A stretch of DNA of 64,000 nt, taken from positions 620,001 to 684,000 of the forward strand of contig NZ_JUGR01000002.1 in assembly GCF_000800015.1 (NCBI RefSeq), written 5' to 3'. Origin of the DNA: Terriglobus sp. TAA 43 (GTDB lineage Bacteria; Acidobacteriota; Terriglobia; Terriglobales; Acidobacteriaceae). This document shows, in pieces, positions 1 to 64,000 of the stretch. The translations under genes and the position numbers were made by a program. Each line of letters begins with the position of its first letter. The stretch's first letter is position 1. The notes beneath the pieces are model-generated. The model did no database searches. It saw only the letters and a program-made list of their open reading frames with translations, and was not told the origin of the DNA.

Positions 1-353
1 TCGCCGGCTGGCAGAATCCCTCGCTGACCGTGCAGGAAAAGATGATCACGCTGCACGTGCTCATGCCGGATGCCAACCCCAGCGATCTGGGCAAAGGCAC
101 CATGCTGCGCCCTGAGGCCGCCCGTCGCCAGATACTCAACATTGATCCCGTCAACCTGGCCGAGGCTCTGAACGCGATTCCCAAGGAAGCATGGCCCTAC
201 GGCCGCGTCGTCGCCATTGAAGAGGCCCACGACGCACCGGAAGCCGCCCGTCGCCAGCTCCGCATCAACGTTGAAAAAGCCATGGACACGCTGAACTCCA
301 TCGGTGTCGTCGCCGACGAGTGGAACAACGGTCGCCCCATCGGCGTCCGTTAA
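1..353 (+). CDS. C-terminal part of an unidentified protein (5' end outside window)
   Basis: The frame is open from base 3 and ends with TAA, so only the last 116 or so residues are visible. A GTG at 30 is not a convincing start because the frame runs upstream without a stop. The visible part is soluble, mixed alpha/beta, and contains the phrase PEAARRQ twice (once as in TMLRPEAARRQ, once as in DAPEAARRQ). No signal or membrane segment is visible. The layout of the last 60 residues faintly recalls the periplasmic end of ExbD-type proteins, but no diagnostic motif is present and I do not assign a function. It is followed by a strong hairpin terminator. Confidence 0.6.
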   Translation, partial: AGWQNPSLTVQEKMITLHVLMPDANPSDLGKGTMLRPEAARRQILNIDPVNLAEALNAIPKEAWPYGRVVAIEEAHDAPEAARRQLRINVEKAMDTLNSIGVVADEWNNGRPIGVR

Positions 354-381
354 GAGCTACTTCAGCCCGAATACGAAATAG

Positions 382-408
382 GAAAGGCCGCTCTTAGAGC
401 GGCCTTTC
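382..408. terminator. Bidirectional hairpin terminator
   Basis: A 12-bp perfect stem (382-393 with 397-408, GAAAGGCCGCTC/GAGCGGCCTTTC) with a 3-nt loop is followed by a T-rich run. It lies between the convergent ends of the partial gene and the M23 peptidase gene and could serve both. Confidence 0.85.
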
Positions 409-431
409 TTCATTCCTTCGCAGATCCAACG

Positions 432-1448
432 CTACTTGCTGGCGACTTCGGTTCCGATTCCATTGACTGAGTCCCGCAGATACTTGTGCGGATTCACCGG
501 CACATTGCGCAAGCGCACCTCATAGTGAACATGCGCGCCAGTGGAACGACCGCTGGTCCCCACATAGCCGATAATCTGGCCGCGCACCACCTGCTCACCC
601 GCCGAGACATGGAAGCCAGACATATGCGCGTAGGTCGTCTCAACGCCACCGCCGTGGTTGATCACCACCTCACGGCCATATCCATTCCCCATACCCGCCA
701 TCTGCACCACACCATCAGCCGTCGCGTGAATGGGCGTGCCATACGGCGCAGAAATATCGACACCCTTGTGGAACTCGCCTTCGCCATTGCCCAGAATCGG
801 GTCCTGCCGTCCTCCGAAAGGAGACGAAATGGAACCCAGTACCGGCCATAACGTGGGAATGTTGCCGCCCATCAGATTCGGCCCAATTCCAAAATTGCCC
901 AGGCCCGAAGGCGTAAAGCTGTTCGAAATCGCGCGCGTCATCGAGCCGTCCATTGCCGTGTTCCGCAACGAATAGAACGCCTGCAACGACTTGTAATAGT
1001 TCGCGTTACTGAAACCGGTGTCAGCCGAGGGAGTCTCCGTCGGAGCAATCGCGGCAGTCTCGGTTCCAGCGGACTTCCGTCCACGCCCGAAAACGCCCTG
1101 CGTGCTGCTGGCAATCCCCTTCGCGGTCAGGCCATACAGCGCGGAAACCTCGCTGGCCAGCGCGCCCAACGACGCTGCCTGGACTTCCTTCTCATGCTCG
1201 CGCTTCTGTAGCTTCGCGTAATCGCCAAGAAGTGTATTGTGTTCCTGCCGGAGCTGGTTAAACCGCTCCGTTTTCAACAACATCCGCGAATACGATCCAG
1301 CCAGACCGGCGATCGTGAACAGGCCCACCACCGCCGCGCCTGCAAACATCCAGGCGAACTTCAGCGGCACAGGAACCCTGCGCAACGATCCGTCTTCCTC
1401 GCGTGAAACCAGTACTACATAAAAACTCTTCTTCAAAACCAAGCTCAT
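432..1448 (-). CDS. M23-family membrane-anchored peptidoglycan endopeptidase
   Basis: 338-residue protein with one N-terminal membrane segment (about 32-54), a short coiled-coil stretch (about 60-95), a low-complexity linker, and a C-terminal LytM/peptidase M23 domain. The zinc ligands of the family are present: HKGVD (H227, D231) and the HVH motif in TGAHVHYEV (H306, H308), so it is probably active against cell-wall peptides, or a divisome/elongasome regulator of the NlpD/EnvC kind. The ATG at 1448 is preferred to a TTG 12 bases upstream. It is transcribed divergently from thiL across about 220 bp. Confidence 0.9.
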   Translation of the reverse strand: MSLVLKKSFYVVLVSREEDGSLRRVPVPLKFAWMFAGAAVVGLFTIAGLAGSYSRMLLKTERFNQLRQEHNTLLGDYAKLQKREHEKEVQAASLGALASEVSALYGLTAKGIASSTQGVFGRGRKSAGTETAAIAPTETPSADTGFSNANYYKSLQAFYSLRNTAMDGSMTRAISNSFTPSGLGNFGIGPNLMGGNIPTLWPVLGSISSPFGGRQDPILGNGEGEFHKGVDISAPYGTPIHATADGVVQMAGMGNGYGREVVINHGGGVETTYAHMSGFHVSAGEQVVRGQIIGYVGTSGRSTGAHVHYEVRLRNVPVNPHKYLRDSVNGIGTEVASK

Positions 1449-1666
1449 CCTGTGAACCAAAATTGCGAAATGCGATTCGCCGATCTCGATTCAGAAATGC
1501 GAGTTACCAGATCGTTCCGACACTTCAAGTCTACCCGCCGGGAAGCTGTCTGGTAAACACGGGTTGCCTCATCAACGGTGAGAGTTCTGCGAATTCTTTC
1601 CCGACACTAATAAATACGGGCCGCCATTCCAGAAAGACGAACTTTTTCGCCGGTATCCTGAAAGAC

Positions 1667-2641
1667 GTGGCCAGCGGCGAACTCCAATTCATCCACAACC
1701 TTCGCAAGCGCGCGGGACGCCCCGGTGGCGTGGTGCGCCTCGGCATCGGTGATGACTGCGCCGTTTTGCGACCTCCCAAAGGCCACGATGTCCTTGTAAC
1801 CACTGACCTTTCACTGGAGGGACGCCACTTCCGCCGTGACTGGCACCCCGCCGCCTCCGCAGGGCACCGGTGCCTCGCCCGCGGACTCAGCGACCTCGCC
1901 GCGATGGGCGCGCATCCCATGGCCGCCTTCCTGTCCCTGGCCCTGCCCGCTGGCTTCACCCGTCGAGCAGCAAACCGCACATGGCTCGACGGCTTTCTCG
2001 GCGGTTTGCTTCATCTGGCAAAACAAACCAAAACACCCCTGGCAGGCGGCGATACCTCCACCGCCCCCGGCGACGCCATCCTCGCCGACATCGTCCTTCT
2101 CGGCTCCGTCCCGGCAGGCAATGAACTCCGACGCAGCAAGGCGCGCCCCGGCGACAGTCTCTACGTCACCGGCCACCTCGGAGGAGCATCCGCCGAACTC
2201 GCTGCGCTGGCAAAATCACCTCGCAGCTTCCGCAAAGCCTCCCCGGACGCCGACCACCCGCACCTTTACCCGCAGCCTCAGCTCCGCATTGGTCAGCGCC
2301 TCCGCAGCCTGGCCTCCGCAGCCATCGACATCAGCGACGGCCTGTCCACCGACCTCACGCATCTCTGCGAAGAGTCTCGCGTAGGCGCCGTCGTCGAAGT
2401 AGACTCCCTGCCGCTGCATCCGCTCCTGAAGACAAAAGAAGACGCGCTACGCCACGCCCTGCACGGCGGCGAGGACTACCAACTTCTCTTCACCGCGCCC
2501 GCAACCAGCAAGATCCCGCGCAGCATCGGCGGCACTCCAATCACCCGAATCGGCGAAATCGTCCGCGGCAAAGACATCAGTCTCCGCAGCAACGGCAAGG
2601 CAGAACAGCTACAGCCCGCCGGATGGGAGCACTCACTATGA
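1667..2641 (+). CDS. thiL: Thiamine-monophosphate kinase
   Basis: 324 residues, normal for ThiL, which phosphorylates thiamine monophosphate to the cofactor thiamine diphosphate with ATP. The family order is clear: GELQFI near the N-terminus, the nucleotide/Mg motif RLGIGDDCAVL, VTTDLSLEGRHF, then ISDGLSTDL and the C-terminal GGEDYQLLF. The frame stays open for a further 260 bases upstream, but family similarity begins at GEL, so the GTG at 1667 (preceded by GAAAG) is the likely start. Its stop overlaps the next ATG (ATGA), implying translational coupling. No other thi gene is nearby. Confidence 0.93.
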   Translation: MASGELQFIHNLRKRAGRPGGVVRLGIGDDCAVLRPPKGHDVLVTTDLSLEGRHFRRDWHPAASAGHRCLARGLSDLAAMGAHPMAAFLSLALPAGFTRRAANRTWLDGFLGGLLHLAKQTKTPLAGGDTSTAPGDAILADIVLLGSVPAGNELRRSKARPGDSLYVTGHLGGASAELAALAKSPRSFRKASPDADHPHLYPQPQLRIGQRLRSLASAAIDISDGLSTDLTHLCEESRVGAVVEVDSLPLHPLLKTKEDALRHALHGGEDYQLLFTAPATSKIPRSIGGTPITRIGEIVRGKDISLRSNGKAEQLQPAGWEHSL

Positions 2642-3207
2642 CCGACCACTTCCCCCACACCTGGCAGGCAACAATCCTCAACGGGCCACCCATGATCATG
2701 CCCACGCGTCACTTCGTCTTTCCGCTGGCCATTGCCGGTGAAGAAGAAGCGCTGGCCCGCGGCGCTCTCTGGCTCAACGTAAAACCTGCAGAAGGATCAA
2801 ATTTCGTGGCCCAGTGCGCCCTCGGCTTCTCGGATAAGAATCTCGTCTCCGGCCTGTGGTCCACGCCGAACCCGGATCATCTCCTGGCCGTCGCCGGTGG
2901 CTACGCCTATCGCATCCCCGCCAGCCATCCCGAATCAGCCGAACTGTTGCCGATCCGTCCAGTGGTCAGCGTCCACGCCGCAGTAGAAGCAGAGGCACTC
3001 GTCCTCATCGGCTTCCACGACGCCGTCATCCTCACACCAGACGGCATGTGGCAAAGCCCAAAACTCACATGGGAAGGCGTCACGGAAGTCGCCATCGACG
3101 GCACCATCCTCCGTGGCAAAGGCTGGCACATGCCCTCCGATAAGGAGCTCCCGTTCGCACTCGACCTGCGCACGCAAACTCTGACCGGTGGCGGCTTCAA
3201 CCCTTAA
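2638..3207 (+). CDS. Uncharacterised 189-residue protein coupled to thiL
   Basis: Starts at an ATG that overlaps the thiL stop, so the two are probably co-translated. The product is soluble, without signal peptide or membrane segment, and has a beta-rich, WD/tricorn-like pattern of short hydrophobic strands (GYAYRIPAS, VLIGFHDAVIL, GMWQSPKLTWEGV). These resemble single blades of a small propeller or barrel. I do not recognise the family. It converges on rsmD, and the two stop codons share TTAA. Confidence 0.75.
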   Translation: MTDHFPHTWQATILNGPPMIMPTRHFVFPLAIAGEEEALARGALWLNVKPAEGSNFVAQCALGFSDKNLVSGLWSTPNPDHLLAVAGGYAYRIPASHPESAELLPIRPVVSVHAAVEAEALVLIGFHDAVILTPDGMWQSPKLTWEGVTEVAIDGTILRGKGWHMPSDKELPFALDLRTQTLTGGGFNP

Positions 3208-3767
3208 TCGGCAGTCTCCATCGCATAAAAGCTCAGCGCAGCATCGCCCTGCAACAATGTCCGCGTCCGCTTCAAAACACCATAGCGATCCAGCAATCCC
3301 TGCTTCCGCGTATGTTCCGCAATCACCAGCGAATCTGCGTTCACCAGTTCATTCCCCGCATCGCCCAGCGTCGTCAGCGTCTTGCGATACTCCTCGGCCT
3401 CTTCATACGGCGGATCCAGAAACACCACATCCAGCGGCTTTCCCGACAGCCGCTTCAGCAACGGAGCAGTCCCACCAGCCTCCACCTGAAATCCACCAGC
3501 GATCCCCAGCGTCCGCAGATTCCCGCGAATCGCCGCCAGCGCCGCAGCATTTTTCTCGGCAAAGAAAACCTCAGTCGCGCCACGCGAAATAGCCTCAATG
3601 CCCACCGCACCCGAACCGGCATACAGATCGGCGAAACAGGCATCAGGCACCCGCGCCGCAATCACATTGAAAAGAGTCTCGCGCAGCCGGTCACTCGTGG
3701 GGCGTGTAGCCAACCCCTTTGGAGCCCCCAACACCCGCGAACGGTACGTTCCCGCAATCACACGCAT
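3204..3767 (-). CDS. rsmD: 16S rRNA (guanine(966)-N2)-methyltransferase
   Basis: 187 residues, the usual RsmD length. It methylates G966 of 16S rRNA in the assembling small subunit using S-adenosylmethionine. Motifs in order: MRVIAGTYRSR at the N-terminus, RPTSDRLRETLFN, the SAM-binding DLYAGSGAVGIEAISRGA, and the catalytic amino-methyltransferase motif DPPY. The final four bases overlap the convergent upstream gene. Confidence 0.95.
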   Translation of the reverse strand: MRVIAGTYRSRVLGAPKGLATRPTSDRLRETLFNVIAARVPDACFADLYAGSGAVGIEAISRGATEVFFAEKNAAALAAIRGNLRTLGIAGGFQVEAGGTAPLLKRLSGKPLDVVFLDPPYEEAEEYRKTLTTLGDAGNELVNADSLVIAEHTRKQGLLDRYGVLKRTRTLLQGDAALSFYAMETAD

Positions 3768-3803
3768 AAACCCATTCTATGAAAACCGTACAATCAATCC
3801 AAC

Positions 3804-4922
3804 ATGCGTGGATGGTCGATCACTCTGGGCAAATACTTCGGCGTTGAGGTTCGTCTCCACGCCATCTTCGTTCTCTCGTTGCCCATCATCATCATGCTGT
3901 CCGCGCTTCTGGACGGCAGCGGCATGCGTGGCTTCGGCCTTTGGCTGCTTCTGCTTTCAGCGGTGATCGTGCGTGAAGTAGGTCACGGCCTTGCCACCGC
4001 GTCCGCAGGGTTCGCGGTCGATAGCCTGTTGCTTCTGCCAACAGGCTCTGCACCCACAGAAGAGCGTTCTCTCAACGCCAGCACACGTGGCGAACGGTTC
4101 ATCGCTCTCTCTGGTCCCCTCTCCAACTTCGCCGCAGGCATCACCATGGCTCTGTTGATGTACGCCGCCACGCCCGCCATCAACCTCTTCGCGCAACCGT
4201 GGGTCACACCGCAACACCTTCTGCGCTCAGCCATCTGGGCGCAGGTTCTGCTCGGTGGCCTGCATCTTCTTCCCGCATGGCCGCTCGATTCGGGCATCGT
4301 GCTGCGCCGTCAGTTCCGCCGTATCCGTGGCAACGATTCCGGTATACGCGCCTCCGCCGGCCTTTCGCACGCCATCTCGCTCGTCCTCATTATTCTGGGC
4401 GCAGCGCTTACCAACGCATGGCTCATCGTCATGGGCTGCTCCCTTCTGCTCTCCAGTCGCGGCGACGCCATCAGCCGCCTTGGCCAACAAGCAGCCGGAG
4501 CCGTTACCGCAGCAGAAGTCATGCTCACAGACTTCGCCACCCTTTCAGCGTCCGACACGTTGGAAGACGCACTTCGCCGCAGCGTTCATTCCCTGCAGGA
4601 TGTCTTCCCCGTGGTGCGCGGTCCCGTCCTAGTCGGCTCCATTCATCGCGACACCCTCGCGCAAGCTCTCCGCGCAGACGGCAACGGCTACGTCCAGGGC
4701 GTCATGACACGTATCGTCGAAGTCGTCTCCGCCGACGCCGCTCTTCTTCCGGCGCTGGAACGCATGCAGAAAAATCGCGAAGCGCAGCTCGTCTCTGTCA
4801 TGCGAGAAGAAAAGCTCGTCGGCATCCTCACCCCCAACAGCCTCACGCAATCCATGTCGATGTTGGGCAACGCACGACGCGTCACCGAACTGGCCGCAGC
4901 AAGGTCCGGCGACGATGAGTAG
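3804..4922 (+). CDS. Site-2-protease-like (M50) membrane protein with CBS pair, catalytic site degenerate
   Basis: 372 residues. Hydrophobic segments at about 18-36, 44-66, 105-125, 138-160 and 180-210, followed by a cytosolic CBS-domain pair (about 230-360). The topology and the landmark SGPLSNFAAG match M50B proteases. However, the zinc motif HExxH reads REVGH (R57, E58, H61), so the first histidine ligand is arginine, and the distal LDG motif reads PLDSG. I therefore infer a pseudoprotease or a protein with altered metal use; CBS domains suggest adenylate sensing. The stop lies inside the start of rsmI (8-nt overlap), so the two genes are coupled. Confidence 0.85.
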   Translation: MRGWSITLGKYFGVEVRLHAIFVLSLPIIIMLSALLDGSGMRGFGLWLLLLSAVIVREVGHGLATASAGFAVDSLLLLPTGSAPTEERSLNASTRGERFIALSGPLSNFAAGITMALLMYAATPAINLFAQPWVTPQHLLRSAIWAQVLLGGLHLLPAWPLDSGIVLRRQFRRIRGNDSGIRASAGLSHAISLVLIILGAALTNAWLIVMGCSLLLSSRGDAISRLGQQAAGAVTAAEVMLTDFATLSASDTLEDALRRSVHSLQDVFPVVRGPVLVGSIHRDTLAQALRADGNGYVQGVMTRIVEVVSADAALLPALERMQKNREAQLVSVMREEKLVGILTPNSLTQSMSMLGNARRVTELAAARSGDDE

Positions 4923-5793
4923 CGACGCACCACTCGCGCCCGGCCTCTATCTCGTCGCAACACCCATCGGCAATCTTGAAGACATCACTCTGCGAGCTCT
5001 CCGCATTCTGCGCAGCGCCGACCGCATTGCCTGCGAAGACACACGCCAGACGCAGAAACTGCTAAACCACTTCGGCATCACCACGCCCACCGTCAGCTAT
5101 CACCTGCACAACGAACGCGGCCGCTCCGAAGAACTCGTCAACGCCATCCGTGAAGGCGCGCGCATCGCCGTCGTCAGCGACGCTGGCATGCCCGGCATCG
5201 CCGACCCCGGCGAAGAAATCGTGCGCGCCGCAGTGGAAGCAAACATCGCGGTCTATCCCGTCCCCGGCGCCAACGCAGTCCTCAGCGCGCTCACCGCAAG
5301 CGGCCTGCCCACAGAACAATTTGCCTTCCACGGCTTCCTCCCATCCAAAGCAGGCGAACGCCGCACCGTCCTCGAATCCCTACGCGAAACGCTCAAATCC
5401 GCAGAGGAATCAGCGACCCAAATCTTCTACGAAACGCCACACCGCATCGCAGAAGCACTCACGGATGTAGAAGCCGTCTTCGGTCCTCAGCACCCCATAG
5501 CGCTAGCACGCGAACTCACCAAGCTGCACGAAGAATTTCTGCGCGGCGCCGCAAGCGAAGTCCGCAGCACGGTACACGCGCGTGAAAACATCCGTGGCGA
5601 AATGGTGTTGCTCATCTCCGGCAAACTGCTCAGCGAACAAAACGAATCGAGCGCCAGCCTCTCCGACCAGGTCCGTCGCCTCATCGGCAACGGCATCAGC
5701 GAAAAGGATGCGCTGAAACAAGTCGCAAAAGAACTCGGCATCGGCAAAAGCGAAGCCTATCGCGAGTGGCAACGCACCCGCGGCAAACGCTGA
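4915..5793 (+). CDS. rsmI: 16S rRNA (cytidine(1402)-2'-O)-methyltransferase
   Basis: 292 residues, typical of RsmI, which 2'-O-methylates C1402 in the decoding centre. The tetrapyrrole-methylase fold is clear: LYLVATPIGNLEDITLRAL at the N-terminus, EDTRQTQKLLNHF, SDAGMPGIADPG, and PVPGANAVLSAL with FHGFLPSK. The C-terminal helix-turn-helix-like tail (ISEKDALKQVAKELG) is also usual. The ATG overlaps the preceding M50-like gene by 8 nt. Confidence 0.95.
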   Translation: MSSDAPLAPGLYLVATPIGNLEDITLRALRILRSADRIACEDTRQTQKLLNHFGITTPTVSYHLHNERGRSEELVNAIREGARIAVVSDAGMPGIADPGEEIVRAAVEANIAVYPVPGANAVLSALTASGLPTEQFAFHGFLPSKAGERRTVLESLRETLKSAEESATQIFYETPHRIAEALTDVEAVFGPQHPIALARELTKLHEEFLRGAASEVRSTVHARENIRGEMVLLISGKLLSEQNESSASLSDQVRRLIGNGISEKDALKQVAKELGIGKSEAYREWQRTRGKR

Positions 5794-5862
5794 TTCCCGC
5801 CACCCTCGTCATTTCGCTTCGCCAAGGTTCACAATGAGTGCGCAGTCCCAAAGGATCGCATC

Positions 5863-6246
5863 ATGTCAGAACCGCAGATACGCGCAGCACTCGATGCACA
5901 CTGGCAGGCATCTGCCGCCGGTGATCTGAACGCAGAACACGCCATCTACGACGACAACGCCATCTGCGACTATCCGCAGTCCGGAGAACGCATCGTCGGG
6001 CGAAGCAATCTGCAGGCACTACGCGGACATCATCCCGGAAAACCATCAGGCTTCCACATACGGCGCATCAGCGGACAAGGCAATCTCTGGGTCACCGAAT
6101 ACACCATCATCTACCAGGGACAACCCGCATTCACAGTCAGCATCATGGAGTTTCGGGGCGACAAAGTCGTACACGAAACACAATACTTTTCCGATCCATT
6201 CGAGGCACCTGGATGGCGCAAACAATGGGTTCAACAGATGCCCTGA
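5863..6246 (+). CDS. NTF2-like / SnoaL-fold small protein
   Basis: 127 residues with the NTF2-like cone-fold pattern: a long N-terminal helix (ALDAHWQASAAGDL), a negatively charged loop (YDDNAICDYPQSGERIVGR), then alternating strands ending in KVVHETQYFSDPFEAP. Members are small isomerases, hydrolases or ligand-binding proteins, and the substrate cannot be read from sequence. AAAGGA lies 7 nt before the ATG. It is a single gene with no obvious partner. Confidence 0.8.
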   Translation: MSEPQIRAALDAHWQASAAGDLNAEHAIYDDNAICDYPQSGERIVGRSNLQALRGHHPGKPSGFHIRRISGQGNLWVTEYTIIYQGQPAFTVSIMEFRGDKVVHETQYFSDPFEAPGWRKQWVQQMP

Positions 6247-6267
6247 AGTGAAACTGACGCCGCATCG

Positions 6268-7200
6268 CTAGTTCTCAGTAGGCCGCTCCACGCGATCCAC
6301 AATCAAAAACTGGATCGGCGCACGAGCATTCTTCAGCCGCAATCCCAACTGCTGCTTCAAAGCATCGCGAAAGTTCGCAGAGTTATCCACCACGCCCGCA
6401 TCTCCACTCGCGGAATCATGCACCCATGCCAGCTGGAAGTCATACAGCCCCGTTAAACCCGTTTCATCCACCACCGGGCGAGGCACGGCAGCAATACCCG
6501 TCATCGTCTGAATGGAGTTCGCAAACAGCGAAAGAGAAACACCACGTCCACCATAGTGCTGCCCCGGCGTTGTCGCAGCAACATGCGCCACCACACCACA
6601 CACCGGTGGCAGATCAATCACAGGCGCACTGCAAGTATCCGAAGCCGGATGAGGGTGCAGCTTCGGCCCGGTGACACCATCCTTCTCCAGCACCAGCGCA
6701 AACACAGGAGCATCCGCTTCCACCGTATGCATCGCCAGATGAAAACGCTCCGCTAACAACGGCTGCATCATCAACCGCATCTGGTCGATCGTCGTGTCCG
6801 CAGGCGCACGCGCCGAGATGTCGAAGAACTCCGGCGGTGAATCAAACCCACCCGTCACCCAGAAAGGTGCACCCGACTTCGGCGCACCGGAAAACATGTT
6901 GAAGCGAAACGAAAGCTCTTGCGTTCCCGACAACTTATAAGCAAACGAGATGTAGCGCCACAGCGGCTGATGCGTGGCAACAAAATACCCACCCGCAGCC
7001 GTTCGCGCATCATCCGCACTCACCGTGCTGTACACATTGCCGGAATCCAACGGCACATTCGATCGCTGCTCCGCGCCCGCTTTACTCGGTCTCACCGAAG
7101 CAACATCAAACGCGAGCCGACCCGCATTCGCAGGTGCCTGTGCCAGCACAGAACCTGTTGTGATCATTGCAAATACAACGTGCAACACAAATCGATTCAT
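6268..7200 (-). CDS. TIGR03435-family secreted protein
   Basis: 310 residues with a signal peptide (MNRFVLHVVFAMITTGSVLA, cleavage near AQA). It carries the landmarks of the acidobacterial TIGR03435 family: FDVASVRPS shortly after the signal, an internal RMLL-like helix (MRLMMQPLLAERFHLAMH), VDETGLTGLYDFQLAW, and a C-terminal QQLGLRL...PIQFLIVDRVERPTEN. The family is expanded in soil Acidobacteria, but its function is unknown. The frame continues 99 bases upstream; the ATG at 7200, which begins the signal peptide, is the likely start. Confidence 0.9.
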   Translation of the reverse strand: MNRFVLHVVFAMITTGSVLAQAPANAGRLAFDVASVRPSKAGAEQRSNVPLDSGNVYSTVSADDARTAAGGYFVATHQPLWRYISFAYKLSGTQELSFRFNMFSGAPKSGAPFWVTGGFDSPPEFFDISARAPADTTIDQMRLMMQPLLAERFHLAMHTVEADAPVFALVLEKDGVTGPKLHPHPASDTCSAPVIDLPPVCGVVAHVAATTPGQHYGGRGVSLSLFANSIQTMTGIAAVPRPVVDETGLTGLYDFQLAWVHDSASGDAGVVDNSANFRDALKQQLGLRLKNARAPIQFLIVDRVERPTEN

Positions 7201-7371
7201 CCAGCACCCATCGGTAAATTCGTAGCACAGAATTGCGAGCGGAAAGAGCAATTTGGTATAACTCAGCACAACAAACGTATGTACCCGACCACCCTCCATC
7301 TCGGACTTTCGCTTCGCTCACAGGCATGCACTGTCTGTGCGATTCTTCCGATTTGCATTACTTCTGCCATG

Positions 7372-7453
7372 GGTGGCCGGATAGCGACTTAGACGCTTTA
7401 CATTCCGACAGCTCATGGCCACCACCCAAGCGGGTAGGTGGCATTTTCATTTT
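7372..7453 (+). promoter_or_regulatory. Candidate attenuator: two mutually exclusive hairpins before an ACT-domain gene
   Basis: GCCACCACCC (7418-7427) can pair with GGGTAGGTGGC (7432-7442; 10 bp with one bulged A, loop AAGC), and ATTTTCATTTT follows at once, as in an intrinsic terminator. The same GGCCACC (7417-7423) can instead pair with GGTGGCC at 7372-7378, which would break the terminator. The layout is that of an attenuator or riboswitch expression platform 17 bases before the ATG-proximal ribosome site. No leader peptide rich in Ile, Leu or Val codons was found. Confidence 0.5.
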
Positions 7454-7469
7454 CAGCAGGAAACGACTT

Positions 7470-7703
7470 ATGACATGGACATTCCAATTAAGCGCAACGC
7501 AAACACATCTGTTCTTCCAAAGAGTGCTTCAGGTCTTTGAAACGCAGAGAGTCAACATCCGCTCCTTTACCGGCGAAAGCAGTCAGAAAACCATCACCAT
7601 CACGGTGCGCTTCGACTGCGAAGTGCAACATGCCTATCGCATTGAAGCATTGCTTCACAGACTCAGCGGTATGGACACCATTACGGTTCAATGCCATCCC
7701 TAA
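7470..7703 (+). CDS. Small ACT-domain protein (IlvM-like)
   Basis: 77 residues, essentially one ACT domain. The pattern FFQRVLQVFETQRVNIRSF, followed by a strand TITITVRF and a final LLHRLSGMDTITV, matches the small regulatory subunit of acetohydroxyacid synthase (IlvM type), which binds branched-chain amino acids. No large subunit or other ilv gene lies next to it, so its partner is elsewhere or it is a stand-alone sensor. CAGGA sits 9 nt before the ATG. The frame is open further upstream through the hairpin region, but that extension looks non-coding. A leader hairpin suggests control by attenuation. Confidence 0.75.
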   Translation: MTWTFQLSATQTHLFFQRVLQVFETQRVNIRSFTGESSQKTITITVRFDCEVQHAYRIEALLHRLSGMDTITVQCHP

Positions 7704-7716
7704 GATAGATGGGCCA

Positions 7717-10614
7717 TTACTGCTGTGCTGAAGTCTGCAGCACCACCGGCCCAATCAATCCATACTCCTGCACAATCTTTCGTTTGCGCACATCTGCGTC
7801 CAGTTGCGAAAGCCGATTGTTCAGCGTCGTCGCCACGCGCACTTCAATGGTGTTCGCACCGGCATGAAGATACTTACCCACGTCCGCGGAAGCACTGATC
7901 TGGTTCACAGGCACCAGCTTCCCATTCACCTTCAACTGGAACGAATCCATCACCTCACCCAACCGCAATACGGAAGAGTCTCCAGCCTTCCAATCGTTAG
8001 GCAGGTTAAGCGTTGTCGTGTAAGTGCCAACACCACTCACATCTGCCAATCCCGGAATCTGCCTCCAGGACTTCAGCCTCTCCAACTCCACAGGGATCGC
8101 ATCCTTCGAAGTCTGCGTCGCCTCCACTCCGGTCGCGCCATACTTCACAGCAGGTTTCCAATCTTCCACCGCAAGATGCCAGCGCGCACTCGTAAGGTCC
8201 ATCGTCTTACCGCCGCCAGCAGCAGCCACAACTGCGACTGCAACAGCGGACGTCAACGGCGTCCTACTCAACGCAATCACCACCGCATCATCCGCGGCAA
8301 TATGCAACGGCACACGCACACCACCAGCAACCGCTTCATATCCCTGCAACGGCGTAATCGCGCCACTCCACGCATCCAGCACATACGGCTTCCCCTGCCC
8401 ATGCAGCGTCACCTTGCCGTCATAAACCTTAGTCCCTGCTGGCTCAAACAAGTTCGCAGGCTCACCCGCTGGCGTAACTTCCTGCTGGTTGTAGAAGAAG
8501 TAGTACTGCATACCACGAGCTGCATCTTCACGTCGCAAACTCAACACCTGCGAAGGAGCTTCGGGCTCTGCCGATGGATGAATCCCCAGCGACAACAACA
8601 ACGCAGGTACATCGCTCTCATGCGATACACGATGCACATTCTTCAACTGCATCAACGCATCCATCGTTGACTTCACAGCAGCATCACCTTTCGTGTCGCG
8701 CCCCGGCACATGATCCGGAGCCTTACCCACAACCACCACAGGTAATCCCGCCTTCGCCAACGCAAGAATTTTCTGTGCCGTAGCCAGCGGCATCGCATCG
8801 CGTTCCGGGTTCATATTCGGCTGCTGCTCTCCATCCAGGATCAGCACCTTGTACGCCGCCTTATTCGCAGCAAGAACATGATTCGTCACCACCGCACTCG
8901 GCATCGCCAGCAACGCCGGATCAAGATAATCCCGCGTAAATCCAGCCTCCTGCAACTTCGTATCCGTCCAGATGTGAAATCCACCCTTCACCTGCATCGG
9001 CTGCGGAAACGTATAACTCAGCATGTACACGGCAACGTCCACCTTCGCCGTCCCCTGCGTCAGCACCTGCTGCGTGCGAGCGAAGTAATCGTTGTACGTA
9101 TTCGCATCAATCCAATTCGGATTACGCGGTCCCCACGCATTTGAAAATCCCGCAGAACCAAACGAGTGATACCCGGGCCACTTCGCATCCTTCGCGTCAC
9201 GATACGGATACACGTGATACACCAGCTTCGTCACACCCGCCACATACTCACGATGCATGCGGATCACAGCATCCTGAAACGTCTGCGCATATGCCTTCTG
9301 CAATGCAGCGCAGCACTCCGTCGAATACCACGTGTTGCCCGTCATATGATTCGCCGCAGCAATCGGCAGAAAGCTGTCCACCTCATCGCCAAAGAACAGC
9401 GACTCCGTCTCCGGACGATCCAACACACTCGCCGCTTCAATCTCATCCGGCGTCGCGGCAACCACTTCGCCATACGGCTGCAAACGCAAACGCAGATTGT
9501 AGCCATGCACCCACGCACGCATCGGCTTCAGATGATTCTCAATCCAAAGCTGCGTGCGCACCGCATTCAGATCATTGCGCACACGTTCCGTGCTGCCATC
9601 GCTGAACGTAAAGTTCTGCGGAAACAAAGCAGCGGCACTCTGCAACAGCGAATACCCACGCCGCGCCTTGAACTCTGCCTCCATGTTGTTCGTCCACAAC
9701 TCAGTCGGGCTGCCGCGATCCGCCGAATGCGAGTCATAAAAAATATCCCCGCCATTCGCCTTCAGCAACGCCTTCATCTCCGGCGTCCAATCCGCCTCCA
9801 TGCCGCGAATCAATTCATCCGTGCCCGCCTTGCTAAACAGATCAGGCTGCGCATTCGCGCCCTGCGACCAGAACGCAACAACTTTCCAGTCACCACCTTC
9901 AGGAGCCTTCCACGCCAGCTTGCCCGTAGTAGGACCACCACCCACTCCAGCCGAATCCTTCCTTGTAATTTGAGACGTCACATCCACAGCCGAAGAAAAA
10001 TCCAGCGTGGCCACGCCGCTATCGCACGTAGAGACACACTTGTAAGCCATCACTGCAATCAGCGTGCTGCGGCGAGGCTGAGGAGCAGGCGCAGGTCGTC
10101 CACCGCCACCACCAAATCCACGATTCACCGGCGGCAACGGCGCTTTAAACGTCACCTCCGCCGTCTGCCCGCCCTTCACATCTGACGCCGTAAACAACAA
10201 CGTCTTGCGAACGTTGTCTTCATCCAGGCTGTAGCCCTTCGGAGCCGTCGTCGATCCATGGCTCAAACTCACCTTCAGTCCCTTGCGATTCGCCTCCTGC
10301 AAAATCGCAATCAACTGCGGCGTTGCGGGAAACGTGCCCTGCCCAATCTCCACACCACCAATACCCGCAGCAGCCATCGCATCCACTTCGGCCTTCAACT
10401 CGTCAGAGGTCAGCCCATCCGGCGTATTCATGCGCACCCACGGCCTGTCCGACATCGACGGGTGCGCAAAGCTCTGAGCCGTTAGCGGAGTCACCGGGTT
10501 CCATCGTCCCCACGCCTGATTTCCGGCCGTTCCGGCCTGCGCCATCGCAATTCCCGGAACTAAAACACCCAATCCCAACATCCCCAAGTCCAACCATGTG
10601 TAGCGAGAACCCAT
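7717..10614 (-). CDS. Secreted GH106-like alpha-L-rhamnosidase
   Basis: 965 residues after a signal peptide (cleavage near AMAQA). N-terminal RPWVRMNTPDGLTSDEL and AMAAAGIGGVEIGQGTF are the usual opening of the GH106 barrel. A mid-protein block (YSTECCAALQKAYAQTF and VYHVYPYRDAK) and a C-terminal beta-sandwich (DWKAGDSSVLRLGEVMDSFQLKVNG) also fit. The family releases L-rhamnose from pectic RG-I, RG-II or flavonoid glycosides. An ATG 12 bases upstream directly abuts AGGAG; the ATG at 10614, properly spaced from it, is preferred. Divergent from the sugar dehydrogenase gene. Confidence 0.85.
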   Translation of the reverse strand: MGSRYTWLDLGMLGLGVLVPGIAMAQAGTAGNQAWGRWNPVTPLTAQSFAHPSMSDRPWVRMNTPDGLTSDELKAEVDAMAAAGIGGVEIGQGTFPATPQLIAILQEANRKGLKVSLSHGSTTAPKGYSLDEDNVRKTLLFTASDVKGGQTAEVTFKAPLPPVNRGFGGGGGRPAPAPQPRRSTLIAVMAYKCVSTCDSGVATLDFSSAVDVTSQITRKDSAGVGGGPTTGKLAWKAPEGGDWKVVAFWSQGANAQPDLFSKAGTDELIRGMEADWTPEMKALLKANGGDIFYDSHSADRGSPTELWTNNMEAEFKARRGYSLLQSAAALFPQNFTFSDGSTERVRNDLNAVRTQLWIENHLKPMRAWVHGYNLRLRLQPYGEVVAATPDEIEAASVLDRPETESLFFGDEVDSFLPIAAANHMTGNTWYSTECCAALQKAYAQTFQDAVIRMHREYVAGVTKLVYHVYPYRDAKDAKWPGYHSFGSAGFSNAWGPRNPNWIDANTYNDYFARTQQVLTQGTAKVDVAVYMLSYTFPQPMQVKGGFHIWTDTKLQEAGFTRDYLDPALLAMPSAVVTNHVLAANKAAYKVLILDGEQQPNMNPERDAMPLATAQKILALAKAGLPVVVVGKAPDHVPGRDTKGDAAVKSTMDALMQLKNVHRVSHESDVPALLLSLGIHPSAEPEAPSQVLSLRREDAARGMQYYFFYNQQEVTPAGEPANLFEPAGTKVYDGKVTLHGQGKPYVLDAWSGAITPLQGYEAVAGGVRVPLHIAADDAVVIALSRTPLTSAVAVAVVAAAGGGKTMDLTSARWHLAVEDWKPAVKYGATGVEATQTSKDAIPVELERLKSWRQIPGLADVSGVGTYTTTLNLPNDWKAGDSSVLRLGEVMDSFQLKVNGKLVPVNQISASADVGKYLHAGANTIEVRVATTLNNRLSQLDADVRKRKIVQEYGLIGPVVLQTSAQQ

Positions 10615-10788
10615 AACCCTGACCATCTCCTGTGAGGCACCTCATCCTAAGTGACCCCGCACAGCTTCGTGAATCAATTTCTCTCGTCCTTCACGGCGCA
10701 ATCTTTCACGCACAGAAAACAACGCGCATCGTATCCTTGTGTTCGTCCATCTTTCATCGAGAACGTCCCTCACCAAGGAAGGAAACCC

Positions 10789-12009
10789 ATGAAACGGTTT
10801 GCACTTACAGGATTGCTGCTGGCCTCCGCGCTCCAGCCTGCCCTGGCACAGATCAACGCAGGCGAACAGAAGCCCGAAGCCAGCCTGCCCTTCACCATGA
10901 CCCAGGTGGCCACGCTGCGTTATCCCTGGCGCATCGCCTTCCTGCCAGACGGCCGCATGCTCATCACGGAGAAGGTCGGCGGCATGGTCCTCATGACGCA
11001 GAAGGGCGAAAGCATTCCCGTCGCCAACGTTCCTCCGGTGCTGTACAAGGGCCAGGGCGGTCAGCTCGGCGTCTTCCTTTCGCCGTTTTACGCGAAGGAC
11101 CACAGCGTTTACCTCACCTACTCCGAACCCGGTGAACCTGGCGGTTCCAGCCTCGCATTGGCGAAGGCTCGCCTCGACCTGAAGCCCAACGCCGCCAGCC
11201 TGGAAGACCTGAAGGTCATCTGGCGCGACGGCGAGCGCGGACTCGGCGGCCAGTTCGGCGCTCAGATCGCTTTCTCGCCCGACAAGAAGTTCCTCTATCT
11301 CACCGTGGGCGAGCGTCAGCGCATGACACCCGCGCAGGATCCTAACCAGCCCCTCGGCAAGATCCTTCGCCTCACCCTCGACGGCAAGCCCGCACCCGGC
11401 AACCCCTGGGCAGGCAAGACCGGCACCGCAACCGTGCCTGTGATCGATCCGCCGTCAGACACGGAAGCCGCCAAGACCGCACCCAAGCTTCGCGACTACA
11501 CCTTCCCCGGCCCCAACCTCACGCCGTCGGAAACGTGGACCAGCGGCCACCGCACGCCTTACGGCCTCGCCTTCGCTCCCGATGGCAAGCTATGGGAAGC
11601 AGAGCACGGCCCCCGCGGCGGCGACGAACTCAACCTCATCGAAAAGGGCAAGAACTACGGCTGGCCGCTTGTCTCCTATGCCGTGAACTACAACGGCGTG
11701 CCCATCCCCAGCCCGGACACGCGCCCTGACCTCCAGAAGCCCGTCATCTACTGGACACCCATCATCGCTCCCGGCAACATCATGTTCTACAAGGGCAAGA
11801 TGTTCTCGCAGTGGGACGGCAATCTGCTGATGGGCGGCATGGCCACGCACACGCTCAACCGCGTCATCATCACCGGCAACACGGCGAAGCCGGCAGAGCG
11901 CTGGGATGTGGGCAAGCGGATCCGCGACGTCGAAGAAGCTCCAGATGGCGCGCTCTGGTTCCTCGAAGACGATGCCAAGGGCGGCGTCTACCGCGTAACC
12001 CCCAAGTAA
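10789..12009 (+). CDS. PQQ-dependent aldose/sorbosone-type sugar dehydrogenase
   Basis: 406 residues with a signal peptide ending ALAQ, so periplasmic. It is the six-bladed soluble aldose dehydrogenase family (Asd/YliI, GSDH domain). Landmarks: PWRIAFLPDGRMLITEK at the start of the propeller, GGQFGAQIAFSPD, SGHRTPYGLAFAPDG followed by EAEHGPRGGDELN, and GKNYGWP. It oxidises aldose sugars using PQQ. AAGGAAGGAAA lies just before the ATG. Its location next to GH106 and GH92 suggests oxidation of released sugars. A hairpin terminator follows. Confidence 0.92.
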   Translation: MKRFALTGLLLASALQPALAQINAGEQKPEASLPFTMTQVATLRYPWRIAFLPDGRMLITEKVGGMVLMTQKGESIPVANVPPVLYKGQGGQLGVFLSPFYAKDHSVYLTYSEPGEPGGSSLALAKARLDLKPNAASLEDLKVIWRDGERGLGGQFGAQIAFSPDKKFLYLTVGERQRMTPAQDPNQPLGKILRLTLDGKPAPGNPWAGKTGTATVPVIDPPSDTEAAKTAPKLRDYTFPGPNLTPSETWTSGHRTPYGLAFAPDGKLWEAEHGPRGGDELNLIEKGKNYGWPLVSYAVNYNGVPIPSPDTRPDLQKPVIYWTPIIAPGNIMFYKGKMFSQWDGNLLMGGMATHTLNRVIITGNTAKPAERWDVGKRIRDVEEAPDGALWFLEDDAKGGVYRVTPK

Positions 12010-12033
12010 GCCATCAACAACCGAACCATCAAA

Positions 12034-12067
12034 AGAGCCCGCATCTCGACCTTGAGATGCGGGCTCT
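12034..12067 (+). terminator. Hairpin terminator after the sugar dehydrogenase
   Basis: A 14-bp perfect stem AGAGCCCGCATCTC (12034-12047) pairs with 12054-12067 across a 6-nt loop and is followed by TCTTAC. Confidence 0.9.
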
Positions 12068-12117
12068 TCTTACAACCAAAACGTCATCGCAAAGTTGTAC
12101 CCTTCTCAAGACCCGCC

Positions 12118-14433
12118 ATGACGAAGCAGACTCTTGCCCTCGCGCTCCTCCTTGCCTCCACGCTTCACGCGCAACAGCCGAAGCCGCTCACCTCGTACAT
12201 CGATCCCTACATCGGCGTCGACTGGGGCGGCAACACCTTCATCGGCTCTGCCATTCCCTTCGGCATGGTCAAGCTCGGCCCGGACATGGAGACGTTTGAT
12301 CACAAGCCTTCAGGCTTCGGCTACTCGTCCACCGGCAGCATCCTCGGCTTCAGTCACACACACCTCAGCGGCGCGCAGGGCAAGTACGGCAACATCCTCG
12401 TCATGCCCACAACAGGCGACGTCACACCACTCGCCATCGCATCACCGCGCGAAAGAGAAACCGCACAACCCGGCTATTACGCAGCCACACTCACGCGTTA
12501 CAACATCCGCGCCGAACTCTCATCCACACGTCGCACAGGCGTCCATCGTTACACCTTCCCCGCATCGCAGAACGCGCACCTCACACTCGACCTGGAACAC
12601 TGCCTCTCGCGCGGCAACTCACAAGGATGGGAAGATCAGCACTTCGTCGGCGGCGAAGTCCATGTCACCAACCTGCATGAGATCACCGGCATCGGCCGTT
12701 ACAGCGGCGGATGGAATCGTGGCGGCGAATACCGCGTCTACTTCGTCCTGCAAACGGACGCACCTGTCTCCACCGCACGCACATGGACCGGCAACGGCGG
12801 CAACCCATGGAAAGACGGCATCCCTGACACCTCCACCATCCGCATCACCAACGACCACAACGCCACAGTCAACGCGGAAACACCCATCGGCGCCATCCTC
12901 GATTTCAAAACAAGCGCACAGCAACAGGTCCACGTGCGCGTCGGCATTTCCTTCGTCTCCATTGATCAGGCACGCAACAACCTGCATGAAGAGATGCCCA
13001 CCTACGATCTCGATGCCGCACGCCGCAACGTCGTAGCCCAATGGCAGAAGCAGCTCGACACTATCCACCTCAACGGCGCAACCGAGAAACAGCGCCGCAT
13101 GATCTACACGGCCATCTACCACACCATGATGATGCCCGTAGACCGCACCGGCGAGAACCCGCTGTGGCAATCCACTGAACCCTACTACGACGATTACTAC
13201 GCCGTGTGGGACACCTTCCGCTCCTCTGCGCCTTTCCTCACACTCGTCGCTCCCGATCGCGAACGTGACCTCGTGCGCTCATTGCTGAACATCTATCAGC
13301 ACGACGGCTACATGCCCGACGCGCGCAGCGGCAACATCAACGGACGCACACAAGGCGGCAGCAACACCGACGTGATGGTGGCCGACGCCTACGTGAAACA
13401 TCTTCCCGGCATCGACTGGAACACCGCTCTGCAAGCCATGATCAAAAACGCAGAAGTCACTCCCGCCGACTTGCAGAAGGAAGGCCGCGGCGGCATCGAC
13501 GATTACAACAAGTTAGGTTATGTAACTAATAAAGACGAACGCTCAGGTTCTCGCACAGTCGAGTACAGCAACGACGACTACTCCATCGCCGAAATCGCCT
13601 GCGGTCTCGGCAAAGACGACATCGCAAAGAAGTACCTCGCCCGCTCACACAACTTTGAAAACCTTTGGGACAAGAATCTTGAAGAAGGCGCAGACGTAAA
13701 TCCCCGCGCCAAACGCAGCGTTCCCGGCTTCAAAGGCTTCATTCGTCCGAAGAACCCCGACGGCACATGGGCCGCACCAAACAAGGATGTGCGTGGTTCT
13801 TGGTGGAGCTTCTTCTACGAAGGCGACGAGTGGACCTACTCGCTCTACGCACCGCATGACATGCGTCGCATCGTGGAACTCTCAGGCGGCCCGGAAGAAT
13901 TTGCACGCCGCCTTGACTACACCTTCACCCACGGCCACTATGACGTCAGCAACGAACCCGGCTTCCTTCTACCCATGCTCTACGCATGGTCCAGCCACCC
14001 GGATCACACTGCAGACGTTCTACGCCTCACGCTTGAAAAATGGTTTAGCGACACACGCAGCGGCATCCCCGGTAACGACGACTCCGGCGCCATGTCGAGC
14101 TGGCTCATCTTCAACACACTCGGCTTCTACCCCGTCGCAGGCCAGGACATCTACATCCTCGGCACGCCCGCCATCCCTGACTCCACCATCGCAGTCGGCA
14201 ACGGCAAGACGCTTCACATCGTAGCCAAAAACGCAGGCGAAGACGGCCTCAGCCGCTACATCCAATCCGCCACACTCAACGGCAAACCACTCAACAACAC
14301 ATGGTTCCGTCACGCTGACATCGCCAACGGAGGCGAACTCATCCTCACCATGGGCTCATCTCCAAGCGCAACATGGGGCAGACAAACACCACCGCCCTCA
14401 ATGTCCGATCCCGACTTCAAACTCTGCAACTAA
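12118..14433 (+). CDS. GH92 alpha-mannosidase
   Basis: 771 residues with a short signal peptide (cleavage near LHAQQ). The N-terminal beta-sandwich begins YIDPYIGVDWGGNTFIGSAIPFGMVKLGPD. The catalytic (alpha/alpha)6 domain contains YYDDYYAVWDTFRSSAP, GYMPDARSGN, EYSNDDYSIAE, NEPGFLLPMLY and NDDSGAMSSW, all landmarks of GH92. These are calcium-dependent exo-alpha-mannosidases (1,2-, 1,3-, 1,4- or 1,6-linked). Linkage preference cannot be read here; the family commonly trims fungal or plant N-glycans and mannans. The ATG at 12118 starts the signal peptide. Confidence 0.93.
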   Translation: MTKQTLALALLLASTLHAQQPKPLTSYIDPYIGVDWGGNTFIGSAIPFGMVKLGPDMETFDHKPSGFGYSSTGSILGFSHTHLSGAQGKYGNILVMPTTGDVTPLAIASPRERETAQPGYYAATLTRYNIRAELSSTRRTGVHRYTFPASQNAHLTLDLEHCLSRGNSQGWEDQHFVGGEVHVTNLHEITGIGRYSGGWNRGGEYRVYFVLQTDAPVSTARTWTGNGGNPWKDGIPDTSTIRITNDHNATVNAETPIGAILDFKTSAQQQVHVRVGISFVSIDQARNNLHEEMPTYDLDAARRNVVAQWQKQLDTIHLNGATEKQRRMIYTAIYHTMMMPVDRTGENPLWQSTEPYYDDYYAVWDTFRSSAPFLTLVAPDRERDLVRSLLNIYQHDGYMPDARSGNINGRTQGGSNTDVMVADAYVKHLPGIDWNTALQAMIKNAEVTPADLQKEGRGGIDDYNKLGYVTNKDERSGSRTVEYSNDDYSIAEIACGLGKDDIAKKYLARSHNFENLWDKNLEEGADVNPRAKRSVPGFKGFIRPKNPDGTWAAPNKDVRGSWWSFFYEGDEWTYSLYAPHDMRRIVELSGGPEEFARRLDYTFTHGHYDVSNEPGFLLPMLYAWSSHPDHTADVLRLTLEKWFSDTRSGIPGNDDSGAMSSWLIFNTLGFYPVAGQDIYILGTPAIPDSTIAVGNGKTLHIVAKNAGEDGLSRYIQSATLNGKPLNNTWFRHADIANGGELILTMGSSPSATWGRQTPPPSMSDPDFKLCN

Positions 14434-14455
14434 CCAACGGAGAATTCACAAATAA

Positions 14456-14487
14456 AGAAAGGCGGATGCAATCGCATCCGCCTTTCT
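14456..14487. terminator. Bidirectional hairpin terminator between GH92 and RNase E/G genes
   Basis: AGAAAGGCGGATGC (14456-14469) pairs perfectly with 14474-14487 over a 4-nt loop. A-rich and T-rich sequence flanks it on either side, so it can act for both convergent genes. Confidence 0.88.
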
Positions 14488-14508
14488 CATTCTCCGTTCC
14501 ACAACAAC

Positions 14509-17500
14509 TTAGTGGATATCAAACGCCTCAGGGCTAAGGGAAGGATCGCTCTTCAACAGAATCGTCTTCCGCGTCATCTCTTCCAGCTCCACAAGACGCT
14601 TCGCATTGTTCAGTTTCAGTGTCTTCACCACTTCAGGATGCACACGCAGCAGAACATCCTGCTTCTCCAGATGACGATGCATCTTTCGCATCTCCACATA
14701 GATTTCGTTCGCAACCGTGATGGGCGACTTGATCATGCCCGTACCTTCGGTGATCGGATCAGGAATGCACAGCGTGCGCTCCAGGCTCTGCTTCACACGC
14801 TTACGCGTCATGATCACAAGACCGAAATCATTGAACGGCAGAATCTTCGATGGAGCACGATCCGTCTTCATCTCGTCCTCAAGTGCCTGCAGCACCTTTG
14901 TACGATTCTTACGGTCATCCATGTCAATGAAGTCGATCACGATGATGCCACCCAGATCGCGCAGACGAATCTGACGCACAATCTCCGGGATCGCATCCAG
15001 GTTCGTCTTCACAATCGTGTCTTCCAGACGAGCCGTCTTACCAACGTACTTACCAGTGTTGATATCGATAGCCACCAGAGCTTCCGTCTGGTTAATCACA
15101 ATCGATCCACCCGACTTCAGCCACACCTTCGACTTCAGCGCCTTATCAATCTCCTGCGTAATGCCGAAGTGTTCAAAGACCGGCGTCTCCTTCGTGTACA
15201 GCTTCACACGACGCACCAGCGACGGCTGGAAGCGCTGCAGGAAGCGCAGTACACGCTCATACTCCTGCTCCGTATCCACCCAGATCGCAGAGAAGTTATC
15301 CGTCACCTGGTCACGCAGAATACGCTCAACAAGATTCAGATCGTGATAGATCAGCGCAGGCGACTTCGACGTCTCCGACCGCTGCTTGATGTCAGTCCAG
15401 ATCTGGATCAGGAAGCGCAGATCGGTGCGCAGCTCTTCTTCGCTCGCGCCATCCGCAGCGGTACGCACAATGAATCCACCCTGCGCATCGCCCTTTTCAG
15501 AAAGCAGAATCGACTTCAAGCGACGACGCTCTTCATCCGATGAAATCTTGCGCGACACACCCGTGTGATTCACCGTCGGCATGAACACCAGGAAGCGTCC
15601 CGGCAAAGCGATGTGCGAAGTAATACGCGCACCCTTCTTCGCAATCGGCTCCTTCGCAATCTGAACCAGAATCTCCTGCCCCGGCTTCAGCAGTTCATTG
15701 ATCGCCGGCAGGTCCTGCGTCTGCACCGACTGACGACGCCCACGTCCGCGATCGCCACCACTGTTGCGACCTCCGCGACGATCACGTCCACCACGACGGC
15801 TGCGCTCGCTGCGTTCCTGACGCGGTTCGCTGGTCGAAGTCTCGGAAGCGCCTTCTTCTTCGTCCTCATCACCGGCGGCAAAGTCCGCTTCGGTGAATCC
15901 ACCGCTGGCATCCTCTTCCTCGTCAAACTCTTCGGTCTGCACTTCGCGGTCCAGATGCATCTCGTGCAGTACGCCACCAAGATCCGCCGAACCTTCCAGC
16001 GTCTCTTCTTCGTACTCGTCTTCTTCGTCATCGGCGTTGCCAGTCAACGCCTCATACTCAAACTCGTCTTCCTCGTCGATCTCTTCTTCGTGGAAGTCGC
16101 CATCGCCATACGCGTGAATCCGCGGCTGAATCTCGTCTTCTTCAGAGAGATCGACCGGCTCCGGCGTCGTCTCCGCCTCAGCCAGCGTCACAGACTGCAC
16201 TGCACCTTCAACAGCTACCGGTGTCGCAGGTTCATAGATGTCCTGTTGTGCAATCGGCGTTACACCCTGCTCTTCCACACCAGCAGTGACCGACAGCAAC
16301 TCACCCGAGGCCTGCAGCGTGGTGAAGTTCGGCTCTGCAGCAGCGTCGATCTCGTCACGCAGGTCATACGTGGTGGGATCAGTCTCTGCGCCTGTTTCAA
16401 TGGCTTCTTCTGCAGCCACTGTCTCTGCTGGCTCTTCCGCAACGAACTCAACCTCTTCCGTCTCGTCTGTTGCAGCAGCTTCCTCGCCAATCGCATCCGT
16501 CTCGGCTTCGATGATCGCCTCAGCCTCGGCAGAAATCTCCGGCTTGTCCGGCTCCTGCTCAAAGCGACGAAGATCGCGGCGAGTCTCGTCCTTCACACTC
16601 ACGCTCTCGCCTTCGGCAGGCTCATACTCGGCGGGCTCAGCAGCCTCGACAACCTCGGTCGCCGCAGCCACTTCAAACTCTGCTTCCGCCGCCACCGGCT
16701 CCGCATCTTCTGCAATCGGAGCAACCGGCACATCATCGAAGGCCGCGCCAGCATCCACGCTCAGCGCCTCTTCCACCTGCGGCGGCAGCGCCGGCTCTGC
16801 AACTTCTACGACTGGAGCAACAACCTTCGGCGCGCGATTCTTGTGGCGCGACAGCGTCTCGCCCGGTAGCACCGAACCGCCATCCCAACCCACAATCTCA
16901 ATCGAGGGCGCAGCAACCGTCACTACCTCAGGCTTCGGCGGCGCGTTCTTCCGTGCCTCTTCTTCTTCCGCGGCTACTTCCGCAGGATCGCGATACTTGC
17001 GGATCGACTCGCCCGGCAGCACAATCGGCTCACCCGTCGGCTCAGGTAGCAAGTCTTCCGGCGCGTCATATCCTGCATAGCTGTTGTCATACAGCGGAGC
17101 ATCCGTTGGACGGCTGGTGCGCTCACCACGATCGCGATCACGTCCGCCGCTACGTCCACGACGATCCCGTCCACCGTGGCCACCGCGACGATCATCCTTG
17201 CGACCACGGCCCTGGCTCGGGGTGTAGCCCTCCGCAGGTGCTTCAGCCTCAGCGGAAAGATCAATCTCAATAGCGCTGGTTTGAGCAGCAGCATCCAACG
17301 AGGTCGTCTCTTCATCCTCGTCATAGCCGCCTTCCAGCGTCACGGACTCGGTATCTGCAGTTGTCGCCGTCACTTCAGGCGATTCACCACGACCACGGCC
17401 ACGACGACGGCCGCGACGACCGCGCCACCGGCGGCTGCCCCCCGTGCCCTCCGCATCAATGCTGCCCACACCTTCCGTGGGCGAAGGCGCGATCGGCTCA

Positions 17501-17898
17501 TCGAAAGAAACGGTGCTTTCTGTCTCTGCGGAAGCATCCGCAGCCGGGCGACGATCGCCACCGCGATCACGCTCGCGTCCGCCACGTTCACGCCCGCCGC
17601 GCTCGCGTCCGCCACGACGGCCACCGCCGCCATTGCTTTCGCTTGAATCAAAATCCGCGGAGTCACCCTGCTCTTCCATGAAGTCGGTGACATACAGGAA
17701 GGCATCGCGCTCCAGGCCGATGTCCACAAACGCCGACTGCATGCCTGGCAGCACGCGCGTTACTTTTCCGTTGTAGATAGATCCAGCGAGCGTGTATTCG
17801 TTCTCGCGTTCGTAGTAGATCTCCGCCAGTTGTTCGTCTTCGACGATGGCCAGCCGCGTCTCATGCGGCGTTGTGGAGATATAAATTTCCTTCGACAT
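14509..17898 (-). CDS. RNase E/G family endoribonuclease with a giant insert in the S1 domain
   Basis: 1129 residues. Residues 1-74 are the RNase E/G N-terminus and first part of the S1 domain (KEIYISTTPHETRLAIVED, GKVTRVLPGMQSAFVDIG). Residues about 75-732 are low-complexity: Arg/Gly-rich patches (GGRERGGRERGG) alternating with Glu/Ala-rich acidic tracts. The S1 domain then resumes (LKPGQEILVQIAKEPIAKKGARIT). The RNase H/DNase I-like core follows, with the catalytic acidic residues in VAIDINTGKYVG (D945) and IVIDFIDM (D989, D992). The zinc-link, normally CPxC, reads CIPDPITEGTG: two cysteine positions are D1047 and T1050. It processes rRNA and decays mRNA. ATG at 17898. Confidence 0.93.
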   Translation of the reverse strand: MSKEIYISTTPHETRLAIVEDEQLAEIYYERENEYTLAGSIYNGKVTRVLPGMQSAFVDIGLERDAFLYVTDFMEEQGDSADFDSSESNGGGGRRGGRERGGRERGGRERDRGGDRRPAADASAETESTVSFDEPIAPSPTEGVGSIDAEGTGGSRRWRGRRGRRRGRGRGESPEVTATTADTESVTLEGGYDEDEETTSLDAAAQTSAIEIDLSAEAEAPAEGYTPSQGRGRKDDRRGGHGGRDRRGRSGGRDRDRGERTSRPTDAPLYDNSYAGYDAPEDLLPEPTGEPIVLPGESIRKYRDPAEVAAEEEEARKNAPPKPEVVTVAAPSIEIVGWDGGSVLPGETLSRHKNRAPKVVAPVVEVAEPALPPQVEEALSVDAGAAFDDVPVAPIAEDAEPVAAEAEFEVAAATEVVEAAEPAEYEPAEGESVSVKDETRRDLRRFEQEPDKPEISAEAEAIIEAETDAIGEEAAATDETEEVEFVAEEPAETVAAEEAIETGAETDPTTYDLRDEIDAAAEPNFTTLQASGELLSVTAGVEEQGVTPIAQQDIYEPATPVAVEGAVQSVTLAEAETTPEPVDLSEEDEIQPRIHAYGDGDFHEEEIDEEDEFEYEALTGNADDEEDEYEEETLEGSADLGGVLHEMHLDREVQTEEFDEEEDASGGFTEADFAAGDEDEEEGASETSTSEPRQERSERSRRGGRDRRGGRNSGGDRGRGRRQSVQTQDLPAINELLKPGQEILVQIAKEPIAKKGARITSHIALPGRFLVFMPTVNHTGVSRKISSDEERRRLKSILLSEKGDAQGGFIVRTAADGASEEELRTDLRFLIQIWTDIKQRSETSKSPALIYHDLNLVERILRDQVTDNFSAIWVDTEQEYERVLRFLQRFQPSLVRRVKLYTKETPVFEHFGITQEIDKALKSKVWLKSGGSIVINQTEALVAIDINTGKYVGKTARLEDTIVKTNLDAIPEIVRQIRLRDLGGIIVIDFIDMDDRKNRTKVLQALEDEMKTDRAPSKILPFNDFGLVIMTRKRVKQSLERTLCIPDPITEGTGMIKSPITVANEIYVEMRKMHRHLEKQDVLLRVHPEVVKTLKLNNAKRLVELEEMTRKTILLKSDPSLSPEAFDIH

Positions 17899-18489
17899 GT
17901 GTCCTGCTCGTTTCCGCTAACGGTTACGAGAGACTTCAGGTCAGTACGGGAGCCGCGCTAGTCTTAGCGCGAAACAATCCCAAACGGCAGGGTGGGAACC
18001 GAACCAAGGCCATCCGGACGCAACACAAGCTCCCCCGAACGAGCGTCGAAACGCACTCCGGGTGGTGATGGAACTTTTGTATGCGACAAGTGATGCATTC
18101 CTGCAAAGCCTCTTCGTATCAACTGCTCTTCCGGATTTGTGACCACTCTTGCCTCCGTTACAAAGGGGTGGAGGCGGGGCCGTTTACCGTCCGGTGAAGC
18201 AACTGCTGTAGTTCAGAACCTGATACCCAGCCGCCTTTCGTGACCCGATGGCCCGTAACCGGCAGCTTGCAATTCGTTACAACTAAACTCGTTACAACTA
18301 AACTTTGTTCAACCGCCCCGGCGACCTTTGCGCACGTCAGCGGCTACACTTCCCCGGCGGCGGCGAGACGCGCCAGCAGACGGGTTAAAACCTGCCCTTA
18401 TTGTGCATCACTCACCCCGTTTCTGGCTACCGCGTGACAGTCTTATAAGTCCGGCGCTACCCTTCTCCCCTGAGGAATCCCTGCCAGCT
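17899..18489. other. Intergenic region between divergent RNase E/G and GH127 genes
   Basis: About 590 bases with no convincing gene. It must hold the promoters of both flanking genes. The only distinctive structure I see is the 15-bp tandem repeat at 18274-18303. A 60-codon open frame on the minus strand at 17964-18146 lacks a ribosome site and recognisable features. Confidence 0.6.
18274..18303. repeat. Perfect 15-bp tandem repeat upstream of the GH127 gene
   Basis: TCGTTACAACTAAAC occurs twice head to tail (18274-18288 and 18289-18303), about 190 bases before the GH127 start. AT-rich direct repeats of this size can be operator half-sites, but a replication slip is equally possible. Confidence 0.7.
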
Positions 18490-20469
18490 ATGAATCTGTC
18501 CCGCCGCGACGCCCTGAAACTCGGCACCTTCTCCGCCGCCGCCACCATGCTCCCAAGCGGATTTGCCCAGGCACAAAAGCTGGCGCCCACAGCCCTCCAG
18601 CCGCTTCCGCTTGGCGAAATCAAGCCCACCGGCTGGCTCCGTCGCCAACTCCAGGTCCAGGCCGACGGTATGGGCGGCCACCTCGACGAGTTCTGGCCCG
18701 ACCTCAATAACAACAGCGGCTGGCTCGGCGGCACCGGCGAAAGCTGGGAACGCGGCCCCTACTTCCTCGACGGCCTCTATCCCCTCGCCGTCCTTCTCGA
18801 CGACCCCAAACTCAAAGCCAAGGCCAACCGCTGGGTCGAATGGACACTCACCCACCAGCAAGCCAACGGCATGATTGGCCCCGCCAGCAACAACGACTGG
18901 TGGCCCCGCATGCTCATGGTCAAAGCCCTCATCCAGCATTACGAAGCCACGGGCGACAAGCGCGTCCCGGAAGTCCTCACCAAATACTTCCACCACCAAC
19001 TGGCCGAACTCCCCACCCGCCCGCTGCAAAGCTGGGGTCTCTACCGCTGGCAGGACGCAGCGTACGGCGTTCAGTGGCTCTACGATCAAACCCACGACCC
19101 CGAACTCCCCAAACTTGCCGCGCTGCTTCAAAAGCAAGGCTTCGACTGGACCGCCGAGTTCCGCAACTTCCCATTCGAAAAAGCCACGGACAAAACCATC
19201 CTCGGCCCCCAGGGTTTTGACTCGCCACTACCCGACCGCGCCATGCAGGCCCACGGCGTCAACAACGGCATGGCGCTCAAGACTGCCGCTGTCCAGTACC
19301 GCTCCAACGGCAAGCCCGAAGAACACGCCAACTTTACCTATCAGCTAGCAACGCTGGACAAGTACCACGGCCTGCCCAACGGCATGTTCAGTTGCGACGA
19401 GCACCTCGCCGGCCCCAACCCCGTGCAGGGCACCGAACTCTGCACCGTCGTCGACACCATGTTCTCGCTTGAAGTCGCCCTCGCCACCTTCGGCGACGCC
19501 GCCATCGCAGACCGCATCGAGAAGATCGCCTACAACGCCCTCCCCGGCACTTTCACTGACGACATGTGGGCGCACCAGTACGACCAGCAACCCAACCAGG
19601 TCCAGTGCAGCCTCAACAGCAAACCCTGGAGCACCAACGGCCCCGAATCCAACCTCTACGGCCTCGAACCGCACTTCGGCTGCTGCACCGCCAACTTCCA
19701 TCAGGGCTGGCCCAAATTCGCCGCCAGCCTCGCCATGCGCACCCCGGACGACGGCTTAGCCATCACCCTCTACGCCCCGTGCGACATCAAAACCAAAGTC
19801 CGCAACACGCCCGTCCACATCACAGTAGAAACCGAGTACCCCTTCCGCGACACCGTCCGCATCACCATCCAGTCAGACAAGCCGGTTCGATTCCCGCTGC
19901 ACCTCCGCGGTCCCGCATGGACAGACGCAGCAACAGCAGCCGCCGCAGGCCAATCCACCCCACTCAAGCCCGCAGCCTTCACACCCATCACGCGCGAGTG
20001 GAAATCCGGCGACACCATCACCCTCAAACTGCCCATGCAGCCCCGAGCCACCCGCTGGTTCCACAACTCCCTCGCAATCGAACGCGGCCCACTACTCTTC
20101 TCACTCGACCCCGGCCAAAGCTGGATGAAACTCCGCGACCGCAAACCCACCGCCGACTGGCAAGTCTTCCCCACCGGTGCATGGAACTACGCACTCGCGA
20201 CGGATGAATCGACTGTCACAGATCTCAAAGTAGAAGAGAAACCAATCGGCGCACGCCCATTCGCCACAGCAACACCAGCCGTCACCATCGCAGTCACAGC
20301 CCACCAAATAGACCGCTGGCGCAGCACCGACGGAGTAGCCAACCCACTCCCAGAAAGCCCACTCGCAGGCAAAGACCTAGCCAGCGCCCGCCCACAGGAA
20401 ACCATCACACTAGTCCCCTACGCAGGAGCCAAACTCCGCATCTCCGCCTTCCCACAAATCAAGGCGTAA
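18490..20469 (+). CDS. Tat-exported GH127-family beta-L-arabinofuranosidase-like enzyme
   Basis: 659 residues. The N-terminus has a twin-arginine signal (NLSRRDALKLGTF, cleavage near AQA). The (alpha/alpha)6 barrel includes NNNSGWLGGTGESWERGPYF, and the family metal/thiol site: E316 and C318 in GTELC, then the adjacent pair C398-C399 in FGCCTAN. This matches the Glu/Cys3 zinc site of bifidobacterial HypBA1, where one cysteine is the nucleophile. Two C-terminal beta-sandwich domains follow. The likely substrate is beta-L-arabinofuranoside, but the wider DUF1680 family includes other activities. The start chosen is the ATG that begins the Tat signal. Confidence 0.88.
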   Translation: MNLSRRDALKLGTFSAAATMLPSGFAQAQKLAPTALQPLPLGEIKPTGWLRRQLQVQADGMGGHLDEFWPDLNNNSGWLGGTGESWERGPYFLDGLYPLAVLLDDPKLKAKANRWVEWTLTHQQANGMIGPASNNDWWPRMLMVKALIQHYEATGDKRVPEVLTKYFHHQLAELPTRPLQSWGLYRWQDAAYGVQWLYDQTHDPELPKLAALLQKQGFDWTAEFRNFPFEKATDKTILGPQGFDSPLPDRAMQAHGVNNGMALKTAAVQYRSNGKPEEHANFTYQLATLDKYHGLPNGMFSCDEHLAGPNPVQGTELCTVVDTMFSLEVALATFGDAAIADRIEKIAYNALPGTFTDDMWAHQYDQQPNQVQCSLNSKPWSTNGPESNLYGLEPHFGCCTANFHQGWPKFAASLAMRTPDDGLAITLYAPCDIKTKVRNTPVHITVETEYPFRDTVRITIQSDKPVRFPLHLRGPAWTDAATAAAAGQSTPLKPAAFTPITREWKSGDTITLKLPMQPRATRWFHNSLAIERGPLLFSLDPGQSWMKLRDRKPTADWQVFPTGAWNYALATDESTVTDLKVEEKPIGARPFATATPAVTIAVTAHQIDRWRSTDGVANPLPESPLAGKDLASARPQETITLVPYAGAKLRISAFPQIKA

Positions 20470-20497
20470 CAACTGATTTGGGAGCTATATGCCCAGG

Positions 20498-20893
20498 TCA
20501 TTTCGCGTAGTTGGAATATTCGACTGCGCCGTTTGGAAACCTCAGCTCCCAAATCTCGTATGCGGTGAGGTTCAAAATCTGTAACTTCAGATTGCCGGTA
20601 AACACGAACACCAGATCGCCCGTTTCGCGGTCAAGGGAAGCGCTTGTTACGGTCTTATCAGACAGTCTCAACTTGAGCTCTGCCACTGCATCAATTCGGG
20701 CAGGCATGCCATATATCTGCTGATGGTCAAAGCTGCTGTAGGACGCCATGCCGTCCTCAATCAGACGCCAGTACTCTGCCTGCAGCCACGTCCCATCCTT
20801 AAAAAGCGAATGTACTGACGCCATTCCGGGTTCGGGAAATCCATTACCAGGAGAAACCGTAACAGTAGACGACACCAAATTTGCCAGGTCCAT
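20498..20893 (-). CDS. Uncharacterised 131-residue protein
   Basis: Soluble small protein, no signal or membrane segment. It begins MDLANLVSS and ends NLTAYEIWELRFPNGAVEYSN. The C-terminal phrase 'aYEIWELRFPNG' recalls small beta-rich proteins sometimes seen as immunity partners, but the resemblance is weak and I assign no function. Base composition is lower in GC than the GH127 gene 28 bases away, which converges on it. It opens the accessory stretch 20.5-23.8 kb. Confidence 0.65.
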   Translation of the reverse strand: MDLANLVSSTVTVSPGNGFPEPGMASVHSLFKDGTWLQAEYWRLIEDGMASYSSFDHQQIYGMPARIDAVAELKLRLSDKTVTSASLDRETGDLVFVFTGNLKLQILNLTAYEIWELRFPNGAVEYSNYAK

Positions 20894-20972
20894 TTCGAAT
20901 CACCTTACAGCAATGAACACAGGCATAAGACAAGCTCTCTGATTCAGGACTAAATTCTGCATTACTCCTAAA

Positions 20973-21407
20973 TCACAGAACTTTGCCAAAATTGTCAGGG
21001 ATAGGAAACGACTTCGCTTCTGTGCCCGGATATACCGAATGCAGCAACCACTGCTGCGTAGCACCCGAGCCTTTTATTTGCGGATTCGTTCGGGCAGCGT
21101 TGAACAGCGCTTGATGACATTTCCGAACGGGATCAACTTGTTCCGGCGTGAGTGGAAGTATGGGACTGCCATCGATGCCCTCATCCAAAGAGAGCGCGGA
21201 AAGGCAATCGCGATATACCTTGCATCTGCCTTCAATGACGTGGGCCGGATCATCGCCCGCTTGGGGCACGCACCAATGAATAGTGGACGGTTGTGTCCTG
21301 ATACTCCTGTACACGTCTTGACTGGTCTGTGCGCTAACGGGTGAGGTGAAAAAAGCAATGATTGCTACAAACATGAAACTTAGAGATCCGCGGTCTGGTT
21401 GTCGCAT
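20973..21407 (-). CDS. Small secreted protein of unknown function
   Basis: 144 residues with a signal peptide (SFMFVAIIAFFTSPVSA, cleavage before QTSQ). The mature part has four cysteines (HWCVP, GRCKVYRDCL, VRKCHQ), plausibly two disulfides, as expected for a periplasmic or extracellular protein. I do not recognise the family. A frame extension of 9 codons upstream exists; the ATG at 21407 is chosen because the hydrophobic core then lies at residues 10-26. GC content is below the window average. Confidence 0.6.
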   Translation of the reverse strand: MRQPDRGSLSFMFVAIIAFFTSPVSAQTSQDVYRSIRTQPSTIHWCVPQAGDDPAHVIEGRCKVYRDCLSALSLDEGIDGSPILPLTPEQVDPVRKCHQALFNAARTNPQIKGSGATQQWLLHSVYPGTEAKSFPIPDNFGKVL

Positions 21408-21564
21408 ATGTCTACTCGAAAGATAGCCTGCCAATAATAAACCGAGGTTCAGTACTCCATAAGACTCTCGACTCAGATTCGTAACGACAAGCTAGCCGAC
21501 CGTTCAGTCTCCGGTTCAAGTTTCATAACGAACTAACTGGAGCTACCAGCTTCGACCGTGAAGC

Positions 21565-21978
21565 TCAATCGATAATCTCAGCGCGTTCCGCCTTTAGACG
21601 ATCAAGACCACCCTTCATCGTTTGAATCTGCTCTTGCGAATGTCCCTGCCACTTCGTAACTTCCGCCACTACGCGAAACGGCTCACGCGATCGATAAGAC
21701 AAAGTCGGATTTCCGGGAAACTTCTTGTCCGTCAAATTCGGATCATCCACGATATCCCCGGTCGGTTCCACAACGTAAATCCTCTCCGCCCCATCACCAA
21801 CAGATAATTCCGCACCCCATATCGCGGCATCCAGCGTCCCCGTGCAATACACCCACGACAGAACTTTGCCTTCACCGAAGTTGGACGCGTAGCCAGTTGT
21901 GATCAGATCGCCGTGCTGAAGATCAGCGCGAGTGCCATGAAAGTATTGCCGACGAAACCTGCTATCCACTTCCGACAT
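21565..21978 (-). CDS. arr: NAD+-rifampin ADP-ribosyltransferase
   Basis: 137 residues, the standard Arr length. Arr inactivates rifamycins by ADP-ribosylating the C23 hydroxyl. The whole family signature is present: FHGTRADLQHGDLI, TGTLDAAIWGAELS, ERIYVVEPTGDIVDDPNLTDKK, GNPTLSYRSREP and EVTKWQGH. Residues H14, Y44 and D79 line up, with a constant offset of five, with H19, Y49 and D84 of the Mycobacterium smegmatis enzyme. It is a single gene with no integron or transposase around it. Environmental bacteria often carry chromosomal arr. Confidence 0.93.
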   Translation of the reverse strand: MSEVDSRFRRQYFHGTRADLQHGDLITTGYASNFGEGKVLSWVYCTGTLDAAIWGAELSVGDGAERIYVVEPTGDIVDDPNLTDKKFPGNPTLSYRSREPFRVVAEVTKWQGHSQEQIQTMKGGLDRLKAERAEIID

Positions 21979-22325
21979 AAGTTCGATCGCTCCTTTGAAG
22001 TGACGAAACGTCGAACCAGATCAAGCCAGCGTCAGGTCCAGACGAATCATTTTCTGCGGCGCAATCTTCCGCGCCGAATGACGATCATGAACCAACACCC
22101 GGACCTTGCGGCAAGCCCACCCGCCTCTTGTAAACTAAAGATGGGCCAGTGAGGATATCTCTCCGCCACCCACTTCAGATACAAACCTCCCACTTACATT
22201 CAAATGAACACCCGTAAGTCGACGATCCAAAAACGACGATACAGCCAAGGGACGAGAAACCCTCTCGCCACACCTGACTGCATCTCGCACACAACAATCA
22301 TCAATCGTCGGCTTCTTAGTTCGCC
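21979..22325. other. Intergenic stretch, nothing recognised
   Basis: About 350 bases between arr and the AHSA1 gene. I find no frame with a ribosome site, no strong hairpin and no repeat. It should contain the arr promoter, since arr is read leftward from its right end. Confidence 0.5.
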
Positions 22326-22826
22326 TTAAACCAACTCCGCGACAACGTCAGCAAGTTTATCGAGAGTCTCCATCCAGCCCTCAAGCTGACCGCTCTCTGC
22401 CGCGTCCTTCATAGGCTCATTGCCAATAAAGGTGAGCTTTGTCGTGCCGTCTCCAAGATCCTCAAACAGAGTCGTGTCGTAAGCCCCCTCAATAGCCTCA
22501 TGCTCTATTCCCAATTGCGCGGGATCAATCTTGTTCCCGTCCGCATCGGCAAAGTACATGAGCGAGACGATCTTCTCGTACAGCACAATCTCCAGGTACT
22601 CAATCCCGTTCCAGAACTCTTGCCCTTCCGGCGACTTCGTGCAGAAGAGCGCCTTCCCTCCCACGCGAAAATCAATCTTGCATGCAGTGGTCGTAAATCC
22701 CTTCGGCCCCCACCACTGCACAACATACTTCGGGTCTGTCCAAGCCTTCCAAACCAACTCGCGCGGAGCATCGAACACGCGCGTGATGGTCATCCGCTCT
22801 GTTTCATTTGCCATGCTGTTTCTCAT
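22326..22826 (-). CDS. SRPBCC / AHSA1-type START-fold protein
   Basis: 166 residues. ITRVFDAPRELVWKAWTDPKYVVQWWGPKGFTT is the signature of the AHSA1 (Aha1 homology) subgroup, a hydrophobic-ligand-binding fold. The C-terminal helix GQLEGWMETLDKLADVV also fits. GGAG lies 7 nt before the ATG at 22826, inside the end of the upstream ArsR gene (23-nt overlap), so the two are translationally coupled. This ArsR/AHSA1 pairing is common in bacteria, but its ligand is not known. Confidence 0.9.
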   Translation of the reverse strand: MRNSMANETERMTITRVFDAPRELVWKAWTDPKYVVQWWGPKGFTTTACKIDFRVGGKALFCTKSPEGQEFWNGIEYLEIVLYEKIVSLMYFADADGNKIDPAQLGIEHEAIEGAYDTTLFEDLGDGTTKLTFIGNEPMKDAAESGQLEGWMETLDKLADVVAELV

Positions 22827-23154
22827 TTCTGATCTCCTCTTTCTTCAGTTGAGTTACAACCGCATCCAGCCTGTCCAAACGCTCTTCCCAAAGCCGACGA
22901 TAGTTAGAAGCCCAGTCACTAACCGTCTTAATGGCCTCTGGCCGAAGCGAGCACACACTCTCACGCCCACGCTTCGTCTTCACGACAATCCGTGCACGCA
23001 CAAGAACGGCAATGTGTTTCGAAATCATCTGCTGCGACACATCAAATCGCTCAGTCAACCCATGTACCGAATCCGGCCCTCGCGCAAGCCGCTCAACCAT
23101 GGCTCGCCGAGTCGGATCCGATAAAGCCGCAAATGTAGTGTCCAATCGATTCAC
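22804..23154 (-). CDS. ArsR-family winged-helix transcriptional regulator
   Basis: 116 residues with FAALSDPTRRAMVERLARG and the recognition helix SQQMISKHIAVLVRAR, followed by the wing (KTKRGRESVCSL). It lacks the metal-binding CxC typical of ArsR/SmtB sensors, as is usual in regulators paired with AHSA1 proteins. The start could be a GTG at 23154 (chosen, giving the common N-terminus xNRLD) or a TTG at 23160; neither has a clear ribosome site. It probably autoregulates the two-gene operon. Confidence 0.88.
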   Translation of the reverse strand: MNRLDTTFAALSDPTRRAMVERLARGPDSVHGLTERFDVSQQMISKHIAVLVRARIVVKTKRGRESVCSLRPEAIKTVSDWASNYRRLWEERLDRLDAVVTQLKKEEIRNEKQHGK

Positions 23155-23261
23155 AACCAAATGGTAGTGGATTGTTGCCAGATGTCAAGGCGAAAACTTA
23201 GGCACACATGCAGGACGAAATATGGGAACGCCCGTAAAGCTGACGGCGTGGAGTTTCCGAA

Positions 23262-23813
23262 TCAGTCTTCGTATGCCAATGCGTCCAGCACCTCGAGTTT
23301 TGTGGCTCGCCATGCGGAACAAGAACTAGCCAAGAAGAATACTGAAGCAGCAATCATTCCGGCAGGCAGCCAAAAACTGTAGGGAGTCCGCAACACAAAC
23401 AAGCCACCAAGAACAGTTGAAATCAGCCATTCATGAAAATAGGCAAGTACGATTCCAGCAATCGTTCCCGGCAGAGCTACGAGGAGTGTCTCTTGAAGAA
23501 GGAGCGTGAGGATGAAGAACAGTGATCCACCCAAAACTCGGAGAATCGCAAATTGTCGCGTGCGTTCTCTCACCTGGGAGAATCTGTTAATCGCCATGAA
23601 AAGAAAGGTCGATCCCGTTGCAACCCAAGCTACAGCAACAACCATGAACCGCACCGCAACGATCAGCCTATTAGGATGACTCGCTGGATCAAGCGACGCT
23701 CCAGCTAAAGTCAGCATCATCATGACTGCCAGCGCTATTCCTAGCGAGTTCAACGCGGCTTGCTGAGTGTTATGACGGAGGTGTTCCGTCACCACAGGAT
23801 GAACGGAGATCAT
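23262..23813 (-). CDS. Orphan minimal FtsX-like permease
   Basis: 183 residues, four predicted membrane helices (about 22-40, 50-72, 95-120, 145-168). The block RTRQFAILRVLGGSLFFILTLLLQETLLVALPGTIAG and the ending EVLDALAYED are those of MacB/FtsX-type ABC permeases. Here, however, the large periplasmic domain is absent and helix 1 is followed almost directly by the C-terminal three-helix core. No ATPase gene is adjacent. It may be a remnant of a full-length permease or a minimal one; the frame itself is intact. Confidence 0.65.
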   Translation of the reverse strand: MISVHPVVTEHLRHNTQQAALNSLGIALAVMMMLTLAGASLDPASHPNRLIVAVRFMVVAVAWVATGSTFLFMAINRFSQVRERTRQFAILRVLGGSLFFILTLLLQETLLVALPGTIAGIVLAYFHEWLISTVLGGLFVLRTPYSFWLPAGMIAASVFFLASSCSAWRATKLEVLDALAYED

Positions 23814-23874
23814 TTGACTCGTAGCATATCAACACTGGGATTCAACTCATCTCAAGTTTGAAACGTGGCTAACT

Positions 23875-23932
23875 TCACAGCGCGAAGCTCATACGCGCAA
23901 AGTGTGTCTTCGTTCATGGACAGGGCTTTAGC
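23875..23932. repeat. REP-like palindromic repeat remnants
   Basis: Contains GCGAAGCTCATACG and CAGGGCTTTAGCC, both also found in the hairpin array at 26930-27250 (and the second, reversed, near 58620). It lies just after the stop of the UvrC-like gene. Confidence 0.55.
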
Positions 23933-25229
23933 CTTGACGTTCCTCCACTGCAGCAGAAACAGTTTCAACCGCTGAGGGAGGCCCCGACACCAGCTTCGCC
24001 GCAGCCCGCACCATCCTCCGCACAGGCCACTCACCACGAGCCATAAAGAAGATCGCGCCCACCCGCTGCTTCTCCGGTCGGTAATACCAACGCTTCAACA
24101 GCGACAACTGATCCCCAAGCTCCACCATGTCGCGCGCACCCGCAGCACCATCAAACAAATGCGCAACAGCAGCAAGCATTCGCTCCTCTGCTGAACCAGA
24201 AGACGAACCACCAGAAGCAGCACCCCCCTCAAGCGGAGTCGCCGCCAACATCATCGGCTGCGCAAACAAGCTGGACCCAACCTCCGCCTGCTCCTTCGCC
24301 AACCGCACCCCAAGCAACGACACCCGCTCCGGCCCGCGGAAACATCCATCCGCAAAACTCCACACCGCCACATGCGGCGCATCATCCTCCGCACGCGAAG
24401 GACAAGGCATCACCAACACTGTCTTCAACTCACTCAACGGCTGCACCAACTCATCCGCAAACGCAGCTGCGGCCTTCACCTTCGCAATGCGTCCATGCAC
24501 CGCCGCTGCCTGCTCAAACTCCATCGCGGCAGAAGCCTCATCGCGCTCCGACTCAAGAGCCGCAATGCGAGAGCCACCATGCGTCTGTAAAAAACTCAAC
24601 ATAGCCGTGCATTCCGCGCTGTACTCCTCATCGCTGCATCGCTTCTGGCACGGAGCCATACACTTCTTCATCTCGCCATAAATGCAACCTGGATCATCCA
24701 CCGAAGGATGCAGCTCCATGTAGCAACGACGAATCAAAAACAACTCCTCAACCGCCTCGCAATACCGCTCCGCAGCAGTGCGAGAAGCAAACGGCCCAAA
24801 CGTCGTCGTCAACGACCGCCGACGCAAATGGTTCGTCACATAAATCCGCGGATAAGCATTCTCGGCTGCAAACCGAATCGTGAACGGAGGCGACAACCGC
24901 ATCCGCTTCCGCGCCTCATCCGCACCAAACGCCAGGTGCATCGCGCGATACAGCAACAGCAACGACTCAAACTCGCTGCCCGCCTCACGCCATGCAATCC
25001 GCGCAATGCGATCGCGCAGATTCAGCCGTTTCGTCTGCCCCTCCGCAGGCTCCAGCAAACGCTGCAACCGCCGGCGCACATTCGCACTCTTCATCAAATG
25101 CGGGCGATCCGTAGCACTATGCCCGAACAGTCCCACCACAGCAGGCCCCGCAGGCAACTGCCGCAACGCATCCGCCGCCTGCGCCGGATCAAACGCAATC
25201 TCATGCTCGAAGATGGGTTCCACTGCCAC
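23928..25229 (-). CDS. UvrC/Cho-like protein lacking the C-terminal nuclease, GIY-YIG degenerate
   Basis: 433 residues against about 600 for UvrC. The N-terminal domain keeps the GIY-YIG outline (AVVGLFGHSA... KSANVRRRLQRLL), but the GVY and YVG tyrosines are gone, leaving only the arginine helix. It retains the UvrC iron-sulfur-type cysteines (C169, C182, C190, C194, C198; KKCMAPCQKRC) and a UVR motif (about 222-257) that normally contacts UvrB. The RNase H-like endonuclease and HhH domains are absent. I infer a non-nucleolytic UvrC paralogue, perhaps a repair accessory; a genuine uvrC should exist elsewhere. Start is GTG at 25229. Confidence 0.82.
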   Translation of the reverse strand: MAVEPIFEHEIAFDPAQAADALRQLPAGPAVVGLFGHSATDRPHLMKSANVRRRLQRLLEPAEGQTKRLNLRDRIARIAWREAGSEFESLLLLYRAMHLAFGADEARKRMRLSPPFTIRFAAENAYPRIYVTNHLRRRSLTTTFGPFASRTAAERYCEAVEELFLIRRCYMELHPSVDDPGCIYGEMKKCMAPCQKRCSDEEYSAECTAMLSFLQTHGGSRIAALESERDEASAAMEFEQAAAVHGRIAKVKAAAAFADELVQPLSELKTVLVMPCPSRAEDDAPHVAVWSFADGCFRGPERVSLLGVRLAKEQAEVGSSLFAQPMMLAATPLEGGAASGGSSSGSAEERMLAAVAHLFDGAAGARDMVELGDQLSLLKRWYYRPEKQRVGAIFFMARGEWPVRRMVRAAAKLVSGPPSAVETVSAAVEERQG

Positions 25230-25271
25230 TCACCGATTCTAGCTGGCGCCAATGTGCGAACATGCGAAGCG

Positions 25272-25322
25272 TCGAGAACCGTACGAAGTACCACGCGTAG
25301 CGTCGAGAACGGTGCGAAGCAC
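25272..25322. repeat. Two copies of a 20-bp repeat TCGAGAACnGTnCGAAGnAC
   Basis: Copies at 25272-25291 and 25303-25322 in the gap between the UvrC-like and PQQ genes. Two further copies stand head to tail at 39368-39407. Each contains GTAC-GAA-GTAC (or its GTGC/GCAC variant), a small palindrome. Confidence 0.75.
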
Positions 25323-25409
25323 TACAATCCTCGTGTCCGCATGGCACGCACAGACCGCGTCGTGAACGCAGCCGTGACACTCGCCATGCACCTGGGAGCA
25401 AGCACAATC

Positions 25410-26897
25410 ATGCGTCACATCATCGCAGCCAGCCTCGTCCTTCTGCCCTTCGCCGCCCACGCACAAAACGCATCGGACTGGCCCAGCTACAACCGCACGC
25501 TCAACGGCCAGCGCTTCGCCCCGCAGACTGAGATCACACCGGCAAACGCAACCAGTCTGAAAGAGCTCTGCCGCTACGACCTCAAACTGCAGAGCAGCTT
25601 CCAGACCGGCCCCGTCGTGGTGAACGGCACCATGTACATCACCACCGCGCACGACACCATCGCCATCGATGCCAACACCTGCGCTGAAAAATGGCGCGCG
25701 CATGACGACTACACAATGGCCATCCCCAACGACACCAACCGTGGCGTTGCCTTCGCCGATGGCCGTGTCTTCCGCGGCACACAGGACGCACGCCTGCTCG
25801 CTTATGACGCCGCATCCGGCAAGAAACTATGGGACATCTCCCTCGGCGACCCCAAGCATCTTGAAACCACCTCCGCCGCCGTCCTCGCATGGAAGGGCAT
25901 GGTCTTCACCGGCAACGCAGGCAGCAGCCGCATGCCCACCAAGGGCCGTATGTACGGCATCGACGCCGCCACCGGCAAGATCGTATGGGAGCAGTACATG
26001 GTGCCGCGCTCCGCAGACGATAAGTCACGCGGCCCCGCAGCCCCCGCACCCAAAGTAAAGGGCACCGCTGACGAAGGCGGCACACCCTGGACCGCCTTCA
26101 CATTTGATGAAGCCACCGGCACGCTCTACGTTCCCGGCGGCGACCCCATCAGCACCGAAGACGCTGCCTTCTCCGTAGCGCTCGACGCGAAGACTGGCGC
26201 CGTCAAACAAACCTACCTGCCCGTGAAGCACGACTTCCACGACTGGGAAGTCTCCGCCGCTCCGCTGCTCTACTCCATCAACGGCAAAGCCATGCTCGCC
26301 TCCGCCACCAAGGACGGCCGCATCTACGCAGGCGACATCAAGACCGGCAAATCCGCATGGACAGCCAACGCCACAACAGTAAGCAATGAAACCGCACCGC
26401 TCACCGCCACCGGGCCGCACGTCTGCCCCGGCACACTCGGCGGCAACGAGTGGAGCAACCCCGCTTACTCGCCCGCAACCAAGCTCATCTACAACGGAGC
26501 CGTAGACTGGTGCGCCACACTCACCAGCACCAACACACCGAAACCAAAGATCACCTTCGACTCACCCACACAAGCCACCGGCTGGGTCAAAGCATTCAAC
26601 CCGGCAACGGGTAAAGAAGCATGGAGCTTCCGCACACCTGCACCCGTCGTAGGCGGCATAACACCTACCGCAGGCAATCTCCTCTTCGCAGGCGACCTCG
26701 GCGGCAACCTCTACGCCTTCAACGCAAAGACAGGCGACATCGCATGGAAGACCGCCACAGGAGGAGCCATCGGCGGCGGTGTCATCAGCTACGCCATCGC
26801 AGGCAAACAACGCATCGCCGTAACCTCCGGCATGAAGTCCAACACCTGGCCCATGGCCTCCGGCTCAGCATCCATCGTCATCTACGGCCTGAAATAG
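25410..26897 (+). CDS. PQQ-dependent dehydrogenase-type beta-propeller protein
   Basis: 495 residues with a signal peptide (cleavage near AHAQ). It opens WPSYNRTLNGQRFAPQTEI, the start typical of quinoprotein alcohol dehydrogenases. Tryptophan-docking repeats recur about every 50-60 residues (AYDAASGKKLW, GIDAATGKIVW, AFNPATGKEAW, AFNAKTGDIAW), consistent with an eight-bladed propeller. The adjacent cysteine pair of methanol dehydrogenase is missing, and no cytochrome c domain is fused. I infer a periplasmic PQQ-linked oxidoreductase of unknown substrate. GGGAG lies 11 nt before the chosen ATG. Confidence 0.85.
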   Translation: MRHIIAASLVLLPFAAHAQNASDWPSYNRTLNGQRFAPQTEITPANATSLKELCRYDLKLQSSFQTGPVVVNGTMYITTAHDTIAIDANTCAEKWRAHDDYTMAIPNDTNRGVAFADGRVFRGTQDARLLAYDAASGKKLWDISLGDPKHLETTSAAVLAWKGMVFTGNAGSSRMPTKGRMYGIDAATGKIVWEQYMVPRSADDKSRGPAAPAPKVKGTADEGGTPWTAFTFDEATGTLYVPGGDPISTEDAAFSVALDAKTGAVKQTYLPVKHDFHDWEVSAAPLLYSINGKAMLASATKDGRIYAGDIKTGKSAWTANATTVSNETAPLTATGPHVCPGTLGGNEWSNPAYSPATKLIYNGAVDWCATLTSTNTPKPKITFDSPTQATGWVKAFNPATGKEAWSFRTPAPVVGGITPTAGNLLFAGDLGGNLYAFNAKTGDIAWKTATGGAIGGGVISYAIAGKQRIAVTSGMKSNTWPMASGSASIVIYGLK

Positions 26898-26929
26898 ACA
26901 TCAACAAGAAGTGTAAGAAGAAGAAGTGG

Positions 26930-27250
26930 GTGCCCCAGGTGCGCGAAGCTCACCTGGGCATCGCGCTTTTAGCGCGATCCAACCCACGAAGTGCGTCCAG
27001 CGAAGCTCATACGGCCAAAGGCCGTCATCCTGAACGAAGCGAAGCGGAGCTGAAGGACCTGCTTTCCCTCCCCGCACTACGATTCCCCGGGAAGCCTAAA
27101 ACTCAACCTCACAGCCTCAAATACAAACCAGCTTCGCTGAAGCGAAGCTCCAACGCACGAAGTGCGTCTTCTCTCGGAAGGGCAGGGCTTCAGCCCTGCC
27201 GTAAACCGGCCATAGCAAAATGCGGCTTTAGCCGCTGAGGGAATGCCCGC
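26930..27250. repeat. Array of short palindromic (REP-like) repeats
   Basis: The 395-base gap between the PQQ gene and the arabinofuranosidase-like gene holds at least seven small hairpins in a row: CCCAGGTGC..CACCTGGG, GCGCTTTTAGCGC, ACGGCCAAAGGCCGT, CTTCGCTGAAGCGAAG, GCACGAAGTGC, GGCAGGGCTTCAGCCCTGCC and GCGGCTTTAGCCGC. A block resembling ATCCTGAACGAAGCGAAGCG also occurs. No gene was found in it. Such arrays are typical of interspersed repeats that disperse with helper transposases. Confidence 0.7.
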
Positions 27251-27292
27251 AGCACCACAAAACACGCGCTGCTATCCTCAACCAAGCGCTGC

Positions 27293-29782
27293 ATGATGCA
27301 AACACGCACCATCCCCCGACTTTTCCTTTGCTCCCTGCTGCTCCTCTCCGGTTGCGGCCAACAAGAGACAAAGACCCCAGATTCCCCGCAGCAAATCCCT
27401 GCGCCGGAACTATTGCCGCTCACGCTACCGCTCGCCATCGCAGGAATCACTTACAGCACAAGCCTGCTCGCACGCTACGGCACATCGCCATACACTTACG
27501 CCGTCACCAACGGCAGCCTACCCACGGGCCTATCCCTCAGCTCCGGTGGTGCCCTCGTTGGTACCGCAACCACCACAGGCGTCTACGCATTCCAGGTCAC
27601 ACTCACTGATTCCGAAACTCCAGCGAAGACAGCAACGCAATCCTTCTCCCTCACCTCGTCCACACGACTGCAGGTGGCACCCTCGGTATCCATCCAGATC
27701 GCACGCGGAGCATCCTTCACCTCGCGCCTCTTAAGCGGAGGAACGCCACCGTACGCATCGACAATTCTCAGCGGCACTCTCCCCAGCGGAGTCGCACTGA
27801 ACGCAGATGGCAGCGTCTCCGGCACAGCCAGCGTGGCAGCTCCCTTCAGCGCAACCATCCGCTGGACAGACGCCGTGGGCCAAACCGGAACCGGCACAGT
27901 AGACATTCTCGTCACATCACCACCGCTGGTTGCTGCAACGGTTGCCCCACTCATCGTCCCCATCAATCAAAACATCCTGCAACCGCTGGCTGTGCAAGGC
28001 GGCACCGCGCCATACACCTTCTCCGTCACTAGCGGCACACTGCCAACCGGCATCACACTCTCCTCCACCGGCACCCTGCAGGGACAAGTCACACAACCCG
28101 GCACTTACAACGTCGTAGTGTCCGTTACCGACAGCACCATCCCAAGCAAGACCATCACCATCCCCGTCTCGTTCCTGGTGTCGACCACCAGCGTCCACGT
28201 GAACTCCGACATCCCGCTGCGCACAGTTTCAGCCGAAGCCTACGGCATCCACACCTCGGTCTACGATCACTCCATCGGCGACATCACCGGCACAGCTCCG
28301 CTCCTGATAACAGCAGGCGCAAAGGTCCTGCGCTTCCCCGGTGGCTCGTATTCCGACCGTTATCACTGGGCGCAGCACACCCTCACGCCAAACTTCTCGC
28401 CTAACGACACCGGAGCCTGCGCCAACATCTGGAACGGCTACCTCGCCGCCAACTCTGACTTCGGAAACTTCGCGAAACTCCTACAGGCCAGCGGCGCCAC
28501 GGGCATCGTCACCGTGAATTACGGCACCAGCGTAGCCGATGCCTCCGGCACAATCTCCACCAGCTGGAGTGGCGACAACGACTGCTCCGCACCCAACACC
28601 GGTGGCCAACCGCAGGAAGCCGCCGCATGGGTCGCCTACGCAAACGGAGCACCCAGCAACACCCAAACCATCGGCACCGACGCAACCGGATACGACTGGA
28701 AGACCGTTGGCTACTGGGCATCGCTGCGCGCCAGCCAACCACTCGCACAGGATGACGGCTTAAACTTCCTACGCCTCGGCATGACTACACCCATCGGCGT
28801 CCATTACTGGGAGATCGGCAACGAAATCTACTACAACGGCTACAACAGCATCCTGACCGAAACTGATCTGCACGCGCCGTTCCTGTATTCCAACGGATAC
28901 TCAAACGACCCCGACAGCCGACAAGGCATCGGCACGCTGTCACCCACCGCATACGGCACCGGAGCCGCGGCATACGCAAACGCCATGCGCGCCGTCGATC
29001 CCACCATTCAGGTCGGCATCGTCGTCGGTTCCGACATCGACCCCATCCCATCCACATGGACAAGCGACGTCCTCACCGCCGCCTGCAGCCACGCCACCTT
29101 CGACTTCACTATCCTGCACTACTACCCCGGCACCTATAACGCCGTCACCACCGACGAACTCCTCAGCAATCCGCAAAAGGATTTCCCTGGCATCGTGCAA
29201 GGAATTCAATCGCAGACCAACAACCTCTGCACCACCTCACGCACTCCCATGCCCATCTTCATGACGGAGACCAACCCCAACGGCACACTCGCCACCACCA
29301 CACCCGACGTCGCCACAGCACTCTTCGCAGCACACGATCTGATCACATCATTTGAATCCGGCATCGACAACGCCGAATGGCTCGAACTGCACGGCGGCGC
29401 AGGCACCTTCCTCAGCGAAACGGAAGTCCCCGGCCCGGCCTTCTACGGCTTCCAACTCGCCACCATCCTCGCCAGCGCAGGCGATCAACTCGTCATGACC
29501 ACCAGCGCCACCAACAACCTTCTCGTCCACGCCGCAAAGCAAAAAAGCGGCAAGCTATCGGTGATGCTCATCAACCGCAGCACCACCGACACGGCATACG
29601 TCAACGTCCAGGGCAAAGGCCCGCTCACCAACATCACGCGTTACGAATACGGCTCCCTTACAACCCCATCTACCGCGAAACTCACCAGTAAGTCACTCGA
29701 TAACAACGCCGCCAGCGCCATCAGCGTAGCGCCTCTCACCGCGGTCGTTATCGTCGCGGACGAGTCATCTTCCGCCAACTAA
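27293..29782 (+). CDS. Lipoprotein with putative-Ig repeats and an arabinofuranosidase-like catalytic domain
   Basis: 829 residues. A lipobox (LLLLSGCG, acylated cysteine at about residue 22) suggests outer-membrane anchoring. Residues about 45-295 form three He_PIG-type immunoglobulin-like domains (GTSPYTYAVTNGSLPTGLSL pattern). The C-terminal domain starts VLRFPGGSYSDRYHW and has the clan GH-A landmarks YWEIGNE (E511, acid/base candidate) and IFMTETNPNG (E659, nucleophile candidate). It resembles GH51/GH39-type alpha-L-arabinofuranosidases, but exact family assignment needs a profile search. Probably a cell-surface glycanase. Confidence 0.75.
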   Translation: MMQTRTIPRLFLCSLLLLSGCGQQETKTPDSPQQIPAPELLPLTLPLAIAGITYSTSLLARYGTSPYTYAVTNGSLPTGLSLSSGGALVGTATTTGVYAFQVTLTDSETPAKTATQSFSLTSSTRLQVAPSVSIQIARGASFTSRLLSGGTPPYASTILSGTLPSGVALNADGSVSGTASVAAPFSATIRWTDAVGQTGTGTVDILVTSPPLVAATVAPLIVPINQNILQPLAVQGGTAPYTFSVTSGTLPTGITLSSTGTLQGQVTQPGTYNVVVSVTDSTIPSKTITIPVSFLVSTTSVHVNSDIPLRTVSAEAYGIHTSVYDHSIGDITGTAPLLITAGAKVLRFPGGSYSDRYHWAQHTLTPNFSPNDTGACANIWNGYLAANSDFGNFAKLLQASGATGIVTVNYGTSVADASGTISTSWSGDNDCSAPNTGGQPQEAAAWVAYANGAPSNTQTIGTDATGYDWKTVGYWASLRASQPLAQDDGLNFLRLGMTTPIGVHYWEIGNEIYYNGYNSILTETDLHAPFLYSNGYSNDPDSRQGIGTLSPTAYGTGAAAYANAMRAVDPTIQVGIVVGSDIDPIPSTWTSDVLTAACSHATFDFTILHYYPGTYNAVTTDELLSNPQKDFPGIVQGIQSQTNNLCTTSRTPMPIFMTETNPNGTLATTTPDVATALFAAHDLITSFESGIDNAEWLELHGGAGTFLSETEVPGPAFYGFQLATILASAGDQLVMTTSATNNLLVHAAKQKSGKLSVMLINRSTTDTAYVNVQGKGPLTNITRYEYGSLTTPSTAKLTSKSLDNNAASAISVAPLTAVVIVADESSSAN

Positions 29783-29824
29783 TCCAATCGTCACACCTGT
29801 AATGACAGCGCACTGGCATCTGTA

Positions 29825-31420
29825 ATGTGCCGTGTGTATCCTGTGCGCGTGTCCAAACCAACTGAAAATCTGCCCTCTCTGAAAATTGAGACCGCTGCCC
29901 CCGCGCGTGTCGATCGCCGTGACTTCCTTAAAACCAGCGCTCTGGCCGCAGGTGCACTCGCTATCGGGGCGCCCGCCATCGTGCGCGCACAACATCTCAA
30001 CAGCAAGCTGAACATCGCCTGCATCGGCATCGGCGGCAAAGGCCGCAGCGACACAGACGCCTGCGCCGCGGAAAACATCGTTGCGCTCTGCGACGTCGAC
30101 GCCGGCACCGATGCCTATCAGATTCAAACCAAGAAGTATCCTGACGCGAAGTTCTACAAGGACTACCGTCAGATGCTCGACCAGATGGGCGACCGCATCG
30201 ACGCCGTGACCGTCTCCACGCCGGATCACATGCACGCCATCATTGCCTCCGCAGCCATGAAGCGCAGGAAGGCCATCTTCTGCCAGAAGCCGCTCACCCA
30301 GACCATCTACGAAGCACGCTATCTCCGCAACATGGCGCACGACAAGAAGCTCGTCACGCAGATGGGCAATCAGGGCTCTGCCTCACCCGGCCTGCGCCGC
30401 GGCGTGGAAGTCATTCAGGACGGCATCATCGGCCAGGTGCATCAGGTACACGTCTGGACCAACCGCCCCGTCTGGCCGCAGGCAATGGACCGCCCCGTCG
30501 GACAAGACCCCGTCCCCTCGACGCTCGATTGGGACGTCTGGCTTGGCCCGGCGCCTGTACGTCCCTATGTCGGCAACCGCAATCCCAAGGACAAGAACGG
30601 TGTCTACACCCAGTTCAACTGGCGTGGCTGGCAGGACTTCGGCACCGGCGCACTCGGCGACATGGCTTGCCACACCGTCAACATGCCATTCCGCTCGCTC
30701 GGATTCGATGCCCCAACGGAAATCGAAGCCGTCCCCTTCGGCACCATGAACAAAGAGTCCTACCCCGTCGGCACCAAGATCCGCTTTGAATTCCCGAAGC
30801 GTACAGCACACGTGCCGCTGGAACACCCCAGCTTCTTCCATCGCACTCGCAAGATCGAATACGACGCCACCACACTCTTCTGGTACGACGGTGGTCAGCC
30901 GAACGAGAACCTCCGTGGTGGTCACGACCTCACCAACAAGCCACCAGCCGAACTCACCGCAGACATCGTCACTCTGCAGGGCAAGCTGCCTGACAGCGGC
31001 TGTCTCTTCGTCGGTGAAGGCGGCATGATCTTCTCGCCAGACGACTACGGCACGAACTTCTTCATCAAGCTCAAGGGCGAGAAAGAATTCGTTAACTACC
31101 TTAAGCATCCCGCCATGGCGAAGTATCCGGAGCGTATCCCGCGCAACTCACACGTAACAATCGATGCAAAGGGTTCCGCCAACCTCGTCCAGGCCCACGC
31201 CGCCGAATGGCTCACCGCCATCAAGGCAAACAAGCCCGAAGACTGCTACTCGCGCTTCGACGTAGCAGGACGCCTCGTGGAGATCATGCTCCTCGGCTGC
31301 GTCTCCCTACGCGCCGGCCAAAAAATCGAGTGGGACGCCCACAAGATGGAAGCAAAAAACTGCCCACAAGCAGCCCCGTACATCAAACGCCAGGATCGCA
31401 CCGGCTGGGCTCTCTCCTAA
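29825..31420 (+). CDS. Tat-exported Gfo/Idh/MocA-family oxidoreductase
   Basis: 531 residues. A twin-arginine signal (DRRDFLKTSALAAGALA, cleavage near VRAQ) precedes the Rossmann motif IGIGGKGRSD. STPDHMHAIIA and KPLTQTIYEARYL are the conserved family core, with the usual KP of the catalytic region. NAD(P)-dependent sugar or inositol oxidation, or hydrolysis via oxidation, is typical; secreted members such as those in Bacteroidetes act on glycans. An ATG at 29825 is used, though a GTG 24 bases later is possible. A strong terminator follows. Confidence 0.9.
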   Translation: MCRVYPVRVSKPTENLPSLKIETAAPARVDRRDFLKTSALAAGALAIGAPAIVRAQHLNSKLNIACIGIGGKGRSDTDACAAENIVALCDVDAGTDAYQIQTKKYPDAKFYKDYRQMLDQMGDRIDAVTVSTPDHMHAIIASAAMKRRKAIFCQKPLTQTIYEARYLRNMAHDKKLVTQMGNQGSASPGLRRGVEVIQDGIIGQVHQVHVWTNRPVWPQAMDRPVGQDPVPSTLDWDVWLGPAPVRPYVGNRNPKDKNGVYTQFNWRGWQDFGTGALGDMACHTVNMPFRSLGFDAPTEIEAVPFGTMNKESYPVGTKIRFEFPKRTAHVPLEHPSFFHRTRKIEYDATTLFWYDGGQPNENLRGGHDLTNKPPAELTADIVTLQGKLPDSGCLFVGEGGMIFSPDDYGTNFFIKLKGEKEFVNYLKHPAMAKYPERIPRNSHVTIDAKGSANLVQAHAAEWLTAIKANKPEDCYSRFDVAGRLVEIMLLGCVSLRAGQKIEWDAHKMEAKNCPQAAPYIKRQDRTGWALS

Positions 31421-31442
31421 TCGGTCAACACAAACAAATAGA

Positions 31443-31479
31443 CGAATGGCGGAAGTAACTAAGTTACTTCCGCCATTCG
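31443..31479. terminator. Bidirectional terminator, 17-bp stem
   Basis: CGAATGGCGGAAGTAAC (31443-31459) pairs perfectly with 31463-31479 over a 3-nt loop; CTTTTAT follows. It separates the convergent oxidoreductase and NHL/Ig genes. Confidence 0.92.
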
Positions 31480-31519
31480 CTTTTATCGGTACAACCGTTA
31501 AGTCAAAAACCACGCGGTT

Positions 31520-34500
31520 CTACTGCACGGTCAATGTCAAGTTGGTCGTACCCTGAGCGCCTGTTGTCGCATCTGTAGCTGTCACAACCATGGTGTAGGT
31601 TTTGGGAGTAGTTTGGCCCGAGGAGCCTGAACCGTTACCAGCGCAACCACTCAAGCCCATAGCTGCCCCCAAAGATAGCGATACCAGGGCCAGCATCGCC
31701 AACAAACGCTGACCATTTTGCAAGCGCCTACGAGCGGACTTGGTTCCGACTATCGGCAGTAACAACAATCCCAATGCAACAGGCGCAATAGGGCTCATCG
31801 GGAAAGAGCTTTCATTGCGCGCCGTCTGGGTTTTGCTGGTCTGAATCGTCAAGGTAACCGATGTCAGCCCGCTACCGGCCGGAAGCGTCGTCGGAGAAAA
31901 CGTCGCAGTCGCTCCTGTAGGAATACCACTTACCGAAAGATTCACCGCATTCGGGAAAGTCGTCACGGCTCCTGGCGACAATGAGAGGGTATAGGTTGCT
32001 GTTCCACCTGCAGTGGTTGTAGCGCTAGTGGACCCCGATCCGGCAGAAAGGGTAAAGCTCTGTGCCGCTACGTTGAAACTCGTAGTAGCCGTTGCAGCCG
32101 CATAATTTCCGCTGGCGGCCTGGCTTGCACTCAGCGCCACGGTGCCCGCTCCGGTCAAGGTGACCGTCGCACCAGAGATCTTTGCAGGACCACTCACAAC
32201 AGAGTAGGTAACAGCCCCAGCTGAGGCTGACGTTGCGCTCACTGTGAAAGGTGCGTTGCCATACGTCTGCGAAGGAATGGCCGCAAAGGTTAACGTAAGC
32301 ACCATCGGCATAACAACGAAGCTGGTTGTCCCAGTCGCCGAGCCATAGTTTCCGCTCGCCGCCTGGCTTGCACTTATCACAACCGTACCTGCGCCAGTCA
32401 ATGTGACGGTCGCACCGGAGATACTTGCAGGGCCACTCACAACAGAGTAGGTAATAGCTCCGTTTGAAGCAGATGTTGCACTTACAGTGAAAGGCGCGTT
32501 GCCATACGTCTGTGAAGGGATGGTCGCAAAGGTTAACATAGGCACCATTGGCACAACAGTGAAGCTGGTCGTCACAGTTGCCGCGCCATAGCTTCCGCTC
32601 GCTGCCTGGCTTGCACTCAGCACAACCGTGCCTGCTCCCGTCAGCGTGACCGTTGTCCCGGAGATGCTGGCACGACCACTGACAACCGAATAGGTAATGG
32701 CGCCCGTCGAGGTGGATGTCGCGCTTACAGTGAAAGGTACATTGCCGTACGTCTGCGCAGGGATGGACGCAAACGTTAATATCGGCAACTCAAGTGCAGT
32801 ACCACTCAACGCGATGCTCTGAGTTACATAGCCTGGAGCCACTGCATTTAGGTTGTTATCCGTTAACACCAGCGATCCCGTGATGTTGCCTGCAGCAGTA
32901 GGCGCAAAGCTGACCGAAAGCTGGCAGGAAGCACCCGCTGCCAGTGTTCCCGCATTCGAGGAACCCGACCCCACAACAGGACATGCGGTCGTTCCCGTAC
33001 TGTTCAAGCTGAAGTTCGTCGCGATGCTTGGATTATTTCCAGAAGCCGGAATCGGAAAACTCAAGGCAGCGTTGCCAACGTTCTGAACCGTCACGGCCTG
33101 TGCACTGCTTGTCGAACCCAAAGTAGTTGTTGCAAAAGTCAGATTCGGCGCGTCGGAAAGATTCACCTTCCATACGCTGTTGCCCGCGACGCTAGCGCTG
33201 GATGCAAAGACGTTGCCGTTCCCATCGACTGCCACTCCAAGAACATCAGGGAGGTTGCTAGCGATCGTGCTCCGTGAATACGATCCCGCCGCAAGCGTAT
33301 ATTTGACCACCCGTCCACCGGAAGTCTCTGCAATGTAGACGTTGCCGTTTCCATCAACAGCTACCCCATGGGGGGAATTTAAGTCACTGGCTATTGTGCT
33401 CTCGGTATAGCCACCATTGGATAAGGTCTGCTTCATAACCACATGTTCGGCATCAGTCACATACACATTACCCTTCTCGTCCACTGCAACTCCCCGCGGG
33501 TGGACAGAGCCTGTGATCTGGCTCGGGACATAAGTGCCATTGGTCAACGTTTCCTTAAGTACGGAGTAAGACAGGTTTCCGATATACACATTGCCGCTAC
33601 CGTCGACAGTCACGGCCTCTACGAAACCAAGGCTGCTGCTGAATACAGCACTTTGCGCGTAGCCTCCTCCGATCAGGGGCGTATATTTGAACACCTTCAA
33701 AACATTTTGGTCGGCAACATAGACATTTCCAGCTCCATCCACCGCCACCCCAACTGGATATCTCAGGTTTGTAGCTACAACACTCTGCGTATAGCCGCTC
33801 CCTGTCCAGGTCTGCTTGATGACGGCGTTTTGCGGATTACTGTCATTTAGAGCCTGGGCAATATAAAGATTCCCAGCAGGGTCTGACGTAACTGCGTACG
33901 GGTTCGTCACATTGCTAAAGGAGAGCTTGCTTAGATTCCCTGCAGGAAAGTTGATCTGAGGTCCCAATCCGGAACCGTGGGCATAACCGGTAGCAATCAA
34001 ATTTCCTGAAGTCGATCGAAGAACCACAGCACCATAACGGGAGCCAGGAAACTTCGGATTCAAAAGCACATCAACCGTGCAACTTACCCCTGCGGTATAT
34101 GGAAAGCTCGTCCCATACCTCGTGCAGCTTCCAGTTCCCGCATCCGTAAAGTCGAGACCTTCTGTCCCCTGAGTCAGCACCGAAGGCCTGGCAATCGTAC
34201 CCGCCGAGTCGAACGTAAAGATTAACGATACCGGCGAGCTGGAACTGCCAACGTTTATGGCACCAAAGTCTCCAGCCGACGGACTCACTTTAGCAATGCT
34301 GGCGAAATTGGTGATAAGGACATCGCCATTAGCATCCAGTGAAATAAAGATCGGGATGACGTTGTAGTAGGCAGTGCTCCCTACCAGGCTCTGGGTATAG
34401 CTGTTCCCCGATGGCGTCTCTTTCAAAATCTGGCTGCCTTCTGGATCGCCTGGGATGCCGTAGATCGCAACAAAGACATTTGAGTTGCTATCCACAGCAA

Positions 34501-35356
34501 CGCTGCTGATATAGCTCAGACCGCTGACAACTGTGCTTTGAACGTAGCTTCCACTGGTCAGCGTCTCTTTGAAGACCTGGTTGCTGCCTCGGTCACCGAT
34601 ATAGACATTGCCACTTGCATCCACTGCTACAGCGCTCGGAAGCGAGAGACCACTCCCAATCGTGCTCTCAACGTAGCTACTTCCCGACGGTGTTTCCTTG
34701 AGTACCCGGTTGCCACTGGAATCTGCAACAAAGATATTTCCGCTCGCGTCAACAGCAACACTCCACGCTGCACCGACCGTACTACTTACCGTGGTCTGCG
34801 AGTAGTCACTGCCTGATAACGTTTCTTTCAGTAACCGACCGTTGTTCGAGTCGGCAATATAGACGTTGCCACTGACATCTACCGCAACACCTAGCGGAGA
34901 ATTCAGACCGGTACCGATTGTGGTCTCGGTATAGCTTCCGTTAGACAGGGTTTCCTTGAGTACACGATTGTTCAGCGAATCAGCGATGTACAAATTTCCA
35001 CCGGCATCCGCCGCAACCTGACGAGGATTGTTCAGGCCTGTAATCGGCAATGTAACTTGCGATCCGCTAAAGTGCGCACTCTGCGCATGGCCGCAGGGGA
35101 CCATCGTTCCCACAGATATGCCGCAAAGCATCGCTGCCGTTATTACATTCTTTTTGTTGAGAGTTGGCCGGACAGTTCGAACGACACGAGAGCACAAGAG
35201 AGAAAAACTTTTCACCGAATCTCCAAAACAGAAAATTGGAACGAAGAAGCAAGAGAACAATAGTTTGAATCGCTGGTACCAAGTACCAACGTTCATCTCT
35301 GGGAGAATACATATCAAAGTGAAGATGCGCCACGGAAGAACCGTTAAGCAAAACAT
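31520..35356 (-). CDS. Giant NHL-repeat / Ig-like secreted protein
   Basis: 1278 residues. After an unusual 90-residue N-terminus come two sets of NHL-type propeller repeats (VAVDASGNVYIADS pattern recurring about every 45-50 residues, roughly 100-350 and 480-760). These flank and precede ASPM/choice-of-anchor-D-like modules (FDSAG..., VQNVGNAALSF). Three near-identical 81-residue Ig-like repeats follow (QTYGNAPFTVSATSASNG). The tail has two hydrophobic helices and an internal LSGCAG motif. It is probably a surface adhesion or carbohydrate-contact protein; no catalytic residues are seen. The ATG at 35356 (AGGA upstream) is uncertain; 35296 is an alternative. Confidence 0.8.
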   Translation of the reverse strand: MFCLTVLPWRIFTLICILPEMNVGTWYQRFKLLFSCFFVPIFCFGDSVKSFSLLCSRVVRTVRPTLNKKNVITAAMLCGISVGTMVPCGHAQSAHFSGSQVTLPITGLNNPRQVAADAGGNLYIADSLNNRVLKETLSNGSYTETTIGTGLNSPLGVAVDVSGNVYIADSNNGRLLKETLSGSDYSQTTVSSTVGAAWSVAVDASGNIFVADSSGNRVLKETPSGSSYVESTIGSGLSLPSAVAVDASGNVYIGDRGSNQVFKETLTSGSYVQSTVVSGLSYISSVAVDSNSNVFVAIYGIPGDPEGSQILKETPSGNSYTQSLVGSTAYYNVIPIFISLDANGDVLITNFASIAKVSPSAGDFGAINVGSSSSPVSLIFTFDSAGTIARPSVLTQGTEGLDFTDAGTGSCTRYGTSFPYTAGVSCTVDVLLNPKFPGSRYGAVVLRSTSGNLIATGYAHGSGLGPQINFPAGNLSKLSFSNVTNPYAVTSDPAGNLYIAQALNDSNPQNAVIKQTWTGSGYTQSVVATNLRYPVGVAVDGAGNVYVADQNVLKVFKYTPLIGGGYAQSAVFSSSLGFVEAVTVDGSGNVYIGNLSYSVLKETLTNGTYVPSQITGSVHPRGVAVDEKGNVYVTDAEHVVMKQTLSNGGYTESTIASDLNSPHGVAVDGNGNVYIAETSGGRVVKYTLAAGSYSRSTIASNLPDVLGVAVDGNGNVFASSASVAGNSVWKVNLSDAPNLTFATTTLGSTSSAQAVTVQNVGNAALSFPIPASGNNPSIATNFSLNSTGTTACPVVGSGSSNAGTLAAGASCQLSVSFAPTAAGNITGSLVLTDNNLNAVAPGYVTQSIALSGTALELPILTFASIPAQTYGNVPFTVSATSTSTGAITYSVVSGRASISGTTVTLTGAGTVVLSASQAASGSYGAATVTTSFTVVPMVPMLTFATIPSQTYGNAPFTVSATSASNGAITYSVVSGPASISGATVTLTGAGTVVISASQAASGNYGSATGTTSFVVMPMVLTLTFAAIPSQTYGNAPFTVSATSASAGAVTYSVVSGPAKISGATVTLTGAGTVALSASQAASGNYAAATATTSFNVAAQSFTLSAGSGSTSATTTAGGTATYTLSLSPGAVTTFPNAVNLSVSGIPTGATATFSPTTLPAGSGLTSVTLTIQTSKTQTARNESSFPMSPIAPVALGLLLLPIVGTKSARRRLQNGQRLLAMLALVSLSLGAAMGLSGCAGNGSGSSGQTTPKTYTMVVTATDATTGAQGTTNLTLTVQ
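32062..32793. repeat. Three 243-bp tandem repeats inside the NHL/Ig gene
   Basis: The same reference points (GGGATGG or GGAATGG) fall at 32760, 32517 and 32274, exactly 243 bp (81 codons) apart. DNA identity is high, including silent sites, so the units arose by recent in-frame duplication or are homogenised by recombination. Confidence 0.85.
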
Positions 35357-35485
35357 CGGTTCCTAACCGTTGTTCAAAATGGGACCTCGAACGAAACGGC
35401 GGACAAACGATCGTCCAGGCGCAAGCGAGTGAAGGAACATCCTGCAGCAGTATTGTCACCACTCGCTTCTGAAGAAAACTCGCTC

Positions 35486-38422
35486 TTACCGTTTCGCCCT
35501 CTGCAAAATCAACGCAGGCTGAGTTCCTGCTCCGCGTCGACCAAGCCCTAACGACGGATCGGAACCATCCGGCGGCGGCCCAATCACAGGATGCGGACCA
35601 GTATCAGCTGCACGCGCAGGCTGTCCTCCACGCGGTGGCATCGTCCTGTGCAACTCCATACGGTCTCCCGTCAGACTGCCGTCATACGTTGTGCTTCCAG
35701 ACGTGAAGTGAACGCGGCCACCTTCCACCGTTCCCTGCACCGCGCCAGTAGTAGCAGGTCCGAACATCGCCGGTGGAGCATCAATAGAGCCCGTCAACAC
35801 ACTGGCACGCTGGATGAACGTATACAGCGTGTCGCCAGATACAGCCAGCTGAAGCGGATCAGGTCCGCTAGGACCTTCCTGCAACACAGGCCGCCACAAT
35901 CCGGTCACTCCCTCACCAGCAGGCACATCGCGCTTCCAAACAGCCACTTCCGGTCGCGGCTTCGATGCTCGCGACATTACAGCCGCTGAAGCCGGTTCCA
36001 GCCCAGGCGAAGTGATCTCGATCGTGACATTGCCACTCTCTCGAGTCGCCTGCACAATCCCCATACACATCCCTGCAAATGCCTTGCGACTGCTCCCCGT
36101 GTCCGGCTCATGCGACACAGGATTGCCATTCCCCGTTCCCTTCACGCGTGCTGGCCCACTCACCTTGAAAGAGATTTCGTTATCCGTAACAGGTAGCACG
36201 CGACCTTCAGCATCGTGTACTTCCGCCACCACAAACACCAGATCCGCACCATCAGCATCCATCTCAGTACGATCAACGCGAATCGCCAGCTTCGCTGCTT
36301 TACCCGTCGTTTCGCGCTTCGTCGACATCACTTGCTTTCCTGCCTTGAAGCCGCGAGCCTCCAGCGTTCCCTGCTTGTAAGTCACAATCCATTGCAGGTG
36401 CGAATCCTTTGGCACGCGCTGTCGCCCAAGACTCGTGCCATCTTGCAACAGTTCCACCTCGTCCATGTTGGAGTGCGCCCAGACTGCAATCTCCTTACCC
36501 ACAAAATCCGGCCAGTTCCAGTGCGGAAAAATGTGGAGCACCGGCTTCGCAGTCCACCATGCCTGGTAGTAAAAGTACGTGTCCTTAGGAAAGCCACACG
36601 TATCCAGAAAGCCGTACTCTGAGTTGATATTGGGCCACTGAAACGGTGAAGGCTCACCGCGATAATCAAATCCCGTCCACACAAATCCGCCACTCATCCA
36701 CGGCCGCGTGTTCACAAAACGCCACCATCCTTCAGCCGATGCACGCCCCGAGGTGGTGTATGGATCATAAGAACTCACAGCACCACTCGCCTCATCAATG
36801 GCGTACGCTCCGCGCGTCGCCACAGCGCTGACATTCTCTGTCCCCAGGCACGGCAGCGTGGGATGCGTCTTGTGGAACGCCTCAATCTGCGGGTCAGCAT
36901 AGTTGTAACCAATCACGTCGCTCACCATCAGCCCACCCTGCCCCAGCCCCATGCCAAGCGGTGGCGGCGCCACTGTAACCGGTCGCGATCCATCCAGCTT
37001 TATTGCCGACCGCTTCATCGTCGACAAAATGTGCAGCCCCGTCTCCGTCGTCGCCTCGCGCTCTTCATTGCCCATGTTCCACATGAAGACAGAAGGATGG
37101 TTGCGATCGCGACGAATCAGATTTTCAAACTGCGCAATGCCTTCCGGATTCGAAGACATCATGCGTGTTTCATCCAGAAACAGCATGCCCATCTCGTCGC
37201 ATGCATCCAGCAGCTCCGATGTGGGTGGATTATGCGCACTGCGATACGCATTGCATCCCACCTCCTGCAATGTCTTCACACGGAAGCGCTGCGCCGCATC
37301 CGGCAGTGCCACGCCAAGACCTGCATGATCCTGGTGATTGCATGTGCCCTTGATCTTGACCGACTTCCCATTCAGGAAAAATCCGTCATTGGCATCGAAG
37401 CGCAGAGTGCGTATACCAAAGCGCGTCTCATATCGATCCATCGCCACACCGTCTGCATCCACCTCAGTCACCAGGCGATACAGATTGCGTTCCTCCAGCG
37501 ACCACAGCGCGACATCACTCACACTCATCTGCTGTTCAAATATGCCCGTCCCATCTCCAGGAACTGCCATCGGCTTTGTTGTAACTTTCCCCACAGTCTT
37601 TCCACTGGGATCAATCACGGTCGATGTCACGCGCACAGCCTTTGAAGCACCGGCGTTATTCTCCACCTCGGTGCGGATCTGCAGATTCGCCTTTCTGCCT
37701 TCCACCGTCGAGCGAACAAACGTACCCCACTGCGCCACGTGAACAGGAGCCGTCTTCACCAGCCACGTGTGCCGATAAATCCCCGCACCTTCGTAGAACC
37801 ATCCATCGCTTTCCGTCGCGTCCACACGCAGCAACAACACATTCGGTTCGCCCGGCTTCATGAAGTCCGTCACGTCATAACGGAAAGGATCATAACCGCC
37901 GCGATGACGCCCAATGTAGTACCCGTTAAAGACCACAAGCGCTTCACGGTACACACCATCAAACTCAACACTGATGCGCTTTCCCGCATCGTCTTTCGCA
38001 AGCGTGAAGACGCGTCGATACCAACCCACACTGTTTTCTGGATACGAGCGACCAATCGGATAAAAGCCTTTGCTGCTCAGCGATGGATCGTTCTTGAATG
38101 GCAGCGAAATCACCCAGTCATGCGGCAGATCAACATCCGTCCAGCCAGTGTCATCAAAGGGGAGCGCCGCGGCGGGCAGGAAGTTTCCAGTCTTCTGAAA
38201 CGAACCGTTGCGGCCTGTGTTGTAACCAAAATCCTTGGCCGCATCCGTCGCATGGCCAAAATGAAACCGCCAGCCAGCGTCCAGACAAAGTCGTTCGCGT
38301 ACGGTGTGGGAAGCCGAAGTCTGCGCCGGTAATAACTCTGCAGGCAGCAAGCCCAACGTGGGTAGAGCCACTCCGCTCTTCAATACTTCCCTGCGCGACC
38401 ACGAAGCCATAGACATTCTCAT
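35486..38422 (-). CDS. Tat-exported GH2 beta-galactosidase-like enzyme
   Basis: 978 residues. A twin-arginine signal (SWSRREVLKSGVALP) starts the protein. The sugar-binding, Ig-like and TIM-barrel domains are in the GH2 order: LPHDWVISLPF, GWYRRVFTL, GVYREALVVFNG, GTCNHQDHAGLG, RSAHNPPTSELLDACDEMG. Catalytic residues are E453 in NMGNEER (acid/base) and E529 in GTENVS (nucleophile candidate). Further Ig-like domains and a DUF4982-type region follow. The family includes beta-galactosidases, beta-glucuronidases and beta-mannosidases; GalA-like hydrolysis of galactans is a reasonable guess. Three ATGs cluster at the 5' end; the first is used. Confidence 0.88.
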   Translation of the reverse strand: MRMSMASWSRREVLKSGVALPTLGLLPAELLPAQTSASHTVRERLCLDAGWRFHFGHATDAAKDFGYNTGRNGSFQKTGNFLPAAALPFDDTGWTDVDLPHDWVISLPFKNDPSLSSKGFYPIGRSYPENSVGWYRRVFTLAKDDAGKRISVEFDGVYREALVVFNGYYIGRHRGGYDPFRYDVTDFMKPGEPNVLLLRVDATESDGWFYEGAGIYRHTWLVKTAPVHVAQWGTFVRSTVEGRKANLQIRTEVENNAGASKAVRVTSTVIDPSGKTVGKVTTKPMAVPGDGTGIFEQQMSVSDVALWSLEERNLYRLVTEVDADGVAMDRYETRFGIRTLRFDANDGFFLNGKSVKIKGTCNHQDHAGLGVALPDAAQRFRVKTLQEVGCNAYRSAHNPPTSELLDACDEMGMLFLDETRMMSSNPEGIAQFENLIRRDRNHPSVFMWNMGNEEREATTETGLHILSTMKRSAIKLDGSRPVTVAPPPLGMGLGQGGLMVSDVIGYNYADPQIEAFHKTHPTLPCLGTENVSAVATRGAYAIDEASGAVSSYDPYTTSGRASAEGWWRFVNTRPWMSGGFVWTGFDYRGEPSPFQWPNINSEYGFLDTCGFPKDTYFYYQAWWTAKPVLHIFPHWNWPDFVGKEIAVWAHSNMDEVELLQDGTSLGRQRVPKDSHLQWIVTYKQGTLEARGFKAGKQVMSTKRETTGKAAKLAIRVDRTEMDADGADLVFVVAEVHDAEGRVLPVTDNEISFKVSGPARVKGTGNGNPVSHEPDTGSSRKAFAGMCMGIVQATRESGNVTIEITSPGLEPASAAVMSRASKPRPEVAVWKRDVPAGEGVTGLWRPVLQEGPSGPDPLQLAVSGDTLYTFIQRASVLTGSIDAPPAMFGPATTGAVQGTVEGGRVHFTSGSTTYDGSLTGDRMELHRTMPPRGGQPARAADTGPHPVIGPPPDGSDPSLGLGRRGAGTQPALILQRAKR

Positions 38423-38660
38423 TCAGAAAGAGTGCCCACTCAAGAATCCGGGCCGCACCATCCTAGCCTTAATTGAATCGTCTCAACCAGCGAAAAATTG
38501 CGGGCCTGCATCATCCACACAACAAGCGATGCATGCACTGCGATTACTGTGGTGTATGCACACGAAACGTGAGACCGGGAAAGACTCGTGAGATTGGAAA
38601 TGACCTCGAACTAACAAACAGTGATCACTAATCCAAACGCAGACAGGTCGGAGGAACAAC

Positions 38661-39053
38661 ATGCAGCAGGAAGCAACCAACGGTCTGGTGATACGCCGTA
38701 GCAGTCACACTGTTGATGAAGTCGTGCAGTCGTTGCAGGCGATGTTAGTGGCAAAAGGCATCCACCTCTTCGCTCTCGTCGACCACAGTGGAGAAGCCGC
38801 GAAAGCTGGTCTCACCATGCGACCCACCAAGCTGTTCATCTTCGGCGATCCCAAAGCCGGAACCCCGCTCATGCTCGCGTCCATCACCAGCGCGATTGAC
38901 CTGCCGCTCAAAATTCTCGTTTGGGAAGACGAACAGGGAGCAACACAACTGGCCTACAACGATCCCACCTACCTCGCCACGCGCCACCACATACCGGAAA
39001 CTCTGCTGGCAAACATCTCCGGCATTGAGAAGATCGTCGAAAAGCTCCTATAG
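38661..39053 (+). CDS. DUF302-domain protein
   Basis: 130 residues. The SSHTVDEVVQSLQAML start, IHLFALVDHSGEAAKAGL, PTKLFIFGDPKAGTPLM and PLKILVWEDEQGATQLAYNDP are the full DUF302 signature. The fold is alpha/beta and sometimes fused to cytochrome or ABC proteins; function is not established. GGAGGA stands 5-6 nt before the ATG, an unusually strong ribosome site for this window. It is a single gene, followed by repeat element A. Confidence 0.9.
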   Translation: MQQEATNGLVIRRSSHTVDEVVQSLQAMLVAKGIHLFALVDHSGEAAKAGLTMRPTKLFIFGDPKAGTPLMLASITSAIDLPLKILVWEDEQGATQLAYNDPTYLATRHHIPETLLANISGIEKIVEKLL

Positions 39054-39083
39054 ACAGACACGAACAGGCACAAGCAAAAATCC

Positions 39084-39331
39084 TGTCAAGCCCCCAAACC
39101 ACCCAACCTCAACAAACCAAACGAAATAGAGTTGGCAGGTTATTTCCTCTCGCTCTCTAAAATAGAAATAGAGCCATCAATCGCTGAGTAAGCGGAGCAC
39201 CAACTCAGCTCCTAACTCGTTTAGAAAGACGATTTTGCCTCTAACGCCAATGGACAGACGATTTTAGCGACACCAAAATCGTAACTCCAATAGAAAGACG
39301 ATTTTAGAAAAACAGGGGGGAGGGGGTACCC
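39084..39331 (-). repeat. Multi-box intergenic repeat element, copy A
   Basis: Strand is given by the box order of copy B (57548-57807). On the + strand the boxes are: TGTCAAGCCCC (39084-39094), a 25-nt box containing GTTGGCAGG flanked by GAAATA and TATTTC (39123-39147), an 18-nt box CTAAAATAGAAATAG (39154-39171), a 25-nt box with TTTAGAAAGACGATTTTG (39220-39244), a 23-nt box with CAGACGATTTTAGCG (39247-39269), and a 40-nt box ending GGGGGTACC (39291-39330). Every box recurs in copy B and spacings match except one (48 versus 58 nt). No coding potential is seen. Confidence 0.85.
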
Positions 39332-39367
39332 TCCACCGACGGTAAGTGGAACAACACGCCGTAGGCG

Positions 39368-39407
39368 TCGAGAACAGTACGAAGTACTCGAGAACGGTAC
39401 GAAGTAC
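39368..39407. repeat. 20-bp tandem repeat pair abutting the tldE stop
   Basis: TCGAGAACAGTACGAAGTAC (39368-39387) is followed directly by TCGAGAACGGTACGAAGTAC (39388-39407). The last base forms part of the neighbouring stop codon. Same family as 25272-25322. Confidence 0.85.
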
Positions 39408-40783
39408 TAGGAGCCGGCGATCGTCATGCCCTCAACGCGGAAGCATGGAGAAGCTGAGGCACCGCGAAAAATCAGATCGTTCCCAACCGCAACAATGTTG
39501 CGATACATGTCCTTCAGATTGCCAGCAATCGTGATCTCTTCCACAGCGCCAGTGAACTCACCGTTCTCAATCCACAAACCAGCAGCGCCCTGCGAATAGT
39601 CGCCGGTCACAAGGTTCACACCGCTACCAAGAACCTCGGTGACGTAAAGCCCGTTCTGCACTTCGGCGATGATCTCGCGCGGTGTCAGCGTTCCAGCTTC
39701 CAGGTAGAAGTTACCCGCACCAATACCTGGCGCTCCTGCCAATCCACGCGAAGCATTGCCCGTACTCTTCACACCCAGCTTGCGCGCGGTGTAAGTGTTG
39801 GTCACATAGGTCTGCAACACGCCCTTGTCCACGATCACCTTGCGCTGCATCGGCAAACCATCACCATCAAACGGCAACGTGCCAAAGCCACCAAGCATCG
39901 GCTCCAGCATCATCGTGCCATCATCCACAACCGTCACCAGCGGACTGGCAATCTGCTCGCCCAGCTTGTCCTCGAACATCGACGCATGACGATAGATCGC
40001 ATCGCCATTCACCGCGCTGAAGATATCGCCAATGATGCCGCGCGCAATCTCCCGCGAGAACACCACGGAAGCCTTCTGCGTCTTCACCCTGCGAGAGCCA
40101 AGTCGACGCACCGCACGCTTCGCCGCCTCTCTGCCAACATCCTCAGGTGACTCCAGCTTCGTCAACGTACGCGCACCGCTGCTCCATCCATCGCGTTGCA
40201 TCCCGGAAGCATCCTGCGCAATTGCCATCACGCCAATGCCGCAGTAGCTCTTGCGATACTCACCCGCAAACCCACGCGAGTTGGCAATCGCCTTGTACGA
40301 CGTCGCGGCTGAGAACGTCCCGCCATCACTGTTCTGGATACGCACATCCGCAGCCATCGCCGCAGCCTCGGTCGCACGTGCCATCTCGATACGTTCCGCG
40401 GCAGGCAGCTTGTACACATCCTCGAAGTAGATGTGCAGACCCTCCGCGTTACGAGTAGTCGAGTACTCAGTCGCATCCGGCAACCCCGCAAACGGGTCTT
40501 CCTCGGTAATGCGTGCCAACTCCACCGCACCACTCACCAACCTCTTGAGGCTCTCCTCACTCAGGTCATTGGTGGAAGTACTAGCAGTACGCAGCCCATG
40601 AAACACCCGCAACCCAATCGCCCGCGACGTAGACTCCGTAAGCGTCTCCACCTGCCCCAGCCGCACCTTGGTGGAGAACTCATCCCCCTCCACCACCACG
40701 GCCTCAGCATCGGTAGCCCCCGCCCCCAACGCACGCTCCACAATCTCCTGCACCAGAGTCGAACTTACTTGTGTCCCCGCCAT
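39407..40783 (-). CDS. TldE/PmbA-type subunit of the TldD/TldE metalloprotease
   Basis: 458 residues. Consistent with the metal-free partner of TldD: GAGATDAEAVVVEGDEFSTKVRLGQVETLTES at the N-terminus, the family block ASRGLAGAPGIGAGNFYLEAGTLTPREI, and GSGVNLVTGDYSQGAAGLWIENGE at the C-terminus. There is no HExxxH. In Enterobacteria the TldD/E heterodimer trims unfolded peptides (CcdA, microcin B17, PQQ-precursor-like substrates). The start lies 19 nt inside the upstream small gene, so it is translationally coupled to it. Confidence 0.93.
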   Translation of the reverse strand: MAGTQVSSTLVQEIVERALGAGATDAEAVVVEGDEFSTKVRLGQVETLTESTSRAIGLRVFHGLRTASTSTNDLSEESLKRLVSGAVELARITEEDPFAGLPDATEYSTTRNAEGLHIYFEDVYKLPAAERIEMARATEAAAMAADVRIQNSDGGTFSAATSYKAIANSRGFAGEYRKSYCGIGVMAIAQDASGMQRDGWSSGARTLTKLESPEDVGREAAKRAVRRLGSRRVKTQKASVVFSREIARGIIGDIFSAVNGDAIYRHASMFEDKLGEQIASPLVTVVDDGTMMLEPMLGGFGTLPFDGDGLPMQRKVIVDKGVLQTYVTNTYTARKLGVKSTGNASRGLAGAPGIGAGNFYLEAGTLTPREIIAEVQNGLYVTEVLGSGVNLVTGDYSQGAAGLWIENGEFTGAVEEITIAGNLKDMYRNIVAVGNDLIFRGASASPCFRVEGMTIAGS

Positions 40784-41052
40784 GCTTTCATCACCTTTAC
40801 CGGTTTACCGTTGCGGTTGAGCTGAACTACAGCGCAATAGCGCTTGCCATTCTGCGTTCCGGCTTCACTACCATCAGAACCAACGAGATTGTCCATCTCT
40901 TCCAGCAGTCGCTGCGAACCGCCCTGCTCTGCAAGCGTTAACGAATCCTTGCCGTCTGGAGCGTCCAGAAATGCATTGCCTGCTGTTCCGGAGCGAACAC
41001 CGCAGTAAGTGTGCGTTGTGGATGCTGGTACATATACAGCTGTAAATGGCAT
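40765..41052 (-). CDS. Small protein of unknown function between tldD and tldE
   Basis: 95 residues, starting at an ATG that shares one base with the tldD stop (TGATG) and ending 19 nt inside tldE, so all three are one coupled operon. Residues include ATG-proximal AVYVPASTTHTYCGVRSG, a helix-forming SQRLLEEMDNLVG and a basic C-terminus (KPVKVMKAWRGHK). Two cysteines are present. No family recognised. It exactly fills the gap between the two subunits and has no alternative reading, so it is probably real. A subunit, chaperone or substrate of the protease is conceivable but not shown. Confidence 0.65.
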   Translation of the reverse strand: MPFTAVYVPASTTHTYCGVRSGTAGNAFLDAPDGKDSLTLAEQGGSQRLLEEMDNLVGSDGSEAGTQNGKRYCAVVQLNRNGKPVKVMKAWRGHK

Positions 41053-42506
41053 CAGTTCCCTGTCCCGCCGACCGTCACCTTGTCCAGCTTCACCGTCGGC
41101 ATACCCACGCCAACAGGCACGCCCTGCCCGCGCTTACCGCAGGTACCAATGCCCTCATCCAACGCCAGATCATGGCCCACCATGCTCACGTGCTTCAGTG
41201 CCGTAGCACCATCACCGATCAGCATCGCGCCCTTAACCGGCGCGGTCACCTTGCCATCCTCAATCAGGTAAGCCTCGCTGGCGGCGAATACGAACTTGCC
41301 ATTGGTAATGTCCACCGAACCTCCGGAGAAGTTCACCGCATACAACCCGCGCTTCACACTGCGCAGGATGTCCGCAGGATCATCCTCACCCGCCAGCATG
41401 TAGGTGTTGGTCATACGTGGCATCGGCACGCAGGCATAGCTCTCACGGCGTCCGCTACCCGTCGACTGCAACCCCATCACCTTCGCCGACAGCTTGTCCC
41501 TCATGTACTGCCGCAGGATGCCCTTCTCGATGAGGACGTTGTTACGCGTAGGCGTGCCTTCGTCATCCACGTTCAGTGACCCGCGACGGTTGGCAATGGT
41601 GCCGTTGTCCACTACGGTCACCTTGTCCGTCGCCACACGCTGCCCCATCAACCCGGCAAAGGCCGACTGCTTCTTCCGGTTGAAGTCCGCCTCCAAACCA
41701 TGTCCCACAGCCTCGTGGATAAGCACGCCCGGCCATCCCGGCCCCAGCACCACTTCCATCTCACCCGCCGGCGCCGCCACCGCATCCATCTGCAGGATGG
41801 CCTGCCGCGCCGCCTGCTGGGCAAAGTGCTCCGGAGTGCGCTCTGTGGTGTAGTAGTCCAGCTTGACACGGCCACCGCCTCCGCCAGACCCGCGCGTGGT
41901 GACCCCGTCCGCCCCCTTGGCAATTACAGAAACGCTGAACCGGCTCAATGGCTGCGTGTCTGAAGCCCATGTTCCATCGCTGGCCGCAATCAGAATGTGG
42001 CGAACCTCATCGTTGAATCCCGCGCGAACCTGCGTGATGCGCAAGTCATACGCACGCGCCGCTTTGTCCGCACGCTGCACCAACGCCAACTTCTCGCGTA
42101 TCTCCGCATCAAGACCAATCACCGGATACAGATCATGTACCTGCGTCTCGACAAACGGCACAACCTGCTGCTTCGCGGGCCCGCTGGCTATCAACGCGGC
42201 CGTCTTCGCCGCATGGATCAGCCGCTCTTCCTCCAGCGAATCTGTATAGCTGTAACCGGTGCGTTCGCCGCTGAGCACGCGGACACCGCAACCCATGCTG
42301 TGACCCTGGCTAGCCGACTTCACAATCCCCTCATCAATCCCGATAGAAGACGAGGTGACCGACTCGAAGTACAGCTCTGCGAAGTCGCCACCAGCACTCA
42401 ACGCAGCCGCCAGACAGCGCGTGACAAGCGCGTAGTCGACACCGAAGCGTGCCTGGAAATAGTTGGGAGAAGTCGATGCGGACGGCGTGACGGCCAGGCT
42501 ACTCAT
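41052..42506 (-). CDS. tldD: TldD zinc metalloprotease subunit
   Basis: 484 residues, normal for TldD. The zinc motif is HEAVGH (H264, E265, H269) in GVLIHEAVGHGLEADF. Other landmarks are GVRVLSGERTGYSYTD, EMEVVLGPGWPG, FAGLMGQRVATDKVTVVDNGT and NVLIEKGILRQYM with GSGRRESYACVPMPRMTNTYM. It forms a heterodimer with TldE and degrades short unfolded peptides inside the barrel-shaped complex. First gene of a three-gene operon, divergent from the YfiT-like gene across 35 bases. Confidence 0.96.
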   Translation of the reverse strand: MSSLAVTPSASTSPNYFQARFGVDYALVTRCLAAALSAGGDFAELYFESVTSSSIGIDEGIVKSASQGHSMGCGVRVLSGERTGYSYTDSLEEERLIHAAKTAALIASGPAKQQVVPFVETQVHDLYPVIGLDAEIREKLALVQRADKAARAYDLRITQVRAGFNDEVRHILIAASDGTWASDTQPLSRFSVSVIAKGADGVTTRGSGGGGGRVKLDYYTTERTPEHFAQQAARQAILQMDAVAAPAGEMEVVLGPGWPGVLIHEAVGHGLEADFNRKKQSAFAGLMGQRVATDKVTVVDNGTIANRRGSLNVDDEGTPTRNNVLIEKGILRQYMRDKLSAKVMGLQSTGSGRRESYACVPMPRMTNTYMLAGEDDPADILRSVKRGLYAVNFSGGSVDITNGKFVFAASEAYLIEDGKVTAPVKGAMLIGDGATALKHVSMVGHDLALDEGIGTCGKRGQGVPVGVGMPTVKLDKVTVGGTGN

Positions 42507-42541
42507 TCTGTCCTGATTCTACGCCTCTGTGTGCTAGGTTC

Positions 42542-43099
42542 ATGAGGATGACAACCGACACCCAAACGCAGCCATCCAGCGATCCACGGTACCCTGTGGG
42601 CCGCTTCCACAAGCCGGAAGTCGTGGAAGTTGCCGCTATTGAAGAGGGACTTAACACGCTGGAAAACCTCCCACAGCGTCTCCGGAACGCAGTCTCCGAT
42701 CTGAACGATACACAGCTTGCCACGCCGTACCGTGAAGGTGGATGGACGTTGCAGCAGACAGTGAATCACGTAGCCGATTCGCACATGAATGCCTACATCC
42801 GAATGAAGCTTGCCCTGACCGAAGATGCACCCGTGATCAGGACATACGAAGAGGCGCTTTGGGCCGAGTTATCCGATGGCAAGAATGCACCCGTGGAATG
42901 GTCGTTGCAACTCCTTGACGCACTACATTCACGCTGGGTGATGCTGTTGCGCTCACTCGACGATAAGCAGTGGCAACGCACGTTTGTGCATCCCGAACAT
43001 GGTCCAGTCACCCTCCAAACAGGACTGGTCATGTACGACTGGCACAGCCGCCATCATCTGGCACACATAACTTCGCTGCGGCAGGCCAAAGGCTGGTAA
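42542..43099 (+). CDS. DinB-fold YfiT-like putative metal-dependent hydrolase/bacillithiol transferase
   Basis: 185 residues. The YfiT pattern is nearly complete: DPRYPVGRF, YREGGWTLQQTVNHVADSHMNAYIRMKLALTEDAP, SLQLLDALHSRWVMLLRSL, HPEHG and YDWHSRHHLAHI. The histidines H81-equivalent (DSHMN) and HxxxH (HSRHHLAH) would bind the metal in the DinB four-helix bundle. Acidobacteria can carry bacillithiol-like biochemistry, but the actual substrate is not known here. The next gene begins 3 bases after the stop, so a two-gene operon is likely. Confidence 0.9.
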   Translation: MRMTTDTQTQPSSDPRYPVGRFHKPEVVEVAAIEEGLNTLENLPQRLRNAVSDLNDTQLATPYREGGWTLQQTVNHVADSHMNAYIRMKLALTEDAPVIRTYEEALWAELSDGKNAPVEWSLQLLDALHSRWVMLLRSLDDKQWQRTFVHPEHGPVTLQTGLVMYDWHSRHHLAHITSLRQAKGW

Positions 43100-43102
43100 G
43101 CA

Positions 43103-44716
43103 TTGGCGTCGTCACGCACAGTGGAAGAGCAGTCGCCGGAAGTGGTTGCGCGTGCGCTGGAAGACTTCCTTGCAGATTACCCCGAGGCTCTCGTGCTGGA
43201 AGAGGGACGCATGGTCTTCGACATGCGTTCCGCACGTTACTCTATCCAGCAGGATCGCGGGCGTTGCACGCTGCACCTATGGAGCGAAGATCGCAACATG
43301 GTGCGGCGCATCACTGGTACCGTATTGCGCCAGGATACCTTGCGACTTGCCAGCATGCGTTTCGGCCAAACTAAGCCGCAGACGATGGAGTTTGTGTCGC
43401 GTCCTGATCGTCGTACACCAACGGAGCGTGACACGACTCGAAGACAATATGTTGCACGTCTCGAACGTGTGTTCCAGCGTCAGTTCCCTGATTGGAAGTG
43501 CGGTGCTTTTCGTTCTGCCATGGATCTGGAGAAATCCTTTGGCCCTGCATATGCACGCGGCATCATGGCGCGCGGGCAAGATGCATGGGCTGTTGTTGGT
43601 GTGAATGCAGAGGAATCGCAAAGCACGATCGACGGCATCCTGACCGTTGGTATTTTGTGGCTGCAACACGGCCGCGATCATGCAGGCGGCAAGCGTTTGT
43701 TTCGAGGCTTGCGGGTTGTCGTTCCAAAGGGCACTGCACTGACGACACTCTCGCGTATGGGATGGTTGCGCTCCGATGCCGCGCAGTGGGAACTGTACGA
43801 ACTGGACGAAGGATCCGAAGCGCTTGAAGAGTGCGATCTGGCGGATACCGGCAACCTGGCAACACGACTGATTCATGTCGCAGATCAACACCGCATGACG
43901 GAGCGCTATGCCTCTGCAATCGGGCAAGCGCTCTCACTCGTACCGGAAACCATGCGCAATCGTGTTGAGCTGCGTCCACGTTCTGCAACAGAGTTGGCAC
44001 TCCTGCTGCACGGTTTAGAGTTTGCGCGGATTCGTCATGGCGCATCGGCAAACTCGTTTGATCGCGTTACAGAAATCACCTTCGGCAGTGGCGCGCAGGA
44101 GACTCCGCTGGAGTCAGATACAGAACCGACGCTGCGAGACTTTGTGCAGCGACTCTTCGAACGACGCCATGCTGCAGGATCACAGAAGGATCCGCTGTAT
44201 CGTATGGCACCGGAAGCATGGCTTGAGTCTTCTCTGCGTGCCAACATCGGCCCTTTAACCGATGGGCAGAGCAGCCTCGCGCAGTTTGATCCGGAACATG
44301 TTTATGCTCAAGTTCCCGCATTTCAGGCAGGTGATCGCGGCATGCTGGACCTGCTGACTGTAACGCGCGATGGCCGTCTTGCGGTGTTGGAACTGAAGGC
44401 GAATGAAGATATGCACTTTGCTTTGCAGGGCCTGGATTACTGGCTTCGCGTTCGTTGGCACCATACGCAGACCATAGATGCCTCTTCAGGACTCGGCGCG
44501 TTGCAGCAGCATGGATACTTCCCTACGCTGCGTCTGAGTGCGCTACCGCCGCGGCTGTATCTGGTTGCACCCTCGCTGCGCATTCATCCCGTGACAGAAA
44601 CGGTTCTTCGTTATCTCAAGCCAGAGGTCGAATGGACAGTATTGGGCCTGAATGAAAAGTGGCGCGAAGGCGTGAAAGTGATCACACGCCTCCGCGCCTC
44701 TTCTTTCGGACGCTGA
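43103..44716 (+). CDS. Unknown protein with a PD-(D/E)XK / QxxxY nuclease-like C-terminal domain
   Basis: 537 residues, no signal or membrane segment. Residues 1-380 are unfamiliar. Near the C-terminus the motif set of the RecB/Cas4-type PD-(D/E)XK nucleases is visible: GMLDLL (D416), LAVLELKA (E430 and K432), then FALQGLDYW (Q442 and Y446, spacing QxxxY). A single domain of this kind usually cuts or binds DNA. The TTG at 43103 is 3 bases after the YfiT-like stop; a GTG 18 bases later is an alternative. It converges on the aldo/keto reductase gene one base beyond. I assign no pathway. Confidence 0.65.
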   Translation: MASSRTVEEQSPEVVARALEDFLADYPEALVLEEGRMVFDMRSARYSIQQDRGRCTLHLWSEDRNMVRRITGTVLRQDTLRLASMRFGQTKPQTMEFVSRPDRRTPTERDTTRRQYVARLERVFQRQFPDWKCGAFRSAMDLEKSFGPAYARGIMARGQDAWAVVGVNAEESQSTIDGILTVGILWLQHGRDHAGGKRLFRGLRVVVPKGTALTTLSRMGWLRSDAAQWELYELDEGSEALEECDLADTGNLATRLIHVADQHRMTERYASAIGQALSLVPETMRNRVELRPRSATELALLLHGLEFARIRHGASANSFDRVTEITFGSGAQETPLESDTEPTLRDFVQRLFERRHAAGSQKDPLYRMAPEAWLESSLRANIGPLTDGQSSLAQFDPEHVYAQVPAFQAGDRGMLDLLTVTRDGRLAVLELKANEDMHFALQGLDYWLRVRWHHTQTIDASSGLGALQQHGYFPTLRLSALPPRLYLVAPSLRIHPVTETVLRYLKPEVEWTVLGLNEKWREGVKVITRLRASSFGR

Positions 44717-44717
44717 G

Positions 44718-45764
44718 CTATCGGCTGTTTACAGGGCGCCACAGATCAATCTCTGGCGTATCCACCGCATGCTGATCGATCTGCTTCAACTCTTCTTCGC
44801 TGAAGGCAAGCTTGCTCAAAGAATTCAGCGAATCGTCGAGTTGCGCAACGTTGCGAGCCCCAATCAACGACGATGTCACACGGGGATCGCGGAGCGTCCA
44901 TGCGATGGCCATCTGCGCCAACGATTGTCCACGCTTTTCCGCAATCGCATGCAACGCGCGTACGCGATCAAGCGTTTCCGGCTTTAACAAGTCCTTGCTG
45001 AAGCTGCTGTCATCACCGCTTGCGCGCGTCTGCTGTGACGCATCGCCCTTCAGATACTTGTTTGTAAGCAGTCCCTGTGCGAGCGGAGAGAATGCAATAC
45101 ATCCCACGCCAAGTTCGCCTAGCGTATCCAAAAGTCCCTGTTCCAGAAAACGATTCAACATGGAATACGAAGGCTGATGAATCAGCAGGCGAATCCCTTC
45201 CTGCGCCAGCAATTCATACGCAATCTTCGTACGCTGCGGCGAGTACGAAGAGATGCCAACATATAACGCCTTGCCTTGACGGACAATCTGCGCGAGAGCA
45301 CTCACCGTCTCTTCAATGGGCGTATCGAAATCAGGCCGGTGCGTGTAGAAGATATCGACATACTCCAGCCCCATACGCTTCAACGATTGATCCAGTGAAG
45401 CAACGAGATACTTCTTCGATCCACCAATGCCATACGGCCCGGGCCACATATCCCAGCCAGCCTTCGACGAAATGATGAGTTCATCGCGGTGCGAGGCGAA
45501 GTCTGCACGCAGGACCTTTCCAAAGTTCTCTTCGGCAGAGCCATACGGTGGCCCATAGTTATTCGCAAGATCGAAGTGCGTCACACCGCGATCGAATGCG
45601 CGCCGTAACATGGCTCTGCCTGTCTCAAAGACGTCATCACCACCAAAGTTCTGCCATAGACCCAGCGTAATCAGGGGTAGCTGAATGCCGCTCTTACCGC
45701 AGCGACGGAACTGCTCGCTGCTATAACGATCAGGATTGGCGACGTACGACTGCGGGAATGCCAT
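44718..45764 (-). CDS. gpr: L-glyceraldehyde 3-phosphate reductase-type aldo/keto reductase
   Basis: 348 residues, matching YghZ/Gpr of E. coli. The aldo/keto reductase tetrad is in place: D65 and Y70 in HFDLANNYG, K101 in SSKAGW and H142 in YTHRPD. GPYGIGGSKKYLVASLDQSLKRM and the AFSPLAQGLLTNKYL loop are typical of this subgroup. NADPH-dependent; in E. coli it detoxifies L-glyceraldehyde 3-phosphate and methylglyoxal. Single gene. Confidence 0.9.
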   Translation of the reverse strand: MAFPQSYVANPDRYSSEQFRRCGKSGIQLPLITLGLWQNFGGDDVFETGRAMLRRAFDRGVTHFDLANNYGPPYGSAEENFGKVLRADFASHRDELIISSKAGWDMWPGPYGIGGSKKYLVASLDQSLKRMGLEYVDIFYTHRPDFDTPIEETVSALAQIVRQGKALYVGISSYSPQRTKIAYELLAQEGIRLLIHQPSYSMLNRFLEQGLLDTLGELGVGCIAFSPLAQGLLTNKYLKGDASQQTRASGDDSSFSKDLLKPETLDRVRALHAIAEKRGQSLAQMAIAWTLRDPRVTSSLIGARNVAQLDDSLNSLSKLAFSEEELKQIDQHAVDTPEIDLWRPVNSR

Positions 45765-45818
45765 GCACTTACTCTCCGGATAAAAGCTATCTGCATCGCA
45801 AAGTATACGCGGCTGGCA

Positions 45819-46658
45819 TTACACTCTTCCCGCGCCGCGCAAGGTATACGCGAGTGCTTCCAACGTTCGCTCGGGAGGTACGTCCGTCGGCACAGGAACA
45901 TCCATCTTCGTGCATAGCGTATCCAAGAGACGAGACCCAAGTTGAGCGCGTGCTTCCATAGGCAAAAAGATCGCACGCGCAAGAAAACTATCGATCAGAT
46001 GCAGGTCGTTGTGGGTGAGGCGTGCAACAGAATCCGCAGGAATCTCAGACAACATTGGGGGCGGAGCCGCTGGCATCTGAAAAACGTTTGCAGTAAAACT
46101 ACGGCTTACAGGCGCAGACAAGTATCCACCAAACTCATCCGTACGTTCGTGAACGACGATCGTGCCAGCGACCAGATCACCCAGCCGCTTATTCTGCTTT
46201 GTCAACAGAATGGAAATCACGCCTGTGAGATATGCCCCAGGCAAATTGTCGATCACTCGAAGCAGATTGCGTGCCAGTGCCTCAAAGAACGTGATCTGTC
46301 GCCCGCTGTCTTTGATCACGCGTATCTTCAGCACGCGCTTGCCGGGAGTCTGCCCGTTTCGAAATGCCTCGAAGAGGGCGTAGTACCCCCAGATCAGGAT
46401 GAAGTATCCAAGGATGACCAGCGCCATAAACCACTTTGCGGCGGTATTGGACATGTTATCCAGCCTGTGTGTTCCGATGGCGCTGAATACGATCGCCGCA
46501 ACAACAATGAGCAGCAACGTCACCGCCGTCTGGATCGCGATGTCCACCGCAGCCGCAAGGAACCGGCTTCCCAAGCCAGCCAACGGAAAGTACAGCGCAA
46601 CCTGTTCCGGCGTGTCGATTGTGTGGTCGTCAAAAGTGGCGGGTGGTTGGGAAAACAT
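45819..46658 (-). CDS. RDD-family membrane protein
   Basis: 279 residues. The RDD core is clear: LAGLGSRFLAAAVDIAIQTAV (R and D at the family positions), a second hydrophobic pair (MALVILGYFILIWGYYALFEAF), and NGQTPGKRVLKIRVIKDSG, then NLPGAYLTGVISILL and GDLVAGTIVVHE. A soluble C-terminus ends in MDVPVPTDVPPERTLEALAY. Function of RDD proteins is poorly known; some are Na+/H+ antiporter-like. It is divergent from the SpoIIM-like gene with under 40 bp between starts. The ATG at 46658 is preferred to one at 46688. Confidence 0.9.
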   Translation of the reverse strand: MFSQPPATFDDHTIDTPEQVALYFPLAGLGSRFLAAAVDIAIQTAVTLLLIVVAAIVFSAIGTHRLDNMSNTAAKWFMALVILGYFILIWGYYALFEAFRNGQTPGKRVLKIRVIKDSGRQITFFEALARNLLRVIDNLPGAYLTGVISILLTKQNKRLGDLVAGTIVVHERTDEFGGYLSAPVSRSFTANVFQMPAAPPPMLSEIPADSVARLTHNDLHLIDSFLARAIFLPMEARAQLGSRLLDTLCTKMDVPVPTDVPPERTLEALAYTLRGAGRV

Positions 46659-46695
46659 GCTCACAGAGGTGGACTCTCCAGTTAGCATTCACTAT

Positions 46696-47676
46696 ATGGT
46701 CTCCAACGGCTGGATTGCGGCGCGACGTGAAGACTGGGATCGATTGCACGCGCTCACCACTGGTGTGGAGGCGAAAGGACTGAGGTCGCTCACGGCAGAC
46801 GAACTGCGCGACTTCGGCCTACTCTATCGACGTGCGACCGCCGATCTTTCCGCGGTACGCAGTGATCGCACGGCACAATCGCTGGCGGAATATCTCAATC
46901 GCCTTGTCAGCCGCGCTCATAATCACGTCTATAGCGGTCAGCGCACCACCATACTTAGCGTCTGGTATTTTCTCAGTGCGGATTTCCCCATACTGGTCCG
47001 GCGTCTGTGGCCTTACATTGCCACCTCTGTAACGCTGTGTCTTCTGGGCGCGCTGCTCGGCTCTCTGGAAACGCTTGCTCGACCACACTTCATGCGCGCT
47101 GTTCTGGGTCCGGAGATGGTGGCCACCATTGAACGCCATGAGATGTGGACAGAGAGCGTGCTGAGTGCAAAACCACAGGAATCCAGCGCCATCATGACGA
47201 ACAACATTGCGGTCACATTCTATGTGTTTGCGGGTGGCATTCTCGCGGGCATTCCCACCGTACTGATGCTGTTCTGGAATGGCATGAGCGTCGGTATTAT
47301 CTCTACGGCATGCGCGCAACATGGCATGGCGCTTGATCTTTGGAGTTTCGTCGCAGCGCATGGTGCATTAGAACTTCCGAGTATATTCATCGCCGGTGGT
47401 GCGGGCCTGCGTATTGCAACAGGTCTACTGTTTCCAGGAACCTTAACACGAAAAACATCACTTGCGCGGGCGGGTAATGAAGCTGTACGGCTGCTTGCGG
47501 GCACTATCCCGATGCTGTTTATCGCGGGAGTCCTGGAAGCTTTTCTCGATCCCACACATGTACCAAAGGCAGTGAAATTCTCAGTGTGTGGGCTGTTACT
47601 GACAGGACTCTTCTTCTGGCTAAGCGAAGGCGGACGCGATCGTCAACCTGATATCAAAGTTGCCCCTGCGATTTAA
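46696..47676 (+). CDS. SpoIIM-like (DUF95) integral membrane protein
   Basis: 326 residues. An N-terminal soluble helix bundle (NGWIAARREDWDRLHALTTG, LLYRRATADLSAVRSD, EYLNRLVSRAHNHVY) leads into five or six membrane segments with NNIAVTFYVFAGGILAGIPTVLMLFWNG and AHGALELPSIFIAGGAGL, the DUF95 signature. In Bacillus, SpoIIM acts at the engulfing septum; outside sporeformers it appears beside RDD and MoxR proteins, as here. The 3' end overlaps the DUF58 gene by 23 nt, tail to tail. Confidence 0.92.
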   Translation: MVSNGWIAARREDWDRLHALTTGVEAKGLRSLTADELRDFGLLYRRATADLSAVRSDRTAQSLAEYLNRLVSRAHNHVYSGQRTTILSVWYFLSADFPILVRRLWPYIATSVTLCLLGALLGSLETLARPHFMRAVLGPEMVATIERHEMWTESVLSAKPQESSAIMTNNIAVTFYVFAGGILAGIPTVLMLFWNGMSVGIISTACAQHGMALDLWSFVAAHGALELPSIFIAGGAGLRIATGLLFPGTLTRKTSLARAGNEAVRLLAGTIPMLFIAGVLEAFLDPTHVPKAVKFSVCGLLLTGLFFWLSEGGRDRQPDIKVAPAI

Positions 47677-49087
47677 CTTCCAGATATTTTGAAATGCTGT
47701 CACTGGCGACGTTGGCCGCACTGGTTTCCACCACCAACACGCCCTGTGAACGCAACTGTGCCAGCAAAGCTCTTCTACGATCAAGCATCTCCTGCGCCGC
47801 GGTAATGGCATACATTTCGCGTGCGTTCTTCGGAGTGGATGAAGCCAACGATTCCAACTCTGGCTGCTGCAACAGAACGAGAACGACCAGATGCCGGCGA
47901 ACCAGGGCGCTTACCGCGGTCACAATCTCCGGCCTCCCCGCGCTTTCCGTCATCTCGGTAATCCACAAGACGAGTCCGCGTCGCCGCTGCAACTGCCGCA
48001 AACGTACTGAGGCCATCAGGTGATCCGCTTCTGCCGTCTCTGATCGCACCTGTGACAAAGCATCAATCATGCGGCGCAGATGCAGCGTCCCTGACGATGG
48101 AAGCAGTTGCTGTTGCACGCTGCGACCATACGTCAACAGCGCACTGCGATCTCCCGATTGCTGAATAACACGCGCAAGTTGTCCCGCTGCTGAGGCGGCC
48201 TGATCCAACTGCGTGACAATCTGTGTTGCATCCTCGTCGCCGTTTGCCGTGGATGCATTCTCCAATGCAAATGTCGTTCGCGATAACCTTCCGGCATCCA
48301 GTACGATCCACACTTGCTGCGAACGCTCTGTCGTGAATTGCTGCGTGATCAGACGGTTGTGCCGTGCCGTTGCCTTCCATGAAATGTTGCGCAGTTCATC
48401 GCCCGTGCGATACTCCCGTAACTGTTCAAATTCACGCCCGAGGCCAATGCGGCGCAGCCTTCGCTTCTCTAATTCAATCTGTCGCGCGCGCAACAGAAAA
48501 AACTCTGAGGACTCGTTCGCCTGCTCTCCCGCGGCGTAAACACGAATGGTCTGACGAAGATCAGCTACCGCCCATCGCTCGGCAAATCCAATCGCACTGC
48601 GATAGCGAAAATACACCTTGCCCAACGCCAAGTCACCGCGCTGCGATGGCGTTGCCATATATTCCGTAACCGATGGTTCGTTTGGATAACTAATCACGAC
48701 CCCAATGGTCTGCAAGAACAACATGGATACGTGCAGGTCATCCGTGAAGCGTAATGTATGGATTCCGCGAGCAGACTTTGTGGCCTGTAATTCGACGGCC
48801 ACCGGAGTTCCCAATTCCGGTGCATGAAGAAACCTTCGTGTTATCTGAAATCGCTCGGGCGCAGGCAGCAAGAGTGCATCCACGACAAATGTTCCAAGCA
48901 GCAACACATCGAATCCAAACATCAGCCATGGTGTGCGACTGGCAAGGAAAGCCGGGATACTGAGCGGTACTGCGGCAGCCAGCAGAAGCAACAGGCGCGG
49001 TGTGGCGCCAAAACCCAGCAGCCGGCCGACGCGCTTTCCCTTAGGGTGCGCTGTGGCAGTAACCGGCTGTGGGATGAGCGTCTGCAT
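47654..49087 (-). CDS. DUF58-domain protein (MoxR-associated)
   Basis: 477 residues. Two N-terminal hydrophobic segments (about 28-70) are followed by the DUF58 core: EFEQLREYRTGDELRNISWKATARHNRLITQQF, then a von Willebrand-A-like half (VWIVLDAG, LVLWITEM). DUF58 proteins pair with MoxR ATPases, which are thought to remodel them, though a function is known for only a few systems. The start is 6 bases after the MoxR stop. Confidence 0.93.
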   Translation of the reverse strand: MQTLIPQPVTATAHPKGKRVGRLLGFGATPRLLLLLAAAVPLSIPAFLASRTPWLMFGFDVLLLGTFVVDALLLPAPERFQITRRFLHAPELGTPVAVELQATKSARGIHTLRFTDDLHVSMLFLQTIGVVISYPNEPSVTEYMATPSQRGDLALGKVYFRYRSAIGFAERWAVADLRQTIRVYAAGEQANESSEFFLLRARQIELEKRRLRRIGLGREFEQLREYRTGDELRNISWKATARHNRLITQQFTTERSQQVWIVLDAGRLSRTTFALENASTANGDEDATQIVTQLDQAASAAGQLARVIQQSGDRSALLTYGRSVQQQLLPSSGTLHLRRMIDALSQVRSETAEADHLMASVRLRQLQRRRGLVLWITEMTESAGRPEIVTAVSALVRRHLVVLVLLQQPELESLASSTPKNAREMYAITAAQEMLDRRRALLAQLRSQGVLVVETSAANVASDSISKYLEVKSQGQL

Positions 49088-49093
49088 ACTTTG

Positions 49094-50050
49094 TTAACGA
49101 GGCAATGGAGTAGCAGCGAGCACATCTGCAATCACACGATCCGTATTGAATCCTTCCAGCTCCGCTTCCGGTTTCAAGATGAGACGATGCCGTAAGACAG
49201 GCGCAGTAGCAGCCTTCACATCGTCGGGCAGGAGATAGCCGCGGCCATCGCGTGCCGCGTACGATTTTGCAACGAGCAACAGACTTGTCGCTGCACGAGG
49301 TGATGCACCAAGCGTCAACGCAGGCCATTCTCGTGTGCGCCGCACAACGGCCAGAAGATAATCAAACAGCGCTTGCTCTACTTGTACTGCGCGTACCTCT
49401 GCGCGCGCGGCATCCAGCAACTGCGGCGCCACGGGCGTCAACACAACGTCCTCTAAACGATGTCCCACCGGAATAGCGTGATGACGCTCCAACACGATGC
49501 GCTCTTCCGCCGACTCCGGATAAGCCACACGAATCTTCAGCAAAAAGCGATCGAGCTGTGCCTCAGGAAGCGGATACGTCCCTTCGAATTCGAGCGGGTT
49601 CTGCGTTGCAAAAACAGTGAAATAGGGAGGTAGAGGATACGTCTGACCATCAAGCGTTACCTGGCGCTCTTCCATCGATTCCAGCAAAGCTGCCTGCGTC
49701 CGCGGCGGCATGCGATTAATCTCGTCGGCCAGCAGAAACTCCGTGAAGACCGGGCCGCGATGCATCGCGAACTCTCCCGTCTTTGGAGAAAACACGTTCG
49801 TTCCCAGAATGTCCGCTGGCATAATGTCTGGCGTTCCCTGCACTCGGCGAAAGTCCAGACCAAGAAAACGAGCCAGCGTTTTCACCGCAAGTGTCTTAGC
49901 GACACCTGGAACACCTTCAATGAGCGCATGTCCTCCACAAAGCAAGGTCAACAAGGATTGCTCAATCAACTCCTGTTGCCCAGCGAGAACGCGGCCAAGT
50001 TCTTCACGACCGCTTTGAAACAATTCAAGGGAATTGCTGGTGGTATTCAC
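49094..50050 (-). CDS. MoxR-family AAA+ ATPase
   Basis: 318 residues. Walker A is GVPGVAKT, Walker B LLADEINR, with PPRTQAALLESMEERQV, FATQNPLEFEGTYPLPEAQLDRFLLKI and the sensor region LGASPRAATSLLLVAKSYAA; all are MoxR features. It acts as a chaperone-like remodelling ATPase for the DUF58 partner encoded just downstream. The start is GTG at 50050, overlapping the DUF4350 stop (GTGA), with GGAG 6 nt before it. Confidence 0.95.
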   Translation of the reverse strand: MNTTSNSLELFQSGREELGRVLAGQQELIEQSLLTLLCGGHALIEGVPGVAKTLAVKTLARFLGLDFRRVQGTPDIMPADILGTNVFSPKTGEFAMHRGPVFTEFLLADEINRMPPRTQAALLESMEERQVTLDGQTYPLPPYFTVFATQNPLEFEGTYPLPEAQLDRFLLKIRVAYPESAEERIVLERHHAIPVGHRLEDVVLTPVAPQLLDAARAEVRAVQVEQALFDYLLAVVRRTREWPALTLGASPRAATSLLLVAKSYAARDGRGYLLPDDVKAATAPVLRHRLILKPEAELEGFNTDRVIADVLAATPLPR

Positions 50051-51264
50051 TTCATCTCCTGAACAAGCGGTTGGGATTGGGATGATTTCATCATGATTTG
50101 CAGCCTCTCGATCTCCGCGTCCGCCTCTCGCACGAGTGCAAGTGCATCACGTGGGCGCAGAGTTTCATAACGCGCAGCCTGTAAACGATCCAATAACGTA
50201 CTGAGAGAGCCTTGAGATCCACCGAACCGCTGCCCGATGAAATCTGCCGTTCTTTGGCTGGAATCGGCCATATCGGACGGAACACCGCACATAGATATCA
50301 GGAACCTGGTGAGTCTGCGATGGGCACCATCTGTAGCAGGCTTAGATACACCTGCGCGTTCATACAATGCGCCCATGCTCTCTACAAACTCGAGCGGCGA
50401 GGTGCGTGGCACCATAAGCGGCTCGCGTATCGGTCCACTGCGACGTGTGTAGGTGAATAGAAGCAACAAGAGGACAAGCGATGCCTGCGCAACCAGCGAA
50501 CGCAGCGGTAAACCATGCAGGTAGTCCGACGGTGATGCCTGCTCACCGCGGTAGAACTCGTCAAAGATGACAGCACGATGCCCTTCGCCCGATGCAGGTC
50601 CTACCGCAAGCAACAACAGATGCAACGACTGATCTTGCTTCAACCCGCGGTTGCTGAACGGCTCCGACGAAGCGAGATAGACCATCGCGCCGCCATGCGG
50701 ATACTCGCGATGCACGAGTACGGCGTCCGCTCCACATCGTGCATCCACGCGTGCGAGCGGTTCCAGCGCATTCCATGGCGCAGCATCGTAAAGCGAAAAA
50801 CTGCCCGTCTGCGCCAAGTCACTATTTCCCTCTGGCACCGCATTGCATAGATTTCCTACGAACTGCGTGGGCTTTCCACTACGACCACCGGGAAGAAACA
50901 ATGCACCGCCCGATCCTGTTGCGATGACGCGACCACCGCGACGCAGGAAGCGTTCCACGGAATCGTAGTCGCGCTTCTGCACGTCCTCCGCCGGCGCGTT
51001 CGGTGCGGCCAGCACATACGTCGTGTGGATAGCATCCACTTGATCCAGCATCGATGCAGATACATCAGATCGTCTAACGCTGTAGCCAAGTCGCGGCAGC
51101 AATAGAAACGCGCCCTTCCAACCCGCAGCACCGGGATTGTAAGTGGTGGGCATCTTGTCATCGTCACTGGTTGCGGGAGCAAAGATGGCAGTCAGCATCA
51201 CCAGAAGCATCATGACTCCGAGCACCCACAACACGGTTCTGCGATCTGCATTGGGCGACTTCAT
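50047..51264 (-). CDS. DUF4350-domain membrane protein
   Basis: 405 residues. One N-terminal membrane segment (RTVLWVLGVMMLLVMLTAIFA), a DUF4350/GATase-like periplasmic domain (GAFLLLPRLGYSVRR, SVERFLRRGGRVIATGSGG, RAVIFDEFYRGEQ) and a second membrane helix near residue 265 (ASLVLLLLLFTYTRRSGPIREPL). The C-terminus is a cytosolic helical region. This architecture is usual in MoxR/DUF58 clusters. It overlaps both neighbours by 4 nt. Confidence 0.9.
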   Translation of the reverse strand: MKSPNADRRTVLWVLGVMMLLVMLTAIFAPATSDDDKMPTTYNPGAAGWKGAFLLLPRLGYSVRRSDVSASMLDQVDAIHTTYVLAAPNAPAEDVQKRDYDSVERFLRRGGRVIATGSGGALFLPGGRSGKPTQFVGNLCNAVPEGNSDLAQTGSFSLYDAAPWNALEPLARVDARCGADAVLVHREYPHGGAMVYLASSEPFSNRGLKQDQSLHLLLLAVGPASGEGHRAVIFDEFYRGEQASPSDYLHGLPLRSLVAQASLVLLLLLFTYTRRSGPIREPLMVPRTSPLEFVESMGALYERAGVSKPATDGAHRRLTRFLISMCGVPSDMADSSQRTADFIGQRFGGSQGSLSTLLDRLQAARYETLRPRDALALVREADAEIERLQIMMKSSQSQPLVQEMK

Positions 51265-52283
51265 ATTGTCGCTCCCATAGCAGCACCCTGGACGCGACGA
51301 TAGTTCTGCTGCGCTGCTTCGTAGTCTTCCTGCGTAGCAGAGTCAAAGCCATACCAGACACGCTCGAACACAACAGTCTGCGCGACCACCGGTTCACGCA
51401 GTTGTGGAGAGACGACTAAGAGTTGGAGCGCCTCTCTCGGCGTGCGTGTCTCGCTGCGACGTAGCCTGCGACGTTCCTCCAACAGAACGATCGTCGCCCA
51501 ATAGAGACAATGAATTGCATCGCGCCATTCTGTGTTTAAAGCGTGAGCCTGCGCTAGTTCAGCCCAGGCGCGCGACGCTTCAATCGCTTCCCGCTTTGAC
51601 ACATCTCCAGTCAGTCTCCCAAGAGCTGTACGCTGCCGGTCAAGCGCGCGATAGATCCAAAGAACAAGCAATGTGATCGCCGCAAGCAGCGATCCCCATT
51701 CCAGTGCCCTTCCAAGCCATGGAGCGATCCGGCCCAGAGAAGCTGCACCGCCGAAGATGCGTGCCAGTTTCTCGGATAGCCATGCGCTGACGCGTTCCCT
51801 CCAGGAATATTCGTGCACCACTTGAAACTCTTTCGAGGTCAGCACGCGATCGCGCTGCACACGATCTTCCTGTCGCAACGGTGAAACAGACTTCGGATGA
51901 TTCAACTCCTCTTCCTGATCGTTCAGTCGCTGCTCTGCCTGCGCGAGGAGTTCCGCACGGGAACGATGCACCGCAGGATCATGATCGTCCAGCAATGCCC
52001 GCAGCCATCCATAGCGCACGGCATAGGGTTGCCCGCGCAACGGATGGACACGATCGTCATTGCCCACGCTTTCGGGATTACACGCAGTTACAGCACGGCC
52101 ACAATCTGCAACCAGGCCGCGTAACTGATCCAGATGATGCCGATACTCTTCAACAGAAACGTCCTGCAACGAAGGCAGCCCTTGTGGGGGCGTCAGCGCG
52201 GGGACCTGCGCTTGTGCGCGCATGCACAGCGCAACGAAAACCATCGCTAAAAGCCATCGACGCACGCCCTGCGAATAGATCAT
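51261..52283 (-). CDS. DUF4129-domain membrane protein
   Basis: 340 residues with a signal peptide (cleavage near RAQAQ). A periplasmic helical region (EEYRHHLDQLRGLVADC, EQRLNDQEEELNHP) precedes a membrane helix (about 200-220, WGSLLAAITLLVLWIYRAL). The cytosolic DUF4129 domain (AIHCLYWATIVLLEERRRLRRSETRTPREALQLL, with a YGFDSATQEDYEAAQQNYRRVQ ending) follows. DUF4129 is often fused to transglutaminase domains and co-occurs with MoxR. Stop and next start overlap (ATGA). Confidence 0.9.
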   Translation of the reverse strand: MIYSQGVRRWLLAMVFVALCMRAQAQVPALTPPQGLPSLQDVSVEEYRHHLDQLRGLVADCGRAVTACNPESVGNDDRVHPLRGQPYAVRYGWLRALLDDHDPAVHRSRAELLAQAEQRLNDQEEELNHPKSVSPLRQEDRVQRDRVLTSKEFQVVHEYSWRERVSAWLSEKLARIFGGAASLGRIAPWLGRALEWGSLLAAITLLVLWIYRALDRQRTALGRLTGDVSKREAIEASRAWAELAQAHALNTEWRDAIHCLYWATIVLLEERRRLRRSETRTPREALQLLVVSPQLREPVVAQTVVFERVWYGFDSATQEDYEAAQQNYRRVQGAAMGATI

Positions 52284-52292
52284 CGTCCGCGA

Positions 52293-53327
52293 TCAGGCTC
52301 CAGCTTCAGCATGCTCTGCAATGGAGCGCTGCAGCAACACTTCAATGTCATAGCCTTCACGACGAACACGTTCGTCCGTGTAAAACATTGCCATTGCAAT
52401 AGAAGCCACCGGAGAAACCAAGGCCGTCGCAACAAAAGCGATGAGTAAGTCTGCTGCCAGAAGCAGCACGCGTTGTGCACCGTGCATGGTCTGCGCGAGG
52501 AAAACGAATGGCAGCTGTAGACCGCCCGCCACCATGTGCAAAACGTATACAAGCAAAAACGCCAGGAAGATGCGGCCCTTTCGCCCCTCTACCAGTGCGC
52601 GCGAACGTCGCAGCGACGCATTGACACCGAGATTCTCCATCACGCCAGCGGAGGTGGCCAGCGCCACACGCAAATAGTTCAATACTCCAAGGACAAAGCC
52701 GGCCATCAACAGCAGCCACCCCAGCAGGACGAGTCCTACAAACGCAGCGGGGTGCGCGTTAACTCCGCCCGGCAACAGCAACGCAACCACCATCAGCGCG
52801 GCGCCACCCATCACGGGCCACACAAAGCTCCATATCTGGCGGAGCGCGATGCCAGTCCAACGAAGCCATCGGCCTCGGATCGCGCGATAAGCTTCGGCTG
52901 CTGTTGAAAGCGTGCCCATCGACAAGTGCTGCACGGCGCGCACCGTAGCAGCCTGCGAAAGTCCATAGGAAACCAGAATGAGCAGCACTGCCGGTAGAAA
53001 TGCCACCTGCATCAGAACAATGGCACCCATGGCTTGGGAAGTTGCGTTTGCATTCCCCGCTGCTGGCCCAGGAAACTGCGCAAAATCCTTCAGGAACAGC
53101 AGCCGAAGAGCAGTGCTCAGCGCAACAACCGCTGCGGGCAAGGTACCAATCCCAACGAACAACCAGAAGTGTCTGCGATACAGCGCGAGCGTGCGATCAA
53201 GAATCTCGCCGGTCGAAAGAGGCCGCAGCATGGGCGACTGCACAGGCAGAGGCGCGGTGGGCGGCTGCATCGTTGGCGCTCCAAAACTCGACGGCGAGAA
53301 TCCCTGGTAGTCAGGCTGCGTTTCCAT
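52293..53327 (-). CDS. Polytopic membrane protein heading the MoxR operon
   Basis: 344 residues. A Pro/Gln-rich N-terminus (about 1-35) precedes LRPLSTGEILDRTLALYRRHFWLFVGIGTLPA, the typical start of the glycerophosphodiesterase-like membrane domain/DUF975-type proteins. About six membrane segments follow. Its place at the head of the five-gene unit (DUF4129, DUF4350, MoxR, DUF58) suggests membership of the same envelope system. AGAGAG is the ribosome site upstream of the ATG. Confidence 0.85.
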   Translation of the reverse strand: METQPDYQGFSPSSFGAPTMQPPTAPLPVQSPMLRPLSTGEILDRTLALYRRHFWLFVGIGTLPAAVVALSTALRLLFLKDFAQFPGPAAGNANATSQAMGAIVLMQVAFLPAVLLILVSYGLSQAATVRAVQHLSMGTLSTAAEAYRAIRGRWLRWTGIALRQIWSFVWPVMGGAALMVVALLLPGGVNAHPAAFVGLVLLGWLLLMAGFVLGVLNYLRVALATSAGVMENLGVNASLRRSRALVEGRKGRIFLAFLLVYVLHMVAGGLQLPFVFLAQTMHGAQRVLLLAADLLIAFVATALVSPVASIAMAMFYTDERVRREGYDIEVLLQRSIAEHAEAGA

Positions 53328-53345
53328 CGCGGCTCTCTTTCTTAC

Positions 53346-55916
53346 CTAGTGTGAAGCAGTCGACAACCACTGTTGCAGCCCGGGCTGCTGCTGGCCGCGG
53401 AATCGTACACAGCCATCAATGCTGTTCAACGCGTCACGCAGAGCTCGGTCTGCGGATTCCACTTTATGCGAAGCGAAGAACTGTTGCACATCGTCATGTT
53501 CTTCCTGCGAGCAGAACGCACCTGTTGCAGACACCAGGCGGTTACCGCTACTGGTGGTCAGCTGTGCATGAATCGCATCCCAATGCTCTTCGATATACGT
53601 CCACGTCTGCTTACGTGTTTTGCGTGACTGAAGCAGGATCTGTAGCAGTATCCAACTATCCTGATTGCGAACCTTGCCGGCGGCAACGTCATCCAGCGTG
53701 CGCTTGACCAGTGAAGGGTTTTCAAACGTCGCCAGAAGATACAGCGCCTGTGTCTGCTGGTTGGGGTCAGCGCTGGTCTGTGCCACCTTCTGCATTCGGT
53801 CATAGAGGGCCGCATCCCCATGTTGCGCCGCGATGGCTAGCGCAGACTGTGCAAGCTCCGGGTCTGCTTTGCTGTCGCCACTGAGATAGGCGTTGGCAAT
53901 GGTATTTGCCTGAGTCAGTACAGTGGGATCCTTCGCACCACCCAGCAGGCTGAACAACGTAACGCGACGTTGCTCCGCTTCGACTGACTCTGACGAGGAA
54001 GCTTGTCCCAACAAACGGTAGACGGGGCCGAACTGATTCCGCACCCAGGTCTCGATCAGTTCGGTCTGTTGATCGGTTGCGACACGGCTGCGCAGGGAAC
54101 CCAGGCCACCCACGGCTTGCTGTAGCACCTGGGCGCTGGGGTCTGCTCGCAGCGCTTGCACTAGTTGCATGTACTCTCCGACAGAGCCTTCTCCGGAACG
54201 GAGGAGGGCGTATCGATCACCCACCAACAGGATGCGTTCGGGTGCGGTGTAAGTCGGTGCGTGTTGGAGGACGGACTGTAAGGTGGCTGTGTCGTAGTTG
54301 CTGCGGTAGTAGCCTCGAGCGCTGGCGTTACGCAGGTCTTCCGGTGCAGTTGCCGTAACGTCGGTGTTCGCGCGGATCACCTGGCATGTTCCATTGGCAG
54401 GGCAGATGGGAATCGACCACGACTGGATCGGCTTCGTTGCAGGAGGGTTGAGGAAGAAGCGGCTCTGCTTTACCGCATATGTGCCTTTGCCGTTCGCGGT
54501 GAAGGTGAGCAGTGGTTCTCCCGGCTGCGCGACGAAGCTCTCCATGACGGCATCGACTGGCTTGCTGCTCGCCTTGGTCTGCGCGCCCCAGAAGTCCTCT
54601 GCTGTGGCGTTGCCGAGCTTGTGGGCTTCCATGTAACTATGTACGCCGCGCTGGAAGGCACCTTCGCCAACGTAGTGTTCCACCATGCCGATGACAGCGC
54701 CTGCCTTGCCGTACGCGATGCCGTCGAACTGCTCGTTGATCTCCTCTGGTGTATCGGCCTTGCTGCGGATGGCTCGCGTCTGTGCAGCGGCGTCCAGGTT
54801 CAGTGTGCTGTTGAGTGTCTGGGCTTCGTCCTCGAGGACGCCCCATGTTGGCTGCCACTCGTGCACTGCCTTGGACTCCATCCATGTGGCGAAGCCCTCG
54901 TTCAGCCACAGGTTGTCCCACCACTTCATGGTGACGAGGTCGCCGAACCACTGATGCGCCATCTCGTGTGCCACCACAATTGCCACGTTCTTGCGGTCAC
55001 TCAGGGAGGAGTGCTTCTCATCCACGAGTAGTGCGGTTTCGCGGTAGGTGATGCAGCCCCAGTTCTCCATCGCGCCTGCCTCGAAGTCAGGGATACCGAT
55101 GAGGTCGAGCTTGGGCATTGCGTACTTCACGCCGAAGTATTGGTCGTAGTAATGCAGGAAGTGTTCCGCTGCCTTCACAGCGAAGGGTGTAAGTGCGACC
55201 TTGTCTGGCGTGGAGCAGACGCGGATGGGAATGCCATCGGACTCGCCCTTGGAGCATGTCCAATCGCCTACCTGAAAGGCCAGCAGATACGTGGACATCT
55301 TCGGCGAGGTGGCGAAGGTCTGCGTGTGCATGCCGTTGTCCGCAGGCTTATCGCTGGTCATGTTCGTGTTGGCGATTACGGTATCGCCGTTGTCGATGGT
55401 CATGGCGAGATCGAACGTCGCCTTCATTGCGGGCTCGTCGAAGCTGGGGAAGGCGCGACGCGCATCGGTCGCCTCAAACTGTGTCACTGCGTAGTTGCGC
55501 TTCGCCGTCTTGGAGAGATAGAAGCCGCGCAGCTTGTCGTTCAGGATGCCAGTGAACTGGATCGATAGCGACACCTTTCCCGCAGGCAGCGGCGAAGCGA
55601 AGGTGAATGTCGCCTGTTCTTTGCCAGTGTCGTAACTTACGGTTCCCGTTTGTCCCAGTTCCGGCTTCTGCGCGTCTGCGATGCGCTGGCGAATCACCTT
55701 CACGCTGTTGATCTTCAGCTCGATCGCATTCAGCGCGATCGCGGTCTTCGGCGAGTCCAGCGTCAGATCAATCGTCTCTTCGCCTGTGAATGTCGCTGCC
55801 TTCAGGTTGGGCGTGAGATGCAGCGAGTAATGCTCGGGATGAACATCCGAGGGAAGTCGCTGAGCGGAAGCTGTGACTGCAACTGCAAAAACAAACGGGA
55901 GAAAACGAAGACGCAT
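53346..55916 (-). CDS. Secreted M1-family aminopeptidase
   Basis: 856 residues with a signal peptide (FVFAVAVTASAQ). The exopeptidase motif GAMEN (281-285) and the zinc site HEMAHQWFG...NEGFA (H317, E318, H321, E340) are intact. The four-domain layout of M1 enzymes is complete, with a helical ERAP1-like C-terminal domain (about 520-850). It removes N-terminal residues from peptides in the periplasm or outside the cell. The ATG at 55916 is chosen over an upstream one because the signal peptide starts there. Confidence 0.95.
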   Translation of the reverse strand: MRLRFLPFVFAVAVTASAQRLPSDVHPEHYSLHLTPNLKAATFTGEETIDLTLDSPKTAIALNAIELKINSVKVIRQRIADAQKPELGQTGTVSYDTGKEQATFTFASPLPAGKVSLSIQFTGILNDKLRGFYLSKTAKRNYAVTQFEATDARRAFPSFDEPAMKATFDLAMTIDNGDTVIANTNMTSDKPADNGMHTQTFATSPKMSTYLLAFQVGDWTCSKGESDGIPIRVCSTPDKVALTPFAVKAAEHFLHYYDQYFGVKYAMPKLDLIGIPDFEAGAMENWGCITYRETALLVDEKHSSLSDRKNVAIVVAHEMAHQWFGDLVTMKWWDNLWLNEGFATWMESKAVHEWQPTWGVLEDEAQTLNSTLNLDAAAQTRAIRSKADTPEEINEQFDGIAYGKAGAVIGMVEHYVGEGAFQRGVHSYMEAHKLGNATAEDFWGAQTKASSKPVDAVMESFVAQPGEPLLTFTANGKGTYAVKQSRFFLNPPATKPIQSWSIPICPANGTCQVIRANTDVTATAPEDLRNASARGYYRSNYDTATLQSVLQHAPTYTAPERILLVGDRYALLRSGEGSVGEYMQLVQALRADPSAQVLQQAVGGLGSLRSRVATDQQTELIETWVRNQFGPVYRLLGQASSSESVEAEQRRVTLFSLLGGAKDPTVLTQANTIANAYLSGDSKADPELAQSALAIAAQHGDAALYDRMQKVAQTSADPNQQTQALYLLATFENPSLVKRTLDDVAAGKVRNQDSWILLQILLQSRKTRKQTWTYIEEHWDAIHAQLTTSSGNRLVSATGAFCSQEEHDDVQQFFASHKVESADRALRDALNSIDGCVRFRGQQQPGLQQWLSTASH

Positions 55917-56000
55917 GCGGACAGTGTATGCCTGGACTCCCGGCATGGGTATCAGGGATTGGAGGTGCTCTCCACAGCCGGTTCCGTGTCAAGTGCAGGG

Positions 56001-56696
56001 CTAGTTGTCGTCGTCTCCACCTTCGCCGTCCTCTACCAGTTGGGTGGAGGTGCCGACTACGTTGTAGACCACCGGATCACCGCCGTTGGGCTTCACGGTG
56101 ACGCGCATGGGTTCGCGCTGCCACACGGCAGGAAGGCAGACGGGGCGAACACGCTCCGGCTGCGGCCACGGTGCGATCACCTTAGACAGTGCCGCCTTGT
56201 GCGCGCCGATCTGCCACACCTCTGCGCTGAGGCCACTTGCCTTTGCCGTGGTGTGAATGCCGCAGTACGCTGCGTAGTCGCGATACCAGACCACATCGCT
56301 GATGCTGGCGTCGAAGTCCGGCAGGTGGAGAGCGGTTACTCGGCCTGATATGCGGTCCACCAATATCCACGATCCCGGTTGCCAGACCCAGCGACCAGAC
56401 TTCTCTCCTGGCAGAGCGTCGTTGATGTGCAGGACGCGACGTGCCACGAAGCTGCGCTCTGTGATGTCATGCGTGTCGCCGGTAAGCCACTCGTGTGTCT
56501 TGCCATCCACGACCAGCGGGCGGATGCGCAGAGTTCCTGCCTCGTCTCCCTTCGCCTCGGTGGAGACGTCTGCCGCCACGAATGGCACGCGGCGCACCGC
56601 TCCCAAAACTACGGTGTGAACCTTTGGCGCGGCAGCATGAGATGCCAGCAACGCCGTGGAGACGGCGAGGACTGCAGTGAACCGGAGGAAACGCAT
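56001..56696 (-). CDS. Secreted protein of unknown function
   Basis: 231 residues with a signal peptide (MRFLRFTAVLAVSTALLASHAAA). The mature part is beta-rich (VHTVVLGAVRRVPFV, GRWVWQPGSWILVDRISGRVTALHLPDFD) and ends in an acidic tail (EDGEGGDDDN). Two cysteines (AYCGIH, PVCLPA). No family recognised. It sits between the M1 aminopeptidase and the divergent bactofilin gene. Confidence 0.7.
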   Translation of the reverse strand: MRFLRFTAVLAVSTALLASHAAAPKVHTVVLGAVRRVPFVAADVSTEAKGDEAGTLRIRPLVVDGKTHEWLTGDTHDITERSFVARRVLHINDALPGEKSGRWVWQPGSWILVDRISGRVTALHLPDFDASISDVVWYRDYAAYCGIHTTAKASGLSAEVWQIGAHKAALSKVIAPWPQPERVRPVCLPAVWQREPMRVTVKPNGGDPVVYNVVGTSTQLVEDGEGGDDDN

Positions 56697-56938
56697 ACGC
56701 GGAGGGTAATGCTGCCGAAGCTACCGGGGCAAATACCAAAGATCCGGAATTCTGTGGCGGCGAAGGGATTTTCGCGTATCCAGGAAGGTTCCTCCGTAAA
56801 TTGGTAGAGTTTTCCGCTGGTCGGCAGAATCTACCGAGTAAACGGAGGCGTAAGATGCAGGCATAAGTTCTTGCGGAAACCGGCCGCTGTGCCGCTTGTC
56901 CGCCCGGATTTTCAAGCCGAAAGGAAATTAAGAAGCTC

Positions 56939-57484
56939 ATGTGGAAACCCAACACTCCCGGCTCCGGCGCTGCCACACCCTCCACCCCAGAACCCGTTCG
57001 TCCCAGCCAGCCTGCTGTGTCGTCGTATGAACAGCAGCCCAGCACCCGCACTGCCAGCCCGCAGGCACCTGCAGCTACTGGTGAGCAGGCGACCATTGGC
57101 AAGAGCCTGATGATCAAGGGCGAGGTTACCGGATCGGAATCGCTGTACATCGATGGCCGCATTGAAGGCACCATCAACCTTCCCGGCAACCGCGTGACCG
57201 TTGGCCGCAATGGCCAGGTTGCAGCGAACATCTCTGCCCGTGAGATCGTGGTCCTGGGCAAGGTTCGCGGAAACTGCCAGGCAAGCGACCGCATTGATAT
57301 CCGCAGCGAAGGCTCGCTGACGGGCGACGTGATTGCAGCCCGCATCTCCATTGAAGACGGCGCGTTCTTCAAGGGGGGCATCGACATCCGCAAGCCCGGC
57401 GATCCGAAGGCTGCCGCTGCTGCTGCCACGACTTCCGCACCGGCCGAACAGGGCCAGCTTGTTGGCGTGGAATCGGCTTCGTAA
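56939..57484 (+). CDS. Bactofilin
   Basis: 181 residues. A disordered Pro/Ser/Gln-rich N-terminus (1-50) precedes the bactofilin beta-helix (about 52-150): IGKSLMIKGEVTGSESLYIDGRIEGTINLPGNRVTVGRNGQVAANISAREIVVLGKVRGN and DVIAARISIEDGAFFKGG, followed by an Ala-rich tail. Bactofilins polymerise without nucleotide and help shape cells or place other proteins. Often found beside an M23 peptidase, but not here. A compact hairpin terminator follows. Confidence 0.95.
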   Translation: MWKPNTPGSGAATPSTPEPVRPSQPAVSSYEQQPSTRTASPQAPAATGEQATIGKSLMIKGEVTGSESLYIDGRIEGTINLPGNRVTVGRNGQVAANISAREIVVLGKVRGNCQASDRIDIRSEGSLTGDVIAARISIEDGAFFKGGIDIRKPGDPKAAAAAATTSAPAEQGQLVGVESAS

Positions 57485-57503
57485 GCAAACCCGCTTTACG
57501 AGA

Positions 57504-57525
57504 AAACCCCGCTTCGGCGGGGTTT
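57504..57525 (+). terminator. Hairpin terminator after the bactofilin gene
   Basis: AAACCCCGC-TTCG-GCGGGGTTT: 9-bp stem with a stable UUCG tetraloop, then TCTC and T-rich sequence. Confidence 0.93.
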
Positions 57526-57547
57526 CTCATTTGGGGATGGCAGTATG

Positions 57548-57807
57548 GGGGGTACCCCCTCCCCCCTGTTTTTCTAAAATCGTCTTTCTAAAAGAGTTAC
57601 GCCTTCAGTTCCGCTAAAATCGTCTGCCCATTGGGTTTAGAGGCAAAATCGTCTTTCTAAAGGGGTTAAGAGCAGCGAGGCAGCCGGTTACCGAGTCCGT
57701 CAGCCAGCGGGATTCTTGGCTATTTCTATTTTAGAGAACTTGTGGAAATAACCTGCCAACTCTATTTCTTTTGATTTGAGCAGTTTAGGCGACTTAGGGG
57801 CTTGACA
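57548..57807 (+). repeat. Multi-box intergenic repeat element, copy B
   Basis: Inverted relative to copy A. In order: a perfect 12-bp palindrome GGGGGTACCCCC (57548-57559) inside a 40-nt box (57551-57590) identical to copy A; a 23-nt box CTAAAATCGTCTGCCC (57612-57634); a 25-nt box GCAAAATCGTCTTTC (57637-57661); an 18-nt box (57720-57737); a 25-nt box with ACCTGCCAACT (57744-57768); and GGGGCTTGACA (57797-57807). AAAATCGTCT occurs three times (57576, 57616, 57645). The last box gives a TTGACA -35-like hexamer reading toward the next gene. No gene in the 450-base gap was seen. Confidence 0.85.
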
Positions 57808-57935
57808 ACTTTTTCCGGCGATTGTGGCACTATTCCATCGCAGCAAATTTGGAGAAGTATTTGCTTGTCACTGTTTGGCGTGCATGCAACCCGCGCCTCT
57901 GAGACGTCTCTCAAAGTTGAGGAGCCCTTATTTTT

Positions 57936-58610
57936 ATGAGTTTGCGATCGTTTGTCTTTCTTTCCGTTTTTGTTCTGGGTGGCGTAGCTACGGCTACTGC
58001 ACAGGACGCTGCTGGTGATGCAGCGCAGAAACCCACCTCATTGGTGCAACCGGCGCTGAACAAGGTGGCGCAGGCCGGCAGCAATGTGGACCTGAACAAG
58101 TGGAAGGGTGGCAATGGTTTGCGCGGTGAGGTAGACGCGAATCTGGGCTCTGTTCAGAAAGATTTGCAGAACACCCTGCCTCCCCTTCTTGCGGATTCCG
58201 ATAAGGCGCCCGAATCTGTGCCCGCGAGTCTTCGTATCCTGCTGAACCTGGACGCGCTGTATAACGTGCTGCTGCGCATCCAGATTGCGGGTAAGGGAAA
58301 CGCCCCACGCGACCAGGCCGAGGCCCTGGACGGGGCTCTGGCGTCGCTGGATGGGGCACGCCGTAGCCTGGGCGAACGCATCATCAGTTCTTCTGCGGCG
58401 CAGGACAAGAAGATCAGCCAGTTGCAGGCGACGGTTCAGCAGCAGAATGCCCAGATTGCAGCGGCACAGCAGGCGGCTGCTGCGGCAGCAGCGGCTCCGC
58501 CACCGGCGAAGACTGCTCCGAAGAAGAAGACAGTGAAGAAGAAGCCTGCTACGACGCCTCCTGCTACGACCACCGCTCCTGCGGCAGCTCCACCGGCGGC
58601 TACGAAGTAG
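57936..58610 (+). CDS. Secreted coiled-coil protein with a Lys/Ala/Pro-rich tail
   Basis: 224 residues with a signal peptide (cleavage after ATATAQ). A helical region follows (SLRILLNLDALYNVLLRIQIAGKG; AEALDGALASLDGARRSLGERI), then a coiled coil (DKKISQLQATVQQQNAQIAAAQQ). The C-terminus is a positively charged, low-complexity tail (PKKKTVKKKPATT). It could bind peptidoglycan, nucleic acid or polyanions, but no family is recognised. GAGGAG lies about 11 nt before the ATG. It stands directly downstream of element B. Confidence 0.8.
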   Translation: MSLRSFVFLSVFVLGGVATATAQDAAGDAAQKPTSLVQPALNKVAQAGSNVDLNKWKGGNGLRGEVDANLGSVQKDLQNTLPPLLADSDKAPESVPASLRILLNLDALYNVLLRIQIAGKGNAPRDQAEALDGALASLDGARRSLGERIISSSAAQDKKISQLQATVQQQNAQIAAAQQAAAAAAAAPPPAKTAPKKKTVKKKPATTPPATTTAPAAAPPAATK

Positions 58611-58651
58611 GGTTTGCCTCAGCGGCTAAAGCCCTGCGCGTTGGAAATAAA

Positions 58652-58677
58652 AGAGGCATCCCGTTGGGGATGCCTCT
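58652..58677. terminator. Bidirectional hairpin terminator before trxB
   Basis: AGAGGCATCCC-GTTG-GGGATGCCTCT: 11-bp perfect stem with a 4-nt loop, followed by TT. It lies between convergent genes. Confidence 0.9.
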
Positions 58678-58703
58678 CTTACTTGCCTGTGTCTCGGTTC
58701 GGA

Positions 58704-59678
58704 TTAGCGGCCGTGGTCTTCGAGGTACTTTTCGACTTCGAGAGCGGCCATGCAGCCCGTGCCCGCGGCGGTGATGGCCTGACGGTAGCGGCGGTCCTGT
58801 ACGTCGCCTGCGGCGAAGACGCCGGGGATGACCTTACCGTCGAGCGTGGTGAAGACATTGTCTTTGCTCTTGATGTAGCCGTCGCCATCCAGATCCATCT
58901 GGCCTTCGAAGAACTTGGCGTTCGGAATGTGACCGATGCCGAGGAAGAAGCCGCTGAGCGCGATCTCCTTCACCTCGCCGGTGACGGTGTTGCGCACGCG
59001 GATGCCGCTGACTTCCTTCTGTTCGACTCCAAGAACCTCTTCCACGACGGTGTTCGGAAGGAACTCAATCTGCGGGTGGGCCATGGCGCGTTCCAGCATG
59101 ATCTTGCTGGCGCGGAAGGTGCCCGAGCGATGGATCAGGTAAACCTTGGTGGCAAAGCGCGTGAGGAAGATGGCTTCTTCCATGGCGGAGTCGCCGCCGC
59201 CGATGACGCAGATCTCTTTGCCGGAGAAGAAGAAGCCGTCGCAGGTGGCGCAGGACGAAACACCGTGGCCGATGAGGGCCTGTTCGCTGGGCAGGCCTAA
59301 CCAGCGTGCCGATGCACCGGATGCGACGATGAGCGTCCGTGTGTGCACGATGCGGTCGCCACCGAAGTTCAGCTCGATGGGGGTCTTGGAGAGGTCGGCG
59401 GAGTGAAGGTGGCCCATCTCAATTTCCGCACCGAACTTCTGCGCCTGCTTGCGGATGTTCTCCACGAGTTCGGGGCCCTGTACGCCGTCGGGCCAGCCGG
59501 GGAAGTTTTCCACCAGAGTGGTGATGGAAAGCTGGCCGCCGGGTTCGTGACCTTCAATGACAAGCGGCTTGAGGTTGGCGCGAGCCGTGTAGATGGCAGC
59601 GGTAAGGCCGCTGACGCCGGAGCCGAGAATGACAACGTCGCGTGTGGTGCTGGAAGGCGTAGAGGATGTGTTCGACAT
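58704..59678 (-). CDS. trxB: Thioredoxin-disulfide reductase
   Basis: 324 residues, normal for low-molecular-weight TrxB, an FAD enzyme that reduces thioredoxin with NADPH. Motifs: FAD-binding GSGVSGLTAAIYTARA, redox-active C143-ATC146 in SSCATCDGFF, the NADPH motif IGGGDSAMEEA, and GVFAAGDVQDRRYRQAI at the C-terminus. The reading frame is open far upstream, but the ATG at 59678 matches the family N-terminus. Divergent from the DUF1440-like gene. Confidence 0.96.
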   Translation of the reverse strand: MSNTSSTPSSTTRDVVILGSGVSGLTAAIYTARANLKPLVIEGHEPGGQLSITTLVENFPGWPDGVQGPELVENIRKQAQKFGAEIEMGHLHSADLSKTPIELNFGGDRIVHTRTLIVASGASARWLGLPSEQALIGHGVSSCATCDGFFFSGKEICVIGGGDSAMEEAIFLTRFATKVYLIHRSGTFRASKIMLERAMAHPQIEFLPNTVVEEVLGVEQKEVSGIRVRNTVTGEVKEIALSGFFLGIGHIPNAKFFEGQMDLDGDGYIKSKDNVFTTLDGKVIPGVFAAGDVQDRRYRQAITAAGTGCMAALEVEKYLEDHGR

Positions 59679-59813
59679 GAGGTCCGATCTGCTGTCTCTC
59701 TTGCGCTGACCTGTACGAAGCAGCGCAACAGCCATCATTCTAAATGCGCGAGGACCATGAAAGGATTCAAGACGGGCCACCCGGTTCCTGGAGCCGGCGT
59801 CCCAGAGAGAGCT

Positions 59814-60242
59814 ATGACGAAAGAAACGAAGAAGCTTCCCGCACCGGCACGAGACATTTTGAAGGGCGCACTGGCAGGTATGATTGGCGGACTGGTGGCC
59901 ACGGCAGCCAGAACCGTTGCGGAAAAGGTGTACCCTCCGCACCCTGAACTGGCACGGCGGCAGAGCGAAGAGAGCAAACTGATGCCGTGGGTACTGGGCG
60001 CGGCGGCGGGTGCCGCGTATGGCGCGGTGGCGGAACTTTATCCGCCGGTCACGGACAGGCACGGGGCCAACTTTGGCATGACGATGCTGGCCGTGACACA
60101 CGAAGGTGTTTTGCCGGCGTTGGGATTGGCTGCGCGCCCTGATCCGCATTCGGGCCGTGAGCATCGCAGCGAGATGGTGACACACGTGGTGTATGGCGTG
60201 GTATGCGAAACCGTACGCGAGCTGGCGCGACGCGCTCTTTGA
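59814..60242 (+). CDS. YagU/DUF1440-like membrane-associated protein
   Basis: 142 residues. The segment ILKGALAGMIGGLVATAARTVAEKVYPPH, a glycine-rich membrane-type helix, is the common YagU/DUF1440 start, and MPWVLGAAAGAAYGAVAELYP plus TMLAVTHEGVLPALGLA give two more. The ending VTHVVYGVVCETVREL fits. Possibly an inner-membrane protein of acid-tolerance type, but functional evidence is thin. An ATG at 59757 is an alternative start, adding 19 residues. Confidence 0.75.
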   Translation: MTKETKKLPAPARDILKGALAGMIGGLVATAARTVAEKVYPPHPELARRQSEESKLMPWVLGAAAGAAYGAVAELYPPVTDRHGANFGMTMLAVTHEGVLPALGLAARPDPHSGREHRSEMVTHVVYGVVCETVRELARRAL

Positions 60243-60345
60243 GCGCTGTTGACAGGCGGTAGTTCGGTTCACTACACAGGCGGCGGAACACTTGCGCGTG
60301 CTGCGGCGTATTGCGAGCACACGTAACTGTTGAGGATGCCCCGCT

Positions 60346-61923
60346 ATGGCTGTTGTTCGATCTTCCGGTATTGCGTTTTTCCTGCTCACGTCGCTTGCTG
60401 CAACCTGCCAGACCGCTGTTCAACCGGGGCAGATGAAGAAGGTGGCGGAGGTTGATCCGCGGTTTCTTTCGTACAACGTGGAGACGGTGGAGGTTACGGG
60501 TGGCCGCTTCTGGAAGCCCTATTCCTCCAAGGCTGAGACGCCTGCCGAGACGGCGAATACGAACGCGCCTGTAGGGATTGATCCGAGCATGTTTCAGTAC
60601 CGCGCTCCGATTGATCTTTCGCAGGCGAAGCTGCGGCGGCTGGCGAGTGCGTTGGCTCCGGCTTACATGCGTGTGAGCGGGACGTGGCGGAATAGCAGCT
60701 TCTTTCAAAACACGGATGATCCGGCACCGAAGAGTCCGCCAACGGGCTATCAGGCGGTGTTGACGCGTGCGCAGTGGAAGGGTGTGGTGGACTTCTCGCA
60801 CGCAGCGGGAGCGGAGCTGGTGACGTCTGTTGCCACGAGTGCGGGGACTCGGGATGCGAGTGGGGCGTGGACTCCTGCGGAAGCTGCGGGGTTCTTCGAG
60901 TACACGAAGAGCGTGGGTGGGCACATTGCCGCTACAGAGTTCATGAATGAGCCGACATATGCGTCGATTGGCGGCGCGCCTGCGGGTTATAGCGGTGCGG
61001 ACTTTGGACGCGATGTGAAGGCGTTCCGCAGCTTTCTGAAGAAAGCTTCACCGAGCACTCTGCTGCTGGGGCCAGGGAGTATTGGCGAGGGCGTGGTGAT
61101 GGCTGGCGGCGCGACTGCTGGTGGGCCGAAGCTGTCGCCCACGACGCCGGAGATGCTGCAGGCTACGGGCCCGATCTTCGATGCGTTCTCATATCACTTT
61201 TATTCCGACGCTTCACAGCGATGCACGCGGATGATGGGGCTGAAGTTTGTGAACACGCCGGAGACGGCGATGACGGCAGCGTGGTTTGACCGGAATATGC
61301 AGGGGTTCAATCACTACGCTGCGGATCGCGATAAGTATTTGCCCGGGAAGCAAATGTGGCTGACCGAAACGAGTGAGGCGGCGTGCGGCGGTGATCCGTT
61401 TGCGGCGCAGTTTGTGGATGTGTTTCGGTTCATGGACCAGCTTGGTTCGTTGTCGGCGAAGGGCGTGCGCAGCGTGATAGTGAACACGCTGGCTTCGAGC
61501 GATTACGGGCTGCTGGATGAAGAGACGTATGCGCCTCGTCCGGACTTCTGGGCTGCCGTGTTGTGGAAGCGGACGATGGATGTGCGCGTGCTTGATCCCG
61601 GGATTTCATTGACGGGGAAAGCGCGTGTGTATGCGGCTTGCGAACGCGACCACAAGGGCGGTGTGACGCTGCTGGTGATTAACTTTGATAACTCGGCGGA
61701 GCAGGCACTTACGCTGCCCGTTGCGGGAGAGCGTTACACGCTTTCGTCGCCGGAGCTGACGAGTAAGCAGACGATGCTGAATGGGACAGAACTGACTGCG
61801 GGTGCGGATGGTTCGTTGCCGGTCATGGCTGGTGCGAAGGTTACTGCTGGGAAGGTTAGCTTTGCTCCTTTGACGGTTAGTTTTGTCACGCTGCCGGGTG
61901 CGAAGAACGCCGCTTGCCAGTAA
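60346..61923 (+). CDS. Secreted GH79-type beta-glucuronidase/heparanase-like enzyme
   Basis: 525 residues with an N-terminal signal sequence (FFLLTSLAATCQ). The GH79 barrel is recognisable: SYNVETVEVTGGRFW, AYMRVSGTWRNSSFF, TEFMNEP (E202, acid/base) and WLTETSEAACGG (E341, nucleophile), followed by a C-terminal beta-sandwich (GVTLLVINFDNSAEQALTLPVAG). GH79 enzymes act on glucuronic-acid linkages in arabinogalactan proteins or heparan sulfate-like polymers. Exact specificity unknown. A very strong terminator follows. Confidence 0.85.
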   Translation: MAVVRSSGIAFFLLTSLAATCQTAVQPGQMKKVAEVDPRFLSYNVETVEVTGGRFWKPYSSKAETPAETANTNAPVGIDPSMFQYRAPIDLSQAKLRRLASALAPAYMRVSGTWRNSSFFQNTDDPAPKSPPTGYQAVLTRAQWKGVVDFSHAAGAELVTSVATSAGTRDASGAWTPAEAAGFFEYTKSVGGHIAATEFMNEPTYASIGGAPAGYSGADFGRDVKAFRSFLKKASPSTLLLGPGSIGEGVVMAGGATAGGPKLSPTTPEMLQATGPIFDAFSYHFYSDASQRCTRMMGLKFVNTPETAMTAAWFDRNMQGFNHYAADRDKYLPGKQMWLTETSEAACGGDPFAAQFVDVFRFMDQLGSLSAKGVRSVIVNTLASSDYGLLDEETYAPRPDFWAAVLWKRTMDVRVLDPGISLTGKARVYAACERDHKGGVTLLVINFDNSAEQALTLPVAGERYTLSSPELTSKQTMLNGTELTAGADGSLPVMAGAKVTAGKVSFAPLTVSFVTLPGAKNAACQ

Positions 61924-61926
61924 ATC

Positions 61927-61974
61927 AAACCGCCCTCTTCTCCCTGTGTTTCTTGTGGGAGAAGAGGGCGGTTT
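61927..61974. terminator. Bidirectional 18-bp hairpin terminator
   Basis: AAACCGCCCTCTTCTCCC (61927-61944) pairs perfectly with 61957-61974 across a 12-nt loop, followed by TGTTTTTG. It separates the convergent GH79 and NIPSNAP genes. Confidence 0.93.
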
Positions 61975-61993
61975 TGTTTTTGTTTGCTGCTTG

Positions 61994-62779
61994 CTAGATC
62001 TGCGAGTAAGCAGTGGGTGTTAGCACCAGATTGTCGACGTGCGTAACGATGGGTTCGCTGGCGTAGCGCGGGTTGCTGGAAAGTTTCTTCCAGTCGGGAT
62101 GGCTGAGGAAGTTCTTCCAGTTCTGATCCATGGCGGCGAGGTCTTTGTGCGCCAGCATGTAGGTGAGGCTGGGGAGGTCGGGGCCGATGAGGTTGTCGGA
62201 GTAGAAGACGCCGCGTGCGCCCGATTCCTCGAAGATGCGGAACTCGCCCTGGTGGAACATTTCGACTTTGCGTTCGTGCGCGGCGAAGGTGGGGCTGATG
62301 TAGGTGCGGAGCTGCAGGATGCGTGGCTCCTTTGCCGGGACTACGAGTTGCGGGAAGCCTTCAAACGCGATCGACAGGCGGCTGGTGACGGTGATGAAGG
62401 GCGACTGCGTGGCCGGTGTTGCCCAGAACGGAGCGGCGGCGGAGACGAACGCGGGATCCTTCGCGAGAAGGAGGTCGAGCTTGGCGAGCTTCTCAAGGTC
62501 GTTGCCGGAGATGATGACGTAGACCTGCGGTGTGGCGTCGCCGTAGCTGAGGTTGAACACACCGACGGGACCGAGGCCAAGACGCTGCAGCGCGGGCAGA
62601 AGCGCGTCGGACAGGTACGTGCTGAGGAGCTTGCCGGAGGGGCCAGACTGCATCTTGTAAATGCGCGTCAGGAAGTAGCTGCGAGGCTTTGCGCCCTGCG
62701 CCACGGACGGGGTTGTGTTTGCGATGCCTGCGGCTGCTGCCATGGCAGCGCCTCCCTTTAACCAGTCGCGCCGGTTCAT
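61994..62779 (-). CDS. Tat-exported NIPSNAP-domain protein
   Basis: 261 residues with a twin-arginine signal (NRRDWLKGGAAMAAAAGIA, cleavage near VAQG). Two tandem NIPSNAP domains: one from SYFLTRIYKMQSGPSGKL, a second from ILQLRTYISPTFAAHERKVEMF, with the family's FFE-like EEYR replaced by HQGEFRIFEESG. Function unknown; the ferredoxin-like dimer fold may bind small ligands. GAAGGAAACC lies just before the ATG at 62779, so the longer upstream frame is not used. It is divergent from the S1/P1 nuclease gene. Confidence 0.88.
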   Translation of the reverse strand: MNRRDWLKGGAAMAAAAGIANTTPSVAQGAKPRSYFLTRIYKMQSGPSGKLLSTYLSDALLPALQRLGLGPVGVFNLSYGDATPQVYVIISGNDLEKLAKLDLLLAKDPAFVSAAAPFWATPATQSPFITVTSRLSIAFEGFPQLVVPAKEPRILQLRTYISPTFAAHERKVEMFHQGEFRIFEESGARGVFYSDNLIGPDLPSLTYMLAHKDLAAMDQNWKNFLSHPDWKKLSSNPRYASEPIVTHVDNLVLTPTAYSQI

Positions 62780-62902
62780 GGTTGGTTTCCTTCGTGGATG
62801 AAATCGGATCTGCGGAGCAAGTGTACCGGAGTAGCGTGGATTCGCGGGTGGTTTCACACGCGTGACATCTCCTGGCGCGCGCCGCTCCATTATGCTGAAT
62901 GT

Positions 62903-63820
62903 ATGCGTAAGTTCCTTGCTTCAGCCGCCCTTGTTGCCGTTCTTTTGCCGTCTGCCGCCCATGCGTGGTGGGAGAAGGGACACCGCCTGGTGGCGCAGAT
63001 TGCGTGGGACCACCTGACGCCGGTTGCGCGCGAGAATGTGCAGTTTCTGCTGGGTAAGGAATCGCTGTCGGATGTGGCTTCGTGGCCGGATGTGTATCGC
63101 CCCAGCGTGACGCAGACGGGTAACTGGCACTTCACGGATATTCCGGGAGACACGGATAAGTACGACCGCGACCGCGACTGCCCGTTGCAGCCGGGCGTGA
63201 AGATGGGCAGCTACAACGACAAGGTGCGCGACTGCGCTACGGATCGCATTCCGTTTTTTGAAAAAATTGTTGCCGATACGACACTTGATCCTTCGGAACG
63301 CGCCACGGCGCTGAAGTTCCTGGTGCATTTTGTGGGCGATATCCATCAGCCGTTTCATGCGTCGGGTGTGGAGAAGGGTGGCAACGGCATTATCGTCACT
63401 GCGTTTGGTCAGTCGACGTGCAGCAGCTATGCCACCCCAGCGAAGTGCAACCTGCATGCTATCTGGGATGGATTCCTGATCGACCGTCGCAAGCTGAGCG
63501 ACAAGCAGTACCTGGCGATGTTGGAAGGCGATATCAAAACACACTCGGTAGAGGCTGGGCCGATTGATCCGGTTGCGTGGACGGAGCAGTCCAAGGTTGT
63601 GTCGGACGCTGGCATGGTGACGAGCGGCGCCGATATTGATGAGGCGTACTACCAGAAGTTCATCCCAACGATTGATCGTCAGTTGGAGCTGGGTGGACTT
63701 CGGTTGGCGGCGGAATTGAATGCGGCGTTTACGCAGCCTCCGCATGCTTATGTTCCCGTGGATGCGGAAAAGGCAGAAGCAGAGCGCGAGAGTGCTTCGC
63801 AGAAGCCCGCCGGCAAGTAA
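62903..63820 (+). CDS. S1/P1-family single-strand nuclease
   Basis: 305 residues with a signal peptide cleaved before WWEKGH, the tryptophan that binds a catalytic zinc with its free amino group in this family. Other zinc ligands: GHRLVAQIAWDHL (H), SWPDVYR (D), NWHFTDIP (H), FLVHFVGDIHQPFHA (H, D, H, H) and CNLHAIWDG (H, D). It degrades single-stranded nucleic acids and 3'-nucleotides outside the cytoplasm, plausibly for phosphate scavenging. The ATG at 62903 gives the signal peptide. Confidence 0.95.
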   Translation: MRKFLASAALVAVLLPSAAHAWWEKGHRLVAQIAWDHLTPVARENVQFLLGKESLSDVASWPDVYRPSVTQTGNWHFTDIPGDTDKYDRDRDCPLQPGVKMGSYNDKVRDCATDRIPFFEKIVADTTLDPSERATALKFLVHFVGDIHQPFHASGVEKGGNGIIVTAFGQSTCSSYATPAKCNLHAIWDGFLIDRRKLSDKQYLAMLEGDIKTHSVEAGPIDPVAWTEQSKVVSDAGMVTSGADIDEAYYQKFIPTIDRQLELGGLRLAAELNAAFTQPPHAYVPVDAEKAEAERESASQKPAGK

Positions 63821-63844
63821 GTTACGAGTTAAGGAAGCAACGAG

Positions 63845-63870
63845 AGAGGGTCGCCTGATGGCGACCCTCT
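63845..63870. terminator. Bidirectional hairpin terminator after the nuclease gene
   Basis: AGAGGGTCGCC (63845-63855) pairs with 63860-63870 over TGAT; TTCTGTTT follows. It also serves the partial gene entering from the right. Confidence 0.9.
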
Positions 63871-63896
63871 TCTGTTTCTCAAACTTGTTTGCGGAG

Positions 63897-64000
63897 TTAC
63901 ATGCCTGCAGGAGCTGGTGCGGGGGTGGCGGTTCCCTTTGCCGCGGTAAAGCTGCCGGTGACACCGAACGGATCAACATCCATGGTGCCGGTCAACGCGC
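63897..64000 (-). CDS. C-terminal fragment of an unidentified gene (5' part beyond window)
   Basis: The last 33 codons of a minus-strand gene, ending in TAA. It reads ALTGTMDVDPFGVTGSFTA and then an Ala/Pro-rich tail (TPAPAPAGM). Too short to identify; the ending resembles the disordered tails of secreted acidobacterial proteins. Confidence 0.55.
   Translation of the reverse strand, partial: ALTGTMDVDPFGVTGSFTAAKGTATPAPAPAGM

Follow-up and report, generated by a model that had tools for sequence, protein, structure and literature searches.

The genome from which the window derives, probably that of an acidobacterium, carries about fifty copies of an intergenic DNA element of about 250 bases that recurs far beyond chance, has a polar architecture and is flanked at almost all of its sites by GC skew of one direction. 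We propose, at a probability of roughly 0.45, that every element launches DNA synthesis or strand displacement that proceeds only towards its TTGACA end and extends over approximately 15-65 kb. Sequence data establish how the element is built, that its lengths are phased, that its sites are orthologous, that the skew and its polarity recur in three species and that head-on neighbours are widely spaced in one of them. Bacterial chromosomes are usually assumed to be polarised by one origin; dispersed domains of one-directional asymmetry, if true, would mean many extra DNA-synthesis starts or a programmed single-strand process. Furthermore, element-organised asymmetry would explain the irregular GC skew of these genomes, and the elements give every prediction a fixed coordinate.

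Two copies lie in the window (the whole stretch of 64,000 nucleotides analysed here), copy 1 at 57548-57807 on the plus strand and copy 2 at 39084-39331 on the minus strand. An exact-block comparison of copy 1 with the reverse complement of copy 2 confirmed the six shared boxes of the preliminary description; the first box proved to be 41 nt long instead of 40, and the other lengths (23 nt with one mismatch, 25, 18, 25 and 11 nt) stood, box 2 consisting of 15 nt, the mismatch and 7 nt. As first described, spacers of 21, 2, 6 and 28 nt are equal in both copies and one is unequal (58 versus 48 nt), AAAATCGTCT occurs three times per copy, and both copies have a GGTACC/C-tract at one end and CTTGACA at the other. 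The 21-nt 'spacer' contains a further common GAGTTACG, which is the end of a 25-nt repeat unit, and the boxes are in fact three direct repeats together with other sites. In copy 1, the GGTACC/C-tract end with TGTTTTTC (57548-57574, plus strand) is followed by direct repeat 1 (25 nt, 57575-57599), repeat 2 located 40 nt past repeat 1 (57615-57639) and repeat 3 located 29 nt past repeat 2 (57644-57668). A variable spacer (57669-57719), which belongs to the longest class of the helically quantised lengths of the family, leads to the AT-rich box 4 (CTATTTCTATTTTAGAGA, 57720-57737), box 5 (GGAAATAACCTGCCAACTCTATTTC, 57744-57768) and the conserved end GGGGCTTGACA (57797-57807). Copy 2 contains, on the minus strand, the GGTACC/C-tract end (39307-39331), direct repeats 1 to 3 (39282-39306, 39242-39266 and 39213-39237), box 4 (39154-39171), box 5 (39123-39147) and the GGGGCTTGACA end (39084-39094).

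The element is one member of a family. In the window's own genome (G000, 4.95 Mb), a 16-nt core was matched 95 times at up to two mismatches, versus once for the reversed-pattern control, and BLAST of a window copy against the same 4.95 Mb returned 47 matches, some of which are fragments of a single copy. A model of the 5' half built from sequence only matched 48 times in G000, 49 and 38 times in the two sister species G003 and G008, 27 times in G012, 21 in G006, 13 in G005 and three times each in G001 and G014, and thus in 8 of 19 genus genomes. Matches to a 3'-half model occur in 24 of 120 family genomes. The element is present in sister species, and diverged versions are found elsewhere in the family; a named relative is the Acidobacteriaceae record of Granulicella tundricola MP5ACTX9 plasmid pACIX901. 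In a plasmid search the window copy matched nothing and another copy matched pACIX901, and a phage search with one element query gave no match. Pattern searches of a genome-contig collection, from which near relatives were possibly excluded, yielded 0 and 2 matches (a Clostridia bin and Saccharibacillus), and those of a viral-contig collection 0 and 1, the latter having two ten-mers without other boxes.

For the measurements below, 130 entries of G000, G003 and G008 were fetched, which cover all G000 model matches except C4:154978 and 33 of the 38 in G008. L092 and L094 are without an element by profile, L211 holds two elements, and L042 and L182 each consist of two overlapping entries, which when merged reduce the 48 G000 and 49 G003 entries to 47 and 48 loci. 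Interval counts rest on the 117-124 measurable entries (114 in the distinct-spacer reduction), after three nonsensical negative distances were dropped. Two G008 entries, L217 (C1:1-6000) and L218 (C5:1-6000), come from two contigs of one assembly that both start at the identical position inside an element; the 5' halves of the two copies may be identical, or the copies may recombine.

The order of parts in the family is GGTACC plus C-tract, TGTTTTTC, three 25-nt direct repeats with a consensus near TAAAATCGTCTTTCTATTGGGGTTA, the variable spacer, box 4 (CTATTTCTATTTTAG), box 5 (GGAAATA..ATGCCAACTCTATTTC) and, after a poorly conserved stretch of nearly constant length, GGGGCTTGACA. Across the three species, repeat 1 to repeat 2 measures 40 or 41 nt in 121 of 124 cases and repeat 2 to repeat 3 measures 29 nt in 122 of 124; box 4 to box 5 is 30 nt in 108 of 117, and box 5 to the end is 54 nt in 98 of 117 and 75-76 nt in five. 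The distance from box 3 to box 4 falls into classes of 57-60 nt (92 of 119), 67-71 nt (20) and 79-80 nt (2), the remaining five being 49, 51, 56, 86 and 101 nt, and no copy measures 61-66 or 72-78 nt. These classes persist when the set is reduced to 33 sequence-distinct spacers (19, 11 and 2, plus one of 86 nt), for which the Rayleigh value is inflated by the narrow main class and the empty intervals carry the argument. Steps of about one helical turn suggest that the parts must sit on matching faces of double-stranded DNA. The box 4-box 5 region has an AT content of 64% compared with 42-45% in the flanks. CTTGACA ends 99 of 109 elements, a count that is favoured by locating ends with CTTGACA at up to one change, and is also conserved in alignment A2. 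By inspection the ends GGGTACCCCC and GGGGCTTGACA are unlike, so that neither a short palindromic unit nor terminal inverted repeats were seen. To the right of the element end at L151 in G003, CTTGACA is followed six bases on by an inverted TGTCAAG, which is possibly the footprint of a lost opposing element.

Of the three kinds of explanation first offered for the boxes, a multi-site protein target gains from the fixed 40/29 spacing and the helical-turn steps, and a structured RNA is not supported: RNAalifold found 0 conserved pairs in alignments of both element halves (A1, 44 sequences; A2, 48). Taken together, helical-turn steps in the spacer and the lack of conserved RNA pairing make the element look like a DNA-protein assembly. 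In line with the preliminary description, which knew of no named family with this pattern, Rfam 15 gave 0 matches above the gathering score in the window or at five loci, all but one of which belong to other genomes; five sub-threshold matches coincide with the nearby terminator hairpin at 57.5 kb or extend slightly beyond it. Many single copies contain a GC-rich hairpin inside the variable spacer. A sigma-70 promoter reading from the TTGACA end was rejected, as by inspection no conserved -10 follows TTGACA.

The third kind, recent mobility of the element, is not supported by these comparisons. Beside the orthologous left gene, 44 of the 47 G000 loci are occupied in G003, and in the partly fetched G008 26 of 47 were matched by the left gene, and one more through its right flank alone. 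Identity in 33 orthologous pairs of G000 and G003 is 0.91-0.95 for the boxes, 0.74-0.79 for the inner spacers and 0.89 for 300 nt of left flank; the corresponding values are 0.83-0.93, 0.58-0.72 and 0.83 for 16 G000-G008 pairs, and 0.82-0.93, 0.50-0.64 and 0.48 for random G000 paralogues. Occupancy and identities together indicate that the sites are inherited and the boxes conserved, which either selection or conversion between copies could produce. The earlier description of a multi-box element with conserved boxes and distances stands. Between more distant species, positions and repeat sequences nevertheless turn over. Other lineages have a different repeat sequence that is alike among the copies examined within one species, for example at nine G012 loci, and 31 of 38 loci of other genomes (at least two pairs of which overlap) gave no tblastx match above 80 bits to three-species flanks. 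One flank-matching foreign locus, in G012, adjoins the same left gene as a three-species locus.

The elements are intergenic, with a left gap of at most 64 nt in 36 of 47 G000 loci according to a simple gene caller. The left genes in the window encode a bactofilin and a PmbA/TldD protease, and eight other window proteins that were searched include several glycoside hydrolases and one RNase E/G. Among the 46 distinct locus pairs of G000 and G003, 28 retain both flanks (in some cases with the right flank offset), 16 the left only and two the right only. Evenly spaced chromosome-organising sites were considered and rejected (gap CV 0.86; 18.5% of random sets lower). About 1 kb to the left of one element, at a locus orthologous in all three species, lies a gene for a 303-aa ATPase (L102:4052-4963, minus strand, with G000 and G008 counterparts), which has a weak DnaA-family match and to the eye may be of the helicase-loader type.

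As a simple two-arm strand rule for element orientation failed (best axis p 0.27), skew was tested locally. GC skew on the element strand, taken over 1.4 kb per side, is positive at 46 of 47 G000 loci, 48 of 48 G003 loci and 30 of 33 G008 elements; the G000 exception, L042, is zero, and two of the three in G008 end at a contig edge without a right flank. Taken singly, left flanks are positive in 45/48, 47/49 and 28/33 entries and right flanks in 41/48, 44/49 and 28/33 (G000, G003 and G008, respectively). The left flanks of L217 and L218 have a skew of the wrong sign. Opposite elements only 4-7 kb apart in G003 each show the matching sign in their own locus. Third codon positions exhibit the element-strand skew in genes of either strand, the fraction above zero being 0.86-0.97 within 1 kb and weakest (0.69) for plus-strand genes far to the left. 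Mean skew on the left side falls from about 0.1 to 0.03-0.06 at 2.75 kb and keeps its sign for approximately 2-3 kb. On the right, 19 flanks from ten pairs chosen for differing right flanks average 0.08 in the first 2 kb and 0.11-0.18 at 2-16 kb.

In the window, copy 2 points left and copy 1 right, in agreement with the signs of the surrounding skew. The domain to the right-hand side of copy 2 (1-39083, minus strand) has a forward GC skew mostly of -0.12 to -0.28 in 2-kb windows, is weaker (-0.05 to -0.10) at 31-36 kb and continues with the same sign for about 3 kb on the left-hand side of the element, to approximately 42.5 kb. Forward skew ranges from -0.10 to +0.07 at 43-56 kb and is positive past 58 kb, where the domain to the right-hand side of copy 1 (57808-64000, plus strand) starts at about 0.03 and rises to 0.20. 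Over 400 contiguous kb of contig C2 (334-734 kb), strong skew begins at four elements and extends approximately 34, 40, 65 and 15 kb rightward, with no strong skew beyond a few kb to their left and mostly weak values elsewhere, including a mean of about zero at 414-506 kb (-0.10 to +0.09 in 4-kb bins). The mean upward jump at these four elements exceeds that at random positions (p ~0.0004), a test of place and not of orientation; no separate jump maximum coincides with the 659-kb element, and a smaller jump, at 450 kb, occurs where there is no element. Patches without an assigned element occur at 346-362 kb (to -0.13) and, small and of opposite sign, directly left of the 520-kb element. At G000:C2:694-734 kb GC skew is slightly negative and T-over-A mostly positive over 40 kb, unlike the element domains.

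The extent of the domains is similar in G003, where nine samples up to 60 kb to the right of a plus element have skews of 0.039-0.189 and the 11 others do not exceed 0.066 in size, a bound that also applies to samples for which no plus element lies within 70 kb on the left. Elements facing each other are widely separated in this species: convergent gaps have a median of 137 kb and a minimum of 64 kb, and divergent gaps a median of 42 kb and a minimum of 4 kb (p 0.004 and 0.003). The head-on test on G000 C1 is weaker (p 0.11 for convergent and 0.01 for divergent gaps) and not independent of the G003 set. Among 35 diverged loci, the left flank is positive in 32 and the right in 30, G151 and G005 being weak or mixed. 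On pACIX901, a clear copy (151 kb) and a weak second match (195.8 kb) both fit the skew polarity, and no element was found at positive patches at 50-66 and 166-174 kb. About two to three of the five weak matches in G130 fit: the one at 687.7 kb lies on a clear jump and that at 676.9 kb fits weakly, the 433-kb match falls within a positive domain whose start precedes it, the match at 556 kb is weak and that at 600 kb has the opposite sign. G007, in which R1 matches are absent, has one end-like motif, with the opposite sign, and several 20-kb samples with strong local skew; these samples suggest that genomes counted as negative contain more diverged elements that escaped detection.

Directional substitutions were compared within element flanks only. 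On the element strand, 27 left-flank groups (one locus twice) from G000, G003 and G008 have 148 G>T versus 59 C>A and 72 T>G versus 18 A>C; counted per site, these transversions are about two to three times as frequent as their complements. When the groups are split by left-gene strand (17 and 9), both transversion biases keep their sense and transitions follow the gene strand. Judging from these groups, the transversion excess is a strand-specific substitution bias that has acted since the three species split. Eight right-flank groups have 35 G>T versus 11 C>A and 14 T>G versus 8 A>C; in these groups, in contrast to the left flank, A>G changes outnumber T>C.

Synthesis or displacement launched at the elements is the best reading of domains that start there, run one way, fade over tens of kb and avoid head-on neighbours, and we infer that DNA synthesis is the cause, with the element as its starting point and a single protein occupying the repeats. 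A polar nucleoprotein assembly would form at each element, with a DNA-binding protein on the three iteron-like direct repeats; the helically phased spacing would bring the bound protein up to boxes 4 and 5, which are AT-rich and at which strand opening or cutting would occur, and the start would be a melted origin or a nick at CTTG/ACA. The plus strand of the element would thereby more often be single-stranded and slowly turn G- and T-rich. A plus strand rich in G and T is commonly seen where a rightward fork copies that strand continuously or where the strand is often displaced in single-stranded form. The main misfit is the same-sign skew over 2-3 kb on the left-hand side, as a clean start at the TTGACA end predicts none. 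dnaA is intact in all 19 genus genomes and in G000 lies about 18 kb from an element, so that an ordinary origin probably exists as well. DnaA boxes (TTATCCACA, at most one mismatch) were found in only 1 of 109 elements and 4 of 130 flanks, and Rep3_N (PF01051) is absent from 19 of 19 genus genomes. It is conceivable, although rather doubtful, that about fifty sequence-defined unidirectional DNA-synthesis starts are distributed over the chromosome and plasmids, served by a fast-evolving initiator with dnaA kept, and that strand asymmetry is set by these elements and not by one origin and terminus.

An unlikely alternative to synthesis launched at the element is that it merely marks such places: a mobile element, now immobile and phased for its transposase, would have inserted in an oriented manner at pre-existing fork or single-stranded sites and have no role in the skew. 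Lineage-specific repeats and turnover of sites between distant species are typical of amplified mobile families, and some transposons are known to have phased ends with multiple sites. At several loci a gene for a Y1 transposase (HUH) is found no more than about 0.5-2 kb from an element or a partial element (G000:C3:226007-226324; G008:C2:17557-17847; G008:C1:1548259-1548582; G012:C1:4463886-4464203). Y1_Tnp genes are present in 17 of 19 genus genomes, but their numbers do not track those of the elements. The G130 match inside, not at the edge of, a skew domain also suits a passive marker; the C2 elements, in contrast, sit at domain edges. The 44 of 47 loci common to G003 count against it as well, and the higher identity of boxes than of spacers and left flank in the 33 orthologous pairs means that something maintains the boxes after insertion.

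Rather improbable is a programmed break near the element, whose left end would be resected over 2-3 kb, leaving the plus strand single, while its 3' end would prime rightward break-induced synthesis. This would cover both the short left-hand skew and the long right-hand domain. Species-specific stretches of about 1-10 kb directly right of the element, found in the ten pairs picked for differing right flanks, would fit as indels left by breaks, but they are perhaps ordinary, since the element sits so near its left gene; moreover, three phased repeats are atypical of a simple cleavage site. At the G003 locus L073 (C1:1721867), the left flank corresponds to one G000 site and the right flank to another (L009 and L010), which indicates a rearrangement or a cassette move with the element at its edge and would likewise accord with breakage.

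It is improbable that the skew stems from transcription, in which case the element would act in antitermination at 3' ends or as a site of very long-range transcription, and the non-template strand, being exposed, would gain skew. The sign is the one expected of a non-template strand, and the C-tract and hairpins could act in RNA. The left gene points towards the element in 29 of 47 G000 loci, but away from it in 18; the skew is about equally strong over genes of both directions, conserved RNA pairs are lacking, and 49 of 109 copies hold a GC hairpin followed by T residues inside the element. Very improbable, finally, is an oriT-like origin of single-strand transfer, or run-off replication that supplies a gene transfer agent; this would also account for the changing gene content on the right. 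It suits right flanks that are less conserved and lower in G+C than left flanks (~0.55-0.57 versus 0.57-0.61 over the first 1.25 kb), and in Bartonella a plastic region is known to undergo run-off replication (PMC2697382). Against it, the PF03432 relaxase is absent from 7 of 7 genomes examined and the PF05065 capsid from five of these seven (G000, G003, G008, G012 and G006).

Literature searches of partial coverage returned no prior account of the element or of element-organised skew. Among known systems, iteron-type unidirectional plasmid origins (pSC101, RK2, mini-F) span about 250 bp and comprise three or more direct repeats of about 20-25 bp and an adjacent AT-rich region; helical phase between their parts matters, whole-turn insertions are tolerated, and pSC101 acts unidirectionally. 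The element shares with them a direct-repeat array at a fixed distance and an AT-rich region in fixed phase, at which unwinding may occur, and differs in its approximately 50 copies per chromosome, the absence of Rep3_N from the 19 genomes, the lack of DnaA boxes and the CTTGACA end. The low frequency of DnaA boxes (1/109) also sets it apart from DnaA-oriC, which has a DnaA box cluster. Rolling-circle double-strand origins and HUH nick sites (phiX174, pC194) contain CTTG/A, and the element likewise has CTTGACA at one end, where putative nicking followed by one-directional displacement would give the observed polarity; unlike at such origins, its skew is of the same sign also 2-3 kb to the left. 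REP/BIME and MITE repeats are similarly intergenic, lineage-specific in sequence and present in tens of copies, whereas the element has fixed multi-box spacing, dissimilar ends, sites stable between sister species and skew polarity. The Bartonella run-off origin is, in the portion of the account at hand, one phage-linked chromosomal site in a plastic region with over-replication declining with distance in both directions (PMC2697382), compared with about 48 polar sites here. Cyanobacteria with irregular GC skew replicate from multiple origins, and as far as the accessible part of that report extends (PMC7198777), they resemble the genomes described here in having chromosomes without a regular two-arm skew, and many replication sites; no origin-marking sequence element is named in that part, whereas here defined polar elements occur together with an intact dnaA.
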